A stretch of 64,000 nt of DNA, taken from contig PLCN01000025.1 of the NCBI GenBank assembly GCA_003134785.1, forward strand, positions 186,001-250,000, read 5' to 3'. This DNA is from Spartobacteria bacterium (GTDB lineage: Bacteria; Verrucomicrobiota; Verrucomicrobiia; Chthoniobacterales; UBA10450). Below are positions 1 through 64,000 of this stretch, in pieces. The position numbers and the translations under genes are program-made. The notes under the pieces are model-generated. The model saw nothing but the letters and a program-made list of their open reading frames with translations. It was not told where the DNA came from and did not search any database. The stretch's first letter is position 1; every line of letters begins with the position of its first letter.

Positions 1-164
1 GGCGGTTCTTGCTTTATGGCTCGTTTCTCGTTCCGCCTCTGCCTCCCAATTGGCAAACCGCTAAATCGCTAAGTCGTCAGATCGTTAATTGATTTGTCTT
101 GCCCCGCCGCGCCGGAACGAACACAAATCCCGTTCGAATCGCCAGCTGACGAAAGGAACTCACC

Positions 165-899
165 ATGGGAGCGCACGAAAATCTGGAGCACGCCGAACAC
201 GCCGCGCATAGCGGTCATACCGGGAAGCATATTGGAGTGACCATGGCCCTGCTCGGCGTCTTGATCGCTTTCGCCGCGGCGATGGTGGGCTCACAACGCC
301 AGGAGCTCGTCACCAGCCTCATGGATCAAAGCTGGGCGCATTCCAGTTTCACCGCCGCCTCTACGAAATTCCGCATCGTCATGACCGAGCTCCAGAAAAT
401 GCGCGGCAGTGTTCCGGCCACCTCGGCGGAGAGCGCCTCGCCCGCCTTGAAATCAGCCCTTCGTCTCCACGCTACTTATAGTGAGGAACGAAAACTGGCC
501 GAAGCGTGGGACAACAGCTGCGAAGCTCTCATCGACGCTCATTTCGATGCCGCCGAAGGCTACGAGCACGCCCAGCTCATCGCCGAAGTCGCCATCATCA
601 TCGCATCCATTGCCATCCTCATGAACAGCCGCGCGGCCTGGCTCGTGTCCGTCGTGGCAGGAGTCCTCTGTTTGGGTCAGATGGGCTACACCTTCGTCAA
701 CAGCCGGAACGCCATTCACGAGCACCACGATAAGGTCCACCACGCGCAGGAGACGTACGAGGCGTTGATCGAGAAGCACCTGGACGCCACGGAAGACGAA
801 GCCACCGTGAACGACCTCGACCCCGGCGGCACCATTCGCGCGACCATCCAAAAGGATTCGCCCAAGCCGGAAACCCACGCCGAAGCCAAGCCGGAATAA
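165..899 (+). CDS. DUF4337-like membrane protein
   Basis: 244 aa ORF with His-rich N-terminus, an N-terminal TM helix and two C-terminal TM helices; resembles the DUF4337 family. Confidence 0.8.
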   Translation: MGAHENLEHAEHAAHSGHTGKHIGVTMALLGVLIAFAAAMVGSQRQELVTSLMDQSWAHSSFTAASTKFRIVMTELQKMRGSVPATSAESASPALKSALRLHATYSEERKLAEAWDNSCEALIDAHFDAAEGYEHAQLIAEVAIIIASIAILMNSRAAWLVSVVAGVLCLGQMGYTFVNSRNAIHEHHDKVHHAQETYEALIEKHLDATEDEATVNDLDPGGTIRATIQKDSPKPETHAEAKPE

Positions 900-1298
900 C
901 CTTCTTCACTTCAGCGGAGCTGCTGCTTCTTGGCGGAAACCTGGCAGGTATCCCCTGACTCTTCATTCACGAAATCATTTTCCTTTCGCCTTCGAAGACT
1001 CTTCGTATTGGCTAAATCACTAAATCGCCAACTCGCTAAATGCTTTTCGCTCCGACAAAAAATCGGGAGCCACGCGAATGCTTTCGGTGTCGTTGATCGT
1101 AGAACTCACCACGCGTGATGGCCGTCAACGGCATGGTCAAGGAATTCCGGCCCTTCGTATTTGCGAGCACTTTCTTCGATGAGATAGACGTGCCAGCCCA
1201 TCAATTCACACGGTATCGCCTATGTGCGTCGGTGAGTCTTCAGGGCCCCGAACGAGAACGCAGAGAAATCCTCGATCCCGCCGGCCACGCCACGAGCT

Positions 1299-2786
1299 TC
1301 AGTCCAAAGTTTTCAGCATTTCGAGGCATTTCGACAGCAGTCGGCGTTGAACCTCCAAAAGCTCGGCTTCTCCGCACTCGTCCGGCGTCAGCTTTTTCGA
1401 ATATTTCTTAAACGTTTCTCCTGCGCGCTTCATCTTTTTTCTAACGTCTGCCGGGTCTCCGTGATCGACATCGTGTCTAAAGGAAGTTCGAAGAAACTTG
1501 ACGTCCATCGCAAATGGAGGCGGCGTTCCTCCCAGTCGTCTACACGCTCCTGAACCCTCGTAAACGAGAAAATAAAGGGCATCGACGAGAGTAGCGCACG
1601 AACTTTTGTTAGTTGTAGGTGACTCTAAGCCGGCCAAGGCTCTAGTAGTTTCGTTTGTCAACTTAAACAAATCTTCGCCATGTTCGGCCCCGTGCTTTTT
1701 ATTGAGTTTGTACACGAGCGCCCGAATCTCGGCGGCAGTCTCTTTCAGCGGATCCAATTGGCCGGCACTAATGGTCTGTGTGTAGTTGAGAATTGGTTTA
1801 AATACGGGGAATCGCTGAACGAGACGGCGGGTCAAGATATCGATTCGATTTCTGATTGAGTCACCGCCTGTCGATCCGGAAGAGATCGACTGCTGGTACG
1901 ATAATAATTCCTTGTCGCCGGCTTTGACTCCTTTCTGTACCTCCGCTGAAAGCGCCGCAAAGAAATCCGACAAGAATTTAGCAAACGATCTCCCATGTGG
2001 CTTCGTTGCTAAGTCAGTTTTGACGAGCCGGGACGCCAACATGCAGATGGACAACGTATTTGCGCGATTTGAAATAAAATCTGGTGCGGTTGGAAACGAC
2101 TCGTCAAGGAATCGAAGCGAAGCGCTCACGGTTTTCGCCACGTCAGAGTTGCGACTAAATTGTTTGTTGTCCCTAAAGAACTCTCCAAGCTGTTTGAGCC
2201 GCATTTGAGGTTGAATCCCGCGAGCTTCGATGAAGCCCCAGCGTGCGAGAATTTCAAAATGCGAAAACCGTGTATTTTTGATGACCAATTTGTCCTTAAA
2301 AAACGTCTTTCCAGCAGCGTCATGGCAAAAATCCCGAAAATCTCCCAGAATCGCATTTAACTTTTCGGCAGTGTTTAACGGGGTGCCCAATTGAAGGCGT
2401 AGGAAGAGTTCTTCGAGTTCGTCATCTGACGTATTTTCGATTTCCTCGATCTCAATTTCAAAATCATCAAACTCATCGGACTTGTCGTCCGGGAGATCGG
2501 AGTACCTCAAACCAGCAAATGGACTGTCCTCTGCCAGCTCGAACTTCTCATCGTAATACTCAAATATTGCGTTGAGGCGTTGCTGCCCATCCACGCATTC
2601 ATAGGAGCCGTCAGATCCTTTTTTGAAATAGAATTTGGGTAAGTGCCATCCCTTCAGAATTGAATCAACGAGTGTCTGTTTTTTGGATTCAGGCCAAACT
2701 TCTTCTCGCTGAAAATCAGGCATCTCGATCTTGTCCCGTCTCTTATAGATTTTATCGATGGCCTTGCGCCTCAGTTCCATTTTCAT
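1299..2786 (-). CDS. DUF262 (ParB/GmrS-like) domain protein, putative defence/restriction-related
   Basis: N-terminal 'MPDFQREEVWPESKKQTLVDSILKGWHLPKFYF...YECVDGQQRLNAI' matches the DUF262 signature including DGQQR; region looks less GC-rich than its surroundings. Confidence 0.85.
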   Translation of the reverse strand: MKMELRRKAIDKIYKRRDKIEMPDFQREEVWPESKKQTLVDSILKGWHLPKFYFKKGSDGSYECVDGQQRLNAIFEYYDEKFELAEDSPFAGLRYSDLPDDKSDEFDDFEIEIEEIENTSDDELEELFLRLQLGTPLNTAEKLNAILGDFRDFCHDAAGKTFFKDKLVIKNTRFSHFEILARWGFIEARGIQPQMRLKQLGEFFRDNKQFSRNSDVAKTVSASLRFLDESFPTAPDFISNRANTLSICMLASRLVKTDLATKPHGRSFAKFLSDFFAALSAEVQKGVKAGDKELLSYQQSISSGSTGGDSIRNRIDILTRRLVQRFPVFKPILNYTQTISAGQLDPLKETAAEIRALVYKLNKKHGAEHGEDLFKLTNETTRALAGLESPTTNKSSCATLVDALYFLVYEGSGACRRLGGTPPPFAMDVKFLRTSFRHDVDHGDPADVRKKMKRAGETFKKYSKKLTPDECGEAELLEVQRRLLSKCLEMLKTLD

Positions 2787-2960
2787 ACAAAGTACCGCCC
2801 TTGTCGGAATTTGTCGTTCTTAGGTGATCCAAGCAACCGTAATCTCGATGCGGTCGCGCCTAGAGACTTTATGTCTGGGGGACAATGCAGCGGCGTTTTA
2901 GCGACACTTGCCATTCAACGCTCAATGCGACAAGCTCGGGAAAAATCGCGAGTTTTTCCA

Positions 2961-3809
2961 ATGTCAGACGTTTGGTCCCGAGGAGAGGTTGAAGCCGCTA
3001 TAACGGACTATTTCGACATGCTCGCGAAGGAGCTTCGAGGTGAGCCATTCAACAAGGCCGAGCACAATCGTGTTTTGCAACAGATCCTGAACTCTCGGAC
3101 TCGAGGCTCGGTTGAGCGAAAACACCAAAACATCAGCGCGATTCTGATCGAGTTGGGCTACCCATACATCGGTGGCTACAAACCACTCGGAAACTACCAG
3201 GACCTTTTGCGCTCCGTTGTGGAAGATCGACTCCCGAGCGCGACCGATCTAAATCAGACGGTCAACTCGGTTGTTGAAGCGCCCATCGAGGCGATTCCAC
3301 AGATTGACGATCTTCTGTCGATTCAGGTTGCTCCTCCGGTTCACGAAGAAGGCGCCTCGCGGATTTATGAGGAGCCAATAACGAGAATTCAAGCGGTTCA
3401 GCGGAACTATTTTGAAATCGAAGCCCGAAATCAATCCCTCGGTCGCGCAGGGGAAGATCTCGTGCTGCGTTTTGAACATGAGCGGCTTACGCGGATGGGC
3501 GAGGGGACGTTAGCCGACCGAATCCAGCATGTCTCGAGAACGCTCGGCGATCACCTCGGCTATGACATAGTCTCGTTCGAGGCCGATGGGCGAGAACGCC
3601 TAATCGAAGTAAAGACAACTCGATTCGGAGCAATGACGCCGTTCTTTGCATCGCGAAATGAAGTGAACGTTTCAGCAAAGCATGACACTCAATACCAACT
3701 TTACCGCCTGTTCAGTTTCCGTTCGCACCCGCGGCTTTTTGCATTGAGCGGTTCGCTTCAAAATTCCTGCCGCCTCGATCCGACAACATATTCGGCGCTA
3801 CCGTACTGA
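2961..3809 (+). CDS. DUF3883 domain protein (putative nuclease-fold C-terminus)
   Basis: 'VWSRGEVEAAITDYFDMLAKELRGEPFNKAEHNR' N-terminal module plus 'GRAGEDLVLRFEHERL...ERLIEVKTTRFG' DUF3883-like domain. Start set at ATG 2961; the ORF is open from 2811. Confidence 0.8.
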   Translation: MSDVWSRGEVEAAITDYFDMLAKELRGEPFNKAEHNRVLQQILNSRTRGSVERKHQNISAILIELGYPYIGGYKPLGNYQDLLRSVVEDRLPSATDLNQTVNSVVEAPIEAIPQIDDLLSIQVAPPVHEEGASRIYEEPITRIQAVQRNYFEIEARNQSLGRAGEDLVLRFEHERLTRMGEGTLADRIQHVSRTLGDHLGYDIVSFEADGRERLIEVKTTRFGAMTPFFASRNEVNVSAKHDTQYQLYRLFSFRSHPRLFALSGSLQNSCRLDPTTYSALPY

Positions 3810-4338
3810 TCGCGGGCAGCCGCAGAAGAGATCAATGACCGTTAACAATGCAGGGCACACACACCCTTAGCGGTTCGTCTTTGTTCAACCCATTTGTGCA
3901 CGAAAGCTTCCTCGGGATCGGCATTTCCGAGAAACATCGACCATTCAGATTATCGGCGGGGGACTAATTCCTCCGACGTAAGAGAACCGATACCACTACG
4001 AACTCCCTAGACTGTACCCCACATATCCTGCCACCAGCATCAAGAATAAAGACGCAATGATTTTATGGCCTGTCATCAAATTACGGAGGTGATGGGCGAG
4101 TACTCGCTTGCGCTTGCATAAATCCCGAACGTCGTCCGGGTCGTGCTGCAGCATGGTTACACTGATGCTTAGAACTAGGCATTTTGGCAGAATCCAAGCG
4201 AACTCCTTAAGCCCAAGATGAGCCATGACCATAGCCATATAGGCCAAGGTAAAAAAGCGCTGCGGCGGCCGGGAGCCGCTTACGATAGCTTTTTAGCGCA
4301 CAGTGAGGGAATCGGATGCTGCGGGGATGTGGAGGTGT

Positions 4339-4566
4339 TTAACGCCGTCGTGCTTCGGGCTTTTGAAGCAATGCAAGCTGCTTGCGATCGATCTTTGGAG
4401 GCGGCTTGCCTTCTTTTTGGGCGGCGCGTTTCGCTTCGCGGATCGCCACCAAGAGTTTGGCTTGCTGTCGCGTCAGTTCACGCCGTCCGGCCTGGCCGCC
4501 GCGTTTCCCAATCTCAGCGAAATATTCGCGGACTTTGCGAGGCAGAGTGATTCGTTCGGGAGGCAT
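4339..4566 (-). CDS. small basic hypothetical protein
   Basis: 75 aa 'FAEIGKRGGQAGRRELTRQQAK...' looks like a coding small protein but has no recognised function. Confidence 0.4.
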   Translation of the reverse strand: MPPERITLPRKVREYFAEIGKRGGQAGRRELTRQQAKLLVAIREAKRAAQKEGKPPPKIDRKQLALLQKPEARRR

Positions 4567-4768
4567 TGGTTTATCGTAGCCGCCTCCGCGAGCACGCTAT
4601 GGCGCGCCAGGACCGGCTTACGATAGCCGTCTCCCGCGTTCCAGCGTCAACAGCCCGCCCGATGCGTTCCTCAAGCAGTGGCAGCGGTTGCTCGTTGGAC
4701 CGTTCTCGCAGTTGCCGCGGGCGTTCCTTAACCCGAGTCGTCCGTTTCTTGTGGGCCGGGACGGCTGA

Positions 4769-5134
4769 TTATTCCACGGTCGCCGTTGATTTCTTGTCCG
4801 CGCTCCAGAAGAGATTGATCTTGCTGATCTCCGTCAGCTTGTAGCCCTTCCACCAGGCCGTTTCGCCGTCGGTGTAGACTACCTTGATGTCCCACTTCTC
4901 AGCCGAAGCCTTTTCGCTGAACTTCAGTTCGAGCGCCTGGCCGTCCTTGAGCACGTCTTTGAGGATGTTATCACCCCACTCGTCCACGGAGGTCGGGCCG
5001 ACATAGATTTCCTTGATGTCGTAGCCAGTCTTATTCACCAGGGTGAAATCGAGGTCCAACTCTGCCTGCGCGGACATAACCAAGCCCAGAAGGAGCGCCA
5101 GCAGAACAATCGATCCGCGGAGTGTTTTTTTCAT
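4769..5134 (-). CDS. secreted hypothetical protein
   Basis: Signal peptide 'MKKTLRGSIVLLALLLGLVMSAQA' followed by a conserved-looking domain 'LDLDFTLVNKTGYDIKEIYVGPTSVDEWGDNIL'. Confidence 0.75.
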   Translation of the reverse strand: MKKTLRGSIVLLALLLGLVMSAQAELDLDFTLVNKTGYDIKEIYVGPTSVDEWGDNILKDVLKDGQALELKFSEKASAEKWDIKVVYTDGETAWWKGYKLTEISKINLFWSADKKSTATVE

Positions 5135-5171
5135 GGTGGACGGAGTCTCTGGCATCCCGGCAGAAAAGCAA

Positions 5172-5202
5172 ACAGGCAGAACCCAAATCGAGTTCTGCCT
5201 GT
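5172..5202 (-). terminator. Rho-independent-like hairpin between the 5228 and 4769 genes
   Basis: Perfect 11 bp inverted repeat ACAGGCAGAAC...GTTCTGCCTGT; minus-strand continuation TTGCTTTTC is T-rich. Confidence 0.6.
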
Positions 5203-5227
5203 AGGAAGAAATTCGAAAAAAGGTCCG

Positions 5228-5577
5228 TTACGGTGTAGCCGCGCTCATCAGTTTCTCGCTTCGGGTTTGGATGAACTTCTCGAAGGTCGGCCGTTCTTCC
5301 GCAGTGATCTTGGGATCGAGCGCGGGCCCTTCGGTGGCCATCAGCGTCGTCACTTTTGTCATGATATCCTTGGCTTTAGCCTCATCTTTGTCGGCGGCGG
5401 CTTTGGCGAAGGCATCAGTCAAATCGACAAATTGCCGGACGAAAGCGTTAACTTCCGGGGCGCTGAATTTCGGAATGTCTTCCGCTCTCACGGAAGGCGC
5501 GAGTGCGGTGAGGACGAGGGTGAAGCAAAGGCGAGGGCAGCGCCGCGAAGGATTTTGAGCAGAGATGAATTAATCAT
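5228..5577 (-). CDS. small secreted protein with apparent 1-nt frameshift in its signal peptide
   Basis: MINSSLLKILRGAALAF (from ATG 5577) and CFTLVLTALAPSVRAEDIPKFSAPEV... lie in two frames; adding one T to the minus-strand TTT (5527-5529) joins them into a canonical signal peptide. Confidence 0.55.
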
Positions 5578-5719
5578 GTTTGTGGCGACTTTTTCGCCCG
5601 GCGACGGCGATTGAGCAACCACAATCGCGATAGTATGGAGCTTTGCCTCCGTGACTTTGACATCGCGTAACGGGCCGGGCGTCGGAGGCCGGGTGATGCT
5701 TAGGATGTCAGAACAACAC

Positions 5720-6643
5720 TTATGCGATCGGGACCTGGGTGTCACGTCGACGGGGAATGCCGAGGCTGTCGAAGATTGTCCGCGTCGCGTCGGAGCGGTT
5801 GAGGGTGTAGAAGTGAATTCCCGCAACGTCGTTGTCCAAAAGATCGTGACATTGTTCCAACGCGAAGTGAACGCCGACGCGGCTGACCATTTCACGATTG
5901 TTCTCGCAACGTTGGAGGGCGCGCAAAAGTTTGGCCGGGAAACGAGCGCCGCCGGCGAGCTCGGCGATGCGTTTGAAGCCGCTCATTGAGGTGATCGGCA
6001 TAATTCCGGCGATGATGGGGACGTGGATGCCGGCCAGCACACAGCGTTCGCGGAAATCGAGGAAGTCGCGGTTATCGAAAAAGAGCTGTGTGACGATGTA
6101 GTCGGCGCCGGCGTCGACTTTCGCTTTGAGGTGATCCATTTCGACCAATCGATTCGGCGTCGCCGGATGGCCTTCCGGGAAACCGGCCACGCCGATCCCG
6201 AATCCGCGGCGGTCGGGATGCGCGCCAGATTCATTGAATTTGCGAATGAACTTCACCAGATCGATCGCGCGCTGGAAGACGTCGGCAGATTTATCGTAGA
6301 CGCACCCGTGGGGCGGGTCGCCACCCAGGGCGAGAATATTTCCGATGCACGTTTTGGCGTATCGCCGCAGAATCGCGTCGATCTCGTCGTGCTTGTGGCA
6401 GACGCAAGTGAGGTGAGGGATCGGATCGAGTTTCGTGGTGGTTTGAATGCGCTCGACGAGGTCGTGTGTGAGATCGCGGGTGGAGCCACCGGCGCCGTAA
6501 GTGACACTGACGAAGTGCGGCATATACGCTTCCAGTTCGCGAATGGTCTGGTAGAGGGTCTCGGCCGCCTCCGGCGTTTTCGGAGGAAAGAACTCGAACG
6601 AGAACGTGGGGGAATCCCCCTGCATGATGTCGGTGATGTGCAT
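5720..6643 (-). CDS. metF: methylenetetrahydrofolate reductase
   Basis: 'FSFEFFPPKTPEAAETLYQTIRELEAYMPHFVSVTYGAGGSTRDLTHDLV...HLTCVCH' is diagnostic. Confidence 0.95.
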   Translation of the reverse strand: MHITDIMQGDSPTFSFEFFPPKTPEAAETLYQTIRELEAYMPHFVSVTYGAGGSTRDLTHDLVERIQTTTKLDPIPHLTCVCHKHDEIDAILRRYAKTCIGNILALGGDPPHGCVYDKSADVFQRAIDLVKFIRKFNESGAHPDRRGFGIGVAGFPEGHPATPNRLVEMDHLKAKVDAGADYIVTQLFFDNRDFLDFRERCVLAGIHVPIIAGIMPITSMSGFKRIAELAGGARFPAKLLRALQRCENNREMVSRVGVHFALEQCHDLLDNDVAGIHFYTLNRSDATRTIFDSLGIPRRRDTQVPIA

Positions 6644-6753
6644 TGGTCCTGGGCGTATCTTTGCGCGTGCGACGACTTTCGGTCAACTGGCCAGGAAGAT
6701 CTCGCACTACGGTCACAAAGGGACACAAAGGAAAATTTCAAGATTCCCGGCGA

Positions 6754-6830
6754 CTGAAGCGATGGTCGATGGCCGTCCGAGAGAGGAGGGTGCAGGCCGA
6801 GAGGACGGCGGTCATAGACCACCGCTTCAG
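6754..6830. repeat. degenerate BIME-like inverted repeat (GGCGGTC family)
   Basis: CTGAAGCGATGGTCGATGGCCGTCCG ... CGGACGGCGGTCATAGACCACCGCTTCAG resembles the cleaner copies at 18509 and 25837. Confidence 0.65.
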
Positions 6831-6922
6831 GGCTCTGATACGTGAGCTTTGCGGACCTCGTGTGATGCGATGAATCCCGACTATTGCTCGACGTCACTCG
6901 CGGCGCGGTGCAAAATTCAAAG

Positions 6923-7282
6923 ATGAATCCGCTTTCGAACTTCGTGAGCCTTCACCCCTATTTCAAAGTTCATCCAGGAAAACTGGAGGCGTTCAAAGCC
7001 GCGTTCCCTGCGTTCGTTGAAAAGACGATGGGCGAAGAGAAGAACCTTTTCTATGGATTCACGCTCAACGGCGATGAAATTTTCTGCCGCGAGGGCTATG
7101 CCGATGCCGAGGGCCTTCTTGCCCATCTGGACAACGTTGGGGCGCTGCTCGCGGAAGCGCTCAAGATCGCCGACTTGACCCGGCTGGAAGTGCATGGCCC
7201 AGCGACGGAGCTCGACAAGCTGAAAAAACCGCTCGCGCACCTCAATCCAGCGTGGTTTGTCACCGATCTGGAACGAAAGTAA
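6923..7282 (+). CDS. small dimeric alpha-beta barrel / antibiotic biosynthesis monooxygenase-like protein
   Basis: 'FVSLHPYFKVHPGKLEAFKAAFPAFVEKTMGEEKNLFYGFTLNGDEIFCREGYADAEGLLAHLDNV'. Confidence 0.65.
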   Translation: MNPLSNFVSLHPYFKVHPGKLEAFKAAFPAFVEKTMGEEKNLFYGFTLNGDEIFCREGYADAEGLLAHLDNVGALLAEALKIADLTRLEVHGPATELDKLKKPLAHLNPAWFVTDLERK

Positions 7283-8390
7283 TACCGACACACGGACCAT
7301 CTTCCGGACAGTGCATTCCGAACCGCTCCTTAATGTCGCTGACTACGCGCGCGCCGCGCGCAGCAAGCTTCCGAAGCCGGTGTGCGATTACTTCGAGGGC
7401 GGGGCGTTGGATGAGGTCACACTGCGCGAGAACACGGCCGGGTGGGAACGACTGAAGCTTTACTACCGGGTTCTCGCGGGAGTGGGAAGACGCGACATGA
7501 CCACGACGGTCCTCGGTCAATCTATCTCGATGCCGATCGTGGTCGCACCGACGGCGTTTCACAAACTAGCCTGCGAATTGGGAGAGATCGCGGCCGCTAA
7601 AGCCGCCAAGGCCGCGGGAACTTTGTTCATTCTCAGTTCGCTTTCGAATACCGCAATGGAGCGGGTCTTTGCGGAGGCGGCGAGTCCGCGCTGGTTCCAG
7701 CTTTACATTTACAAGGATCGAGCGATCACGCTCGATCTGGTGCAACGGGCGGAGGCTGCCGGCGCGGAGGCGATCGTGCTGACCGTCGATGCGCCTGGCC
7801 TGGGCACGCGTGAACGCGATGCGCGGAACAGTTTTCGATTGCCGGACGGTGTCGCGGTGGAGAATCTGGCACCGCTGGGAAAGGGGGCCTTTCCGGACGT
7901 GAGCGGTTCGGGTCTGGCCGCCTACGTCAGAGCGAATTTCAAAGAAGATCTCGGGTTCGATGATCTGGATTGGTTATGCCGGTCGACGCGCTTGCCGATC
8001 GTGGTGAAGGGCGTATGTCGCGGTGACGACGCGCGCCGGGCGGCTGAGCATGGCGCGAAAGCCGTGGTGGTTTCCAATCACGGCGGACGACAACTCGATA
8101 CCGCACCCGCCACTTGCGAGGTGTTGCCGCAAGTGGTCGATGCCGCCGGTGATTTTTGCGAGATCTATGTCGATGGCGGCATTCGGCGCGGCAGCGATGT
8201 GCTCAAGGCGATTGCACTCGGAGCGCGTGCGGTCCTAGTGGGCCGGCCAATTCTCTGGGGATTGGGCGTTGCCGGCGAACAAGGCGCCGGGCAGGTCCTC
8301 GAAATTTTGCGGCGCGAACTCGACGAGGCGATGCTGCTGTGTGGCTGTACGAAACTCGACGACATCGGCCGCTGGTTATTTGAGCCGTAG
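7257..8390 (+). CDS. alpha-hydroxy-acid oxidising protein (FMN-dependent, glycolate/lactate oxidase family)
   Basis: 'CDYFEGGALDEVTLREN...PIVVAPTAFHKLA...VVVSNHGGRQLD...IYVDGGIRRGSDVLKAIALGARAVLVGRP'. True start may be downstream. Confidence 0.92.
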   Translation: MSPIWNESNTDTRTIFRTVHSEPLLNVADYARAARSKLPKPVCDYFEGGALDEVTLRENTAGWERLKLYYRVLAGVGRRDMTTTVLGQSISMPIVVAPTAFHKLACELGEIAAAKAAKAAGTLFILSSLSNTAMERVFAEAASPRWFQLYIYKDRAITLDLVQRAEAAGAEAIVLTVDAPGLGTRERDARNSFRLPDGVAVENLAPLGKGAFPDVSGSGLAAYVRANFKEDLGFDDLDWLCRSTRLPIVVKGVCRGDDARRAAEHGAKAVVVSNHGGRQLDTAPATCEVLPQVVDAAGDFCEIYVDGGIRRGSDVLKAIALGARAVLVGRPILWGLGVAGEQGAGQVLEILRRELDEAMLLCGCTKLDDIGRWLFEP

Positions 8391-8500
8391 CGAATCGCGA
8401 GTGATCAGTAGGGTGAGGGCAGCAATGAAAGTAGGAAGGAGAACGGAGCCGCGGGGCAGCCGACGATGTAGGCGGTCGCGGTCCAGCGAAGCACCGGGGG

Positions 8501-8790
8501 ATATACGTGACTCAGTTTGTCAATCCTGGACTCCCGATTCGATGAAATGACGTGAGCCGCGATCACCGCCAAGCGCGTCTTGGCCTTTGGCTGTTCAGGT
8601 AGCTCTGCTGTTTTTTGGATCTCGGATAACGGCGGTTCCGCCGCCAAAAATGACTGCGCTGCGACGTTATTCGAATCACGGTCATCGGATCGTTCGTTAG
8701 GCCGTTCTTGTAGATGCCGCCGCCTTTCATGACGAAATCCGGTTTCTCCAAAACGTTGGTCTCTTTGAGCGGGTTGTTTTGGAGGCGACC
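8501..8790 (-). pseudogene. 3'-end remnant of a duplicated amidohydrolase gene
   Basis: Encodes NNPLKETNVLEKPDFVMKGGGIYKNGLTNDPMTVI, near-identical to the C-terminus of the intact gene at 8984-10330. DNA similarity continues to the shared 'atatacgtgactca' (8501 vs 8824). Confidence 0.75.
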
Positions 8791-8983
8791 GGAGCGGCGA
8801 AGAAAATTTCGTCAGAACGATGGATATACGTGACTCACGTATGTCCGCCCTTAACTTCCGGTCGGGTGAGCTAATCTGCGTCGCGACCATCATTGCCCGC
8901 GCGCCTTGCTCTTTTGGCTGTCAGGTATCCGTCGGGATCTCGGATAACGGCGCTTATCTCGCAAACATGACCGCGCTGCGGTG

Positions 8984-10330
8984 CTACTCGATCACGGTCA
9001 GTGGATCGTTCGTTAGGCCATTCTTATAGATGCCGCCGCCTTTCATGACGAAATCCAGTTTCTCCAAAACGCTAACGTCTTTGAGCGGGTCGCCTTTCAC
9101 TGCGACCAGGTCGGCGAAGTAGCCCGGCGCAAGCTGGCCTACTTTTGTTTTCCAACCGATCAGATCGGCGGCGCTGGTGGTGGCGGATTGGATCGCTTGC
9201 ATCGGAGTCATGCCCCATTCGACCAGCTTGGCGAATTGCTTCGCGTTCCAGCCGTGCGGATATACGCCCGCGTCGGTGCCGAAAGCGCATTTCACTCCGG
9301 CCTGAAATGCTTTCCGGAAATTCTCGCGCTGCAAGCGGCCGACCAGGCGTTCTTTGTCGATGATCTTTTGCGGGTAACCGAGACGCGTGTATTCCGTCAG
9401 GATGTAATCGTCGTTATAAATGTCGGCCACCAGCCAGGTGCCGTGTTCCTTCATTAAGCGAATGCCTTCGTCGTCGATCAGGCTGCCGTGCTCGATCGAG
9501 GCGACGCCGGCGCGCACCGCCATCTTGATCGCTTCGGTGCCGTGGGCGTGCGCCGCGACTTTGCGGCCCCAGAGCGCGGCCTCGTCGACCGCGGCTTTCA
9601 TTTCTTCCTGGGAATATTGCGGCGCGCCGACCGCTTCTTCTTCGGAAAGAACACCTGCGCTGGCCATGATTTTAATCCAGTCGGCGCCGTATTTGACGTT
9701 GCGACGAACGGCTTCACGGATCTGCTCGGGCCCGTTTGCGACCGCGGGCGCGACCGTTTTGAACTCGAGATATGGCGAAAACCCGGTGAGATCGACGTGG
9801 CCGCCGGTGGAGCCGAGAGGGACAGCGGCGCAAAGCATGCGCGGCCCGGGTATTTTTCCGGTGTCGATCGCGGTGCGCAGCGCAATATCGGTGAATTCCA
9901 CCGCGCCGACATTGCGGATGGTGGTGAAGCCGGCGAGTAAAGTGCGCCGTGCGTAAATGTGCGACGTGGTCGCGACGTCGATGGGCGACTTGCGAAAGAT
10001 GTCTTCGTAATAATTCTCCGGCTGCGCGGTGACGTGCGTGTGGCAATCGATCAACCCCGGCAGGACCGTCGCATTGCCGAGATCAATCACGCGCACATCG
10101 GGCGCGAGACCTTTCGATAGGTCGGCCGCGGCGCCGACCTGCTTCACCTTGTCGCCTTCGATAAGGATGGCTTGATTGTCGCGCACGACGCCCGCGACGG
10201 GATCGACCCAATGCGCTGCCTTAACGAGGATGAGCGGCAAAGGCGTTGGGCTTGGAGTGGGCGATTGCGCCGCGAGGAAAGGGGAGACGACGACGCAACA
10301 AAGGAAAGCGAAACAGACTCGGTATTTCAT
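8984..10330 (-). CDS. secreted amidohydrolase family protein
   Basis: Signal peptide; 'VIDLGNATVLPGLIDCHTHVTAQPENYYEDI...AHAHGTEAIKMAVRAGVASIEHGSLIDDEGI...FGTDAGVYPHG'. Confidence 0.92.
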   Translation of the reverse strand: MKYRVCFAFLCCVVVSPFLAAQSPTPSPTPLPLILVKAAHWVDPVAGVVRDNQAILIEGDKVKQVGAAADLSKGLAPDVRVIDLGNATVLPGLIDCHTHVTAQPENYYEDIFRKSPIDVATTSHIYARRTLLAGFTTIRNVGAVEFTDIALRTAIDTGKIPGPRMLCAAVPLGSTGGHVDLTGFSPYLEFKTVAPAVANGPEQIREAVRRNVKYGADWIKIMASAGVLSEEEAVGAPQYSQEEMKAAVDEAALWGRKVAAHAHGTEAIKMAVRAGVASIEHGSLIDDEGIRLMKEHGTWLVADIYNDDYILTEYTRLGYPQKIIDKERLVGRLQRENFRKAFQAGVKCAFGTDAGVYPHGWNAKQFAKLVEWGMTPMQAIQSATTSAADLIGWKTKVGQLAPGYFADLVAVKGDPLKDVSVLEKLDFVMKGGGIYKNGLTNDPLTVIE

Positions 10331-10434
10331 GATGAAGTGAGAGTGAGCGCAGACGATAGCAACCCCACGCGTCTTGGGCTAGCACAGTGTCGCTCCGGCT
10401 TGACGGCGGGAAGCGCGTTGCGGCACGCTCCGGC

Positions 10435-11253
10435 ATGTTGCTTCACCGCATCCGGCCGGTTCTGCTGCCGCTGGCGCCGCACGTCGAGCATCTCTGGATG
10501 GCGCGTGGCCATCTGCCGGCGCGCTGGCGTAATATGATTCTGCCGGACGGAGCGATGGAATTGATCATCAACCTCGGCGACCCGCAGAAACTTTGCGCGC
10601 TCGACGAGCCGGCGAAGCACACGATTTTCCGGCACAGCTGGATCTCGGGTGAAAGAACGGCGCCGATCGTGATTGATGAAGCCGGTTACGTGCATCTCGT
10701 CGGCGTCCGGCTGCGAGCGGGTGGCGGGTGGCCGTTTCTCGGAATCCCGCTTCGCGAATTTACCGGTCAAGTAGTGGAACTGGAAGCGATCCTCGGCCGC
10801 GAGATCAGCGATCTGCGCGATCGACTCGGCGCGGCGCCGGATGATGATTCGCGATTTGACCTGGTGGAATCATGGCTGGTGCAACGTGCACGCGACCGAG
10901 CGCAACCGACGCGATCGGTCAACTACGCCTTGCGCATGATTCATGGTGGCGTGGACGCCGTGCGCATCGGCCGGATCGCGGACGAGATCGGGATCAGTCA
11001 CAAACATTTGCTCCGCGAATTTGACCGGTGCGTTGGGTTAACGCCAAAGTTATTGGCGCGGCTCTGTGCCTTTCAACGCGTGATTCGATCGATCGGACAA
11101 AAGGCGGACGTCGACTGGTCGGATACCGCTGCAATGTGCGGTTACTATGATCAGGCGCATTTGATCCACGAGTTTCGCGCGTTCAGTGGATTGACACCGG
11201 CCAGCTATATGACGAAGCGCGGGCCGTTTCTGAACTACCTCGAGGTTGAGTAG
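10435..11253 (+). CDS. AraC-family transcriptional regulator
   Basis: C-terminal AraC HTH 'RIADEIGISHKHLLREFDRCVGLTPKLLARLCAFQRVI...AAMCGYYDQAHLIHEFRAFSGLTPASYM'. Confidence 0.88.
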   Translation: MLLHRIRPVLLPLAPHVEHLWMARGHLPARWRNMILPDGAMELIINLGDPQKLCALDEPAKHTIFRHSWISGERTAPIVIDEAGYVHLVGVRLRAGGGWPFLGIPLREFTGQVVELEAILGREISDLRDRLGAAPDDDSRFDLVESWLVQRARDRAQPTRSVNYALRMIHGGVDAVRIGRIADEIGISHKHLLREFDRCVGLTPKLLARLCAFQRVIRSIGQKADVDWSDTAAMCGYYDQAHLIHEFRAFSGLTPASYMTKRGPFLNYLEVE

Positions 11254-11323
11254 TCCGTTCCCGACCAAACAAATGTCAATTTCTTACAATCATTTGTCGC
11301 GCGCGTGCTCGTAGGTTCGAGTT

Positions 11324-11863
11324 ATGAACCTGAGACAAATTCCCAAATTTCTTTTACTGGCCAGCGCCGGCAGCATCGCGCTGCTGCCCGCGAATGGGCA
11401 AACGCCGGCGGCGACAACGTCCGCGCCGCTTAGCCCGATCGCGTTTCTTACGACTCATGAATGGGACGCGAAGCTGCCCGATTCATCGGATGGAAAGAAA
11501 ATGAAAATCCATGCGCAGTTCACGTGGACGCAAAACCGGCAGGCCATTCGCATCAGCAACCAGTTTGTTACGGACGGGAAGGCGATGCCTTACATCGATG
11601 GTCTCTACGCGTGGGATCCACAGCAACATGCCATCGTGTTTTGGTATGTGGACGCAAAAGGAAGTCTCTCCAAAGGCACGGTGAAAGTAGAAGACGGGAA
11701 ACTCGTGCACGAATTTCAGGAGACGCAGCCGGATGGGAAGACAGCCAGCTTCGTGGCGCGGGTAACGCCGCATGGAGAGCAGGGCTGGGAGAATGAGATT
11801 TTTGCGCGCGGCGAGAAGGGTCTGACGCCGCTGGTCAAGGTACGCTACGAAGTGTCGGAGTAG
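11324..11863 (+). CDS. secreted hypothetical protein
   Basis: Signal peptide then a conserved-looking domain; function unrecognised. Confidence 0.7.
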   Translation: MNLRQIPKFLLLASAGSIALLPANGQTPAATTSAPLSPIAFLTTHEWDAKLPDSSDGKKMKIHAQFTWTQNRQAIRISNQFVTDGKAMPYIDGLYAWDPQQHAIVFWYVDAKGSLSKGTVKVEDGKLVHEFQETQPDGKTASFVARVTPHGEQGWENEIFARGEKGLTPLVKVRYEVSE

Positions 11864-11987
11864 TGCATTTGGCGAAGAACGCAAACCGATGCTGATTGCG
11901 CCGATGGCAACGGACGGACCCTTGGCGGGCGGAGTTTCGCGATTCCGAAGAGAACGTGCTCGCCTTGATGTGCGAGAAACCGAAATC

Positions 11988-12677
11988 CTAAAGTAAGCGA
12001 ACCGCCGTCACGGAGATGCGGCCACCGAAACAAATCTCCACGTCCGCTCCGGGCGTCTGGTGCCGCAGGCGGTAATCGCCGGCGTGATACAGACCGGTCT
12101 CTTCGTCATGCCGATAATTAAGCGGCAACGGCTTCGGATCGAGTGGACACCAAACTACTTCCGGGTCGGCAGCATCCGGCGGAAGTAACGGCAGGTTTAC
12201 ATTGTAGAACAGTCCCGGTTCGATCGGCTTCGCCAGCAGATCGGTGAGTACCGGCATGACCAAACGCGTCGCGCGCTCCCAATCGTACTCCACTCCCGCT
12301 TTCCGATAGTGCGACACCGCAATGCCGGGCCAGCCATGCAGTACTGCCTCGCGCACCGCCGCCACAGTGCCGGAGTAATGAACATCGGCGCCCAAATTTG
12401 CGCCATGATTAATTCCGCTCAGGATCCACTTTGCGTCTGGAACCAGCCGGAGCAATCCAAGACGAACGCAATCTGCCGGCGTGCCGTGGACCGCATAACG
12501 CTTGTCGCCGCGCGGCTCGATCCGCACGCCCTCGTGCCAGGTCACGGCGTGGCTGACGCCCGATTGCGGACCGGCTGGCGCCACCACGATGGGTTCGCCG
12601 AGCGTGCGAGCCGCGCTGACCAATGCCTCGAGACCCGCCGCGTCAATGCCGTCGTCGTTGGTGAGAAGAAGCTTCAT
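11988..12677 (-). CDS. surE: 5'/3'-nucleotidase SurE
   Basis: 'MKLLLTNDDGIDAAGLEALVSAARTLGEPIVVAPAGPQSGVSHAVT...LSGINHGANLGADVHYSGTVAAVREAVLHG'. Confidence 0.95.
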   Translation of the reverse strand: MKLLLTNDDGIDAAGLEALVSAARTLGEPIVVAPAGPQSGVSHAVTWHEGVRIEPRGDKRYAVHGTPADCVRLGLLRLVPDAKWILSGINHGANLGADVHYSGTVAAVREAVLHGWPGIAVSHYRKAGVEYDWERATRLVMPVLTDLLAKPIEPGLFYNVNLPLLPPDAADPEVVWCPLDPKPLPLNYRHDEETGLYHAGDYRLRHQTPGADVEICFGGRISVTAVRLL

Positions 12678-12753
12678 CTAAGGGTCAAAGGAGAACGCCC
12701 AACGTTCAACGTCCAACGCTCAACGTCCAACGCCGAAGTAAGCGGAAACAACT

Positions 12754-15120
12754 CTACTCGTAGGAAAGCGCCTCGCGCACAGACAGGCGCAGAATGCGTC
12801 CGACCGACAACCAGACGGCGAGTATGACAAGGAACGCGCCACTGAAAAGCACGCTGAGTCCCGCGCGCGAGACATAGAGCGGCACGGCGCCGTGGAGAAG
12901 CTCGTGAGCGGCTTTATTGTTGAGCGCTTGCGCGAAATAGACCGAGCCTGCGATGGAGAGAAGCGCGCTCAAGATCGCCACCGCGCTGCCTTCGATGAGG
13001 AAAATGGCGAGGACCGCGCGCGGGGTCGCCCCCAAGGCGCGAATGACGCCGATTTCACGCGCACGTTCCAGAACGCTCAGACTCACGGACGCGATGAGGC
13101 TGATCGCGCCGATGAGTGCGGCGGCGAGTGCAATCATCTTCATCACGGCAGTCACGACGGCGAAATGTTCGTTGAGCACGGTCCGAAATTCGTCGCGCGT
13201 GCTAATGAGGCTAGGAGCGAGATGCGCGTCGAGTAACGCCTGGTCCAATGCATTCGCGACCGCTCGCTCGCGTAGCGCTGCGGTCTTTACACGAATGACC
13301 TGTGAGGCGTCGCCTAACGCCGTCACCGCCTCAAACGTGGGAAAGGCGCCATAAATGGTAGGGGTGCCGATCTCCTCGACCAAGCCGACTACACGCACGC
13401 TCGCGCGGCGTTCGCGAAACTTAAGCGTGATCTCGCTGCCGAGATGCAAACCGGGAGTCGCACTTTGCACCAGCCGGTTCACAACGATCGCGTCCGATTC
13501 GTCCGATCGCGGCCAGCGGCCTTCCTGCAACGGCAATTTGATCAAACGCGTCCCGGGCGGATAACCGCAGAACAGGAACCGTCCGCTTTCGGCGATTGCA
13601 CGCGGGGCGTTCTCGCTCGCGACAATGTTCACGGTCGCTCGCCGAAACGCCTCGGCGATCTCCACGTCCGGCACGGCGCGCGCGATAGACTCCAATTGCG
13701 CCGGGTCGACGGGGCGCTGCAATTGGACTTCGATATCATGTCCCTGGTTCGCGAGCGAAACATCGACCACGCGCATCAGGCTTTCGTAGGTGTTATACGC
13801 GGTGAGCAGGAGCGCGCCGCCGGCGGAAAGTGCGAGGAGAGTGGCGGTCAGCCGCCATGGCCGCCTGAAAGTGTTTCGCAACGCGAAGGTCAAACGCCGG
13901 TTGCCAGGCATCGTGACGAGTCTTGCCATCACGCGGATCGGTCCGCTGGGCGCAACGATTCCCGGATCCTGGATCGCCTGGCGGGCGCTCATTCTGGCGG
14001 CGCGCACGATTGGCAGCGCCATGGCCAGGAATGGGATCCCGAGCGCGAAGATCGCCTCCTTGAAAATCAGGTTTGCCGGCACAGACCAATCAGCGACGTC
14101 GATATTGAGCGAGTTCTCGTAATACTTCACCACCCAACGCCCGATGAGTGTGCCAATCGGCAGCGCGAGGGCAAACGACGCGAGCACCACCGGAGCGACG
14201 AGCGCGAGATATTGCGAGGCGATTTGGGAGAAGCGCGCGCCGATCGCTTTCATGATGCCGACCTGCCGGGCTTCGCGTTTCATCCAAAGCGAGATCAGGT
14301 AAGCGGCCAGCGCCGCGCTGCAAGTGAACGCGATCGCCGCCAGCACTTCGAGCACACGGAGCATCGTGGTCATCAAGGTCGCGTGCGGATGTGTGTTCGA
14401 CATCACATCGGCTCTTAAAGGTGAGACGTTGCGGTTTTTCAGCCAGGCGCTCAGGTCCTCGGAGAATTCAGCGACATCGCCAATGCTGTCGCGCTCCTGC
14501 ATCTTCACGAGCAGTTGGTCGGGCACCGCGCTTTGGCCGAGAACAGCTGCGGTACCCGGGGCAACGTAAGCGTAGATCGCGCGGTCTTGCGTGCTCGGCG
14601 CGACCGCGGTGTCGTGCACGAATCCGGCAATCGGCACGCGAGCGATATCTCCGGCCGGCGTTCGAACTTGCAGTTCGTCGCCCACGTTCTTCTCCAGCAA
14701 GGTTTGGCCCGATTGCTCGATGAAAATGCCGTTGCTTGCCGACAGCGCGCCATCGTGTTGATGCGACAGACTTAGCTGCTGATTCTTGAAATCAGGCACC
14801 ACCGCCACGCGCATCGCGATCCACTCGCCGGATTTCGCGGCTACACGTGTGAACGCGGTGCGTCGAGCGTCGACGGTTGCAACTCCTGGTCGCGAACGAA
14901 CCTGATCGAGAAGTGCTGCGTCAACTTTCTCGAACCAGAGGACGATATCAGGTGAATTCGCCCTGGAATAGCTGGCGACGATCTCGCGCGCAAGGATGGC
15001 GCGAGCGTTCAGCGCCGCCACCACTCCCGCGGTGCCGAGGGTCAGCACGAGCCCGAGCAGAAAAATTTGCAGACGATGCTGGCGGAAGTCCCCCAGGATT
15101 TTCCGCCATTGCGTTCTCAT
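12754..15120 (-). CDS. ABC transporter permease, FtsX/MacB type
   Basis: 788 aa with two FtsX-like domains; 4 nt overlap with the downstream ATPase frame at 15117-15120. Confidence 0.9.
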   Translation of the reverse strand: MRTQWRKILGDFRQHRLQIFLLGLVLTLGTAGVVAALNARAILAREIVASYSRANSPDIVLWFEKVDAALLDQVRSRPGVATVDARRTAFTRVAAKSGEWIAMRVAVVPDFKNQQLSLSHQHDGALSASNGIFIEQSGQTLLEKNVGDELQVRTPAGDIARVPIAGFVHDTAVAPSTQDRAIYAYVAPGTAAVLGQSAVPDQLLVKMQERDSIGDVAEFSEDLSAWLKNRNVSPLRADVMSNTHPHATLMTTMLRVLEVLAAIAFTCSAALAAYLISLWMKREARQVGIMKAIGARFSQIASQYLALVAPVVLASFALALPIGTLIGRWVVKYYENSLNIDVADWSVPANLIFKEAIFALGIPFLAMALPIVRAARMSARQAIQDPGIVAPSGPIRVMARLVTMPGNRRLTFALRNTFRRPWRLTATLLALSAGGALLLTAYNTYESLMRVVDVSLANQGHDIEVQLQRPVDPAQLESIARAVPDVEIAEAFRRATVNIVASENAPRAIAESGRFLFCGYPPGTRLIKLPLQEGRWPRSDESDAIVVNRLVQSATPGLHLGSEITLKFRERRASVRVVGLVEEIGTPTIYGAFPTFEAVTALGDASQVIRVKTAALRERAVANALDQALLDAHLAPSLISTRDEFRTVLNEHFAVVTAVMKMIALAAALIGAISLIASVSLSVLERAREIGVIRALGATPRAVLAIFLIEGSAVAILSALLSIAGSVYFAQALNNKAAHELLHGAVPLYVSRAGLSVLFSGAFLVILAVWLSVGRILRLSVREALSYE

Positions 15121-15851
15121 GCGCGGGAGGCTGCCTTGCGTTCGTCCGCGACGATGGCGCCGTCCTTCAGCTGGATCACGCGATGCGCTCTGCGTGCGAG
15201 ATTCTCGTCGTGCGTCACGATCAGAAGCGTTTTGCCCTGATCGATCAATCTGTGAAAAAGTTCCACCACGGCGCCGGCGGTTTCCGAATCGAGATTTCCG
15301 GTCGGCTCGTCCGCGAGGACAATGGGCGGGTCGTTCGCGAGCGCGCGCGCGATCGCGGCCCGTTGTTGTTGACCGCCCGACAAGGCCGATGGGAGTTTCG
15401 CCGCCTGGTCCGCCAGGCCGACCATCTCCAGGAGATCATGAGCGCGGGCGCGCCGTCGCGGTGCTGCAATTTTCCCCACGAAATCCATCGCAAGCAGAAT
15501 GTTCTCCGAGACGGTGAGGGTCGGCAGCAGTTGGAAGAATTGAAAAACGACGCCCAGGTTCCGTCCGCGCCAAAGGGCGAGTTTATTTTCGCTCAGCCGG
15601 GAAAGCTCAGCGCCCGCCGCGTAAACTTCACCGGACGTTGGCCGATCTAATCCCGCGATCAGATTCAACAGAGTCGACTTCCCGCTACCCGATTTTCCCA
15701 GCACGGCGAGGAAATCACCGGCGGGAACGGACAGCGAGATGCCACGCAAGGCATGGAATGTTTGACCTCCGCGCGGCGTGAAAGACTTCGTCGCCGCGTC
15801 GAGTTGAATCAGAGGCGCGCCGTTAGCGGGGGTGAAGGAAGAGACACTCAA
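15117..15851 (-). CDS. ABC transporter ATP-binding protein (LolD-like)
   Basis: Walker A 'GKSGSGKSTLLNLIAGL', signature 'LSGGQQQRAAIARALANDPPIVLADEPTGNLDSET'. Confidence 0.93.
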   Translation of the reverse strand: MSVSSFTPANGAPLIQLDAATKSFTPRGGQTFHALRGISLSVPAGDFLAVLGKSGSGKSTLLNLIAGLDRPTSGEVYAAGAELSRLSENKLALWRGRNLGVVFQFFQLLPTLTVSENILLAMDFVGKIAAPRRRARAHDLLEMVGLADQAAKLPSALSGGQQQRAAIARALANDPPIVLADEPTGNLDSETAGAVVELFHRLIDQGKTLLIVTHDENLARRAHRVIQLKDGAIVADERKAASRA

Positions 15852-15891
15852 AATTTCTCCGGCCGAATGCGTCCTGCTGGGTCACCAATCA

Positions 15892-16368
15892 TCAATGGCG
15901 CTGCAATTTGAAGAAATCTGCACTGAGCAATTTACCGGCAGGATCGAACTTGAAAACTCTGGTTTTCGATCGCTCCGGCGCGCGAAACTCCGTCGTCACG
16001 ACGCGGACATCAGCCTGGCGCTCAATGGAAGTAACGACAATCTCGTCGGGCGCTTTGATCTTCACCATCGCCTGCAGAAAGAAATCGACGGCATTTTCGC
16101 CGTCGGGCAAATCCTCAATCGAATATTTGTCGGAGAGGCGGGGCTTTAAGGATGTGCCGTCGTGAACACGCATGGCTTCCGCGAACGCCTGCATCCATTC
16201 CGTGATTTGCGCGTCCGCTGTAACGGTTGGCGCAAACGAAACGCTGGCCGCCTTTGCGTCGGGCGGTCCCGGCGTGGCGACGGGCTGCGTGCCATGGAAA
16301 AAGCTCTTCCAGTCAGCGAGAGCGGCGACGGAGGTGAGAAGGACAAGGCCGAGCGCGAGTTTTTTCAT
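15892..16368 (-). CDS. secreted hypothetical protein
   Basis: Signal peptide 'MKKLALGLVLLTSVAALA'; NTF2/SnoaL-like feel. Confidence 0.65.
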   Translation of the reverse strand: MKKLALGLVLLTSVAALADWKSFFHGTQPVATPGPPDAKAASVSFAPTVTADAQITEWMQAFAEAMRVHDGTSLKPRLSDKYSIEDLPDGENAVDFFLQAMVKIKAPDEIVVTSIERQADVRVVTTEFRAPERSKTRVFKFDPAGKLLSADFFKLQRH

Positions 16369-16566
16369 AAAGCGAAGGGCAGGCGGACGTGGGTCCGCTA
16401 CTGATGACCGCGCCTAACGACCAATGGTTACAGAAAGTTTTCTTACGGCGATGCTGGAGGAGGAAAAGAGCTGGGATTGAAAGTCGTTTCGACAAGTCCC
16501 TGATGGCAGGATGTGTCGTATCTTCGTCATACCGCCATTACCGATTTTCCATGTATGGTGCTTTCC

Positions 16567-17583
16567 ATGGCACCGCTTCGCATCGGATTTCTTGGATACG
16601 AACAGGCAAATGCACTTGATCTCGTTGGGCCGGCGGAAGCGTTTGCCTCGGCCTTTCGGGACAATGGAAAAGGTAAAATCGAACGCTGCTACGAGGTCTC
16701 CATCATCGGCCTAACGAAGCGATCCTTCGCCGCAGAATCGGGCATCGTCTTCCAGCCCACGTCGACAATCGAAGCCGCTCCGAAGCTCGATACATTGATT
16801 ATCCCCGGCGGCTGCGGTCTTCGTTTGCCGGAGGTTAATCGCAAGGTCGCCGACTGGACTTTGAGCAAGGCGAAGGCCACCCGACGGATCGCTTCTGTTT
16901 GCACCGGGATTTATGGATTGGCGGCGACAGGCTTGTTGGATGGCCGCAGCGTCACGACGCATTGGCGATTTGCGAGCGATGTCGCGAAACGGTTTCCGAA
17001 ACTGAGAATGCAGCCAAACGCCTTGTTTGTGAAAGATGGGCCGTTCTACAGCTCGGCCGGTATCACGGCTGGGATCGATCTCGCACTCGCGATGATCGAG
17101 GAAGATTTTGGAGCGAAGGCGGCGCTCGCGGTTGCGCGCGAGATGGTTGTCTATCTGAAACGCTCCGGCGGGCAGGAACAATATTCCGAGCCGTTGCAGT
17201 TCCAGACCAAATCAAACGATCGATTTGCGGAGCTCGCTTCGTGGATGACGAGCAATCCGGCGAAACAAATGTCGGTGGAATCTCTCGCTCGCCGCGCGTC
17301 ACTTTCGCCGCGACAGTTCTTTCGTCGCTTCAAAGAGCATTTCGGATCGTCGCCAGCAACCTTTGTGGAAACGCTGCGGCTGAACGAAGCCCGGCGCCGC
17401 CTTTCGTCCGGCGAATCTTCAATCGAGGGCGTGGCCGAATCAGTCGGCTTCAATGGCGCCGATTCATTTCGCCGCGCCTTCGAGCGCCGGTTCCGAGTCA
17501 CGCCGAGCAAGTATCGATGCAGCTTCGGACTTCCTTCCGGGCGCGCGCCTAACGAACGTCGCCGTCCAAAATCATCCCGATAA
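16567..17583 (+). CDS. GlxA-family regulator (DJ-1/PfpI + AraC HTH)
   Basis: 'RIGFLGYEQANALDLVGPAEAFA...ASVCTGIYGLAATGLLDGRSVTTHWR' plus C-terminal 'LARRASLSPRQFFRRFKEHFGSSPATFVETLRLNEARRRL'. Confidence 0.92.
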   Translation: MAPLRIGFLGYEQANALDLVGPAEAFASAFRDNGKGKIERCYEVSIIGLTKRSFAAESGIVFQPTSTIEAAPKLDTLIIPGGCGLRLPEVNRKVADWTLSKAKATRRIASVCTGIYGLAATGLLDGRSVTTHWRFASDVAKRFPKLRMQPNALFVKDGPFYSSAGITAGIDLALAMIEEDFGAKAALAVAREMVVYLKRSGGQEQYSEPLQFQTKSNDRFAELASWMTSNPAKQMSVESLARRASLSPRQFFRRFKEHFGSSPATFVETLRLNEARRRLSSGESSIEGVAESVGFNGADSFRRAFERRFRVTPSKYRCSFGLPSGRAPNERRRPKSSR

Positions 17584-17634
17584 AAAACCTGATCGCACCC
17601 TTCAGCAAACGACCCATTAACCAAAAACCAAACT

Positions 17635-18369
17635 ATGAACAGACGAAAATTTCTCACCTCCGCGGCTACGATCGGCACGGCCCTAACCACCTTACCCTCG
17701 GGGCGCGCGCTCCTGGGAGCCAACGAGTCGACCACATCGGACGTGAAAGGATTAGTTACAGGGAAATACAAACTGACGCCCCCGGCCAACGGCAGCATCC
17801 CGGTGGCGATTCTGATTTCGGAGGCCCTGAACGTGACTGATTTCTCCGGGCCGTGGGGCGTCTTCGAAAGCGTATCGGTGCCCAACGCGACTCAGGAGCC
17901 CTTTCATTTATTCACGGTTTCGGAAAAGGCGGAGATTGTCACTTCCGGTAGTGGCTTGAAACTAAAGCCGGACTACACCTTTGCGAACGTGCCCGAGATG
18001 AAGGTGGTGGTGATACCTGCGCAAAAAGGCTCGGACGCTATGATCGAGTGGCTCCGCAAAGTGGCGTCCATCGCGGATGTCACGATGTCAGTTTGTACCG
18101 GTGCATTCAAACTGGCGAAGGCCGGATTGTTGTCCGGCAAACCCGCCACCACGCACCACGATTTCCTGGATAAACTGCAAAAGGAATACCCCGACATTCA
18201 GGTAAAGCGCGGCGTCAGGTTCGTGGAAGGCGAGAAGATTTCCACCGCTGGCGGTTTGACTTCCGGGACAGATCTCGCACTCCGCGTGGTCGAGCGTTAC
18301 TTTGGGCGCGAAGTTGCACAGACGACTGCTACTTACATGGAGTATCAAGGTAAAGGCTGGATTGTCTGA
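17635..18369 (+). CDS. Tat-signal DJ-1/PfpI family protein
   Basis: Twin-arginine N-terminus 'MNRRKFLTSAATIG'; 'VTMSVCTGAFKLAKAGLLSGKPATTHHDFLDKLQKEYPDI'. Confidence 0.88.
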   Translation: MNRRKFLTSAATIGTALTTLPSGRALLGANESTTSDVKGLVTGKYKLTPPANGSIPVAILISEALNVTDFSGPWGVFESVSVPNATQEPFHLFTVSEKAEIVTSGSGLKLKPDYTFANVPEMKVVVIPAQKGSDAMIEWLRKVASIADVTMSVCTGAFKLAKAGLLSGKPATTHHDFLDKLQKEYPDIQVKRGVRFVEGEKISTAGGLTSGTDLALRVVERYFGREVAQTTATYMEYQGKGWIV

Positions 18370-18508
18370 GCCTTCCGGCGCACGCATATCAGGAAAGCTT
18401 GTTTCGGCGAGACGCCGAAACCAACACGCGACACGCGTGGGCTATCCAATCCACGGAGTCGCGCGCGGCGCTTTCAACACGCCGCCGCCACTTTGCTCGT
18501 TGCTTGAC

Positions 18509-18586
18509 CTGTAGCGGCGGTCTATGACCGCCGAACGGAAGCATTGTAGCCTGGTAAGGGACGGCGGTCATAGACCGCCGCTACAG
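18509..18586. repeat. REP/BIME-like element, GGCGGTC family
   Basis: TGTAG-c-GGCGGTC-tat-GACCGCC ... GGCGGTC-ata-GACCGCC-g-CTACA. Confidence 0.85.
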
Positions 18587-18624
18587 AGGAAATATGAACC
18601 TACGGCTAAGAACTGCCAGAGCAA

Positions 18625-19764
18625 TTAGGCTGTTACTTGTCGGAAGGCGGATAGGAAAGCGTCCATCTCGGCTTTCTTACCGATAGTAAGACGCATGTGG
18701 TTCGGCAGGGCAGGGAACAGACGGCCGACTTGGACGTTACGCTGCTTCAACGCTTGGATCAGCGGGACAACGGGACGCTTCGTGTCGAACATGATGAAGT
18801 TGGCTTGCGACGGAATTTGTTTGTAGCCTAGCTTGTCCAGCTCGGCGATCACGAATGCCTTTGCGTCGCTGTTCAGGCGCCGGCCGTTCGCGACTTGCTC
18901 GGCGTCGTCGAGACTAGTGATGGCCGCGACCAGTGCCATGATGTTGACGCTGTCCCAGGATTGATGGGGACGCATTCGCTCGATCGTCTCGCGTTGCGCG
19001 ATGCAATAACCGCAACGCAGTCCCGCCATGCCGTAAATCTTCGAGAAGGTGCGCGCGACGATCAGGTTCGCGTTGTCCTTAATCAGGGGGATCACACTCT
19101 CGTAGTCGGAGCTATCGGCATAGTGATGATAAGCTTCATCGACCAGAATTATCGTCTGCCGCGGCGCTTTGGCGATGAAGTCGCGCAACTCACTCTTCGG
19201 CGTGATGCTGGCGGTGGGATTGTTTGGGTTGCAGACGTAGATGAGTCCTTCCTTAGCCGCCGCCGCCATCTTTGGCAGGTCATGGCCGAAGGTGGCATTT
19301 AGCGGAACCTTAACCGTCTCCGCGCCGTAGACCTTCGCGTGCGCGAGAATCGCTTCGAAGGTCGGATCGGCTACGACCAATTTGCCGCGGCCGGCCGAGT
19401 CAGTCTTCGCGTTTGTAATCGGTCCGGTAAAAGCCTCCGCGCAGATTTTTAGGATTTCGCCCGAGCCATCGCCCAGCAAGATTTGGTCGCGACTGACGCC
19501 GTTGAGCTTTGCGAGCGACTCCGTCAAGGATACGGCATGCTCATCGGGATAGCGGCACGCCAGGCCGAAAGCGTCAGTCATCGCCTTGAGCGCTTTGGCC
19601 GAAGGCCCGTAAGGATTTTCATTCGAGCTCAGGCGCACGATCCCCGCTGCCGTCGATTCGGCGGCCAACGGAGCGGAGAACGAGAGTGAGGGTCTGGCTA
19701 CGGCGCACGCCGCCCCCGCACCTAATAGTTGGGCAAATTTACGTCGAGAAATAGAGATGTTCAT
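18625..19764 (-). CDS. Tat-signal class I/II aminotransferase (HisC-like)
   Basis: 'MNISISRRKFAQLLGAGAACAVARPSLSFS' signal; 'LSSNENPYGPS...VDEAYHHYA...RTFSKIYGMAGLRCGYCIA'. Confidence 0.9.
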   Translation of the reverse strand: MNISISRRKFAQLLGAGAACAVARPSLSFSAPLAAESTAAGIVRLSSNENPYGPSAKALKAMTDAFGLACRYPDEHAVSLTESLAKLNGVSRDQILLGDGSGEILKICAEAFTGPITNAKTDSAGRGKLVVADPTFEAILAHAKVYGAETVKVPLNATFGHDLPKMAAAAKEGLIYVCNPNNPTASITPKSELRDFIAKAPRQTIILVDEAYHHYADSSDYESVIPLIKDNANLIVARTFSKIYGMAGLRCGYCIAQRETIERMRPHQSWDSVNIMALVAAITSLDDAEQVANGRRLNSDAKAFVIAELDKLGYKQIPSQANFIMFDTKRPVVPLIQALKQRNVQVGRLFPALPNHMRLTIGKKAEMDAFLSAFRQVTA

Positions 19765-19893
19765 GGAATTTCGGAGCCTCCTGGGCGGCATTGTAAAGCG
19801 GGTGCTCGACGGAATGCCAGAGCGAAGTATGCATTTTTTTTCGCCTGATCGCTTTTCCTGCGCGCCGTCGTCAGAATCCGGTAGGATTCAACC

Positions 19894-20391
19894 ATGACGC
19901 CGACCACGGATGAACCTATATCTGCGCCAAAGGCGAACCCCAACGATGTTGCATTGATCGATGCCATCATCAAAGCGGCCTACGATGTGATCTCGGGCCC
20001 TGCTGGACAGAAGCGCGATCTGGATCGCGAGCGCTCCTTGTTTATTCCGGGCGCGCGCTTGATCCCGACGGCGCTGGAGCCGGGAGTAACGAACGAGAGC
20101 AAGATCGCGCCACAGATTCTCGATGTGGAAACATACATCGCGCGTGTCGAGCCTTACTTTGAGAAGAATGGGTTCTACGAGAAGGAGATTGCGCGGGAGA
20201 CCGAACAGTTCGGCCACATCGCGCATGTCTGGAGCACCTATGAGTCGCGCCACAAAGAAGACGATCCGGAACCGTTCACGCGCGGGATCAATAGCATTCA
20301 GTTGTTCTACGACGGCGAGCGCTGGTGGATCGTCAATATCTACTGGCAGCACGAGAGCATCAAGGATCGGATTCCCGCGAAGTATCTTTGA
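19894..20391 (+). CDS. SnoaL/NTF2-like hypothetical protein
   Basis: 'FGHIAHVWSTYESRHKEDDPEPFTRGINSIQLFYDGERWWIVNIYWQHE' typical of NTF2-like small proteins. Confidence 0.75.
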   Translation: MTPTTDEPISAPKANPNDVALIDAIIKAAYDVISGPAGQKRDLDRERSLFIPGARLIPTALEPGVTNESKIAPQILDVETYIARVEPYFEKNGFYEKEIARETEQFGHIAHVWSTYESRHKEDDPEPFTRGINSIQLFYDGERWWIVNIYWQHESIKDRIPAKYL

Positions 20392-20494
20392 ATACAGGAG
20401 ATCGAATTGTTAAAAGGGTTACATCGTTACAAAGAGCGCCTGGTGGATATCCTGCTGCTTGCTTTGGGGGCAGCTTGCTGATAGAACTCGCGGT

Positions 20495-20698
20495 ATGAGA
20501 AAACTTATCGCCGTGTGCCTTGGTTTTGCCAGCCTGCTTACCTTGGACGGTTGCACTTCTGAGCCTGCGAAAACGACTACGACCACCGCCACATCGAACA
20601 AGGTCGATCAACGGACGCTGACCACCTTGTCTGACCGGAGCATGAACTCGCCTGGGAGCTACCCATCGACTAACTCAATGGGGGGAGCGCCAAGGTAG
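20495..20698 (+). CDS. small lipoprotein
   Basis: 'MRKLIAVCLGFASLLTLDGCTSEPAKTTTTT' lipobox-like sequence. Confidence 0.55.
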   Translation: MRKLIAVCLGFASLLTLDGCTSEPAKTTTTTATSNKVDQRTLTTLSDRSMNSPGSYPSTNSMGGAPR

Positions 20699-20767
20699 GA
20701 ATACGGGCAAGTGGCCGGTGTCTCTTTAAGAAGCGATCGCGGCCGGCCGTTTGAGGCGCTCAAGGAC

Positions 20768-21142
20768 CTATCGAGTGGAAGCGCCCTCATCTGAAGCGGC
20801 GGGTTGGACTGCATCGTAAAGGGCGGCATAGAGCCGATCCAAATGGACTGGCTTTACCAACACGGCGCGAGCGCCCGAATCGGCAATCTCCTTCGGCGAG
20901 CCGGAAACCAGGATAACTCGAGCGTCCGGGTGTTTCGCGACAATGTTCCGGCACGCGGTCGCGCCGTTGAGTTTTGGCATTTGGTAATCCATCAGGACGA
21001 CGTCCGGATGGTGCCGGCCGTAGGCATGGATGGCCTCGAGGCCCGAGCCGACGATCTCAACTACTTCGTGCTGGCAAAGACGAACCAGCTCGGCCAACGA
21101 GGTTCCGACGCTCTTCTGGTCGTCCGCGATCAGTACTCGCAT
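20768..21142 (-). CDS. single-domain response regulator
   Basis: 'MRVLIADDQKSVGTSLAELVR...PDVVLMDYQMPKLNG...VILVSGSPKE...AVLVKPVHLDRLYAAL'. Confidence 0.9.
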   Translation of the reverse strand: MRVLIADDQKSVGTSLAELVRLCQHEVVEIVGSGLEAIHAYGRHHPDVVLMDYQMPKLNGATACRNIVAKHPDARVILVSGSPKEIADSGARAVLVKPVHLDRLYAALYDAVQPAASDEGASTR

Positions 21143-21389
21143 AATTGAATTTTTGCAGAAGTTCGCGTGCCAGCCGAGGAATTTTTCTCGGATCCTCAAG
21201 CAGGCGGTTGTGACACCTTTCGAGGCGCTTCACACAGCCATCCCGCCAGGCCGGGCGAGGTCATAAGGCTTGCCAAGTCGAGCCGCGCCACGCGAAGATA
21301 ATTCATCTGATTGCCCGACCAGTTGCGGAAGCCGTTGCGTTTTCCCAAGTGGGGAGATTTCGCGACTCCAAAAAACCGATAACAGCGAT

Positions 21390-22772
21390 GTGAAACTTCA
21401 GTTCATTCTCTTCTCGATCTTCGCTCTCGTGACCGAGTCGGTGGCGCAGGACGCCTTGCCTCTATCGCGAACGAATCGCTCCATTTTGCAAGCGCAAGAC
21501 GAAGCGGCTGTTCAGCCCGGTGGGTTTAAGAAGACCGACTACATCAGCGGTGATTGGTGGGGTTATCGCGATCGCTTGCAGCAGTCCGGTGTGGAAGTAT
21601 TCGGTTTCTATAACAGCATCTTCAACGGCAACGCCATCGGCGGGACCCATCCGCACCATGCTACCTATGTCGATGACGCCTGGCTGGGATTTAAATTCGA
21701 TCTCGAGAAGCTCGTCCATTGGAACGGCGGCCTGTTCGTCGTAAGCGGGATAAATCGGAACGGCGACGATCTCACTACCAGATACATCGGCAGCATTTTC
21801 TCCACGCAACAATCAGTCGGCGGGCAGCGTCCATTCCTTTACCAGGTCTACTTGCAGCAGAAGCTCTGGGAAGGCCGGTTAAGAGTGAAGGTCGGCCGTT
21901 TCGCCGCATCTGACGATTTCAATGCCTCGCCGCTCTACGGATATTCGGTGAACAACGGAATCGATGGCGACATCCGGAACGTTCTCTTCGATACGCGTTT
22001 CTCGGCCTATCCGTTCGCCGTCTGGGCCGCGGCGTTGCTCTATGATCCCACTCCGGAGTTCAACGTGAAGTTTGGCGTCTTTCAAACTTCTGCGCGCATG
22101 TTTGAAAATGACGACAATGGGTTGAACTGGGGAATTGAAGGCAGCGACGGCTACACGTCGATCCTCCAGGTCGGCTGGTGCTCGCAGTTTTTCAAGAGAC
22201 CGGTTTACGCTTCGCCCGATAACAAGACGAGCACGGCGCGCGACGCCAAGAGCGCAGATGCGTTCGTTATGAAAGGATATCCGGGTCATTACTGGATTGG
22301 ATTCACCTACTCAGAATGGGATCTCTACCGGCGATTTAATGGTGGCTTCGAAGATCACTCTTATGGCTTCTATGCGCATGCCGACCAGATGATTTACCAG
22401 GAGGCGCCTGCGAGCGATCAGGGGCTGACTGCGTTTGTCGCGGCAGGTTACTACCCGCAGAGCGAGATCGCAATTGTGCCGTTCCAGGTGAATCTCGGGC
22501 TAAACTATCAAGGATTTTTTTCCGGCCGTGACCGCGATCACACGATGCTGCATTTCATTTACGGGGATATTAGCCGCGATTATGCGCGCAGCGTGCGCGT
22601 CCCAGGCGGACGGCTGGCCGAATCGGAGAAGGTGGTTGAGTTGGCTCATCGTTTTCAGTTGACGCCGTGGAGTTACTTCCAACCGGACCTTCAATATGTT
22701 ATCGATCCTGGTGGGACCGGTGACATTCCCAATGCGCTGGTAATCGGCGCCCAAATGGGCTTCACCTTCTAG
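21390..22772 (+). CDS. carbohydrate porin, OprB family
   Basis: 'GDWWGYRDRLQQSGVEVFGFYNSIFNGNAIGG...GRFAASDDFNASPLYGYSVNNGID'; terminal F. GTG start at 21390 is tentative. Confidence 0.85.
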   Translation: MKLQFILFSIFALVTESVAQDALPLSRTNRSILQAQDEAAVQPGGFKKTDYISGDWWGYRDRLQQSGVEVFGFYNSIFNGNAIGGTHPHHATYVDDAWLGFKFDLEKLVHWNGGLFVVSGINRNGDDLTTRYIGSIFSTQQSVGGQRPFLYQVYLQQKLWEGRLRVKVGRFAASDDFNASPLYGYSVNNGIDGDIRNVLFDTRFSAYPFAVWAAALLYDPTPEFNVKFGVFQTSARMFENDDNGLNWGIEGSDGYTSILQVGWCSQFFKRPVYASPDNKTSTARDAKSADAFVMKGYPGHYWIGFTYSEWDLYRRFNGGFEDHSYGFYAHADQMIYQEAPASDQGLTAFVAAGYYPQSEIAIVPFQVNLGLNYQGFFSGRDRDHTMLHFIYGDISRDYARSVRVPGGRLAESEKVVELAHRFQLTPWSYFQPDLQYVIDPGGTGDIPNALVIGAQMGFTF

Positions 22773-22787
22773 AACGAAATCACGCTT

Positions 22788-24194
22788 ATGAACACTTCTT
22801 CTTCCGAACACCGGCCGGCGCCGCTCGATCCGCGGCTCGCGCCGAAAAAAAGCATGTTTGTTTTGGAAAACGGCCGAAGCGTCTTCTTCGTCTTCTGCCT
22901 TCTGATCCTGCTCTTCGCGCTCTGGGGTTTTTGCAACGGGATGATTGACGTGATGGACAAGCACTTTCAGGAAGAGCTGCATCTGTCGCTCTCGCAATCG
23001 GCCTGGGTGCAGTTCGCGCATTACCTTGGCTACTTCCTCATGGCGCTGCCAGCTGGCTGGCTGGCGACAAAGCTGGGTTACAAGGGCGGCATCATCACTG
23101 GCCTCATGATGGTAGCAGTAGGCGGGTTCTGGTTTATTCCAGCTACGCACATCGCATCCTTCTGGGCCTTCCTCCTGGGCGTCTGCGTCATTGCTGCTGG
23201 GCTTACCTTCCTCGAAACGATCGCCAACCCTTACACCACCGTTCTCGGCCCGATTCAATTCGCGGCAACCCGCATTAATCTCGCCCAATCTTGCAACGGC
23301 ATCGGCTTGCTTCTCGGTCCGGTGGCTGGCGGCCTGTTCTTCTATTCGAAAAACGCCGCTGGAGAAAGCACCGGCAGCGCGAATCTCTGGATCCCCTATG
23401 CCTTCATCGGATGCGTAGTCATCGTCCTCGCGATTATCTTCTACTTCGCCAATGTGCCCGACGTCAAAATGGAGGACGACTATCACCTGGACGATGCCAC
23501 GCCGAACGTCTCGCATTCGATCTGGACGCATCCGCACTTTACCATGGCCGTGGCCGCGCAATTCCTGTATGTTGCGGCCCAAGCCGGCATCTTCAGCTTC
23601 TTCATTAACTACATGACCTCCCAAGTCCCACCGATCCCCGCGTCGTGGCACACTCCAGACGCAGGCTTAGGCTGGTTCGGCGGCTGGTTTGAGATCCATC
23701 GGAACGGCGCTTTGGGCTTTAGCAACAAGGCAGCATCGAACCTGGCGTCGTTAGGCTTCCTTTGCTTCCTCATTGGTCGATTCACCGGCTCCGCGATCCT
23801 GAAAAAGTTTGCCGCTCACAAAGTCCTTGGCCTCTACTCCGCGCTTAGCGTAGTGCTTTGCCTTCTGATCTTCTTTAAGCTGGGTTGGGTATCGGTGGTT
23901 AGCGTCTTCCTGACCTACTTTTTCATGTCCATCATGTTCCCGACTATTTTCGCGCTCGGTATCTTCGGCCTCGGCGAGCGCGCGAAAAAGGCCTCTTCCT
24001 TCATCGTCATGGCCATCATGGGCGGCGCTGTTCTTCCAAAACTGATGGGAGCTGTCGGCGACAAGTACGACCTGTCCCGCGGATTCATCGTGCCGATGGT
24101 CTGCTTTGCTTTCGTCGCCTTTTATGGCTTCATGTGGCCGAGACTTAGCGGCGCCGAGGGCATGCACGGCATTTCGACTTCCGGGGGACACTAG
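22788..24194 (+). CDS. MFS sugar transporter, FHS (fucose/glucose-galactose permease) type
   Basis: 'LLFALWGFCNGMIDVMDKHFQEELHLSLSQSAWVQFAHYLGYFLMALPAGWLATKLGYKGGIITGL'. Confidence 0.88.
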   Translation: MNTSSSEHRPAPLDPRLAPKKSMFVLENGRSVFFVFCLLILLFALWGFCNGMIDVMDKHFQEELHLSLSQSAWVQFAHYLGYFLMALPAGWLATKLGYKGGIITGLMMVAVGGFWFIPATHIASFWAFLLGVCVIAAGLTFLETIANPYTTVLGPIQFAATRINLAQSCNGIGLLLGPVAGGLFFYSKNAAGESTGSANLWIPYAFIGCVVIVLAIIFYFANVPDVKMEDDYHLDDATPNVSHSIWTHPHFTMAVAAQFLYVAAQAGIFSFFINYMTSQVPPIPASWHTPDAGLGWFGGWFEIHRNGALGFSNKAASNLASLGFLCFLIGRFTGSAILKKFAAHKVLGLYSALSVVLCLLIFFKLGWVSVVSVFLTYFFMSIMFPTIFALGIFGLGERAKKASSFIVMAIMGGAVLPKLMGAVGDKYDLSRGFIVPMVCFAFVAFYGFMWPRLSGAEGMHGISTSGGH

Positions 24195-24282
24195 GAGGAT
24201 GGAGTAATGGAGAGCTGGTCGAACATTCTGCTCGTGCTCGTAATCGAATCCTCGCGTCTCTAGGAAAGCGCACTACTCCCTT

Positions 24283-24867
24283 ATGACCGCTGTTTTTGAA
24301 TTGAATCACGACAAGCTAAGGCGCGATCCGCGGCTCGCGGCGATTGCAATCGAGCTAGACAAACAGGGGCCAATCGATTCTCCCGATGCTTTCAATCGTT
24401 ATTGCCGCAAGTCGTGCCGAGTCTGGAACGAACAGTTCGGCTCTGCGCCTGTCGGCAAAACCTCCGCCCAATTCGCAGCGCTCCTCGGCCGCGTCGAGCA
24501 GGGAGGGAAGGAAATCATTCAAACGCCCTGGGGCGGCGTGGTCGTTACTCTGCACGAGCATCCACGTGTCGAAAAATATCTGGTCGTTCGCAAAGGCGGG
24601 TACCTGGCGCTTGAAATGCACGAGCAGAAGGACGAACGACTCGAAGTGAAGGAAGGCGCTGGCCTCATTCTATCGCGCCATGCGGGAGACCAATCGCTTA
24701 AGGTCGAAGCACTGGCGCCGGGCGATCAATTTCATTTCGAACCGGGCATGGAGCATTGTATCATTGGGACAGAGGATCTTCTTGTGTTCGAACGCTCGAT
24801 CGATCCAAAGGGAATGGATCAGGACCTTGTCTTTATCTATGAGCCTGAAAAACTGGCGTCGACATAA
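24283..24867 (+). CDS. cupin-domain protein
   Basis: 'HPRVEKYLVVRKGGYLALEMHEQKDERLEVKEGAGLILSR...LAPGDQFHFEPGMEHCI' beta-barrel cupin pattern. Confidence 0.75.
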   Translation: MTAVFELNHDKLRRDPRLAAIAIELDKQGPIDSPDAFNRYCRKSCRVWNEQFGSAPVGKTSAQFAALLGRVEQGGKEIIQTPWGGVVVTLHEHPRVEKYLVVRKGGYLALEMHEQKDERLEVKEGAGLILSRHAGDQSLKVEALAPGDQFHFEPGMEHCIIGTEDLLVFERSIDPKGMDQDLVFIYEPEKLAST

Positions 24868-24879
24868 CTAATTAACTGC

Positions 24880-25794
24880 ATGGCTACGGAATTCTATGCC
24901 TTTGGTGAGATCCTCTGGGATTGCCTGCCTTCCGGCAGACACGCGGGCGGCGCTCCCTTCAACGTCACTGCCCATCTGGCCCAGTTAGGTGTCTCGGCCT
25001 CCCTCATCTCGGCGATTGGCCGGGATCAGCTCGGGGATGAAATCTTGAAAGTGGCTCAGGACAAAGGAGTCAACACCCAGTTTGTCAGGCGCGCGCGGAT
25101 CGGTCTCGGCACCGGCACTGTGCTGGTAACTGTTGATGGTATCGGAAACGCGACCTATGAGCTGGTGCAACCAGCAGCCTGGGATGAGATCAAGGTCTCG
25201 GCGCAAGCCCTTGAAGCCGTCGGGAAAGCACGGGCACTGATTTTCGGTTCGTTGGCTGGCCGCTCGCCCTATAACCTTGATCAGCTGGATCGCCTGCTTG
25301 AAGTTAAAGGGCCGTTGAAATTCTTCGACGTGAACCTGCGACCTCCCTTCGCCGATCCACCGTTAGTGATGGAGTTAGCCAAACGCGCCGACGTGCTCAA
25401 GCTCAACGATGGTGAAGTAGGTCAACTAGCTTCCTGGTTGCGCATCGGCAAAGCGACACCCAACACGCCGCGCAATGCCGAGGACGTGGCCAGGGCCTGC
25501 GCGACGATCGGGGAAGCTACCAGTGCGGCGCGCATTTGCGTCACGATGGCGGAAGAAGGTGCTGCGTTATGGGATCGTGGCAAGCTCGTGACGGCGCCTG
25601 CTCCGAAGGTTGTAGTTAAGGACACGGTAGGCGCGGGCGACGCGTTTATGGCCGGCTTGATGGTAGGGCTTACTCGCGGCACCGACACCCGGAAGGTCCT
25701 TGAGAACGCCTGTCGGCTGGGCGCGTTCGTCGCATCGCATGATGGCGCGACGCCATTGCTGCCGTCCGAGATCACTCGGCAATTTACTAATTAG
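24880..25794 (+). CDS. PfkB-family carbohydrate kinase (fructokinase-like)
   Basis: 'FGEILWDCLPSGRHAGGAPFNVTAHLAQLG...DTVGAGDAFMAGLMVGL'. Confidence 0.93.
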   Translation: MATEFYAFGEILWDCLPSGRHAGGAPFNVTAHLAQLGVSASLISAIGRDQLGDEILKVAQDKGVNTQFVRRARIGLGTGTVLVTVDGIGNATYELVQPAAWDEIKVSAQALEAVGKARALIFGSLAGRSPYNLDQLDRLLEVKGPLKFFDVNLRPPFADPPLVMELAKRADVLKLNDGEVGQLASWLRIGKATPNTPRNAEDVARACATIGEATSAARICVTMAEEGAALWDRGKLVTAPAPKVVVKDTVGAGDAFMAGLMVGLTRGTDTRKVLENACRLGAFVASHDGATPLLPSEITRQFTN

Positions 25795-25836
25795 TATTGA
25801 AGAGGAGTTCAGACTGCACCATGACTCGCGGGCTTT

Positions 25837-25908
25837 CTGTAGCGGCGGTCTATGACCGCCGAAACGACTTGGCGTGATGCGTTCGGCGGTCATAGACCGC
25901 CGCTACAG
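25837..25908. repeat. REP/BIME-like element, GGCGGTC family
   Basis: CTGTAGCGGCGGTCTATGACCGCCG ... CGGCGGTCATAGACCGCCGCTACAG. Confidence 0.85.
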
Positions 25909-25973
25909 AAGAAATTGGTTCACGGTACGCCCCCTCTCTTCGCGGTAGTGAAATAGCCGTTCCGCGAACAATG

Positions 25974-27233
25974 TCACGCGCCTATGCGCCTTTTTTGCTC
26001 CAGATTCGGCAGGAGCCAGGTCAGCAGACCTATAAGAGGCAGGTAGGAGCAGACTTGAAAGACGAAAGGAATACTCGTGCGATCGGCCAGGGCGCCTAGC
26101 ACGGCGGAACCGATTCCTCCCAGCCCGAACGCAAGGCCAAAAAAGAGTCCGGCTATCATTCCGACCCGGCCTGGAACCAGTTCCTGCGCGTAAACCAGGA
26201 TGGCGGAGAAAGCTGAGGCCAGGATCAGGCCAATGATTGCGGTGAGAACCCCAACCCAGAACAAGTTGGCGTAGGGTAACGCGAGGGCGAATGGCGCCAC
26301 GCCAAGGATCGAAACCCAGATCACACTCTTGCGCCCGATGCGGTCACCGACCGGGCCGCCTAACAAGGTCCCTGCTGCGACGGCGAGAAGAAAACTGAAG
26401 AGATGAAGCTGCGCGCTCTTGACGGAGAGGCTAAACTTACCGATCAGGAAAAAGGTGTAGTAGCTGGACATGCTCGCGAGATAAAAATACTTGGAAAAGA
26501 CAAGCGCGATCAGGATACCAAGAGATATCATTACCCGTTCGCGACTTAGCGACTGCGTCTGGTGGTAGTGAGCCGCAGCAGATTTTGTTTTTCCGGTTAG
26601 CTTCTTGCGATACCAGCGGCCAATGGCCGTAAGGACACCTATGCCGATCAAGGCCAGGACCGTGAACCACATCACGGACGATTGGCCGCGCGCGACTACG
26701 ATCACCGCCGCGAGCAGAGGACCAAGAGCGCTGCCCGCATTGCCTCCGACCTGAAAGAGCGATTGAGCAAAGCCGAGCCGTCCGCCGGAAGCGAGGTGGG
26801 CGATGCGTGAAGCTTCCGGGTGAAAAACCGACGAGCCGATGCCCACCAATGCGACCGCGACAAGCACCAGAGTCAGGCTTCCAGCAAAAGACAGTAGCAG
26901 AAGTCCTGTAAGCGTGAATGTCATTCCCGCGGCTAGCGAGAAAGGCTGCGGCCGGCGGTCAGTATAAAGACCAACGAAAGGCTGAAGGATCGATGCCGTT
27001 AGCTGGTTCGTCAGAGTTATAAGTCCGATATGAGCGAAGTTCAGGTGAAGCGCGTCCTTGAGAATCGGATAGATCGACGGAATTAACGACTGCATCGCGT
27101 CGTTGAGCAGGTGAGAGAAGCTCAAGGCTGTCAGAATACCCAGCACCGGAGCGGTGGAACGCGACGAATTATCCCGAACTGTTTCGGTTCCAAGATCAGA
27201 CAAGGAGATCGGAGTATCAGGCGGCGTGGGCAA
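25974..27233 (-). CDS. MFS transporter, fosmidomycin-resistance (Fsr) type
   Basis: 'HLLNDAMQSLIPSIYPILKDALHLNFAHIGLITLTNQLTASILQPFVGLYTDRRPQPFSL...GSSVFHPEASRIA'. Confidence 0.88.
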   Translation of the reverse strand: MPTPPDTPISLSDLGTETVRDNSSRSTAPVLGILTALSFSHLLNDAMQSLIPSIYPILKDALHLNFAHIGLITLTNQLTASILQPFVGLYTDRRPQPFSLAAGMTFTLTGLLLLSFAGSLTLVLVAVALVGIGSSVFHPEASRIAHLASGGRLGFAQSLFQVGGNAGSALGPLLAAVIVVARGQSSVMWFTVLALIGIGVLTAIGRWYRKKLTGKTKSAAAHYHQTQSLSRERVMISLGILIALVFSKYFYLASMSSYYTFFLIGKFSLSVKSAQLHLFSFLLAVAAGTLLGGPVGDRIGRKSVIWVSILGVAPFALALPYANLFWVGVLTAIIGLILASAFSAILVYAQELVPGRVGMIAGLFFGLAFGLGGIGSAVLGALADRTSIPFVFQVCSYLPLIGLLTWLLPNLEQKRRIGA

Positions 27234-27349
27234 GAGACATTCTCACCTGTCTTTTCGTGTGCGCAAACGCGGGATCGAGCGGATCGCGTCGGCTGTTTCC
27301 CGAAGGAGCCCGCCGCGGCGAGTCCGGCGTGCGGAAGCACGTCCCTCCG

Positions 27350-28687
27350 TTACTTCCGGCGGTATTTCTCTTTGTATTTGTCCCGCAGGCGTGTTTGTCG
27401 ATTGGTCAGATCGATCTTACGCCCATCGATGTAGGCCGCTTCGATTTGGGTGGGGAAATCGAGCGGGTCGCCGTTGGTCACGATCAAGGTAGCTGCTTTT
27501 CCTACTTCCAAAGATCCCAGTTGATCGCCGACACCTAAAAGCTGCGCGGGATAAAGAGTGACAGATTTCAGTGCCTCTTCCTTTGGTAAACCAAAGGCTG
27601 AAGCCATCGAGGCCTCATAAGGCAGGTTCCGCTCGTGCGGGGCGCCCGATTCGCGGCCGTTGGTGGCGATGCAAAAACGGACACCCGCTTCGTGTAGCCT
27701 GGCGGCGTCGCTGAAGGAGCTGTCGTAGCTATCGTCGCGCCGCGATGGCAGGGCGGTCGAGAGCGCAATAATGACCGGTGTGTCGCTCTCCTTTAGCTGA
27801 GTCGTCATGCGCCAGGCATCGTGGCCGCCTACCAGGACAATCTTCAGTTGTGCGTCCTTAGCCCAGGCCAGCGCCGCTTCAATCTCAGCGACCGTGTCCG
27901 CATGGACGAATAAAGGCAGAGCACCGTCGAACACTGGCATGAGTGCTTCCCATCTTAGGTCTGACTTAAAACCGTGTATTCCACTTTTTCGCGCCTGCCA
28001 ATAGGAGCGCGCGGTCTGAAAGCTATCGCGAATCAGCTTCTGCGCTTTATCCATGTCCTTCTGCTGGTCTTTCACCGATTTTTGCGCGCGGGGGTTGCGA
28101 TTGATCGTTAGGTTCGGCCAGCGCAGATGCATGGCTGCCGGTGAACGGACCGTCATTTCATCCGGCGTCCACCCGTCCATGCGCAAGACCGCGGACTGAC
28201 CGGAAAGGATCCCACCTTCGGGCACGGCCTGGGCCGTGAGAATGCCATTGCTGCGAGCTACCGGGATCAGTTCGCTGTCGGGATTGATGCTGGTAGCAGC
28301 GCGCACGTTCGGGTTAATTGAGCCCGACTCCTCAATGTCGACCGTCGCCCGAGCAGCGCCGATTTCAGTTAGACCTAGAACGCTATTGGCACTAATCAGA
28401 CCGGGGTAAATATGTTTGCCCGAAGCATCGATAACTTCCGCGCCTTCCGGCGTTGGGATGTTAGGTCCAATGGCTGTGATCTTGCCCTTGTCAAAGACGA
28501 TCATGCCCGAAGGAATATCCGGCCCGCTGACTGGATGAATCGTGGCGCCTTTCAGCACGATCGGCTTCGCCTGAGGCGGCGGGGGAATGTTATCGGAGGC
28601 ATGGCTATTCCCTAGGAAAGCCAAGAGAAAGAAGCTGGCGACAATTCTTCTGGGAAGCGCGGAATCGTCGTGGAGTCTAATCGTCAT
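27350..28687 (-). CDS. secreted amidohydrolase-family protein
   Basis: 'KGATIHPVSGPDIPSGMIVFDKGKITAIGPNI...YPGLISANSVLGL...GVGDQLGSLEVGKAATLIVTNGDPL'; metal-binding HxH replaced by SAN at the expected position. Confidence 0.82.
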   Translation of the reverse strand: MTIRLHDDSALPRRIVASFFLLAFLGNSHASDNIPPPPQAKPIVLKGATIHPVSGPDIPSGMIVFDKGKITAIGPNIPTPEGAEVIDASGKHIYPGLISANSVLGLTEIGAARATVDIEESGSINPNVRAATSINPDSELIPVARSNGILTAQAVPEGGILSGQSAVLRMDGWTPDEMTVRSPAAMHLRWPNLTINRNPRAQKSVKDQQKDMDKAQKLIRDSFQTARSYWQARKSGIHGFKSDLRWEALMPVFDGALPLFVHADTVAEIEAALAWAKDAQLKIVLVGGHDAWRMTTQLKESDTPVIIALSTALPSRRDDSYDSSFSDAARLHEAGVRFCIATNGRESGAPHERNLPYEASMASAFGLPKEEALKSVTLYPAQLLGVGDQLGSLEVGKAATLIVTNGDPLDFPTQIEAAYIDGRKIDLTNRQTRLRDKYKEKYRRK

Positions 28688-31600
28688 ACTCCTCCGTGCA
28701 GTTATCCCTGTTGTTGCCATTGCCATAAAGTGATCCGCGTTCGTCAGCACGATGTTGCGGATGGGCCGTAGGTTTCGCGTCTTTGTCTTCTGGCTTCTTG
28801 TCCTTCCAATCGCCCTCCTTGCCTCCGGCCGCGCCTAGCTCTTTTAGCCGCTCGGGAAGCGCTTTCTGGATGAGTGCCTCGCGTTGCGCGGCAAAGGTCT
28901 TGCGAGCTTCCATATCCTCGGCACGATCGAAATATTTGCGTCCATCGATCCAGGTCTGCTTTACATAGGTGTAGTTAGAAAGCGGATTGCCGCTCCAGAC
29001 GACAAAGTCAGCCTCCTTGCCCGGCTCGAGCGAACCAGTCTTAGCTTCAATGTGCAACTGTCGGGCGGGATAGATCGTGACCAGCTTCAGGGCTTCATCC
29101 GCTGACATACCTGCATACTTCATTGACTTGCCGGCTTCCGTGTTCAGCCTTCGCGCGAGATCGGCGCTATCGGAGTTAACGGAAGTTAAGACGCCGCGGC
29201 TCTGCATCATGGCGGCGTTATCGGGAATGGCATCGAAAGCTTCCCATTTGTAGGCCCACCAATCGGCGAAGGTAGAACCGCCGGCGCCATGCTTCGCGAT
29301 TTCATCGGCGATTTTATAACCCTCGAGAATGTGCTGCAACGTCCCGATCTTGATCTTGAACTCAGTGGCCACCCGCAGAAGCATGAGGACTTCATCCTGG
29401 CGATAGGAGTGGCAATGGATGAGCCGTTTGCCGTTCAGTATTTCCAGTAACGTCTCGAGCTGAAGGTCGCGGCGCGGCGGAAGGCCGTCTTTCTTCTTTT
29501 GCGCGGCATCGTATTCGAGCGCGGCGCGGAAACGATCGCGGATGAGTTGCTCGACACCCATCCGCGTTTGCGGATAGCGCGTCTTGAACTTGTCGCCCCA
29601 GTTCGATTGCTTGACGTTTTCGCCCAGGGCAAACTTAACTCCAGGCATGGCGTCGGCGAATTTCATCTCTTCCGGCAGCGCGCCCCAGCGAAACTTGATT
29701 ACCTGATTCTGCCCACCGATCGGGTTAGCCGAACCGTGCAGGATATTGGCGGCGGTTACGCCGCCGGCTAGTTCGCGGTAGATGTCGATGTCAGTCGCAT
29801 CGATCACATCGCCGATGCGGACTTCGCATGTCACCGCGTGGCTGCCTTCGTTCACGCCTTTGCTGATGGCAGTGTGGGAATGGCAATCGACGATGCCCGG
29901 CGTAACATGCACGCCTTTCCCGTCAATGACTGACCCGCCGGCCGGAACCTTCAAGCCAGGGCCGACCGCGGCGATCTTTCCATCAATGACAAGGAGGTCG
30001 CCATTTTGAATTGTGCCTTGCGCACCGGAGGTCCAAATAGTGGCGCCTTGGATTAACACAGAGTGTGGCTGCTCCGGCGGCATAGCACGTCCGAACGAGC
30101 CAGCCGGATAGGTCTCCGGAAAATCGAGTGGCTTATCCAGTGGCGATGGTTTCTCGTCCGGCTTCTTGGGCGTGTAGACAGCGGTGCGCTTTGCACTCCA
30201 GCGAATAATCGTGCCCGCGGGAGTTTCTCCGCTGCCGCTGATAGCTTCACCTGCGATTCGCCCGGAAAGGCGGACTGAGCCATCGCCTTTCTCGAATAGT
30301 TTCGCCGGAGCTATCAACAGGATAGCATCCTCCTTCGTGGATAAGGTCGCCTTCTCGCCACCTAGCTTGGTGTCTAACTTATCCAGTTCTCCTTCTACAA
30401 TAAGCGGCAGCGTCTTTCCTTCCGACGTAATCTCCCAGGTGCCGCGTGGGTCGCGTTCGCCGGCTGAGTCGGTATCGTAGTAGTATCCGTCCACCCAGGT
30501 CGTAAGCACTTTGGCTTCGCTGGAGAAGAGATCGCCATTCGCGATAACAAGGTTGGCAACGCGGCCCGGCGCAATGGTTCCGAGCCGATCGGCTACGCCA
30601 AACATCTCCGCCGGGGTGGTGGTCAGTGCCGCCAAGGCCGCGTCTTTGCTCAGCCCGCGACGAACGGCCAGCCTCAGGCGCGACCAAAATTCCTTCTCCG
30701 GTTTCTCGAGCTTCTCCGCCGTGAAAGCGATCGGAATACCGGCTTCGGTCAGCCGCGCTGGGTTACTCGGCGCGCGATCCCAGTGCTGTAGCTCGTCCAG
30801 CTCGTATTCCAACGCCTGTTCCGGGCGTTCGATCTCCGGCGGTTTCGGAAAATCCAGCGGCAGAATGATCGGAGTCTTAGTCGCCGCGAGTGCCTTGCGC
30901 ACTCGATACTCATAGCCGTTTCCGTAGAGGAGCGGCTTAAGCTTGAACTCATCGGAGATCCGCAAGGCGCGGAGCAGCTCCAACTCGTCGTCCGCTTCGA
31001 AGACCATGGGCTGCTTGCGTTGCGTTTGGTCGGCAAGAGCCGCGAGACTGGCGTTGGTCTCAGGACGTTCCATCGTTCCTGGGTTCTTGTGATAGGCATC
31101 CTGCGCGGCTTGATACCAGGAGGCATCGAGAAAGCCTTGCCGGATGAGCGCGATGCAACCCATGAGTGAGGTCGGGTAACCGCCATCGTCCCGGCGATTG
31201 AAATCGAAAGCGATGTGCTGCGCGACGGATGGCACAAGAACCATCGTAGCAACATCCGTTTCCTGGAGATCGATAAGGGCGCTGCTTCCTCGAAAGATGC
31301 CGCGACCCGGCACCACCAACGCGCTGGTAAAGCCCAGATCGCGCAGCTTGCGCATCGATTTCTTGTCGAGGTTGAGGTAATCCGCTGCCTTGCGCTCCGG
31401 GGTAACCTTCGCGTTCCACGAATGCATTCCCTTGGCAGATTCACGCGGGACTTCCTTCGGCTTCGCGTTTGGATCGTCGTAATCGACATCGGGCCGCACC
31501 GGTTCCGGCTGGAGCGTTTCCGGCAGACCGAGCCGGCTGTAAGCGTCGATGAAGCCCGGATAAACTGTTTTGCCGGTAAGATCCCACACCCGCGCTTCCG

Positions 31601-31847
31601 CTGGAATCTTTACCGCCGGTCCTGCTTCGACGATCACGCCGTCACGGATCAGGACGGTGCCTTTCTCGATCGTCTTTCCCGGAGCAACGACGATGCGGGC
31701 ATTGGTCAAGGCATGAAGCCGCGGATCGTTCTCGCGAATTCCTTGCTTCGGCGCGGTGGTGACTTGAGCTGGGCTCGTGACCGCTGAAAGCAGTAGCGTC
31801 AGACAACCGAAACAGAGAAGCCGTGCTGAGCACGATGAGAATCGCAT
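28677..31847 (-). CDS. large secreted protein with two fused amidohydrolase-like units
   Basis: 1056 aa; N-terminal unit 'YPGFIDAYSRLGLPE' lacks HxH, C-terminal unit 'GIVDCHSHTAISKG' retains it. Confidence 0.85.
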   Translation of the reverse strand: MRFSSCSARLLCFGCLTLLLSAVTSPAQVTTAPKQGIRENDPRLHALTNARIVVAPGKTIEKGTVLIRDGVIVEAGPAVKIPAEARVWDLTGKTVYPGFIDAYSRLGLPETLQPEPVRPDVDYDDPNAKPKEVPRESAKGMHSWNAKVTPERKAADYLNLDKKSMRKLRDLGFTSALVVPGRGIFRGSSALIDLQETDVATMVLVPSVAQHIAFDFNRRDDGGYPTSLMGCIALIRQGFLDASWYQAAQDAYHKNPGTMERPETNASLAALADQTQRKQPMVFEADDELELLRALRISDEFKLKPLLYGNGYEYRVRKALAATKTPIILPLDFPKPPEIERPEQALEYELDELQHWDRAPSNPARLTEAGIPIAFTAEKLEKPEKEFWSRLRLAVRRGLSKDAALAALTTTPAEMFGVADRLGTIAPGRVANLVIANGDLFSSEAKVLTTWVDGYYYDTDSAGERDPRGTWEITSEGKTLPLIVEGELDKLDTKLGGEKATLSTKEDAILLIAPAKLFEKGDGSVRLSGRIAGEAISGSGETPAGTIIRWSAKRTAVYTPKKPDEKPSPLDKPLDFPETYPAGSFGRAMPPEQPHSVLIQGATIWTSGAQGTIQNGDLLVIDGKIAAVGPGLKVPAGGSVIDGKGVHVTPGIVDCHSHTAISKGVNEGSHAVTCEVRIGDVIDATDIDIYRELAGGVTAANILHGSANPIGGQNQVIKFRWGALPEEMKFADAMPGVKFALGENVKQSNWGDKFKTRYPQTRMGVEQLIRDRFRAALEYDAAQKKKDGLPPRRDLQLETLLEILNGKRLIHCHSYRQDEVLMLLRVATEFKIKIGTLQHILEGYKIADEIAKHGAGGSTFADWWAYKWEAFDAIPDNAAMMQSRGVLTSVNSDSADLARRLNTEAGKSMKYAGMSADEALKLVTIYPARQLHIEAKTGSLEPGKEADFVVWSGNPLSNYTYVKQTWIDGRKYFDRAEDMEARKTFAAQREALIQKALPERLKELGAAGGKEGDWKDKKPEDKDAKPTAHPQHRADERGSLYGNGNNRDNCTEEYDD

Positions 31848-31931
31848 GATTGGCTGTGCAGGCTAACCGGCGCAACGCGGGAGACAAGCCGCATTCTGCA
31901 CGCTGGCGAAAATCGTTTAACGTCTCCGCTC

Positions 31932-32414
31932 ATGCGTCTCTGGACTGTTCACCCGCAATATCTCGACGCCCAGGGATTGGTCGCCCTGTGGCGGGAGGGT
32001 CTGCTCGCTCAGAAAGTCATCGCCGGCGAGACGCGAGGATACACACGTCATCCGCAATTGACGCGGTTTCGGCAGCACGCTGAACCACTCCGACTGATTG
32101 CCGCCTACCTCCGCGGAGTGGCCGACGAAGCCGCGCGTCGCGGCTATCAATTCGACGAAACGAAAATCGTCTCGCGGCAATCCGCGGCCCAACTGGTGGA
32201 GACGCGGGGCCAACTGCTCTTCGAATGGAAACATCTGCAAGCGAAATTACGCGGCCGGCGTCCAGAGCTGTATCGGAAAATCAAAAACCTCGACTGCCCT
32301 GAAGCGCATCCGCTCTTTCGGATCATCGCGGGCAATGTCCGAGGTTGGGAGAAAACTGCGGCAGCTTCTCGACAAAAAAATCAGCGCACTTCCACCAGGA
32401 TCGGCAGAATGTGA
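31932..32414 (+). CDS. pyrimidine dimer DNA glycosylase (T4 endonuclease V-like)
   Basis: 'MRLWTVHPQYLDAQGLVALWREGLLAQKVIAGETRGYTRHPQLTRFRQH' is characteristic of the family. Confidence 0.85.
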   Translation: MRLWTVHPQYLDAQGLVALWREGLLAQKVIAGETRGYTRHPQLTRFRQHAEPLRLIAAYLRGVADEAARRGYQFDETKIVSRQSAAQLVETRGQLLFEWKHLQAKLRGRRPELYRKIKNLDCPEAHPLFRIIAGNVRGWEKTAAASRQKNQRTSTRIGRM

Positions 32415-33454
32415 TTGATCATGTAGGTGCCGCGATCGGCATCGCGCTCGAATGGTTGCGTGCGCCCGACCGAGTCAGTGGCGCGGGCCATTAACGTTTG
32501 CGGTCCTAGTGTCGTTGGCGTGCGCCAATCGTACTCCCAAAGCCGCCAGGAATTTTTCACTGAATCAGCACCCAGATTCGCGAGAGACCAGGATGCTCCG
32601 GCATCGGTGCTGACCTCGACTTTCGTTATCTCGGCGTCGCCGCTCCAGGCCGCGCCGTGAACGCGGTAGGTGGCACCGACTGAAATGGTCTCGCCTTTTT
32701 CCGGCTGCGCGATTTCAGCTTTGATTTGTTGTTCGGCCAGCGGCTTGAGTGTCGGCAAGTCATCGGCCGTTCGTTCCCAATAGGTGTAATCGATCGATTG
32801 GTAATAGCCGGCGAACGGTCGGTTAGTCACGATGATGCTTCGCATCCATTTCACGGAAGCCACCGCATACCAGCCCGGCACGATCGCCCGCAGAGGAAAC
32901 CCGTGCGACGGCGGCAGCGGCTCGCCGTTCATCGTGTGTGCGAGCAGGACATCGCCCATCGCTTTCGCCAAAGGCAAACTGCGCGCGAAACGAATCTTGC
33001 CCGCCGGCCGCGGAGGATTCGCGATCTCGCCCTCGTCCGCGCCTTCCAGGATCACTTCAATCGCGCCAGACTTCACCCCGGCGCGCTCGAGCACCACAGA
33101 AAGCGGGACGCCGGTCCAGGAGGCATTCCCGACCGCGCCGAGTCCCCACTGCACGCCCTTGACTTTCGGCTCCAGAAAATCGCGATTGTTTCCGGCGCAT
33201 TCGAGCGTGGCGGCGACCGTACGCGATTCCATTCGAAGCAGCTCTTCGTAATTCAGCTCGAACGGCGCTTCGACTTTGCCTTCAATCTTGAGCCGCCAAT
33301 CCGAGACAGCGATCTCCGGGATCGGGAAATGACAACGGACGTAGAACGACTCGTTAGGCGTCGTGAAACCGCCCAAGGTCGAGAACGGCATCTCGAGGTT
33401 GAGCGGCTCCTGCTCGCGGACGATCAACCCATTCAACGAGGGTTCCGCTGTCAT
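32381..33454 (-). CDS. sulfite oxidase-like molybdopterin oxidoreductase
   Basis: 'TLECAGNNR...WGLGAVGNASWTGVPLSVVLERAG...GFPLRAIVPGWYAVASVKWM...YWERT'. Start at ATG 33454, giving a 4 nt overlap with the upstream gene. Confidence 0.9.
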   Translation of the reverse strand: MTAEPSLNGLIVREQEPLNLEMPFSTLGGFTTPNESFYVRCHFPIPEIAVSDWRLKIEGKVEAPFELNYEELLRMESRTVAATLECAGNNRDFLEPKVKGVQWGLGAVGNASWTGVPLSVVLERAGVKSGAIEVILEGADEGEIANPPRPAGKIRFARSLPLAKAMGDVLLAHTMNGEPLPPSHGFPLRAIVPGWYAVASVKWMRSIIVTNRPFAGYYQSIDYTYWERTADDLPTLKPLAEQQIKAEIAQPEKGETISVGATYRVHGAAWSGDAEITKVEVSTDAGASWSLANLGADSVKNSWRLWEYDWRTPTTLGPQTLMARATDSVGRTQPFERDADRGTYMINHILPILVEVR

Positions 33455-34839
33455 TTCTCGACTGGAAACTTTGCCGCCTTCCATGCGTGAAAGCTGCCAG
33501 GAAGATTCCGCACATCGGAAAAGCCCTCCCGTTGAAGGATACTTGCGGCGAGACTGGCGCGGTATCCGGTGGCGCAATAGACCAGCAGCGGGCTCTCGCG
33601 GTCGAGTTCGCTCGAACGCTTCTGTACTTGAGGGAGGAAGATGTGTTTGGCTCCGGGGATTCGGCCGTTCTTCCATTCGGCAGGTCCGCGAACATCGAGC
33701 ACCTGCAATCCGTTTCGCGAGCTTTGTAATTCGTGAATTGTCATCTGGGGCAGCTCGCGCAATGGATAACCGGCGTTCTGCCACGCCTTCATCCCGCCGA
33801 CCAAATAGCCGGCAAATTTCGTGTAACCGGTGCGGACGAAGAGCTGTGCAACTTTCCCTACGTCGCCGTCATTTTCGAGCACGAGCAGAATTGGCTTGGC
33901 CGGATCGAGCAACCACCCAGCCCAGATGGAGAGGACCGGGGAAGCGGCGATGTTGAGCGCGCCGTCGATGTGTCCGCCGCCAAACGCGAGCATGGTGCGC
34001 GTATCCACCAACTGAGCGTCTTTGGCTTCGACTCGTTCTTTGAAAATGCTCGGCGGCAATGCCGGAATTATCGGGAGCCTTCCCAGAACATCGGGTCCCG
34101 CGGCGTTCACTCTTTTCATCCGCTTGTAATACGTAGGCTCAGGCGGCGGAGTGGAAAGCGCGTAATCGACGAACGCTTGCCGGTCTTTCCGCTGGTAATA
34201 GGGATTGAAATGCTTTTCGAAACCGATCGTGCTTTCGAGGCGATCGCCGATGTCGGCGCCGCAGGGCGACCCGCTTCCGTGCGAGGGGTGAATGATCACG
34301 CCGTCGTCGAGTTTCGCGTAGAGATCCCAAAGTGTGTCGTAAAGTTGCGAAGCGAGTTTGTCCGCATCCCGGCCGAGGAGATCCGGGCGCCCCGCGGAGT
34401 TAACGAAGAGCGAGTCGCCGGTAAACACGCCCCACGGAAAGTCCGGGTGCTCTTCGTCCGCCGCGACAAAGCAAATGTGTTCGGGAGTATGTCCGGGAGA
34501 ATGACGCGCCGTCAGAATCAGAGAGCCGAATTTGAATTCGTCACCGTCCTTGACCGGCTCAACTGTGAAGCCGTACTCCGCGCCGCCTTCGCTGCTGGCG
34601 TAGATCTTTGCCGTTCCGGTGCGATCCGCTAACTCTCGCGAACCGCTCACGAGATCGGCGTGGATGTGCGTTTCAAAAATGTGCGTGATCGAAACGGCGC
34701 TTTTTCGCGCCAGTTCGAGGTAAATTTCCACGTCCGGCCGCGGATCGATGACGGCCGCGGTGCCTTCTTCATCATCACCGATCAGATACGAGATTGCGGC
34801 GATGCCATCGGTAAGAACGCGTTCGAAAATGAGAGACAT
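33451..34839 (-). CDS. MBL-fold persulfide dioxygenase-like protein with rhodanese domains
   Basis: 'ETHIHADLVSGSRELA...ARHSPGHTPEHICF...TGDSLFVNSAGRPDL' plus C-terminal 'LLVYCATGYRASLAASIL' rhodanese loop. Confidence 0.92.
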   Translation of the reverse strand: MSLIFERVLTDGIAAISYLIGDDEEGTAAVIDPRPDVEIYLELARKSAVSITHIFETHIHADLVSGSRELADRTGTAKIYASSEGGAEYGFTVEPVKDGDEFKFGSLILTARHSPGHTPEHICFVAADEEHPDFPWGVFTGDSLFVNSAGRPDLLGRDADKLASQLYDTLWDLYAKLDDGVIIHPSHGSGSPCGADIGDRLESTIGFEKHFNPYYQRKDRQAFVDYALSTPPPEPTYYKRMKRVNAAGPDVLGRLPIIPALPPSIFKERVEAKDAQLVDTRTMLAFGGGHIDGALNIAASPVLSIWAGWLLDPAKPILLVLENDGDVGKVAQLFVRTGYTKFAGYLVGGMKAWQNAGYPLRELPQMTIHELQSSRNGLQVLDVRGPAEWKNGRIPGAKHIFLPQVQKRSSELDRESPLLVYCATGYRASLAASILQREGFSDVRNLPGSFHAWKAAKFPVEK

Positions 34840-34950
34840 AGGATTGAGCAGGATCAGAAATGCACGACCGTTGAGTAGCCTCTTATACTACGAAAGCGCG
34901 GCACCTGTCTTTCCCAAACTGCATTGCGAACATTCTGAGGTCCGCCTGAG

Positions 34951-35172
34951 TCAGGAGTGCGTTTTCGGAGGTCGAGTCGGATGAGGAACGGGAGTGGGCG
35001 ATGCCTTCGTGTTTGTTTCGGTGGGTGGTGATCGCGGATGCACATCCCGATAATGTTTGGTCGTTAGGCCAAGGAAGAATGCGATCAGGACGAAGGCGAC
35101 AATCTTTTTTTCTCCGGGGGTGAGGACGAAAATCTCACGGCCCGCCGGCGGGGTCTGGCGGTTCGCCTTCAC
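34951..35172 (-). CDS. small single-TM protein
   Basis: 'GEKKIVAFVLIAFFLGLTTKHYRD'; Pro-rich tail; 4 nt overlap with the KTSC gene. Confidence 0.55.
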   Translation of the reverse strand: MKANRQTPPAGREIFVLTPGEKKIVAFVLIAFFLGLTTKHYRDVHPRSPPTETNTKASPTPVPHPTRPPKTHS

Positions 35173-35495
35173 TCGGCCTTTCGCCTGACCCGCAGCCTCT
35201 GATATTTTCCGCGGATATTCTCATCATAGAAACGCGCCTTCGAAGGCGCGTTGATCAAGTCGTGGTAAACCGATCCCTCGACGTCGAGATAGCGATAGAT
35301 CGGGCCTTTCTTAAATTCGATTTCCAACGCGTGAAGCCGTTTGCTGTAACCGACGGACGCGAGCGCACTCGATTGAACCGCTTCGCGTTTGATATGGGAA
35401 ATGATGCCGGTGGTGTCGAGCGTTGTTGGCGGTTCGCCGGCAAGCGTGGTCGCTAACAGCAAACTCGCGAACAGCGCAAAGGGGGAACGCCGCAT
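35169..35495 (-). CDS. KTSC-domain secreted protein
   Basis: 'SSALASVGYSKRLHALEIEFKKGPIYRYLDVEGSVYHDLINAPSKARFYDENIRGKY'. Confidence 0.85.
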   Translation of the reverse strand: MRRSPFALFASLLLATTLAGEPPTTLDTTGIISHIKREAVQSSALASVGYSKRLHALEIEFKKGPIYRYLDVEGSVYHDLINAPSKARFYDENIRGKYQRLRVRRKAE

Positions 35496-35560
35496 AGAAG
35501 GGGCGCTTTTTGTAGCAAGGTTCCGGTCTGCCTGTCCAGCCGCAACCTGCTATCTCGTAA

Positions 35561-35629
35561 TCGTGCTCTTGCTCGTGATCGAAATCGTTGCCGTTGTCCC
35601 GTCGATCACGAGCAAGAGCAGGAGCACGA
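35561..35629. repeat. imperfect inverted repeat TCGTGCTC...GATCGA
   Basis: tcgtgctcttgctcgtgatcga ... tcgatcacgagcaagagcaggagcacga, arms differ by a 6 nt indel; may act as a terminator downstream of the LolA-like gene. Confidence 0.6.
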
Positions 35630-35636
35630 AAAGAGG

Positions 35637-36324
35637 CTACTTCCCAAGCGGCGTCGTGACTTCAGTGCCCGCGGGTGGAGTGAACTCAAACGTCGATGCA
35701 GAAATCGGCGCGCGCGATTCGTTTGAATACGTCGTAACAATCCGGTCTCCGTTCGGTTGCACCATTTCCGTGCGCACGACCTGCAGGTCGTTGTTCATCC
35801 GGATGCTGAAAGTTTGCAGGAACCGTTTCATCGAAGGATTGCGCGGCAGCAACTGGAGCTGATATCCGTCCGGCTCCTTCGTCCCCGTTATATGGTAGGT
35901 GGCCTCGACGTTTTCCAGATTCAAACTAGCCGTGATCGCGGCGATGCCGGCATCGAGCGGCGAGCGCTTGCCTAACGAGTAGTGCTCGGCCGACTGAAAC
36001 TTCGGGTAATAAATCCAGAGATGCTGGCCATCGCTCACCGTGATGCTGGGAGAATTGCCTTTCGCTTCGCGCCGGAATTTGTTCGGCGCCTGGAACGAGA
36101 TCCTGCCCGAGCTAGTGATTGGTTTGTTCAGCATGTGAATGGTTTTTTCCTCCTGGAAATCGGCCTGGACCTGCGGCGCCGCGGCCCGTTTCTCGCGGAT
36201 GCGCGCGAGCAGCGCCTTCAAGTCGGCGGGCGAAAGCGGCTCAGCTTGCAAAAGGGGGGCGAGAAAGGCGAATGCGAGCGCGACTGTGCAAACGACGCGA
36301 GCTTGAGATTTTCGTTTAAACATT
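35637..36324 (-). CDS. LolA-like outer-membrane lipoprotein carrier
   Basis: 'VQADFQEEKTIHMLNKPITSSGRISFQAPNKFRREAKGNSPSITVSDGQHLWIYYPKFQSAEHYSLG'. ATG start near 36324. Confidence 0.85.
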
Positions 36325-38847
36325 TTCAGGTTGTTGGACGCGTGGCCGCAAAGATTCTTCGCGCCAGGACTTCGGTTCAGCCGCAGCCGCCGCGGGTAAA
36401 GTGAAAAAAATGGTCGCGGCCAGACTCCAAAACAAGCCAATGGCGCACGCATACCCGAGGCCCGCCAGCGTTGGATTGTTGGCCGCGCCAAGCGAACCGA
36501 AACCGCAGATCGCGGTCAGCCCCGCAAGAATCACCGGTTTCACCACACCCGCGACGTCGTGATCAAGTTGCCGGGCCTTTTGCCAAACGAGAAGCACATA
36601 GATGCCGTAATCCACTCCGATCGCGAGCACGAGTCGAAACGCGAGGACGTTGAGCAAATTGAGCGGGATGTGGAGCAGCTTCATCGACGCAATCATCGCG
36701 CAAACGGCCAGGGCGAGCGTGGCGACCTGGATCAGCCACAAGCGCCAATCGCGATAAAGCAGCGCGAGCAAAGTCGCATCGAAGATCGCCATCAACGCGC
36801 TGATCACGATGAGCTGATGATGGGACCACGGCACCAGATCGGTGAGAGTGAAGCTCCAGCCGGAAAGCACCATCGGCACGCCTTCGACCGGGAGTTCATG
36901 GTGCAGCATTTCTTTTTGCTCCTGGGTCGCGACGGGCTCGTTGGTCGTGACGAAGCCAGTCGTGAGCAGCGGATCCTGAGCGAAATAACGATCGACCAGG
37001 AACCACCAGCTGGATGTTTGCGGCAATTTGGTCCGCCAATCCGGCAGTTGGTAGGAGGGGTCGGCCGCGCTGCGCAATTGATCGAGCAGGATGAAGCCGG
37101 ACTCGAAAGTATCGTGGCTGAAACCTTCGGCGGCGATCGCGGCTTCGAGGGTGTCGCGCGCAACCGTGAGATTAGCCATCCGCAATTTTTGCCGATTGGT
37201 TTGAATTCGCGCCGGCGACAACGCGAGGGCGGCCGGGGTGGAATAACTTTTGATCTTGCCGGCAACTTGCAATTCGTCCCAATGCGCGGCGACTTTCTGC
37301 CAGTCATCGTGCAATTGTTGCGCGTTCGTTGCTTTGACAATGCCGATGACCGGCTCCCAGCGGGAGGGCATTTTCTCCATGATCGTCTTGAGCGCATAGC
37401 CGGCGTCACTGCGCTTCGGTTCCATCGAATGCGTGCTCACATCGAAGATGATTGGAGGCTTCGGCGAGAGCGCGACGGCGGTGAGAATGAGCAGGACCGG
37501 CGTCGAAATCCAAAGCATAAAGCCCGGGCGCTGGACGGCAGATCGAACATAATTTTTTACCAGGGCAAACATCCAATCGTTTCGCGGCCTCGAATTTTTC
37601 CGGGGCAGAAAAAGAAAGAAGACCGTCATCATAAAAATGCCGGCGAAACTGATGCCGAGCGCGATCAAGACACCGAGTTGAGTGAATCCCTGCGATCCGG
37701 CCAGCATCAAGGCCATGAAGCCGACAGCCGTCGTGAGCGCGCCGAAGAAAATTGCTTTCCCGAGATTCCTGACTGCTTCACTTACGGCTTCGGAATGATC
37801 GATGCCTTCATCGCGCGACTGTTGGTAGCGTCCGAAAACCAAGATCGCGAAGTCCACCCCGAGACCGATCAGGATCGCGCAGAACCCGATGGTCACCATG
37901 TTGAGCTGATGAAAAATCAGGAGCCCGGCCGCGAGCGCGACGAGGCAGCAGAGCAAGAGCGTGAGACCCATCCCGACCAACGGCAGCCACCGATGAAAGC
38001 CGATGTAAAAGACTCCGCCGACCAAAAGAATGGAGCCGAGCAACGTGACAACAATGTCGTGGCGCATGCTAAGCGAAATCTCGGCGACGTAAGCCGAGCG
38101 GCCCGTGACTAGGATCTGCAAAGGCCCGCCGTCCCAGCCTTGATGCGCGTTTGCTTGAAACTTTTTCACGTCACGCATGAGCTTCTGGCATTCGACCGCG
38201 CCGATGCTCTCCTGATTCGTCACCGTGAGAAAAACGCGCATCGTGCGGTCAGGGGAAGTCAGAGGCTGATCCTCCTCGATGGCTGCGTTGCTCGCGAAAG
38301 GTTTCAGTGCGGGCGCGATCACGCCGAGCGGATCAAGACCCAACTCGATTTGAGGCCGCGGCGAACCGGCTTCTAGTTCCGAATGCAGGCGATGCAACCG
38401 CTCCCGAATTTTTTCCGGCTGCAAGAGTGACAGCGTTTCATTGAACGCCCCCGGCTCGAGATTGAGCAGCAAAGGAATGGCGATCGATTGCAAATCGCGA
38501 ACGCCTTCGGGCGTCTCGATCGGCGCACCGGACAGAACGCGCAGGCACCAGGACTGCGCGCGCAGCTTTTGCGCGAACTGCGGCGCGAACTCTTCCAGTT
38601 TATCTACGTCCTCCGGTTGGCAAACGAGCGCGAAAGTCAGATCCCGCACTTGGGAAAAATCGCGATTGTAAACCTTCAGGCCTTCGACCGATTCGAAGCC
38701 GCTGGGCAGGAGATTCAGCACCTCACTATCGAGCTTCATCCGCGTGACCAGAACGTAAGCGGACAGCGCGCAAATCACCGCGACGGCGGACCAGACCGCG
38801 CCGCGCCGACGCGTGACGAGATGAGCGATGAGAGAATGAAGGCGCAT
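36316..38847 (-). CDS. MMPL/RND-family exporter
   Basis: 843 aa, two SSD/MMPL-type TM blocks: 'GFCAILIGLGVDFAILVFGRYQ' and 'FRLVLAIGVDYGIYVLLVWQKA'. Confidence 0.9.
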   Translation of the reverse strand: MRLHSLIAHLVTRRRGAVWSAVAVICALSAYVLVTRMKLDSEVLNLLPSGFESVEGLKVYNRDFSQVRDLTFALVCQPEDVDKLEEFAPQFAQKLRAQSWCLRVLSGAPIETPEGVRDLQSIAIPLLLNLEPGAFNETLSLLQPEKIRERLHRLHSELEAGSPRPQIELGLDPLGVIAPALKPFASNAAIEEDQPLTSPDRTMRVFLTVTNQESIGAVECQKLMRDVKKFQANAHQGWDGGPLQILVTGRSAYVAEISLSMRHDIVVTLLGSILLVGGVFYIGFHRWLPLVGMGLTLLLCCLVALAAGLLIFHQLNMVTIGFCAILIGLGVDFAILVFGRYQQSRDEGIDHSEAVSEAVRNLGKAIFFGALTTAVGFMALMLAGSQGFTQLGVLIALGISFAGIFMMTVFFLFLPRKNSRPRNDWMFALVKNYVRSAVQRPGFMLWISTPVLLILTAVALSPKPPIIFDVSTHSMEPKRSDAGYALKTIMEKMPSRWEPVIGIVKATNAQQLHDDWQKVAAHWDELQVAGKIKSYSTPAALALSPARIQTNRQKLRMANLTVARDTLEAAIAAEGFSHDTFESGFILLDQLRSAADPSYQLPDWRTKLPQTSSWWFLVDRYFAQDPLLTTGFVTTNEPVATQEQKEMLHHELPVEGVPMVLSGWSFTLTDLVPWSHHQLIVISALMAIFDATLLALLYRDWRLWLIQVATLALAVCAMIASMKLLHIPLNLLNVLAFRLVLAIGVDYGIYVLLVWQKARQLDHDVAGVVKPVILAGLTAICGFGSLGAANNPTLAGLGYACAIGLFWSLAATIFFTLPAAAAAEPKSWREESLRPRVQQPENV

Positions 38848-38895
38848 GTTAGGTCGTGACCGCAGCCGCGACGCTCGCGTTTCAACCTGCGAAGG

Positions 38896-39333
38896 TCAAA
38901 AACGGAAAATGAAAGTTTCGTCGCCGAAGGAATGACGCACCGACGTTTGCTCGCCCGACGCCATCAGTTGTTCGCGCAATTGCAGCCAACCGCGCAATCG
39001 TGGCGGCGCCTGCGCGGTGGCGCCGGACCAACCGCCGCGCGCGAGTGGACCTTTCACGCTCGCGAACTTTGCGTCCTGCCGCACTTCGAGCAAAACGAAG
39101 CCGGGGCCTTTCGTGAAAGTCAGCTCGAAATCGCCTGCGCTGGAAAAACGAACAAGCACTTCACCGATGAGCGTGGTTTTTTTCCCCCGATATAGAAGCT
39201 GGCCGTTCCTGGCCTTCCAGTCCTGCGACGGGCCGAGAAAATGATGGCGGATGGTCTGACAACTCGTTAGGCCAAAGACGATCGTGATTAGAATCATGAT
39301 CGATCGACTCAGGGTCGAAGCGGCGTCCTTCAT
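38896..39333 (-). CDS. small lipoprotein (possibly DUF3261-like)
   Basis: 'IMILITIVFGLTSCQTIRHHF' lipobox; position next to the MMPL exporter. Confidence 0.65.
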   Translation of the reverse strand: MKDAASTLSRSIMILITIVFGLTSCQTIRHHFLGPSQDWKARNGQLLYRGKKTTLIGEVLVRFSSAGDFELTFTKGPGFVLLEVRQDAKFASVKGPLARGGWSGATAQAPPRLRGWLQLREQLMASGEQTSVRHSFGDETFIFRF

Positions 39334-39339
39334 TCTTCG

Positions 39340-40668
39340 CTACGAGACGCTTTCCAGAGGACCCATCGATGTGGAGGCCTCTGGTTTCTTCGGCACGAGC
39401 GAGAGGCGGGGCGAGAACGCGATGAAGCGCTGCGCACGAACGAAGAAATAGAAAATCCACATCCGCCATTTGATGGCGAACCTCGAGCCTTCATTGCCGG
39501 CGAGCACGGCGTTGACCGCCGCGGCGAGCTGCAACATCTCGGTCGGATTGAGAAACACTTCGATGAATCCCTTGCCGCTATACCACGAGTTCACGAAGCG
39601 GAGATACAGGTCCATCACGCGGTTGACGCAGTGTGAGTACTCTCGAAAAAGGCGAGGCTTGCGCCTTTCGTCGCTGAGAATTTCGTCCAGCGAATCCGCG
39701 GCTTTTTCCGCGGACATGATCGCCAAAAAAACTCCGCTGCTAAAAACAGGATCGATGAAACCGGCCGCGTCGCCGGCGAGCAACCAGCGGTCGCCGAAAA
39801 GCTTCGCGTTGCGATATGAATAATCGCCGGCGGAATAAACGGGCGAGACCCGCTTGGCCTTCTGCATTCGCGCCACCATCTCCGGCTGTTCCTCGACGCA
39901 TTTTTCGAGCGCGTCTTCGGGTGAGAGTTTCATCGCGCGGAAAGTCGATGTGTCCATGACCACGCCCACACTCATCCGCGTGGGTGTGAGCGGAATCATC
40001 CAAAACCAGCGGTCGAGCCCGCGCACCATGCGGATCAGCGTCCCATCGATGCCGTCCGGACGATCGACGTTTTCATAATGCGCGAAGATAGAAAATTTTT
40101 GCAGGTGATCGTAGGTTTTCTTGAGTTTGAAAAAATTTCCGAGAGTCGTTTGGCGGCCGCTGCAGTCGAGGAGATATCGCGCCTCGAGCAGAGTGGGGGA
40201 CTGGAGTGTCGGAGTTTTGGATGAACTGGCAGGTGAAACTTCGAGGCGAACCCGATCCTTGGCGAAATCGATTTTCGTTACTTCCGTTTCCTCGCGGACC
40301 TCGGCGCCATTTTCGCGCGAGTGATCGAGCAGCATCTTGTCGAACTCCGAGCGCGTAACCTGATAGGCGCGATCCCGGCGCGATTCGAAGCCGTCTTTGA
40401 AGTAGAATTTCGCGCTGGTCGTGCCACAAGCCGCGATGATTTCTCCGCCGTGTTTAGGCATGAAAGTGCGGTCGAGCTTTTCGCGCACGCCGAGGCGATC
40501 GAACGCTTTTGTACTGAAAGGCAGGAGCGACTCGCCGATGTGAAAGCGAGGAAACTTTTCGCGCTCCAGGACGACAACGCGCCGTCCGGCTCGCGCCAGT
40601 AGTGTGGCCGCGGTGCTGCCAGCAGGGCCGCCACCAATGATCGCCACATCGTACATCTCGCCGCTCAT
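39340..40668 (-). CDS. FAD-dependent oxidoreductase, tryptophan-halogenase-like
   Basis: 'YDVAIIGGGPAGSTAATLLARAGRRVVVLEREKFPRFHIGESLLPFSTKAFDRLGV...LLAGDAAGFIDPVFSSGVFLA'. Confidence 0.9.
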   Translation of the reverse strand: MSGEMYDVAIIGGGPAGSTAATLLARAGRRVVVLEREKFPRFHIGESLLPFSTKAFDRLGVREKLDRTFMPKHGGEIIAACGTTSAKFYFKDGFESRRDRAYQVTRSEFDKMLLDHSRENGAEVREETEVTKIDFAKDRVRLEVSPASSSKTPTLQSPTLLEARYLLDCSGRQTTLGNFFKLKKTYDHLQKFSIFAHYENVDRPDGIDGTLIRMVRGLDRWFWMIPLTPTRMSVGVVMDTSTFRAMKLSPEDALEKCVEEQPEMVARMQKAKRVSPVYSAGDYSYRNAKLFGDRWLLAGDAAGFIDPVFSSGVFLAIMSAEKAADSLDEILSDERRKPRLFREYSHCVNRVMDLYLRFVNSWYSGKGFIEVFLNPTEMLQLAAAVNAVLAGNEGSRFAIKWRMWIFYFFVRAQRFIAFSPRLSLVPKKPEASTSMGPLESVS

Positions 40669-40731
40669 TCGGTCACCAAGGTAGCAAACTTCCCGGTGAA
40701 GCAAACACTGCGATGCGGATCGAGCGACGAT

Positions 40732-41490
40732 TCATGAATGATTCGGCGGCAAACCATATTTTGCCCGGATCGCGCGATAGGCCGGGCGCGTCATCTGCAC
40801 TAGAATTGGACGTCGCGCGGGATCGAGCCAGCGGATCAATCGCACCAGGTCTTTCTCTGGCATCGCCGTGCAGCCGGCCGTGGGCGCAGACGGACTCTTC
40901 CAGATGTGCAGAAAGATGCAGGACCCTGCGCCCGCGATCGCAGCCGGGTTATGGTCGACGACCACGCCCCACTTATAGAGCACGTCATCCCGCCGCATCT
41001 TTTCCGCACTGCTCCAATCGACCTTCGCTACGCGCGAACGGTCGACCAGCTTGTTGTAGTAGCGCGATTTCGGATCATCGACGCCCTCGATCTTTTTTGT
41101 TAGCGCCAGATAGGGAAGTTTGACCCAGCTAGCGGAACGGGCCGGGGCATAGCCAAAGGCCGAGGTGAGGCGGAAAATTCCAGCGGGCGCTTTGTCGTCG
41201 CCTTCCTTTTTGATCGGCGCTGCGCCGAAATTCAAACGGACCAATCCACGGCCAAGTCCGAGTCCTTTCTTGCCCAACACGACCGGAATGCCAGAGCCCA
41301 ATTCCTTCCATCCCTCCTTCGATGCACGGCGCTCAAACGAACGCAAGACCCCCGTGGTCGACGTCCAGTTTTCCGCCACCACCACAATGCACTGGCGAGA
41401 ACTGCTCACCGCACTCGTCTCGGCCCAGCCTGTCGCAATGGGCCAGCTGCACATGAGCATGAGCATGAGCAAAGACATCCGAAGCTGCAC
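40732..41490 (-). CDS. L,D-transpeptidase family protein
   Basis: 'KKEGDDKAPAGIFRLTSAFGYA...GSCIFLHIWKSPSAPTAGCTAMPEKDLVRLIRWLDP' with the catalytic SxGC-type motif. Confidence 0.85.
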   Translation of the reverse strand: MQLRMSLLMLMLMCSWPIATGWAETSAVSSSRQCIVVVAENWTSTTGVLRSFERRASKEGWKELGSGIPVVLGKKGLGLGRGLVRLNFGAAPIKKEGDDKAPAGIFRLTSAFGYAPARSASWVKLPYLALTKKIEGVDDPKSRYYNKLVDRSRVAKVDWSSAEKMRRDDVLYKWGVVVDHNPAAIAGAGSCIFLHIWKSPSAPTAGCTAMPEKDLVRLIRWLDPARRPILVQMTRPAYRAIRAKYGLPPNHS

Positions 41491-41634
41491 CGCGATGAAC
41501 TAAGACTGAGCGCGTTCCGGTTGGAAGGAAATTCTCGGAGGGACCTCGTTTGCATGTCGCGCCCCCCTTCGATATCTCGCGGCTCGATCGCTCCGATTGC
41601 CAAGTGACAAGCAGCCGCATTAAGATCGGGGCCG

Positions 41635-43233
41635 ATGCCATACGACGCCTTCATCAGCTATTGCTCGGAAGACAAGAAGGTGGCCGATGCCGTTTGCGGA
41701 ACACTCGAGGCAAACAAAATCCGGTGTTGGATCGCACCGCGAGATGTCGTACCCGGGCGCACCTGGGGCTCGGCCATCGTGGATGCCATCGGCGACAGCG
41801 CCGTGATGGTGGTGATTTTTTCCAGGCATTCCAACGGCTCGCCGCAAGTAATGCGCGAGATCGAGCGCGCGGTAAACAAAGGAGTCTCGATCATTCCATT
41901 TCGGGTCGAAGCCGTGATGCCTTCGAAGGACATGGAATATTTCATCAGCAGTTGCCACTGGCTTGATGCGATGAATCCGCCGCTGGAACGACACATCGGG
42001 GAACTCGCGGATGCGATTCTTGCGTTGCAACATCGAGGTGCATCGCCGGTCAAAGAAGCGGCTCCGAAAAAATCGCAAACACGGCCAGCTGCCCTTTGGA
42101 TTTCCTTCGCCCTCGCGGCGATTCTTGCGATAGCCGCAGGCGCCTGGTTTTTTCGGCCGAAGGCAAACGACGCCGGTCCGACGGCGCAGTTGGAAAGGCC
42201 GGCGCCGAATGCGTCGGTGGTCGGGCCGCTGCTTCTCTCCTGGACAACGAAAGATCTTCCGCAGGAAAATCTTTCGTTCGAAGTCTCACTCACGCCCGCC
42301 GGCAAAGCGCCGATCGTGCAGCGCACTGCGCGCAACTCGATCGTGCCGCAAGGAGTCGAGGGAAAAATTCGCTGGAAAGTGCGCCCGATCTGGCAAAGCC
42401 CCGGGCAGCCGGAGCGAGTGGGTGCGTGGAATAAGGAGCAGGATTTCACTTACTATCCCAGCGCGCTGAACCGAATCATCGCGACGCGTACCATTCACGT
42501 TGGAACGGCTGAGCCCGATGGTTTTTTCGTTAAGCAGGACGGCGCGGAATTGACCGGTTACGAGATCGAGTTGTTGCGCGACCTTGGCACGAAGATTCTC
42601 GCGGCGCGCGGCATCGCGGCCAAGCCTGCCATCACCTACACCCGGCGAATCTGGGGCGAGGATTTTTTTCGATTACTCGAACGCGATGGCGCCGTAGATT
42701 TGATCGCGTCCGCCATCTCGATCACACCTGAGCGCGAGAAAACTTACGGACTGCTCTTCAGTGAGCCGACGCTGCAATATCCGCAGACCATGATCGCCAA
42801 GCCGGGCGTAAAACCCTTCGTGGATGGGAAGCTGGTGTTGGCTCGAGTAGGCGCGGCGGAGAAGACAACGAATGAAACCTTTGCCCGCAAGCTCCTGGGC
42901 GAAACTGCTTCCGAGCGTTTCGTGCCGTACGCGGGCAGCGGCGCCTATGATCGCATGCTGGCCGATTTGGTGGCGGAGCGGATTGATGGCGCGTTGATCG
43001 ACAAGCCTTACGCGTTGCAAAAAGTCGCTGAGCTAAAGCAGTCCATCGGAGCGGACTTGGCTCTGACTGATATCACGGCCGAAATCGTGCCCGGAATCGA
43101 GTTGGAGAAAATGGGTTTCGCGGTGCGCAAGAGCGATCGCGCGCTCTTGCAGGAAATCGACGCGCAGTTGAAAGCGACGTCGGCGACGAGAGACGGTGTG
43201 TTGAGCAAGTCGATCCCGGGCTGGAGTAAGTAA
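41635..43233 (+). CDS. TIR domain - TM - family-3 solute-binding-like receptor protein
   Basis: N-terminal TIR 'MPYDAFISYCSEDKKVADAVCGTLEANKIRCWIAPRDVVPGRTWGSAIVDAIGDSAVMVVIFSRHSNGSPQVMREIERAV'; TM 'ALWISFALAAILAIAAGAWFF'; C-terminal 'IHVGTAEPDGFFVKQDGAELTGYEIELLRDLG...DLIASAISITPEREKTYGLLFSEPTLQ'. Confidence 0.9.
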   Translation: MPYDAFISYCSEDKKVADAVCGTLEANKIRCWIAPRDVVPGRTWGSAIVDAIGDSAVMVVIFSRHSNGSPQVMREIERAVNKGVSIIPFRVEAVMPSKDMEYFISSCHWLDAMNPPLERHIGELADAILALQHRGASPVKEAAPKKSQTRPAALWISFALAAILAIAAGAWFFRPKANDAGPTAQLERPAPNASVVGPLLLSWTTKDLPQENLSFEVSLTPAGKAPIVQRTARNSIVPQGVEGKIRWKVRPIWQSPGQPERVGAWNKEQDFTYYPSALNRIIATRTIHVGTAEPDGFFVKQDGAELTGYEIELLRDLGTKILAARGIAAKPAITYTRRIWGEDFFRLLERDGAVDLIASAISITPEREKTYGLLFSEPTLQYPQTMIAKPGVKPFVDGKLVLARVGAAEKTTNETFARKLLGETASERFVPYAGSGAYDRMLADLVAERIDGALIDKPYALQKVAELKQSIGADLALTDITAEIVPGIELEKMGFAVRKSDRALLQEIDAQLKATSATRDGVLSKSIPGWSK

Positions 43234-43244
43234 ACTCGCGCTCC

Positions 43245-43372
43245 TGTAGCCGCCGCCCTGCTGGCCGCGCCGAAGCGACCGAAGGCGGGTGGGCGGCGTG
43301 CGGAACTCTCGTCACGGCCCAGAATGCATTCGCAGATCGCCCTTCTCGCTTCGCATAGCGAAGCGGCTACAG
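43245..43372. repeat. REP-like element, GTAG foot (left half degenerate)
   Basis: TGTAGCCGCC... on the left; right half CGCTTCGC-ata-GCGAAGCG-g-CTACAG follows the common architecture. Confidence 0.6.
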
Positions 43373-43435
43373 ATCGAACGCGCTGCCATGACAGCGCTTG
43401 CGACGTTGACGGAACGGAACTAACAAACGGCTGCG

Positions 43436-44542
43436 ATGAAATTAATCGACCGCTACGTCAGCCGGCAACTCATCGTCAATCTCCTTTTCGCGATCGTCGT
43501 CCTCAGTCTGGTTCTCGTCATTGGGAATATTTTCCGGAAGCTCCTCCCGCTTCTGGTTAATCACGATTTGCCGGTCGAATACCTGGTCGGCTTCGTCGCT
43601 TACGTCCTGCCATTCTCGCTCATCTTCACCATCCCGTGGGGCCTCCTCACCGCGGTTCTGCTCGTCTTCGGCCGCCTTTCGGCCGACAACGAATTAATCG
43701 CGCTCCGTTCCAACGGCGTAAGCATCAGCCGGATTTGCATCCCACTGGTCGTGATCGCGATTCTTTGCACGGCCGCTTCCGTTTGGCTCAACGTGGACGT
43801 CGCGCCGGCGGCCCAGGAACAAATGCGCAGCACGGTTTTCAATCTCGCCACGCGCAATCCGATGGCGCTTTTCGGCAGCGACCAGATCATCGATCAATTT
43901 CCCGGCCATAAAATTTATGTCGGCAAGAAAGATGGCAACAACCTGGAGAACATCATCGTTTTTGAAATCAACGAAGATTCTATGCCGATGAAGGTGACGT
44001 ATGCCCGGACCGGTTCACTCGAGGCCGATCTGCCGAACAAACGCATTCTCATGCATCTTTTTGCGGCGCGTTATCAGCAACGCGATGATTACGACCCGTT
44101 CGATCTGAACCGGATGCGGGACGGAATCAATGTGGCTGAGGGAACGCTTCCCATCAGTCTGGAGGAGCTTTACGAAAAGGAAAAAAGGCGTGCGAGCCGC
44201 TCGATGCTCTCGCTCGAACAGCTGCTGGAGCAGTTGAAAGACAACGATCCAAAAATGCGCAGCTCGAGCCGCACCGAAATCAACAAACGTTTTTCATTTC
44301 CACTTGCCTGCATCGTCTTCGCCCTGGTCGGTGTGCCGCTGGGGATCACCGCGCATCGTCGCGAGACTTCCTTTGGCTTCGCCATGAGTCTCGTCATCGG
44401 CGTTTTTTATTTTCTCTTCATCATCATCGCCGACACCTTGCGGTCCAACGCGAAGCTGCATCCCGAGCTTCTGGTCTGGTTCCCAAACCTGCTCTTTCTC
44501 GTCCTGGGGATCTGGATGTTTCGGCGGCTGAGCAAGCAGTGA
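43436..44542 (+). CDS. LptF/LptG (YjgP/YjgQ) family permease
   Basis: 'MKLIDRYVSRQLIVNLLFAIVVLSLVLVIGNIFRKL...FSFPLACIVFALVGVPLGITAHRRETSFGFAMSLVIGVFYFLFI'. Confidence 0.93.
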   Translation: MKLIDRYVSRQLIVNLLFAIVVLSLVLVIGNIFRKLLPLLVNHDLPVEYLVGFVAYVLPFSLIFTIPWGLLTAVLLVFGRLSADNELIALRSNGVSISRICIPLVVIAILCTAASVWLNVDVAPAAQEQMRSTVFNLATRNPMALFGSDQIIDQFPGHKIYVGKKDGNNLENIIVFEINEDSMPMKVTYARTGSLEADLPNKRILMHLFAARYQQRDDYDPFDLNRMRDGINVAEGTLPISLEELYEKEKRRASRSMLSLEQLLEQLKDNDPKMRSSSRTEINKRFSFPLACIVFALVGVPLGITAHRRETSFGFAMSLVIGVFYFLFIIIADTLRSNAKLHPELLVWFPNLLFLVLGIWMFRRLSKQ

Positions 44543-44568
44543 GCGTCCTGGCAACGGCGTGCCCGCGA

Positions 44569-46215
44569 TCAACGACAGGCGTGGGGCATTACTTCGAGGA
44601 TCGCTTCCCGGAGATCACTTAGACGCGCCGGCTTGCTTAGAACCAGATCCACGCTCTCCGCCCGTTGTCCGGTTTCGTTGATGAGATCGGCGAAACCCGT
44701 GAGCATGATGATCGGTTCGCCGGGGCTCAGGCGCTTGATCGAATCGGCTAGTTCATCACCGTTCATCTCCGGCATCGCGCGGTCCGTGATGACCAGATCG
44801 AATTGGCCGGCCCGAAATTTTTCCATCGCTTCCCGCCCGTTGGTGGCGGTTTCGACGATATGACGATCCTCGGCCAGATATGCGCTGACAATTTCGCAAA
44901 TGGCAGGGCTGTCGTCGACCACCAGAACGTGGAGGGGGCGAATCGTTTTCTTCGAACCCGCCGTGCGCCGTTCAAGGGCCTGCATCGGGACCGGTAGAAA
45001 AATCGTAAAGGTGCTGCCTTTGCCCACGGCACTTTCGATCATGATGCTGCCGCCATGGCGCCGGACTATGCCGTAGCTCATCGCCAGCCCCAGGCCCGAA
45101 CCAGCGGCGCCTTTGGTCGTGAAAAAAGGCTCGAGACAGCTCCGACGCGTTTCTTCGCTCATGCCCATGCCGGTATCCGATACGGCCAGCTCTACCTGAT
45201 TGTCGCTCAAGCGGGTGCTGAAACAAAGGCGTCCTCCGGTTGGCATGGCGTCGGCGGCGTTAAAAATCAGGTTCGTCAACACCTCTCGCAACTCGGCCGG
45301 CGCTCCGGTCACGAGTGGTATCTGAGCGAAATCTTTTTGAATGCGGATGGTCGCGCCGCCCGCGTTGGCTTTGGCTTCCCACCTCGGCGCGGTGTGCGAG
45401 ATTGTTTCTTCGACCAGCTCGTTGAGATCGACTGGCTCGAGATGTTCACGGCTGGAAGAGGGCCGGTAGAAGTCGCGCAGACGCTTGACCAATTGTGCGT
45501 TGTCGCGCCCGGCAGAAACAATTTCCTGGAGGTAAATGTGCTCCTTCGACCCCAGCGGGAAGACGAGCGGGTTGCTCAGCAGCATATCTCCGTAGCCGAG
45601 GATAAGGGTGAGTCCGTTGTTAAGGTCGTGGGCGATGCCACTAGCCATCGTACCAAGAGCCCTCATGCGTTCCTGTTGGATCACCTGCTGTTGGGTCGAG
45701 CGCAGTTCCTCGATGGCCTTTTCGAGATCCGCGGTCTGGCGCTGCAGTTCCACCGTGCGTTTATCCACCAGCCGCTCCAGCCCAAGGCTATAAAGCTGGC
45801 ATTGCTGAAAGAGCGCACGCGCCGTGAGAATGTTGCCGATTCGAAGAACCACTTCGACTGAATCCACCGGCTTGGCCAGGAAATCGGTCGCGCCAGCCGC
45901 GAGTGCCTCATGTCTCGCGTCGAAGGTGGTGTCGGCCGTCAAGAACACCACCGGCGGGCGCGCATGAGGCAGGGTGATCTCATTGATCCGGTTGAGAACG
46001 TCAATGCCCGAGAGGGGTTCCATGTGCAGATCGAGCAGCACGAGGTCGGGCTTGAGCTCGGTGAATTTTTCGGCAGCCGTAGTTGGGTCGGTTACCGTGG
46101 CGCAATTGGGATAGCCCGATTGTTCAAGCATCCTGGCCAGCCCAGCCGCGCAGAACATTTCATCGTCAACTATCAGAATCCGGGCGTCCCGATGATCGGG
46201 ATTCTTGGGGTCCAT
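44569..46215 (-). CDS. response regulator - histidine kinase - response regulator hybrid
   Basis: REC 'ILIVDDEMFCAAGLARML'; HisKA 'ALGTMASGIAHDLNNGLTLILGYGDML'; HATPase 'FFTTKGAAGSGLGLAMSYGIVRRHGGSI'; second REC 'VLVVDDSPAICEIV'. Confidence 0.94.
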   Translation of the reverse strand: MDPKNPDHRDARILIVDDEMFCAAGLARMLEQSGYPNCATVTDPTTAAEKFTELKPDLVLLDLHMEPLSGIDVLNRINEITLPHARPPVVFLTADTTFDARHEALAAGATDFLAKPVDSVEVVLRIGNILTARALFQQCQLYSLGLERLVDKRTVELQRQTADLEKAIEELRSTQQQVIQQERMRALGTMASGIAHDLNNGLTLILGYGDMLLSNPLVFPLGSKEHIYLQEIVSAGRDNAQLVKRLRDFYRPSSSREHLEPVDLNELVEETISHTAPRWEAKANAGGATIRIQKDFAQIPLVTGAPAELREVLTNLIFNAADAMPTGGRLCFSTRLSDNQVELAVSDTGMGMSEETRRSCLEPFFTTKGAAGSGLGLAMSYGIVRRHGGSIMIESAVGKGSTFTIFLPVPMQALERRTAGSKKTIRPLHVLVVDDSPAICEIVSAYLAEDRHIVETATNGREAMEKFRAGQFDLVITDRAMPEMNGDELADSIKRLSPGEPIIMLTGFADLINETGQRAESVDLVLSKPARLSDLREAILEVMPHACR

Positions 46216-46348
46216 ACCAGCGGAACTAAGCAGGTGTCGTTCCGCAACGGACCGAACCTAACAAGTCAATGATGGTGGTTATGAGAGTTGCTCGCCGATG
46301 ATATCAAAAGGTTGCGAACCCATCGAAACATAGGACGCCTAACGCGTG

Positions 46349-47170
46349 TCACTCTGCGCTTCTGGTCTGCACAACTTCGTCCGAGATAATAAAGAATTTC
46401 TTCAGCGAGGCGCGTCCGAAATTCGTCGTGAGCGCGACATCGGCGGCGTCGCGGCCCACCGCCATCACGATACGAGCGATTCGCGCCACGTTGTGTCGCG
46501 CATCGAAGGTATACCAGCGATCGCCGAGATAGACTTCGAGCCAGCCGCTGAAATCCATGGGTAGGACCAGCGGCACTCCGATGTCTCCCATGTAGCCTGT
46601 GACGTAACGCGCCGGAATATTCATGCAGCGGCAGAACGCGACCGCGAGGTGGCTGAAATCGCGGCAGACGCCGCGGGGATCGTTGTAAACGTCGAAGGCG
46701 GACTTTGAGGAATCGGCGAAGTGATAGCCGAAGGTGATGTGATTGTGCACCCAGGTGCAGATGGCCTGCACGCGTGGCCAGCCAGGCTCGGTCGAGCCGA
46801 AGAGCTTCCACGCGATGTCCGACAGCTTGTCGACTTCGCAGTAACGGCTGGTGAGAAGAAAGGGGAGCGTCTCGTTAGGCAAGTCCTCGACCTTATGCTG
46901 TGGGGCGTCGGGGCATTGGAGATCGGGCTTCCCGCTGTCCTCGATCAAGGTCTCGAGTGAAAGCCGAAGATTCCCCGCCGGCGCGAAAATGCGAGCGCAT
47001 CGATTGCCGTAGAAATCGGTGAAATCGGTCAACGGAATTTCCGGTTCGACCCGGATTTTTTCTTCGGCTCGAAGATCTTTCTGCCGCGCCGGATGGACGT
47101 AGAGCATCAAGATCATCGGGGTTGGACCCGCGAGCTCGAATTCAATGTCGAAACCGATTTTGACGATCAT
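46349..47170 (-). CDS. transglutaminase-like family protein
   Basis: 'AICTWVHNHITFGYHFADSSKSAFDVYNDPRGVCRDFSHLAVAFCRCMNIPARYVTGYMGD'. Confidence 0.92.
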   Translation of the reverse strand: MIVKIGFDIEFELAGPTPMILMLYVHPARQKDLRAEEKIRVEPEIPLTDFTDFYGNRCARIFAPAGNLRLSLETLIEDSGKPDLQCPDAPQHKVEDLPNETLPFLLTSRYCEVDKLSDIAWKLFGSTEPGWPRVQAICTWVHNHITFGYHFADSSKSAFDVYNDPRGVCRDFSHLAVAFCRCMNIPARYVTGYMGDIGVPLVLPMDFSGWLEVYLGDRWYTFDARHNVARIARIVMAVGRDAADVALTTNFGRASLKKFFIISDEVVQTRSAE

Positions 47171-47228
47171 AGGGGCGGCGGCCAAAGTAGCACAAGCGTC
47201 CCCGGTTGTGTCGTTGAAATCGCGCGAT

Positions 47229-47382
47229 GTCATCCCGAGCCGCGCAGACGGCGAGGGACCTCGCAGCTGCAAATTGCGCGTCCAAGTGTCGAGAATGCCG
47301 AACTGCGATGGGCGCACGATCCTTCGCGGAAGCGCTCCGTTCGGTTGTGAGGTCCCTCGTCGTCTGCGCGACTCGGGATGAC
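47229..47382. mobile_element. MITE-like inverted-repeat element (GTCATCCCGAG family)
   Basis: GTCATCCCGAGCCGCGCAGACGGCGAGGGACCTC ... GAGGTCCCTCGTCGTCTGCGCGACTCGGGATGAC; second copy at 55637. Confidence 0.8.
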
Positions 47383-47386
47383 CCCG

Positions 47387-48190
47387 CTAGCTGGTGGAAC
47401 CGAACTCGGCGGTGACGCACAGTTTGTCGCCCACACTCAATCGCACGTCGCGCAGACGGATTTCTCCCAAGGGCAAAGACATGAGCGGAAACTCGCGACC
47501 ATCGATTTTCTGAAGGTAAGGCTTGAGGACGCCACAGGCGACAGTCGCCATGCCGCCGTCGCCCGTGCAATTCAGATTCGAGATCTTGAGATTGAGCTGA
47601 TCGTCGAGATCGAGTTGTCCGGTTACCTGGATCGACGCGCTAAGAAATAATTTGCGGGCGCGCAAGCGCACTTCTGCGGCAAGAGAGTGGGGGTTTTTCT
47701 GGTGCAGCTTCAATTGCACGCCTTCAATCGTAACGCCCTGCTTGCTGGCCTGGTTCTGGGCAAGCTCGGCGATGAGCGTTTCAAGATCGGATTGCGTCAG
47801 GGAAATTTCGATTTGGCCCTCAGCCGCACCTTCGAGCGTGAGAACGATCTGGTCGTTTGAGTCTTTGCCCTGGCCGAGCTGAACTTCGCGCGCCGAAAGT
47901 GAAAGATGGATCGCAACAGGACCGAGGGAGAGCGGCGAAGCGGTGAGAGCAAGCTGATCGACTTTCAGTGCGGGCGATGTCTTGTCTGCGATGACTGGGG
48001 GCCGTGGCGGATCCGCCCGGAGCCGGGCGCCATCGAGCGAGATGCTCAGCTCTTCGAGCTGCGGATACGTTCCTTCGCGGATGCTGACTGGATCAGCGTC
48101 GACGAGAAAAAGCCGTCGCAGATTTTCATTCAGGAGGTGGGCGAGGTCGGTAGCAGAGGAAGGGAAAATTGCGGCCTTGAGTGGGAACAT
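47387..48190 (-). CDS. hypothetical protein (DUF2993/LmeA-like)
   Basis: Repeating beta-rich pattern; no enzyme motifs; coding-like. Confidence 0.65.
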   Translation of the reverse strand: MFPLKAAIFPSSATDLAHLLNENLRRLFLVDADPVSIREGTYPQLEELSISLDGARLRADPPRPPVIADKTSPALKVDQLALTASPLSLGPVAIHLSLSAREVQLGQGKDSNDQIVLTLEGAAEGQIEISLTQSDLETLIAELAQNQASKQGVTIEGVQLKLHQKNPHSLAAEVRLRARKLFLSASIQVTGQLDLDDQLNLKISNLNCTGDGGMATVACGVLKPYLQKIDGREFPLMSLPLGEIRLRDVRLSVGDKLCVTAEFGSTS

Positions 48191-48196
48191 CGGAAA

Positions 48197-48283
48197 CCCT
48201 CCTTCGCCAAGCTACGGCGGGCAAGCGTCCAACCCACCATTGCCAGGAGGGGCCTGCCCGCCGGAGCCTTGGCGAAGGAGGGA
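48197..48283. repeat. inverted repeat CCCTCCTTCGCCAAG..CTTGGCGAAGGAGGG
   Basis: ccctccttcgccaagctacggcgggca ... tgcccgccggagccttggcgaaggaggg. Confidence 0.8.
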
Positions 48284-48331
48284 GAAAGCATTTGCATTTC
48301 CCAGCCCCTTCGCTACTTTCCGCGTTCCTTT

Positions 48332-48601
48332 ATGGCGAAAACGTCCTGGATAAATCGCAACAACCGCAAGCGCGCAACCGTGAAAAAATACGCGGCACTG
48401 CGTGCTGAGCTGAAGGCGAAGAAAGATTACCAAGGCCTGTCGCAACTTCCGCGCAATGCCAGCCCCACCCGGGTGGTGAACCGTTGCGAAGTCAGCGGCC
48501 GCCGTCGCGCGTTTATTCGCCGGTTCAAGATTTCGCGCCTCACCTTTCGCGAGCTGGCCTCAGCCGGGTTCATCCCGGGTGTCACCAAATCGAGCTGGTA
48601 A
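48332..48601 (+). CDS. rpsN: 30S ribosomal protein S14
   Basis: 'MAKTSWINRNNRKRATVKKYAALRAELKAKKDYQGLSQLPRNASPTRVVNRCEVSGRRRAFIRRFKISRLTFRELASAGFIPGVTKSSW'; zinc-ribbon cysteines absent. Confidence 0.95.
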   Translation: MAKTSWINRNNRKRATVKKYAALRAELKAKKDYQGLSQLPRNASPTRVVNRCEVSGRRRAFIRRFKISRLTFRELASAGFIPGVTKSSW

Positions 48602-48648
48602 AAACGGCGCCTCGCCGGGCTTCCGGGTGCAGGGTTTGCATCCGCTAA

Positions 48649-50058
48649 ATGAATTCGACTTTTCTATTTCTCGCGTTCGGTCCGTTGGCCGAAGCGATCT
48701 CCGAGCAATGGGATTCCCCCGCGCTCATCCTGGGCAAGCTGGCGGTGATCTTCGCGCTCGTGGCGCTGAATGCATTTTTCGTGGCGTCGGAATTTGCCAT
48801 CGTGAAAGTGCGGGCCAGTCAGCTCGACGCCTTGGTGGAGGAGGGGAATCTTCGCGCGATTTTTGCCAAGCACGTCCGCACGCACCTCGACGCTTATCTT
48901 TCCGCCACGCAACTCGGGATCACGCTCGCCAGTCTCGCGCTCGGCTGGATCGGTGAACAATTCATGGCGCGCCTCCTCCAGCCGGCGTTCGCACTGGTGA
49001 ATCTGCATTCGCATGCGGTCGTCTCGGCCGTCTCGATCACGCTCGCTTTCATCGGGATCACTTTTCTCCACATCGTTTTCGGCGAGCTGGCCCCGAAGTA
49101 TCTCGCCATCGGCAAGCCGTTGCCGGTCACTCTCCTGCTCGCCCGGCCGCTGGGCGTCTTTTACATCGTCTTCAAACCGGCCATCTGGTTGCTGAACAAA
49201 TCGTCGAATTTTTTCCTGCAAAAATTGCTGCGGATCAAACCGGTCGCCGGCGCCGAGCTGGCCCACAGCGAAGAAGAGCTGCGGCTCATTCTCGATCAAA
49301 GCGAAGAATCCGACGAAGTTTCTGAACTGGGCCGTGACCTCCTCGTGAACGCGCTCGATCTTCGCCGGCGCGTGGTGCGCGATATCATGACGCCGCGGGG
49401 CGAAGTCGTCTTTCTCGATATCGAACAGAGCTTCGAAGAGAACGTGAAGAAAGCGCTCGAATCGCGGCACACGCGTTTCCCGCTTTGCCGCGGCCATCTC
49501 GACAACACGATCGGTCTCATTCACATCAAAGAGCTGGTGCCGATGATGCGCGATCCCCATCCCGATCTGCTCCGGATCAAGCGCGAGCTGATCCCCGTGC
49601 CCGAGATGATGTCGCTGGAAAAACTGCTCACACTTTTCCTGAACAAGCATGCGCACCTGGCGATCGTGGTGGACGAATACGGCGGCACTGTCGGCATGGT
49701 CACGTTGGAAAACGTGCTCGAGGAAATCGTGGGCGATATCCAGGACGAGTTCGATACCGAGAAGGCTGAATTTCGCAAGATCAACGAGAATGAATTTTCG
49801 ATCGAGGGCGCAGTGGGCCTTTATGAATTGCGCGACCTCGCCGGTTTGGAATTGGAGAGCGCCGATGTGAGCACGATCGGCGGATACGTGACGCATCTGC
49901 TTGGTCACCTCCCGAAGCAGGGAGAGCAAGTCCGGATCGACAATTATCTCGTCACCATTTCCCAAACCGATGGCCGGCGCGTCGGTCAATTGCATTTCCG
50001 CAAAGTGGACGACGCGAAGGATGGTGCTGTCGCGAAAAAATCCGACGCCGCGGTTTAA
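48649..50058 (+). CDS. CorC/HlyC-type protein (DUF21-CBS-CorC_HlyC)
   Basis: '[28 protein letters not shown]...[23 protein letters not shown]...[30 protein letters not shown]'. Confidence 0.94.
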
Positions 50059-50091
50059 CGCTCTAGCGATCGTACCGGTTGGATCGCTGCT

Positions 50092-50277
50092 ATGGAACTG
50101 ATCCGCGAAACAGAAATCGTTTGTCCGCATTGCGGCGAATCGTTTCCGCTGCAAATCGATACGTCGCAGTCGGAGCAATCACTGATCGAAGATTGCACTG
50201 TTTGCTGTCGGCCTATCTCCCTGACGATTTGTTGCCGGCCTGGTGAGATCGAGAGCGTGTCCGAAGCGGCGGGCTGA
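50092..50277 (+). CDS. CPXCG-motif cysteine-rich protein
   Basis: 61 aa 'ETEIVCPHCGESFPLQIDTSQSEQSLIEDCTVCCRPISLTI'. Confidence 0.88.
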   Translation: MELIRETEIVCPHCGESFPLQIDTSQSEQSLIEDCTVCCRPISLTICCRPGEIESVSEAAG

Positions 50278-50305
50278 AGTCTGGCCGGGTGGAAAACCAG
50301 GCCGC

Positions 50306-51751
50306 CTACCAGGAAAGCAAATCTTCCAGCGCAATCTGGCATGCCCGGCGAACGTGATGCTTTTCCGCAAGCACGGGATCGTGCCGCACAATCTTTCCCT
50401 GTCGCAGAGGATCGACCCGGCATTCCAGGGCCTCGAGGACATACACCGCCGCGCCACGCAAAGACGCTTCCGGTTCGGCTGAAACGCGGAGATCGCGGCC
50501 GAGCGCATCTGCGAGCAACCGGATCGAAGCGGGCGAATGCAATATTCCTCCGGAGGCGATTACTTCTTTTGCTCGTCCGGTACAGCTTTCGACCAGATCG
50601 AGGATTTCGCTTAGCCGATAAAAAACGGCGCAGGTTATGGCTCGAAGAATTTGCGGCGCCGAACTGGCCTGGCTCAAGCCGATCACGGCGCCGCGCAAAT
50701 GTTCCGGCCAAGTCGGCGCCCGCTCGCTGACCCAGAAGGGAAGCACGGTAAGCTCATTTGCGACGCCTCCCGTTCGCGAAAGGGCCTTCTCCGCATCGGC
50801 GATTCGAAGCTCACGCACGCACCACTGGCGCAAATTGCCCGCGTTGCTCACCGCCCCGCCAATCACCGTTTTCTCACGATCCACCGCATAACGAAACAAT
50901 CCGAAAGGCGCTGCTTTTCTCGCGCCGGTTTCCATCGCGCGCACTGCCGCGCTCGTTCCAATATTGATTGCGATTCGGCCGGGGACATCGGCCCCGCATC
51001 CAAGATTGCCGGCGGCGCCGTCGCCGATCGCGGTGAAGAACTTTGCTTCCCGTAGCTCTGGAAAAGTCGAGCGCGTCCCTGTCGCTGTTTCAATCAGTTG
51101 GCCCAACTGTTCGACCTCGAGGCCGCATGCGGCGCACAACGCGGTGTCCCATTGTCGCGTTCGGAGATCGTAAAGCCCAGTCGCACTCGCCATGGAGTGA
51201 CTGCATCCAGTCGCGCCGAATAATTCTTCGAAGATCCACTCAGCCGGCGAAACCCAGCGGGTCACGCGACTGAAAAGGCGCTCTTGCGTGCGGCGAAGCC
51301 AGCGCAATTTTGCCGGCCAGAACGAAGCGCGCAGCATGCAGCCCGTTCGCGCGTGGATTTTTTTTTCGTCGAATTCTTGACGCAACCGGACTGCGTCGTC
51401 GGCGCAGCGTGAATCGGCCCAGGTATAGACCGGCGTGATCGCTCGGCCTTTGCGATCGAGTCCGAGCAGGCTGTGCCAAAAGGCAGACGCGCCCACACCG
51501 GCGATGGGAATTTTTCGCAAGGACGGAGATGCGCGCCATGTTCGCGCTGTCTCTTGCAGGCATTCGACCGATGCCCGACGCAACACTGCCGGTGAAAGCT
51601 CTGCTCCACCATCCGCGTCATAACAAACAGCGTATTCGCGGCTGACGACGGTCTTGGCAAACATTCGCCCATTTTCGTCGAACAACGCTGTGCGCGTGGA
51701 CGAGCTCCCGATGTCCATCGCGAGAACAAGCAATTCCGGACGACGCGGCAT
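50306..51751 (-). CDS. FGGY-family carbohydrate kinase, gluconokinase-like
   Basis: 'LAMDIGSSSTRTALFDENGRMF...WHSLLGLDRKGRAITPVYTWADSRC...INIGTSAAVRAM'. Start at ATG 51751. Confidence 0.88.
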   Translation of the reverse strand: MPRRPELLVLAMDIGSSSTRTALFDENGRMFAKTVVSREYAVCYDADGGAELSPAVLRRASVECLQETARTWRASPSLRKIPIAGVGASAFWHSLLGLDRKGRAITPVYTWADSRCADDAVRLRQEFDEKKIHARTGCMLRASFWPAKLRWLRRTQERLFSRVTRWVSPAEWIFEELFGATGCSHSMASATGLYDLRTRQWDTALCAACGLEVEQLGQLIETATGTRSTFPELREAKFFTAIGDGAAGNLGCGADVPGRIAINIGTSAAVRAMETGARKAAPFGLFRYAVDREKTVIGGAVSNAGNLRQWCVRELRIADAEKALSRTGGVANELTVLPFWVSERAPTWPEHLRGAVIGLSQASSAPQILRAITCAVFYRLSEILDLVESCTGRAKEVIASGGILHSPASIRLLADALGRDLRVSAEPEASLRGAAVYVLEALECRVDPLRQGKIVRHDPVLAEKHHVRRACQIALEDLLSW

Positions 51752-51838
51752 CGCACGGATTAGACGAAGTTCCGCCGTCGGGGAAAAGCTTTTTGGCGAA
51801 GGTCTCGCACAGATCGGAGCGCGCGATTTTCCTGCCTT

Positions 51839-51954
51839 GGGTAGCGCGCGCGTCTCGCGTGCTGGTTTCGGCGTCTCGCCGAAACGAACTTCTCTCGAAA
51901 AGTTCGCGCCAGCGAAGACGCCGGCGCCAGACACGCGAGACGCGTGCGCTACCC
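51839..51954. repeat. REP/BIME-like element, GCACGCG family with GTAG foot
   Basis: GTAGCGCGCGCGTCTCGCGTGCTGG-TTTCGGCGtctCGCCGAAA ... CCAGACACGCGAGACGCGTGCGCTACCC. Confidence 0.8.
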
Positions 51955-51962
51955 AGAGAGTC

Positions 51963-52421
51963 TTATCTCAACCGCGCCAGCAGCGCGGGCCGGCGCTTGA
52001 GCTGAGCAGTCAGCGTCTCAATGGCTCGTAAAGTCGATGGGCTGATGTGGTGTTCCATCCCCTCGACATCATGTTCGATCACGCGTTCGTCCACGCCCAG
52101 GAGCTTGAGGAAATCCGTCAGGAGTTGGTGACGCCGGGCAATATTGCGCGCCAGCGTTTCTCCGGCGGTGGTCAGGACAAGACCGCGATATTTCTCGTAC
52201 TTGAGCAAACCTTCGCCATCGAGCCGCTGCACCATGTTGGTGACGCTCGCCTGCGAGATGTCGAGGCTCGTCGCGATATCGACCACGCGCGCGTAGCCCT
52301 TGGTGTTGATCAGCTCGAGAATGCGCTCCAGGTAATCCTCCACCGCGGCGGAACTGCGCGAGGCATTCGTTTTCGCGGACACATGGACAAGAACGGGCAA
52401 GGCGCGCATTCGGTCAATCAA
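51963..52421 (-). CDS. mntR: DtxR-family metal-responsive regulator (MntR-like)
   Basis: 'AAVEDYLERILELINTKGYARVVDIATSLDISQASVTNMVQRLDGEGLLKYEKYRGLVLTTAGETLARNIARRHQLLTDFLKLLGV'; divergent to an Nramp gene. Confidence 0.88.
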   Translation of the reverse strand: MIDRMRALPVLVHVSAKTNASRSSAAVEDYLERILELINTKGYARVVDIATSLDISQASVTNMVQRLDGEGLLKYEKYRGLVLTTAGETLARNIARRHQLLTDFLKLLGVDERVIEHDVEGMEHHISPSTLRAIETLTAQLKRRPALLARLR

Positions 52422-52471
52422 AAAATCATTTCAGGTTGACAGATTAATAGTAAGAGATAACTAACTTAGTC
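52422..52471 (+). promoter_or_regulatory. mntR-mntH divergent promoter region
   Basis: Short AT-rich intergenic region with a TTGACA hexamer at 52436-52441; MntR operator not confidently delimited. Confidence 0.4.
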
Positions 52472-53830
52472 ATGCCTAAATTGGAACCCGAGTCCATCCA
52501 CACGGAGGCCGGTTTCCACTCGCAGCCGGTTCTGCTAAGTTTGTCCGAGGTCCATCGCAGTCTGGTCGTCCCGTCTTCGGCCGGTTTTTTTCGCAAGCTC
52601 TTCGCGTTTGCCGGTCCGGGGTTCCTGGTCGCCGTGGGATACATGGATCCCGGGAATTGGGCGACCGATCTGGCCGGCGGCTCGAAATACAATTTCGCGC
52701 TGCTCTCGGTGGTGATGGTGTCCAACCTCATGGCCATCCTCCTTCAGGCCCTTTCACTCAAACTCGGAATCGTGACCGGACGGGATCTGGCGCAGGCCTG
52801 CCGCGATCATTACAGCCGGCCGGTCTCATTCCTCTTGTGGTTTATCTGCGAGATCGCCATTGCGGCTTGTGATTTGGCGGAGATCATCGGCTCGGCCATT
52901 GCTTTGAATCTGCTCTTTGGCCTGCCGCTTCTCGTCGGCGTTTGCATCACTGGGCTTGATGTCCTCATCGTCTTGTTCCTTCAGAACAAAGGCTTCCGTT
53001 ATATCGAGGCGCTAGTCATCGCGCTCATCTTCGTCATCGGTGGATGTTTCGCCTGGGAACTTGTTGTCTCCCATCCTGATTTACTCGGGATCGCGAAGGG
53101 CTTCGTGCCTACTTCGAAGATCATCACCGATCCCGGCATGCTTTACATTGCCATCGGCATTCTCGGCGCGACGGTTATGCCGCATAATCTTTATCTGCAT
53201 TCCTCGATCGTGCAGACGCGGCGTTACGAATTGAGCGCCGCCGGAAAACGCGAAGCGATCAAGTTCGCCACGATCGATTCGACCCTCGCTCTAATGTTCG
53301 CGCTCTTCATCAACGCCGCGATCCTGATCGTCTCAGCAGCGACCTTCTACACGCGCGGGCGCAACGACGTGGCGGAAATTCAGGACGCCTACAAACTTCT
53401 CTCGCCTCTTCTCGGCGTCACCGGTGCGAGCACACTTTTCGCGCTCGCACTCTTAGCCTCCGGTCAGAACTCGACCCTCACGGGAACGCTCGCCGGGCAG
53501 ATCGTGATGGAAGGTTTTCTGAACATCCGGATCCGGCCGTGGCTGCGGCGATTGATCACGCGCGCGATCGCCATCATCCCCGCGATCATTGTCACGATTA
53601 TCTCCGGCGAAAAAGGGACAACGAATCTGCTGGTGCTGAGCCAGGTGGTGTTGAGTTTGCAGTTGAGCTTCGCGGTGTTCCCGCTGGTCCTATTTACGAG
53701 CGACAAATTGAAGATGGGTGAATTCGTGAACGGGCTTACGGTGAAATGTCTTGCCTGGTTCGTTGCCATCGTGATCGCTTTGCTCAACGCCTGGCTGCTT
53801 GTGCAAACCTTCGGGAGTTGGTTCACCTAA
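52472..53830 (+). CDS. mntH: Nramp divalent metal transporter
   Basis: 'GPGFLVAVGYMDPGNWATDLAGGSKYNFALLSVVMVSNLMAILLQALSLKLGIVTGRDLAQACRD...GATVMPHNLYLHSSIVQTR'. Confidence 0.95.
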   Translation: MPKLEPESIHTEAGFHSQPVLLSLSEVHRSLVVPSSAGFFRKLFAFAGPGFLVAVGYMDPGNWATDLAGGSKYNFALLSVVMVSNLMAILLQALSLKLGIVTGRDLAQACRDHYSRPVSFLLWFICEIAIAACDLAEIIGSAIALNLLFGLPLLVGVCITGLDVLIVLFLQNKGFRYIEALVIALIFVIGGCFAWELVVSHPDLLGIAKGFVPTSKIITDPGMLYIAIGILGATVMPHNLYLHSSIVQTRRYELSAAGKREAIKFATIDSTLALMFALFINAAILIVSAATFYTRGRNDVAEIQDAYKLLSPLLGVTGASTLFALALLASGQNSTLTGTLAGQIVMEGFLNIRIRPWLRRLITRAIAIIPAIIVTIISGEKGTTNLLVLSQVVLSLQLSFAVFPLVLFTSDKLKMGEFVNGLTVKCLAWFVAIVIALLNAWLLVQTFGSWFT

Positions 53831-53836
53831 ACGCGC

Positions 53837-54262
53837 ATGTATAAAACGATCCTGGTTCCGGTCGAAAATCGCGAGACCGACCAAACCATTCTCAAGCACA
53901 TCCGCCCGCTCGCGCGGCTGGCGAATTCGAAGTTGATGCTGGTGCACGTGGCCGATGGTTGGGTGGCGCGGAACTACGAGAATTTCAAATTGCAGGAGAG
54001 CGAGGAGATGAAGGAAGACCGCGCCTACCTGGCGAATCTCGAGCGCGAATTGCAGGCCGAGGGATTTGAAGTCAGTTCCGTGCTCGCGATGGGAGAGCCG
54101 GCCGAGGAAATTATCAAGCTGGCGCGCACTGAGCCGGTCGAGCTGATCGCCATGAGCACGCACGGGCATCGCTTTATCAGCGATCTGCTTTACGGCAGCA
54201 CCGCTGACAAGGTGCGGCACAACGTGGATATCCCGGTGTTGCTGTTGAAGGTGAAGCGCTGA
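53837..54262 (+). CDS. universal stress protein (UspA family)
   Basis: 'MYKTILVPVENRETDQTILKHI...LIAMSTHGHRFISDLLYGSTADKVRHNVDIPVLLLK'. Confidence 0.92.
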   Translation: MYKTILVPVENRETDQTILKHIRPLARLANSKLMLVHVADGWVARNYENFKLQESEEMKEDRAYLANLERELQAEGFEVSSVLAMGEPAEEIIKLARTEPVELIAMSTHGHRFISDLLYGSTADKVRHNVDIPVLLLKVKR

Positions 54263-54292
54263 GTGGAGACGGCGATTTCGATTTCCTAAGAT

Positions 54293-54353
54293 GTAGAGGC
54301 GCTTGTGCCAAGCGCCTAACTTAACGACAGGCGCTTGGCGCAAGCGCCTCTAC
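54293..54353. repeat. REP/BIME-like element, GGCGCTTG family
   Basis: GTAG-a-GGCGCTTG-tgc-CAAGCGCC ... GGCGCTTG-gcg-CAAGCGCC-t-CTAC; arms match 24/25. Confidence 0.88.
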
Positions 54354-54406
54354 CTTTAAGAGCGAAACTGCGTGCGCTTCAGCAACCGTGCGATTAAGAA
54401 ATCTTC

Positions 54407-55624
54407 GTGAAAGCGCTCTTTCTTACGAACGAATATCCGCCAAACGTTTATGGCGGGGCCGGCGTGCACGTGGATTATCTTTCACGCGAGCTCGCGAAGT
54501 CGATGCCGGTCGAGGTGCGCTGTTTCGGAGATCAGAAACTCGAGGAGGGAAATCTTTCCGTGAGCGGATTTGGGCTCGACGCATCCGGATTCACCTGCCC
54601 GAAGCCGCTGCGTTCCGTTTTTGGCGCGGTCCGGCGCTGCACCGATTTCAATACGACCCAGATCGATGCGGACATCGTTCATTGTCACACCTGGTACAGC
54701 CATTTCGGTGGGATCCTGGCGAAAATAAATTACGGACTGCCGCTCGTCATCACGGTCCATTCCCTCGAGCCGCTCCGGCCTTGGAAACGCGAACAACTCG
54801 CGGGCGGATACGACTTCTCGGTCTGGCTCGAAAAAACCGCGCTGGAAATGGCCGATGCCGTCATTGCCGTCTCCGGCGGAACCAAGGCGGATGTGGAGCG
54901 CCTCTTCAAAGTGCACCCCGATCGCCTCCATGTGATCTACAACGGCATCGATCTGGAGGAATATCGAAAGACCGATTCGACTGCGGCGCTGATCAAATAC
55001 GGCATTGATCCCGGCAAACCATTCCTGCTCTTCGTTGGGCGCATCACGCGGCAGAAAGGCATCATTCATTTGGTTCGCGCGATCGAATATATGGAACCGG
55101 GTTTTCAGATCGTGCTTTGCGCCGGCGCGCCGGACACGCCGGAGATCGGCGCGGAAATGAAAGACGCGGTCGAGAAGATGCAGACGACACGGCCCGGCAT
55201 CATTTGGATCGCCGAGATGGTGGACAAAAAAACCGTGCGCGAATTGTATTCGCACGCCGCCGTTTTTTGCTGTCCCTCCATTTACGAGCCGTTCGGAATC
55301 ATTAATCTCGAAGCGATGGCTTGCGAGACGGCTGTTGTCGCGACCGCGGTCGGCGGAATCAAGGAAGTGGTGAGTGACGGCGAAACCGGTTTTCTCGTGC
55401 CGATCGATCAGATGGAGGAGAGCCCGTTCGAACCGCGAGACCCGGATAAGTTTGCGCGAAGTTTAGCGGCGCGCGTTAATCAATTGATCACCAATCCGGA
55501 ACTGTGTGAGAAGTTCGGACGCGCCGGACGAAAGCGAGCTGAGGAAAAATTTGGCTGGGCCGCGATCGCGCAGGAGACGAAAGCACTCTACGAACGATTG
55601 CTAGCAAGTAAGGAGCACCAATAG
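54407..55624 (+). CDS. glgA: glycogen synthase, GT4-type
   Basis: 'MKALFLTNEYPPNVYGGAGVHVDYLSRELAKSMPVEVRCFG...CPSIYEPFGIINLEAMACETAVVATAVGGIKEVVSDGETGFLVP'. Confidence 0.88.
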   Translation: MKALFLTNEYPPNVYGGAGVHVDYLSRELAKSMPVEVRCFGDQKLEEGNLSVSGFGLDASGFTCPKPLRSVFGAVRRCTDFNTTQIDADIVHCHTWYSHFGGILAKINYGLPLVITVHSLEPLRPWKREQLAGGYDFSVWLEKTALEMADAVIAVSGGTKADVERLFKVHPDRLHVIYNGIDLEEYRKTDSTAALIKYGIDPGKPFLLFVGRITRQKGIIHLVRAIEYMEPGFQIVLCAGAPDTPEIGAEMKDAVEKMQTTRPGIIWIAEMVDKKTVRELYSHAAVFCCPSIYEPFGIINLEAMACETAVVATAVGGIKEVVSDGETGFLVPIDQMEESPFEPRDPDKFARSLAARVNQLITNPELCEKFGRAGRKRAEEKFGWAAIAQETKALYERLLASKEHQ

Positions 55625-55636
55625 CGCGTCGCGGCT

Positions 55637-55797
55637 GTCATCCCGAGCCGCGCAGACGGTGAGGGACCTCACAATGACAGATGGATTTCCTAGGAACAGG
55701 ACAGGTCCCTCGCGATTGCCGGTTTGAACGTCGTCCCTGTGAGATGGCGCGTAGTTTTGTTGCGAGGTCCCTCGCCGTTTGCGCGGCTCGGGATGAC
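55637..55797. mobile_element. MITE-like inverted-repeat element (GTCATCCCGAG family)
   Basis: GTCATCCCGAGCCGCGCAGACGGTGAGGGACCTC ... GAGGTCCCTCGCCGTTTGCGCGGCTCGGGATGAC. Confidence 0.82.
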
Positions 55798-55850
55798 AAG
55801 CCGCCAAGACAATGCCAGTTTGCACGAACGCTGCGCGAAAAATCCCCCTT

Positions 55851-57044
55851 ATGTTTGTCGATCGAATCAAAGTTTTTGCCCAGGCCGGTAATGGCGGCCG
55901 CGGCTGCGTCAGTTTTCGTCGCGAGAAATTCGTGCCGCGCGGCGGCCCTGATGGCGGAGACGGCGGCCGCGGCGGAGATGTCATTCTTCGCGCGGATATC
56001 CACACGGATAATCTCTCGAATCTTTTCTACGAGCCGATCATCAAGGCCAAGAGTGGTGTTCATGGTCAGGGCAAAAAGAAACACGGCCGCGCTGCCGTTG
56101 CGAAGGTAATCAAGGTGCCGATCGGCACGGTGGTCTACCGCGCCGAAGCTCCCGTTCCGCGTAACGATGACGACGAGGCCTCGACAGATCCTGTAGCGGC
56201 GGTCTATGACCGCCGAACACCGCAGGTCTCAGAGCTCGGAATTAATATCCCGGCCGTTCCTGCTATCAACGCCGACGGCGGTCACAGACCGCCGCTACAG
56301 ATCGCCGATCTGACGCACGACGGCGAGGAATTCATTCTCTGCCAGGGCGGTGGAGGCGGCAAAGGCAATGTCCATTTCAAGAGTTCGCGGAATCGCGCGC
56401 CGGTGCAATACACCGAAGGCGAGGAAGGCGAGCAAGGTCACTTCCTCTTCGAACTCCGGACGATGGCAGACGCGGCGCTCGTCGGTTATCCCAATGCTGG
56501 CAAATCGACGCTGCTCGGAAAACTCTCTGCGGCTCATCCGAAGGTCGCGCCATATCCGTTCACCACTCTTTACCCGATCGTTGGCGTAGTGGATTTCGCT
56601 GGCGATTATCGCCGCGCCTCGATCGCCGATATTCCCGGGCTGATCGAAGGAGCGCATCACAACGTCGGGCTCGGTCATGATTTTCTTCGGCACATCACGC
56701 GGTGTCGCGTTTTGCTTTTCGTTCTCGACATCGCCGGCAGCGAGGGGCGGCATCCGATCGAAGATCTGCAGAATTTGCGGCGCGAGATCGATCTCTACGA
56801 CCCGCGGCTTTCTGAGCGCCCCTGGTTCGTGATCGCAAATAAAATGGACCTCCCCGGGGCAGACGAGAATTTGCGCACACTGCACCAGCGTTTTCCTAAT
56901 CTTGAGGTTGTCGCGATTTCCGCTTCGCAATCCGACGGTCTGGCGGAACTGCGGACCCGGCTCGAGCAATGGCTTTTTGGCGAAACAAAACGGTTGCCGG
57001 AAGAAACAGTCATTGAGACCGCCGAGGTGATGGTGGCCGAATAA
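55851..57044 (+). CDS. obg: GTPase Obg/CgtA with an in-frame REP-derived insertion
   Basis: 'MFVDRIKVFAQAGNGGRGCVSFRREKFVPRGGPDGGDGGRGGDVIL' Obg fold; 'VGYPNAGKSTLLGKL...DIPGLIEGAHHNVGLGHDFLRHI' G domain; insert 'DPVAAVYDRRTPQ...ADGGHRPPLQ'. Confidence 0.93.
   Translation: MFVDRIKVFAQAGNGGRGCVSFRREKFVPRGGPDGGDGGRGGDVILRADIHTDNLSNLFYEPIIKAKSGVHGQGKKKHGRAAVAKVIKVPIGTVVYRAEAPVPRNDDDEASTDPVAAVYDRRTPQVSELGINIPAVPAINADGGHRPPLQIADLTHDGEEFILCQGGGGGKGNVHFKSSRNRAPVQYTEGEEGEQGHFLFELRTMADAALVGYPNAGKSTLLGKLSAAHPKVAPYPFTTLYPIVGVVDFAGDYRRASIADIPGLIEGAHHNVGLGHDFLRHITRCRVLLFVLDIAGSEGRHPIEDLQNLRREIDLYDPRLSERPWFVIANKMDLPGADENLRTLHQRFPNLEVVAISASQSDGLAELRTRLEQWLFGETKRLPEETVIETAEVMVAE
56191..56300. repeat. REP/BIME-like element (GGCGGTC family) inside obg
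   Basis: CTGTAG-c-GGCGGTC-tat-GACCGCC ... GGCGGTC-aca-GACCGCC-g-CTACAG, read through in the obg frame. Confidence 0.9.
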
Positions 57045-57092
57045 CAGATGGACAACTGCCGGCACCTAACGGACAATCGCGTTTCGTTTCCC

Positions 57093-58319
57093 ATGGACAA
57101 GAGAGTTGTAGCCAGTTATTGCACGACGTTCCTCAAGCCGGAGATGTTGCACATCTACCGGCAGGTCCGGTCGCTTCATGACTACGAAACGTTCGTCATG
57201 ACCAAGGCCCTCCAGAATGAAGAGCTATTCCCTTTCGGCGACATCGAGCTCATTCCGAAACCGCACGGCAATCCACTGCGGCACGGCTGGCTGAAGTTCG
57301 TCAAGCGGCAGCCTCCGATTCTTTATCGCGGCGAATACCAGATGCTCTCGAAACTGCTGGAGCGGCGCGGCGCGGATTTGATGCACATTTATTTTGGACA
57401 CACCGGCGTGCATTTGCTGCCGTTCATTCAGCGCTGGCATAAACCGTGTGTCGTTTCATTTCACGGCGCGGATGTCGCGGAGAAAAAAGATATTCGCGAT
57501 TACGGTCCGAAACTGCGCAGCTTGTTCGAGGCGGTTCCGCTCGTCCTCGCCCGTTCCAAGTCGCTGGCCGAACGTCTTCTCACTCTCGGCTGTCCGCCGG
57601 AACGTCTGCGCATTAATCGCACCGGCATCCCGTTGGACGAATTTCAATTCGTCCGCCGCGAAACGCCCACGAACGGCCGATGGAGATTCATGCAAGCCTG
57701 CCGCCTTATTCCGAAGAAGGGCGTCGCCACATCGCTTTGCGCCTTTGCGATTTTCCAGAAGGAATATCCGAACTCGGAGTTGGTGATTGCCGGCAAAGGT
57801 CCGCTCCAATCCCATCTCGAAGAACTCGCGGAGGAACTTGGGATCGTCGACAAGGTTCATTTCCGCGGGTTTCTTTCTCAGCCGGAATTGATGGACCTTT
57901 ACGCCACCTCGCATTTTTTCCTTCATCCCAGCGAGACCCCGCCGGATCAAAATCAGGAAGGCATTCCGAACTCCATTCTCGAAGCCATGTCGACCGGGCT
58001 CTCGATTCTCGCTACTCGGCATGGAGGAATTCCGGAAGCGGTCGAGCATGGCCGCTGTGGACTGCTCGTGGACGAGCGAGATTTCGTCGCGCTGGCCGCT
58101 GCCATGAAGGAAATCGTGCGCTCGTCCTGGGCCTTTCGCGAAATGGGCGCGCTCGCGAGCGAATCGGTCGCGGCGAATTTTGAGCAGCGCGAACAGATTC
58201 GTCAGCTCGAGACTCATTACGATGAAGCAGTCGCGCTGGCGGCTGCCGAGGAGCGAGTCCCACGTCCGACGCCGGATGTGATCGACCAAAGATTTTCCGA
58301 GCACGTGCCCGTGAAATAG
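57093..58319 (+). CDS. GT4 family glycosyltransferase
   Basis: 'CVVSFHGADVAEKKD...QACRLIPKKGVATSLCAFAIFQKEYPNSELVIAGKGPLQ...EGIPNSILEAMSTGLSILATRHGGIPEAV'. Confidence 0.9.
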   Translation: MDKRVVASYCTTFLKPEMLHIYRQVRSLHDYETFVMTKALQNEELFPFGDIELIPKPHGNPLRHGWLKFVKRQPPILYRGEYQMLSKLLERRGADLMHIYFGHTGVHLLPFIQRWHKPCVVSFHGADVAEKKDIRDYGPKLRSLFEAVPLVLARSKSLAERLLTLGCPPERLRINRTGIPLDEFQFVRRETPTNGRWRFMQACRLIPKKGVATSLCAFAIFQKEYPNSELVIAGKGPLQSHLEELAEELGIVDKVHFRGFLSQPELMDLYATSHFFLHPSETPPDQNQEGIPNSILEAMSTGLSILATRHGGIPEAVEHGRCGLLVDERDFVALAAAMKEIVRSSWAFREMGALASESVAANFEQREQIRQLETHYDEAVALAAAEERVPRPTPDVIDQRFSEHVPVK

Positions 58320-58492
58320 GTCGCGCATCTCGATGCGCGCGCGGAGCAGACAAATTTCGGGAAAGTTCCTTGCCCTCTCGGTAAAACGCGCTTTCGTATG
58401 CGCGGCGCAAGCGCCCCTTGTGTTGTGTGCACCGCTTCCGCGGCGCCGCACCTACGGGAAACATCGGGCTGCTGCTTCCGAAACCTAACTCC

Positions 58493-59410
58493 ATGCCGCG
58501 TCGTTTTTCATCATTGATCCTGATCATGCTGGCGCTGTGTGCGTTTGGCGGGATTTCGACGGCGGCCTTTGCGGCGGAAACGACGCCAGCGGCCACGGAG
58601 GACCACGAGTCCGTGCCGCTCAAGCCCGATATCCTTTTCCACGTCGGCAAATTAGCGGTGACGAACTCCATGGTAGTAACCTGGATCGTCGCCGCTGGAA
58701 TTCTCGTGTGTGCACAGGTCGCGACGCGAAAGATCAAGCCGGTCCCGACCGGTTTGCAGAATTTCTGGGAGTGGCTCGTGGAAAGTCTCTACACTTTCCT
58801 CGAAAACATTATCGGCCACGTGCTGGTCAGGAAGACCTTCTGGTTTTTCGCGACGATTTTCATTTTCATTTTGTTTCTGAATTGGTTCGGCCTCGTGCCC
58901 GGTGTCGGCAGCATCGGCTGGGGCCATCACGACGCCGCCACGGGTGCTTTTCACATCGATCGCCCTCTGCTGCGCGGCGCGAATGCGGATCTGAATCTGA
59001 CCCTGGCGATGGCCTCGATCTTTTTCATTTGCTGGATTATCTGGGCTATCCAGGCCAACGGCGTCGGCGGCCTCATCATGCATCTCTTCGGTCCGAAGGG
59101 TGAAACCAGCGGCTTGTTAAAAGTGTTGATGATCGTCATCTTTTTTATCGTCGGCTGGCTGGAGATTGTTTCGATCTTGTTTCGCCCGGTCTCGCTCAGC
59201 TTCCGTTTGTTCGGAAATATTTACGCGGGTGAAATCATGCTCGAATCGATGAGCCACATCGTTCCCTCACTCGCCTGGCTGATCCCGATCCCGTTTTATT
59301 TCATGGAGTTGCTCGTCGGAATCGTGCAGGCATTGGTCTTCATGCTTTTGACCGCCGTGTTTACTCTTTTGATTGCGCAACACGAGCCGGGGCACGAAGC
59401 GCACCACTGA
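58493..59410 (+). CDS. atpB: F0F1 ATP synthase subunit a
   Basis: 'FGPKGETSGLLKVLMIVIFFIVGWLEIVSILFRPVSLSFRLFGNIYAGEIMLESMSHI'. Confidence 0.93.
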   Translation: MPRRFSSLILIMLALCAFGGISTAAFAAETTPAATEDHESVPLKPDILFHVGKLAVTNSMVVTWIVAAGILVCAQVATRKIKPVPTGLQNFWEWLVESLYTFLENIIGHVLVRKTFWFFATIFIFILFLNWFGLVPGVGSIGWGHHDAATGAFHIDRPLLRGANADLNLTLAMASIFFICWIIWAIQANGVGGLIMHLFGPKGETSGLLKVLMIVIFFIVGWLEIVSILFRPVSLSFRLFGNIYAGEIMLESMSHIVPSLAWLIPIPFYFMELLVGIVQALVFMLLTAVFTLLIAQHEPGHEAHH

Positions 59411-59473
59411 CAATTTCGACGATCGGACCGTGGTTCCCGCGGAGATCGTTGGAGAGAAAACCCAAATAAAAAT

Positions 59474-59689
59474 ATGATACAACCAATACTCGCAGAAATA
59501 GGCGGTAACCTTCACGTTGGTCTCGCGGCCCTTGGCGCGGCGGTCGGCGTAGGACTCATCGGCATGGGCGCGGCTTCCGCGGTCGGCCGGAATCCCGGCG
59601 CGGCCACACCCATCCTGGTGCAGGCAATTCTGGCCATCGCCTTCGCCGAAGCCATCGTGTTTTACGCGTTGTTCCTCGTCCCGAAATAA
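59474..59689 (+). CDS. atpE: F0F1 ATP synthase subunit c
   Basis: 71 aa 'GLAALGAAVGVGLIGMGAASAVGRNPGAATPILVQAILAIAFAEAIVFYALFLV'. Confidence 0.95.
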   Translation: MIQPILAEIGGNLHVGLAALGAAVGVGLIGMGAASAVGRNPGAATPILVQAILAIAFAEAIVFYALFLVPK

Positions 59690-59725
59690 TCGGGCCGGAG
59701 ACCTTCCGGCGACTTGCCTACCAAT

Positions 59726-60268
59726 ATGACTATCGCAATTCTTCTCGCCGCCAGCGCGTTAGACCTTGTCCGCGAAACCGGGGAAACGTTCGGCTTTGAT
59801 TGGAAGATCTTCCTCTCACAGGTGATCAGTTTCGGAATCGTGGCGCTGGTTCTGCGCCAGTTCGCCTACAAGCCTATTCTCCAGGTTCTGGAGGAACGCC
59901 GGCAGCGAATCGCCGAAGGCCTCCTGAACGCCGAGAAGATCAAACAACAACTCGCGGAAGCGGAGCAACGCCATGCGGAGATCCTCGCTAAAGCGAACGC
60001 ACAGGCGCAAAAAATGATCGATGACGCGCGCGAGAGCGCGGCGCACGTAGCTGAACGCAAGCAGCAGGAAGCAATCGTGGCGGCGGAGCAAATCGTCGCC
60101 AAAGCGCGGGAAGCAAGTGCGATCGAACACGAGCGCACCATGACGGAATTGAAACGGGAGCTGGGACGGCTGGTGGTGGACACCACTGCGAAAGTCACCG
60201 GTAAAGTTCTGACGGCCGAAGATCAGAAGCGCTTGCAGGAAGAAGCAGCGCGGCAGGTTGCCTCGTAG
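59726..60268 (+). CDS. atpF: F0F1 ATP synthase subunit b
   Basis: 'FLSQVISFGIVALVLRQFAYKPILQVLEERRQRIAEGLLNAEKIKQQLAEAEQRHAEILAKA'. Confidence 0.93.
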   Translation: MTIAILLAASALDLVRETGETFGFDWKIFLSQVISFGIVALVLRQFAYKPILQVLEERRQRIAEGLLNAEKIKQQLAEAEQRHAEILAKANAQAQKMIDDARESAAHVAERKQQEAIVAAEQIVAKAREASAIEHERTMTELKRELGRLVVDTTAKVTGKVLTAEDQKRLQEEAARQVAS

Positions 60269-60302
60269 GAATGAACGCTGTGTCTCGCTCGAACGAACGA
60301 TT

Positions 60303-60434
60303 CCGGGGAGCGCACGCGCCTCGCGTGCTGGCGTTGGCGCCCTCGCCAACGCGAACTTATTCTTCCGTTTCGTCCTTCCACCTTCGTTTCGGCGAGGCGC
60401 CGAAACCAGCACGCGAGGCGCGTGCGCTCCCCGG
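60303..60434. repeat. REP/BIME-like element, GCACGCG family with GGAG foot, in atpF-atpH gap
   Basis: GGAG-c-GCACGCG-cct-CGCGTGC...CGTTGGCG/CGCCAACG...TTTCGGCG-agg-CGCCGAAA...GCACGCG-agg-CGCGTGC-g-CTCC. Confidence 0.88.
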
Positions 60435-60442
60435 ATGCTGAA

Positions 60443-60835
60443 ATGAAGATCAACAAAGAGACACGACAGCTTTCGAAGGAGCTCCTTCGTGCCAGCTTCG
60501 TCGACGGCCAGCTCGATAGCGGGCGGGTCGCCTCTCTCGTGAAATCGTTGATCGAGAAGAAGCCGCGGAATTACATCAAGGTCCTCGAGGCCTATCAGCG
60601 CTTGCTCCGCCTCGAAGTAGAAAAACGCAGCGCGACCATCGAGACCGCGACCGAGCTGGCCCCGGAAGCAGGCGCGCAGATCGTCGCGAACCTCAAACGC
60701 AAATACGGAAACGATCTCGTTACGAGATTTGTCATAAACAAAGAGCTGCTCGGCGGAATGCGAATTCGCGTCGGCAGCGATGTGTGGGACAGCAGCGTGC
60801 GCAATCGGCTGCAACGTCTCCAACAGCAACTTTAA
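60443..60835 (+). CDS. atpH: F0F1 ATP synthase subunit delta
   Basis: Short delta subunit in operon context; '[55 protein letters not shown]'. Confidence 0.9.
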
Positions 60836-60846
60836 CCCAACTACTT

Positions 60847-62385
<1,539 letters not shown>

Positions 62386-62400
62386 AGTGACTCCTGAATT

Positions 62401-62461
62401 TGTAGGGCGTTTCTGTGAAACGCTGCGGAAACCTAACGGCGTCTGACACAGACGCCCTACA
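62401..62461. repeat. REP/BIME-like element, GCGTTTC/GCGTCTG stems, in atpA-atpG gap
   Basis: TGTAG-g-GCGTTTC-tgt-GAAACGC ... GCGTCTG-aca-CAGACGC-c-CTACA. Confidence 0.88.
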
Positions 62462-62469
62462 GTTAAGAA

Positions 62470-64000
<1,531 letters not shown>

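Follow-up and report, generated by a model that had tools for sequence, protein, structure and literature searches.

The stretch of DNA analysed here, 64,000 nucleotides in length (the window), belongs to a soil verrucomicrobial bacterium, and its relatives, all of them Spartobacteria MAGs, come from palsa. At positions 41635..43233 of the plus strand, exactly where a preliminary description had placed it, the window carries a single ORF of 532 aa encoding a TIR domain, one TM helix, a beta-rich domain and an SBP_bac_3 domain in this order, and the gene, hereafter TIR-SBP, is supported by its translation, by Pfam and NCBIfam matches and by purifying selection. Its divergent neighbour (40732..41490, minus strand) encodes a YkuD-type L,D-transpeptidase, which Pfam, synteny and a family-wide search with a tree identify as ancestral at the locus. 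The right-hand flank is formed by an LptF/LptG-family permease gene (43436..44542, plus strand; Pfam, synteny), which adjoins the L,D-transpeptidase gene where TIR-SBP is absent. The flanks are conserved in the order MMPL, FAD oxidoreductase, L,D-transpeptidase, [TIR-SBP], LptF, so that TIR-SBP is surrounded by genes for envelope and housekeeping functions. Its immediate neighbours include neither an effector nor a recognised defence gene, and this neighbourhood lends no support to a defence-island reading.

The N-terminal domain, predicted to be cytoplasmic (residues 1-135; 41635..42039, plus strand), matches TIR_2 over residues 6-113 with an E value of 8.8e-21 (75 bits versus a Pfam cut-off of 28 bits), and its best solved relative by sequence is a metazoan TIR-STING. 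In an AlphaFold2 model based on a mixed alignment, pLDDT exceeds 90 across most of the domain. Foldseek recovers a TIR fold that resembles the NADase TIRs of SARM1, AbTir, SPARTA and RUN1/plants and also the scaffold TIRs of MyD88, MAL and TLR, two classes that this comparison is unable to separate. A TIR domain had been expected from the sequence, together with a Glu in 'SPQVMREIERA' near the catalytic place; this residue is E75 (window positions ~41857-41859, plus strand), and profile alignment sets it exactly on E74 of Cat1 and S69 on Cat1 S68. Both Cat1 residues line the NADase site, and alanine mutants of both are defective in vivo (PMC12162218). S69, R74 and E75 are among the positions that never vary in an alignment of 27 TIR domains from the bacterial family. 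With its catalytic Glu at the SARM1/Cat1 position, the domain is a predicted member of the TIR NADases. Cat1 D33, however, aligns with A34, and for the second-subunit active-site residues K121 and Y122 no counterpart was matched in TIR-SBP. The 4.4-Mb genome of the window (G000) contains 13 TIR_2 matches, TIR-SBP included, an unusually large TIR set.

These alignments bear on a reading in which the TIR is itself no NADase and serves as the scaffold of a ligand-gated sensor, recruiting another TIR or a partner as in MyD88/TLR signalling. Such a role would fit the MyD88, MAL and TLR matches, the replacement of Cat1 D33 by A34 and the missing Cat1/AbTir Trp described below, and the 12 other TIR matches in the genome could provide partners. 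However, scaffold TIRs need not keep the Glu, whereas both E75 and S69 are retained in all 27 homologs, whose C-termini differ widely, and an adaptor gene is absent from the locus. We regard a pure scaffold as unlikely, although it is an alternative to be reckoned with.

For a TIR enzyme, the type of product can also be considered. Where Cat1 has a Trp four residues before the Glu, TIR-SBP has Q71, and we take this to be the position, relative to the catalytic Glu, of the cyclisation Trp of AbTir as well. In AbTir, a Trp is needed for cyclisation (PMC10937652). Because the Cat1 Trp position is occupied by Q71, mainly hydrolysis to ADP-ribose and nicotinamide is predicted rather than cyclisation, and the enzyme, if active, is more likely a hydrolase than a cyclase. 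In Thoeris, bacterial TIRs produce a messenger for a separate effector, and ligand-bound TIR-SBP could similarly make cyclic or linear ADP-ribose as a signal. The ThsB_TIR and Thoeris profiles do match the domain, weakly and below cut-off, but the Gln at the AbTir Trp position and the absence of an effector neighbour make this an improbable mode of action. With the ThsB models below cut-off and no ThsA neighbour at the locus, the gene is not assigned to Thoeris, nor was there a good match among defence-system models. A search of the eight genus genomes for ThsA-type STALD proteins, which yielded no positive-control match, was empty.

The sole hydrophobic segment of the protein forms a predicted single TM helix (residues ~152-172; 42088..42150, plus strand), with a KD mean of 2.2 over residues 152-170. 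In line with the preliminary description, it follows a basic stretch: five K/R residues to one D/E precede it and three to two follow, a distribution consistent with N-inside topology. Beyond the helix lies a ~95-aa beta-rich domain, predicted to be extracytoplasmic (residues 181-275; 42175..42459, plus strand), for which AlphaFold2 models give pLDDT values of mostly 78-92 at residues ~210-280. The linker had been described as beta-rich, about 90 aa long and Fn3-like. Its length and beta content are borne out by the confident model; the Fn3 label is unsupported and was set aside, because the domain (~90-95 aa) matches neither a Pfam family nor the sequence of a solved structure.

Residues 276-532 (42460..43230, plus strand) make up the anticipated SBP_bac_3 domain. 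Pfam assigns it at residues 293-517 (E 3.3e-10; 40 bits versus a cut-off of 26.4), the NCBIfam model for lysine/arginine/ornithine SBPs covers residues 285-517 (7e-15), and among solved structures the nearest in sequence are ancestral cationic-amino-acid-binding proteins. This half was poorly modelled in the full-length AlphaFold2 model from the mixed alignment. A second model of residues 181-532, based on 31 locus-derived relatives, reached a mean pLDDT of 83.5 and a pTM of 0.78, and by Foldseek its SBP shows the two-lobed PBP fold, with L-Arg-, LAO-, Gln- and Glu-binding proteins as the nearest matches (E ~1e-13 to ~4e-14; TMt up to 0.80). Across 32 SBP_3 domains, R367 and D456 do not vary, and they align with an Arg and an Asp of AncCDT-1; they presumably represent the family positions R77 and D161 of LAO, which hold the alpha-carboxylate and alpha-amino groups of the ligand. 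An earlier alignment became misaligned when GluR0-like SBPs were added, and it was dropped. Several genomes of the genus, the window's own not among them, encode a GluR0-like SBP3 ligand-gated channel (L083-L087), either instead of TIR-SBP or as well.

The SBP of an ABC transporter is free or lipid-anchored, has a signal peptide and is encoded with an ABC permease. TIR-SBP instead starts with a TIR domain and a TM helix, is the single SBP_bac_3 match in the window's genome, and the flanking genes examined encode neither a permease nor an ATPase of an amino-acid ABC transporter, so that a transporter component was rejected. Since no other SBP_bac_3 domain was found in the genome, the protein is most naturally read as a one-protein receptor. 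Of such a receptor, proposed earlier, all structural parts are supported, namely a TIR with a Glu at the catalytic position, one TM helix and a PBP-fold SBP with the presumed ligand-anchoring Arg and Asp; the immediate neighbourhood, which lacks an effector or recognised defence gene, adds nothing to it. Class-3 SBPs act as built-in periplasmic sensors in BvgS/EvgS kinases, in GluR0-type channels and in MltF; TIR-SBP shares this sensor and differs in that its output domain is a TIR, as far as we found a new output for the class. SBP_3-type domains are common as receptor sensors (PMC9602780).

We consider it about an even chance that TIR-SBP is a ligand-gated, oligomerisation-dependent membrane TIR NADase that acts as a one-protein receptor, for which we infer topology, ligand class, gated NADase activity and physiological role. 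The periplasmic SBP would bind a small amino-acid-like ligand, with R367 and D456 holding its alpha-carboxylate and alpha-amino groups. Closure of the SBP would be passed on via the beta stalk and the single TM helix and gather the cytoplasmic TIR domains, which, once assembled, would hydrolyse NAD+ via E75. The hydrolysis might then slow or kill the cell, or change its state, and the receptor may serve phage defence, a response to products of lysis or the sensing of nutrient state.

Between the intact copies in G000 and a second genome of the genus (G021), dN/dS is 0.06 in the TIR and 0.064 in the SBP, compared to 0.13 in the beta domain, 0.39 in the TM/linker region and 0.108 in the neighbouring LptF gene. 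Both ends of the protein are under strong purifying selection, and with values of ~0.06 in TIR and SBP the gene is real and both ends are needed. Full or split copies are found in four of the eight genus genomes (G000, G021, G022 and G023); the copy of G023 is split across two contigs, and the single copy of G022 has lost 4 nt in the linker, a frameshift that may reflect an error in the MAG. In G020 the gene is reduced to about 44 codons at its 3′ end. G024, within the genus, and G037, outside it, lack the gene and show a gap of about 100 bp from the transpeptidase gene to the LptF gene. The remnant, the absence in G024 and the frameshift indicate that TIR-SBP is dispensable. Its patchy occurrence, with the same frameshift and remnant, could also be taken for a decaying or chance fusion without a signalling role that is kept by linkage. 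This we hold to be very improbable, given a dN/dS of about 0.06 in both domains and the re-use of the SBP part with a caspase elsewhere.

This re-use emerged from a scan for close relatives across 85,462 species genomes, which returned only two orthologs and one Nitrospira MAG. The protein of Nitrospira sp. LK70 (L041:4062-6071; 669 aa) consists of a signal-peptide-like helix (residues 12-30), a Peptidase_C14 domain (E 5e-16) and, directly thereafter, a linker+SBP that is 67% identical to that of TIR-SBP. The nearest relative of its caspase (56%), from another Nitrospira, has a different tail of charged, coiled-coil-like low complexity. Because the linker+SBP replaces the tail of a secreted caspase-like protein, it is a mobile cassette, exchanged in one piece between two types of conflict effectors. 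No TM helix lies between caspase and SBP, a point against the receptor reading, since transmembrane signalling is then no requirement for the cassette. Other copies of the cassette were found neither in 213 genomes of the order nor in 388 of the phylum nor in 246 of the Nitrospira phylum. A phage or plasmid origin was set aside: viral contigs contained no relative, and the plasmid collection only generic SBPs of ~30% identity. The Nitrospira contig may be misbinned; its caspase half is, however, Nitrospira-like. On this contig, a second caspase gene and a lysozyme-like gene lie beside the fusion gene, with transposase-like ORFs around them.

An L,D-transpeptidase gene (L041:9566-10306) is located 3.5 kb from the Nitrospira caspase-SBP gene, with none in the other genomes among 79 Nitrospira, and an L,D-transpeptidase gene adjoins TIR-SBP in every genome whose left flank was examined. 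This coincidence, and a fold nearest to Arg-, LAO-, Glu- and Gln-binding proteins, would suit a nutrient or cell-wall state sensor outside defence, whose SBP reads free or peptidoglycan-derived amino acids, whose TIR tunes NAD+ or growth, and whose ligand is supplied or modified by the L,D-transpeptidase. The transpeptidase, however, is ancestral and retained where TIR-SBP is missing, and in the tree the Nitrospira enzyme, on a very long branch, does not group with those beside TIR-SBP genes, so that we give such a sensor little credence. Synteny, with the transpeptidase ancestral in Verrucomicrobia, and the tree likewise led us to reject a co-inherited cassette of L,D-transpeptidase and receptor.

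The ligand-gated TIR receptor that we favour has relatives with other outer parts. In the same bacterial family, homologous TIRs of 34-54% identity (loci L004-L038) are followed immediately by one TM helix in 18 of 21 cases, and their C-terminal domains are OmpH, WD40, YARHG, F5/8 (NADase_transloc), SH3, TPR or unassigned. TIR-SBP can thus be classed by sequence as one member of a TIR-TM-variable-domain family of Chthoniobacterales (TIR-TM-X), with which it shares TIR and TM while the outer domains differ; the constant TIR-TM part and variable C-termini point to a receptor family with swapped outer domains. Among these homologs an SBP occurs in TIR-SBP alone, and of the outer domains seen in the family it is the most clearly ligand-binding one.

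This family, the Nitrospira caspase fusion and a published caspase-TM-PBP precedent go beyond the preliminary description. Caspase-TM-PBP proteins have been described, mainly from actinobacteria, as caspase conflict 'System 4' (EACC1) (eLife 2020, PMC7159879), and metacaspase-ANF_receptor and metacaspase-CHASE2 proteins are known as well (PMC3501461). System 4 resembles TIR-SBP in joining a conflict effector to an extracellular PBP domain and in combining a constant effector with variable C-termini. It differs in its phyla and in that TIR-SBP has a TIR in place of the caspase; no EACC1 partner was recognised, in a comparison made without an EACC1 profile. A caspase is absent from TIR-SBP and from the flanking genes given to Pfam, and we do not assign the protein to System 4. 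Cat1 (CARF-TIR), TIR-STING, TIR-SAVED and SPARTA likewise have a TIR NADase set by an attached sensor, but they sense cytoplasmic nucleotides or nucleic acids, whereas TIR-SBP is membrane-bound with a predicted outside sensor. To our knowledge, bacterial TIR immune proteins with characterised triggers sense signals within the cell. The combination of TIR and SBP_bac_3 had been thought undescribed; we found no report of such a fusion in the open-access literature, although precedents exist for each part and the coupling of PBP sensors to conflict effectors is known in outline.

Animal Toll-like and IL-1 receptors are, like TIR-SBP, single-span membrane proteins that sense outside the cytoplasm and carry a TIR within it. 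In TIR-SBP, by contrast, the TIR occupies the N-terminus, sensing falls to a PBP-fold amino-acid-binding domain rather than to LRR or Ig, and the Glu suggests an enzyme. The outer parts are not homologous, and the layout is convergent only.

More tentatively, and on balance we think it doubtful, the family could form a bacterial class of Toll-like receptors, in which a constant TIR-TM part carries interchangeable periplasmic sensors and an amino-acid ligand from outside, possibly derived from cell walls or lysis, switches on NAD+ hydrolysis inside. With the sensor cassette also present in caspase-type effectors of another phylum, outside-sensing danger receptors would then be combinations of a conflict effector and a common binding protein. 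If this is true, gating of a TIR across a membrane would become testable with a purified ligand, and TIR-SBP would exemplify the assembly of a TLR-like layout from widespread components. Through a single sensor cassette that is exchanged between a TIR and a caspase output, two types of immune effectors would be tied to one outside cue.
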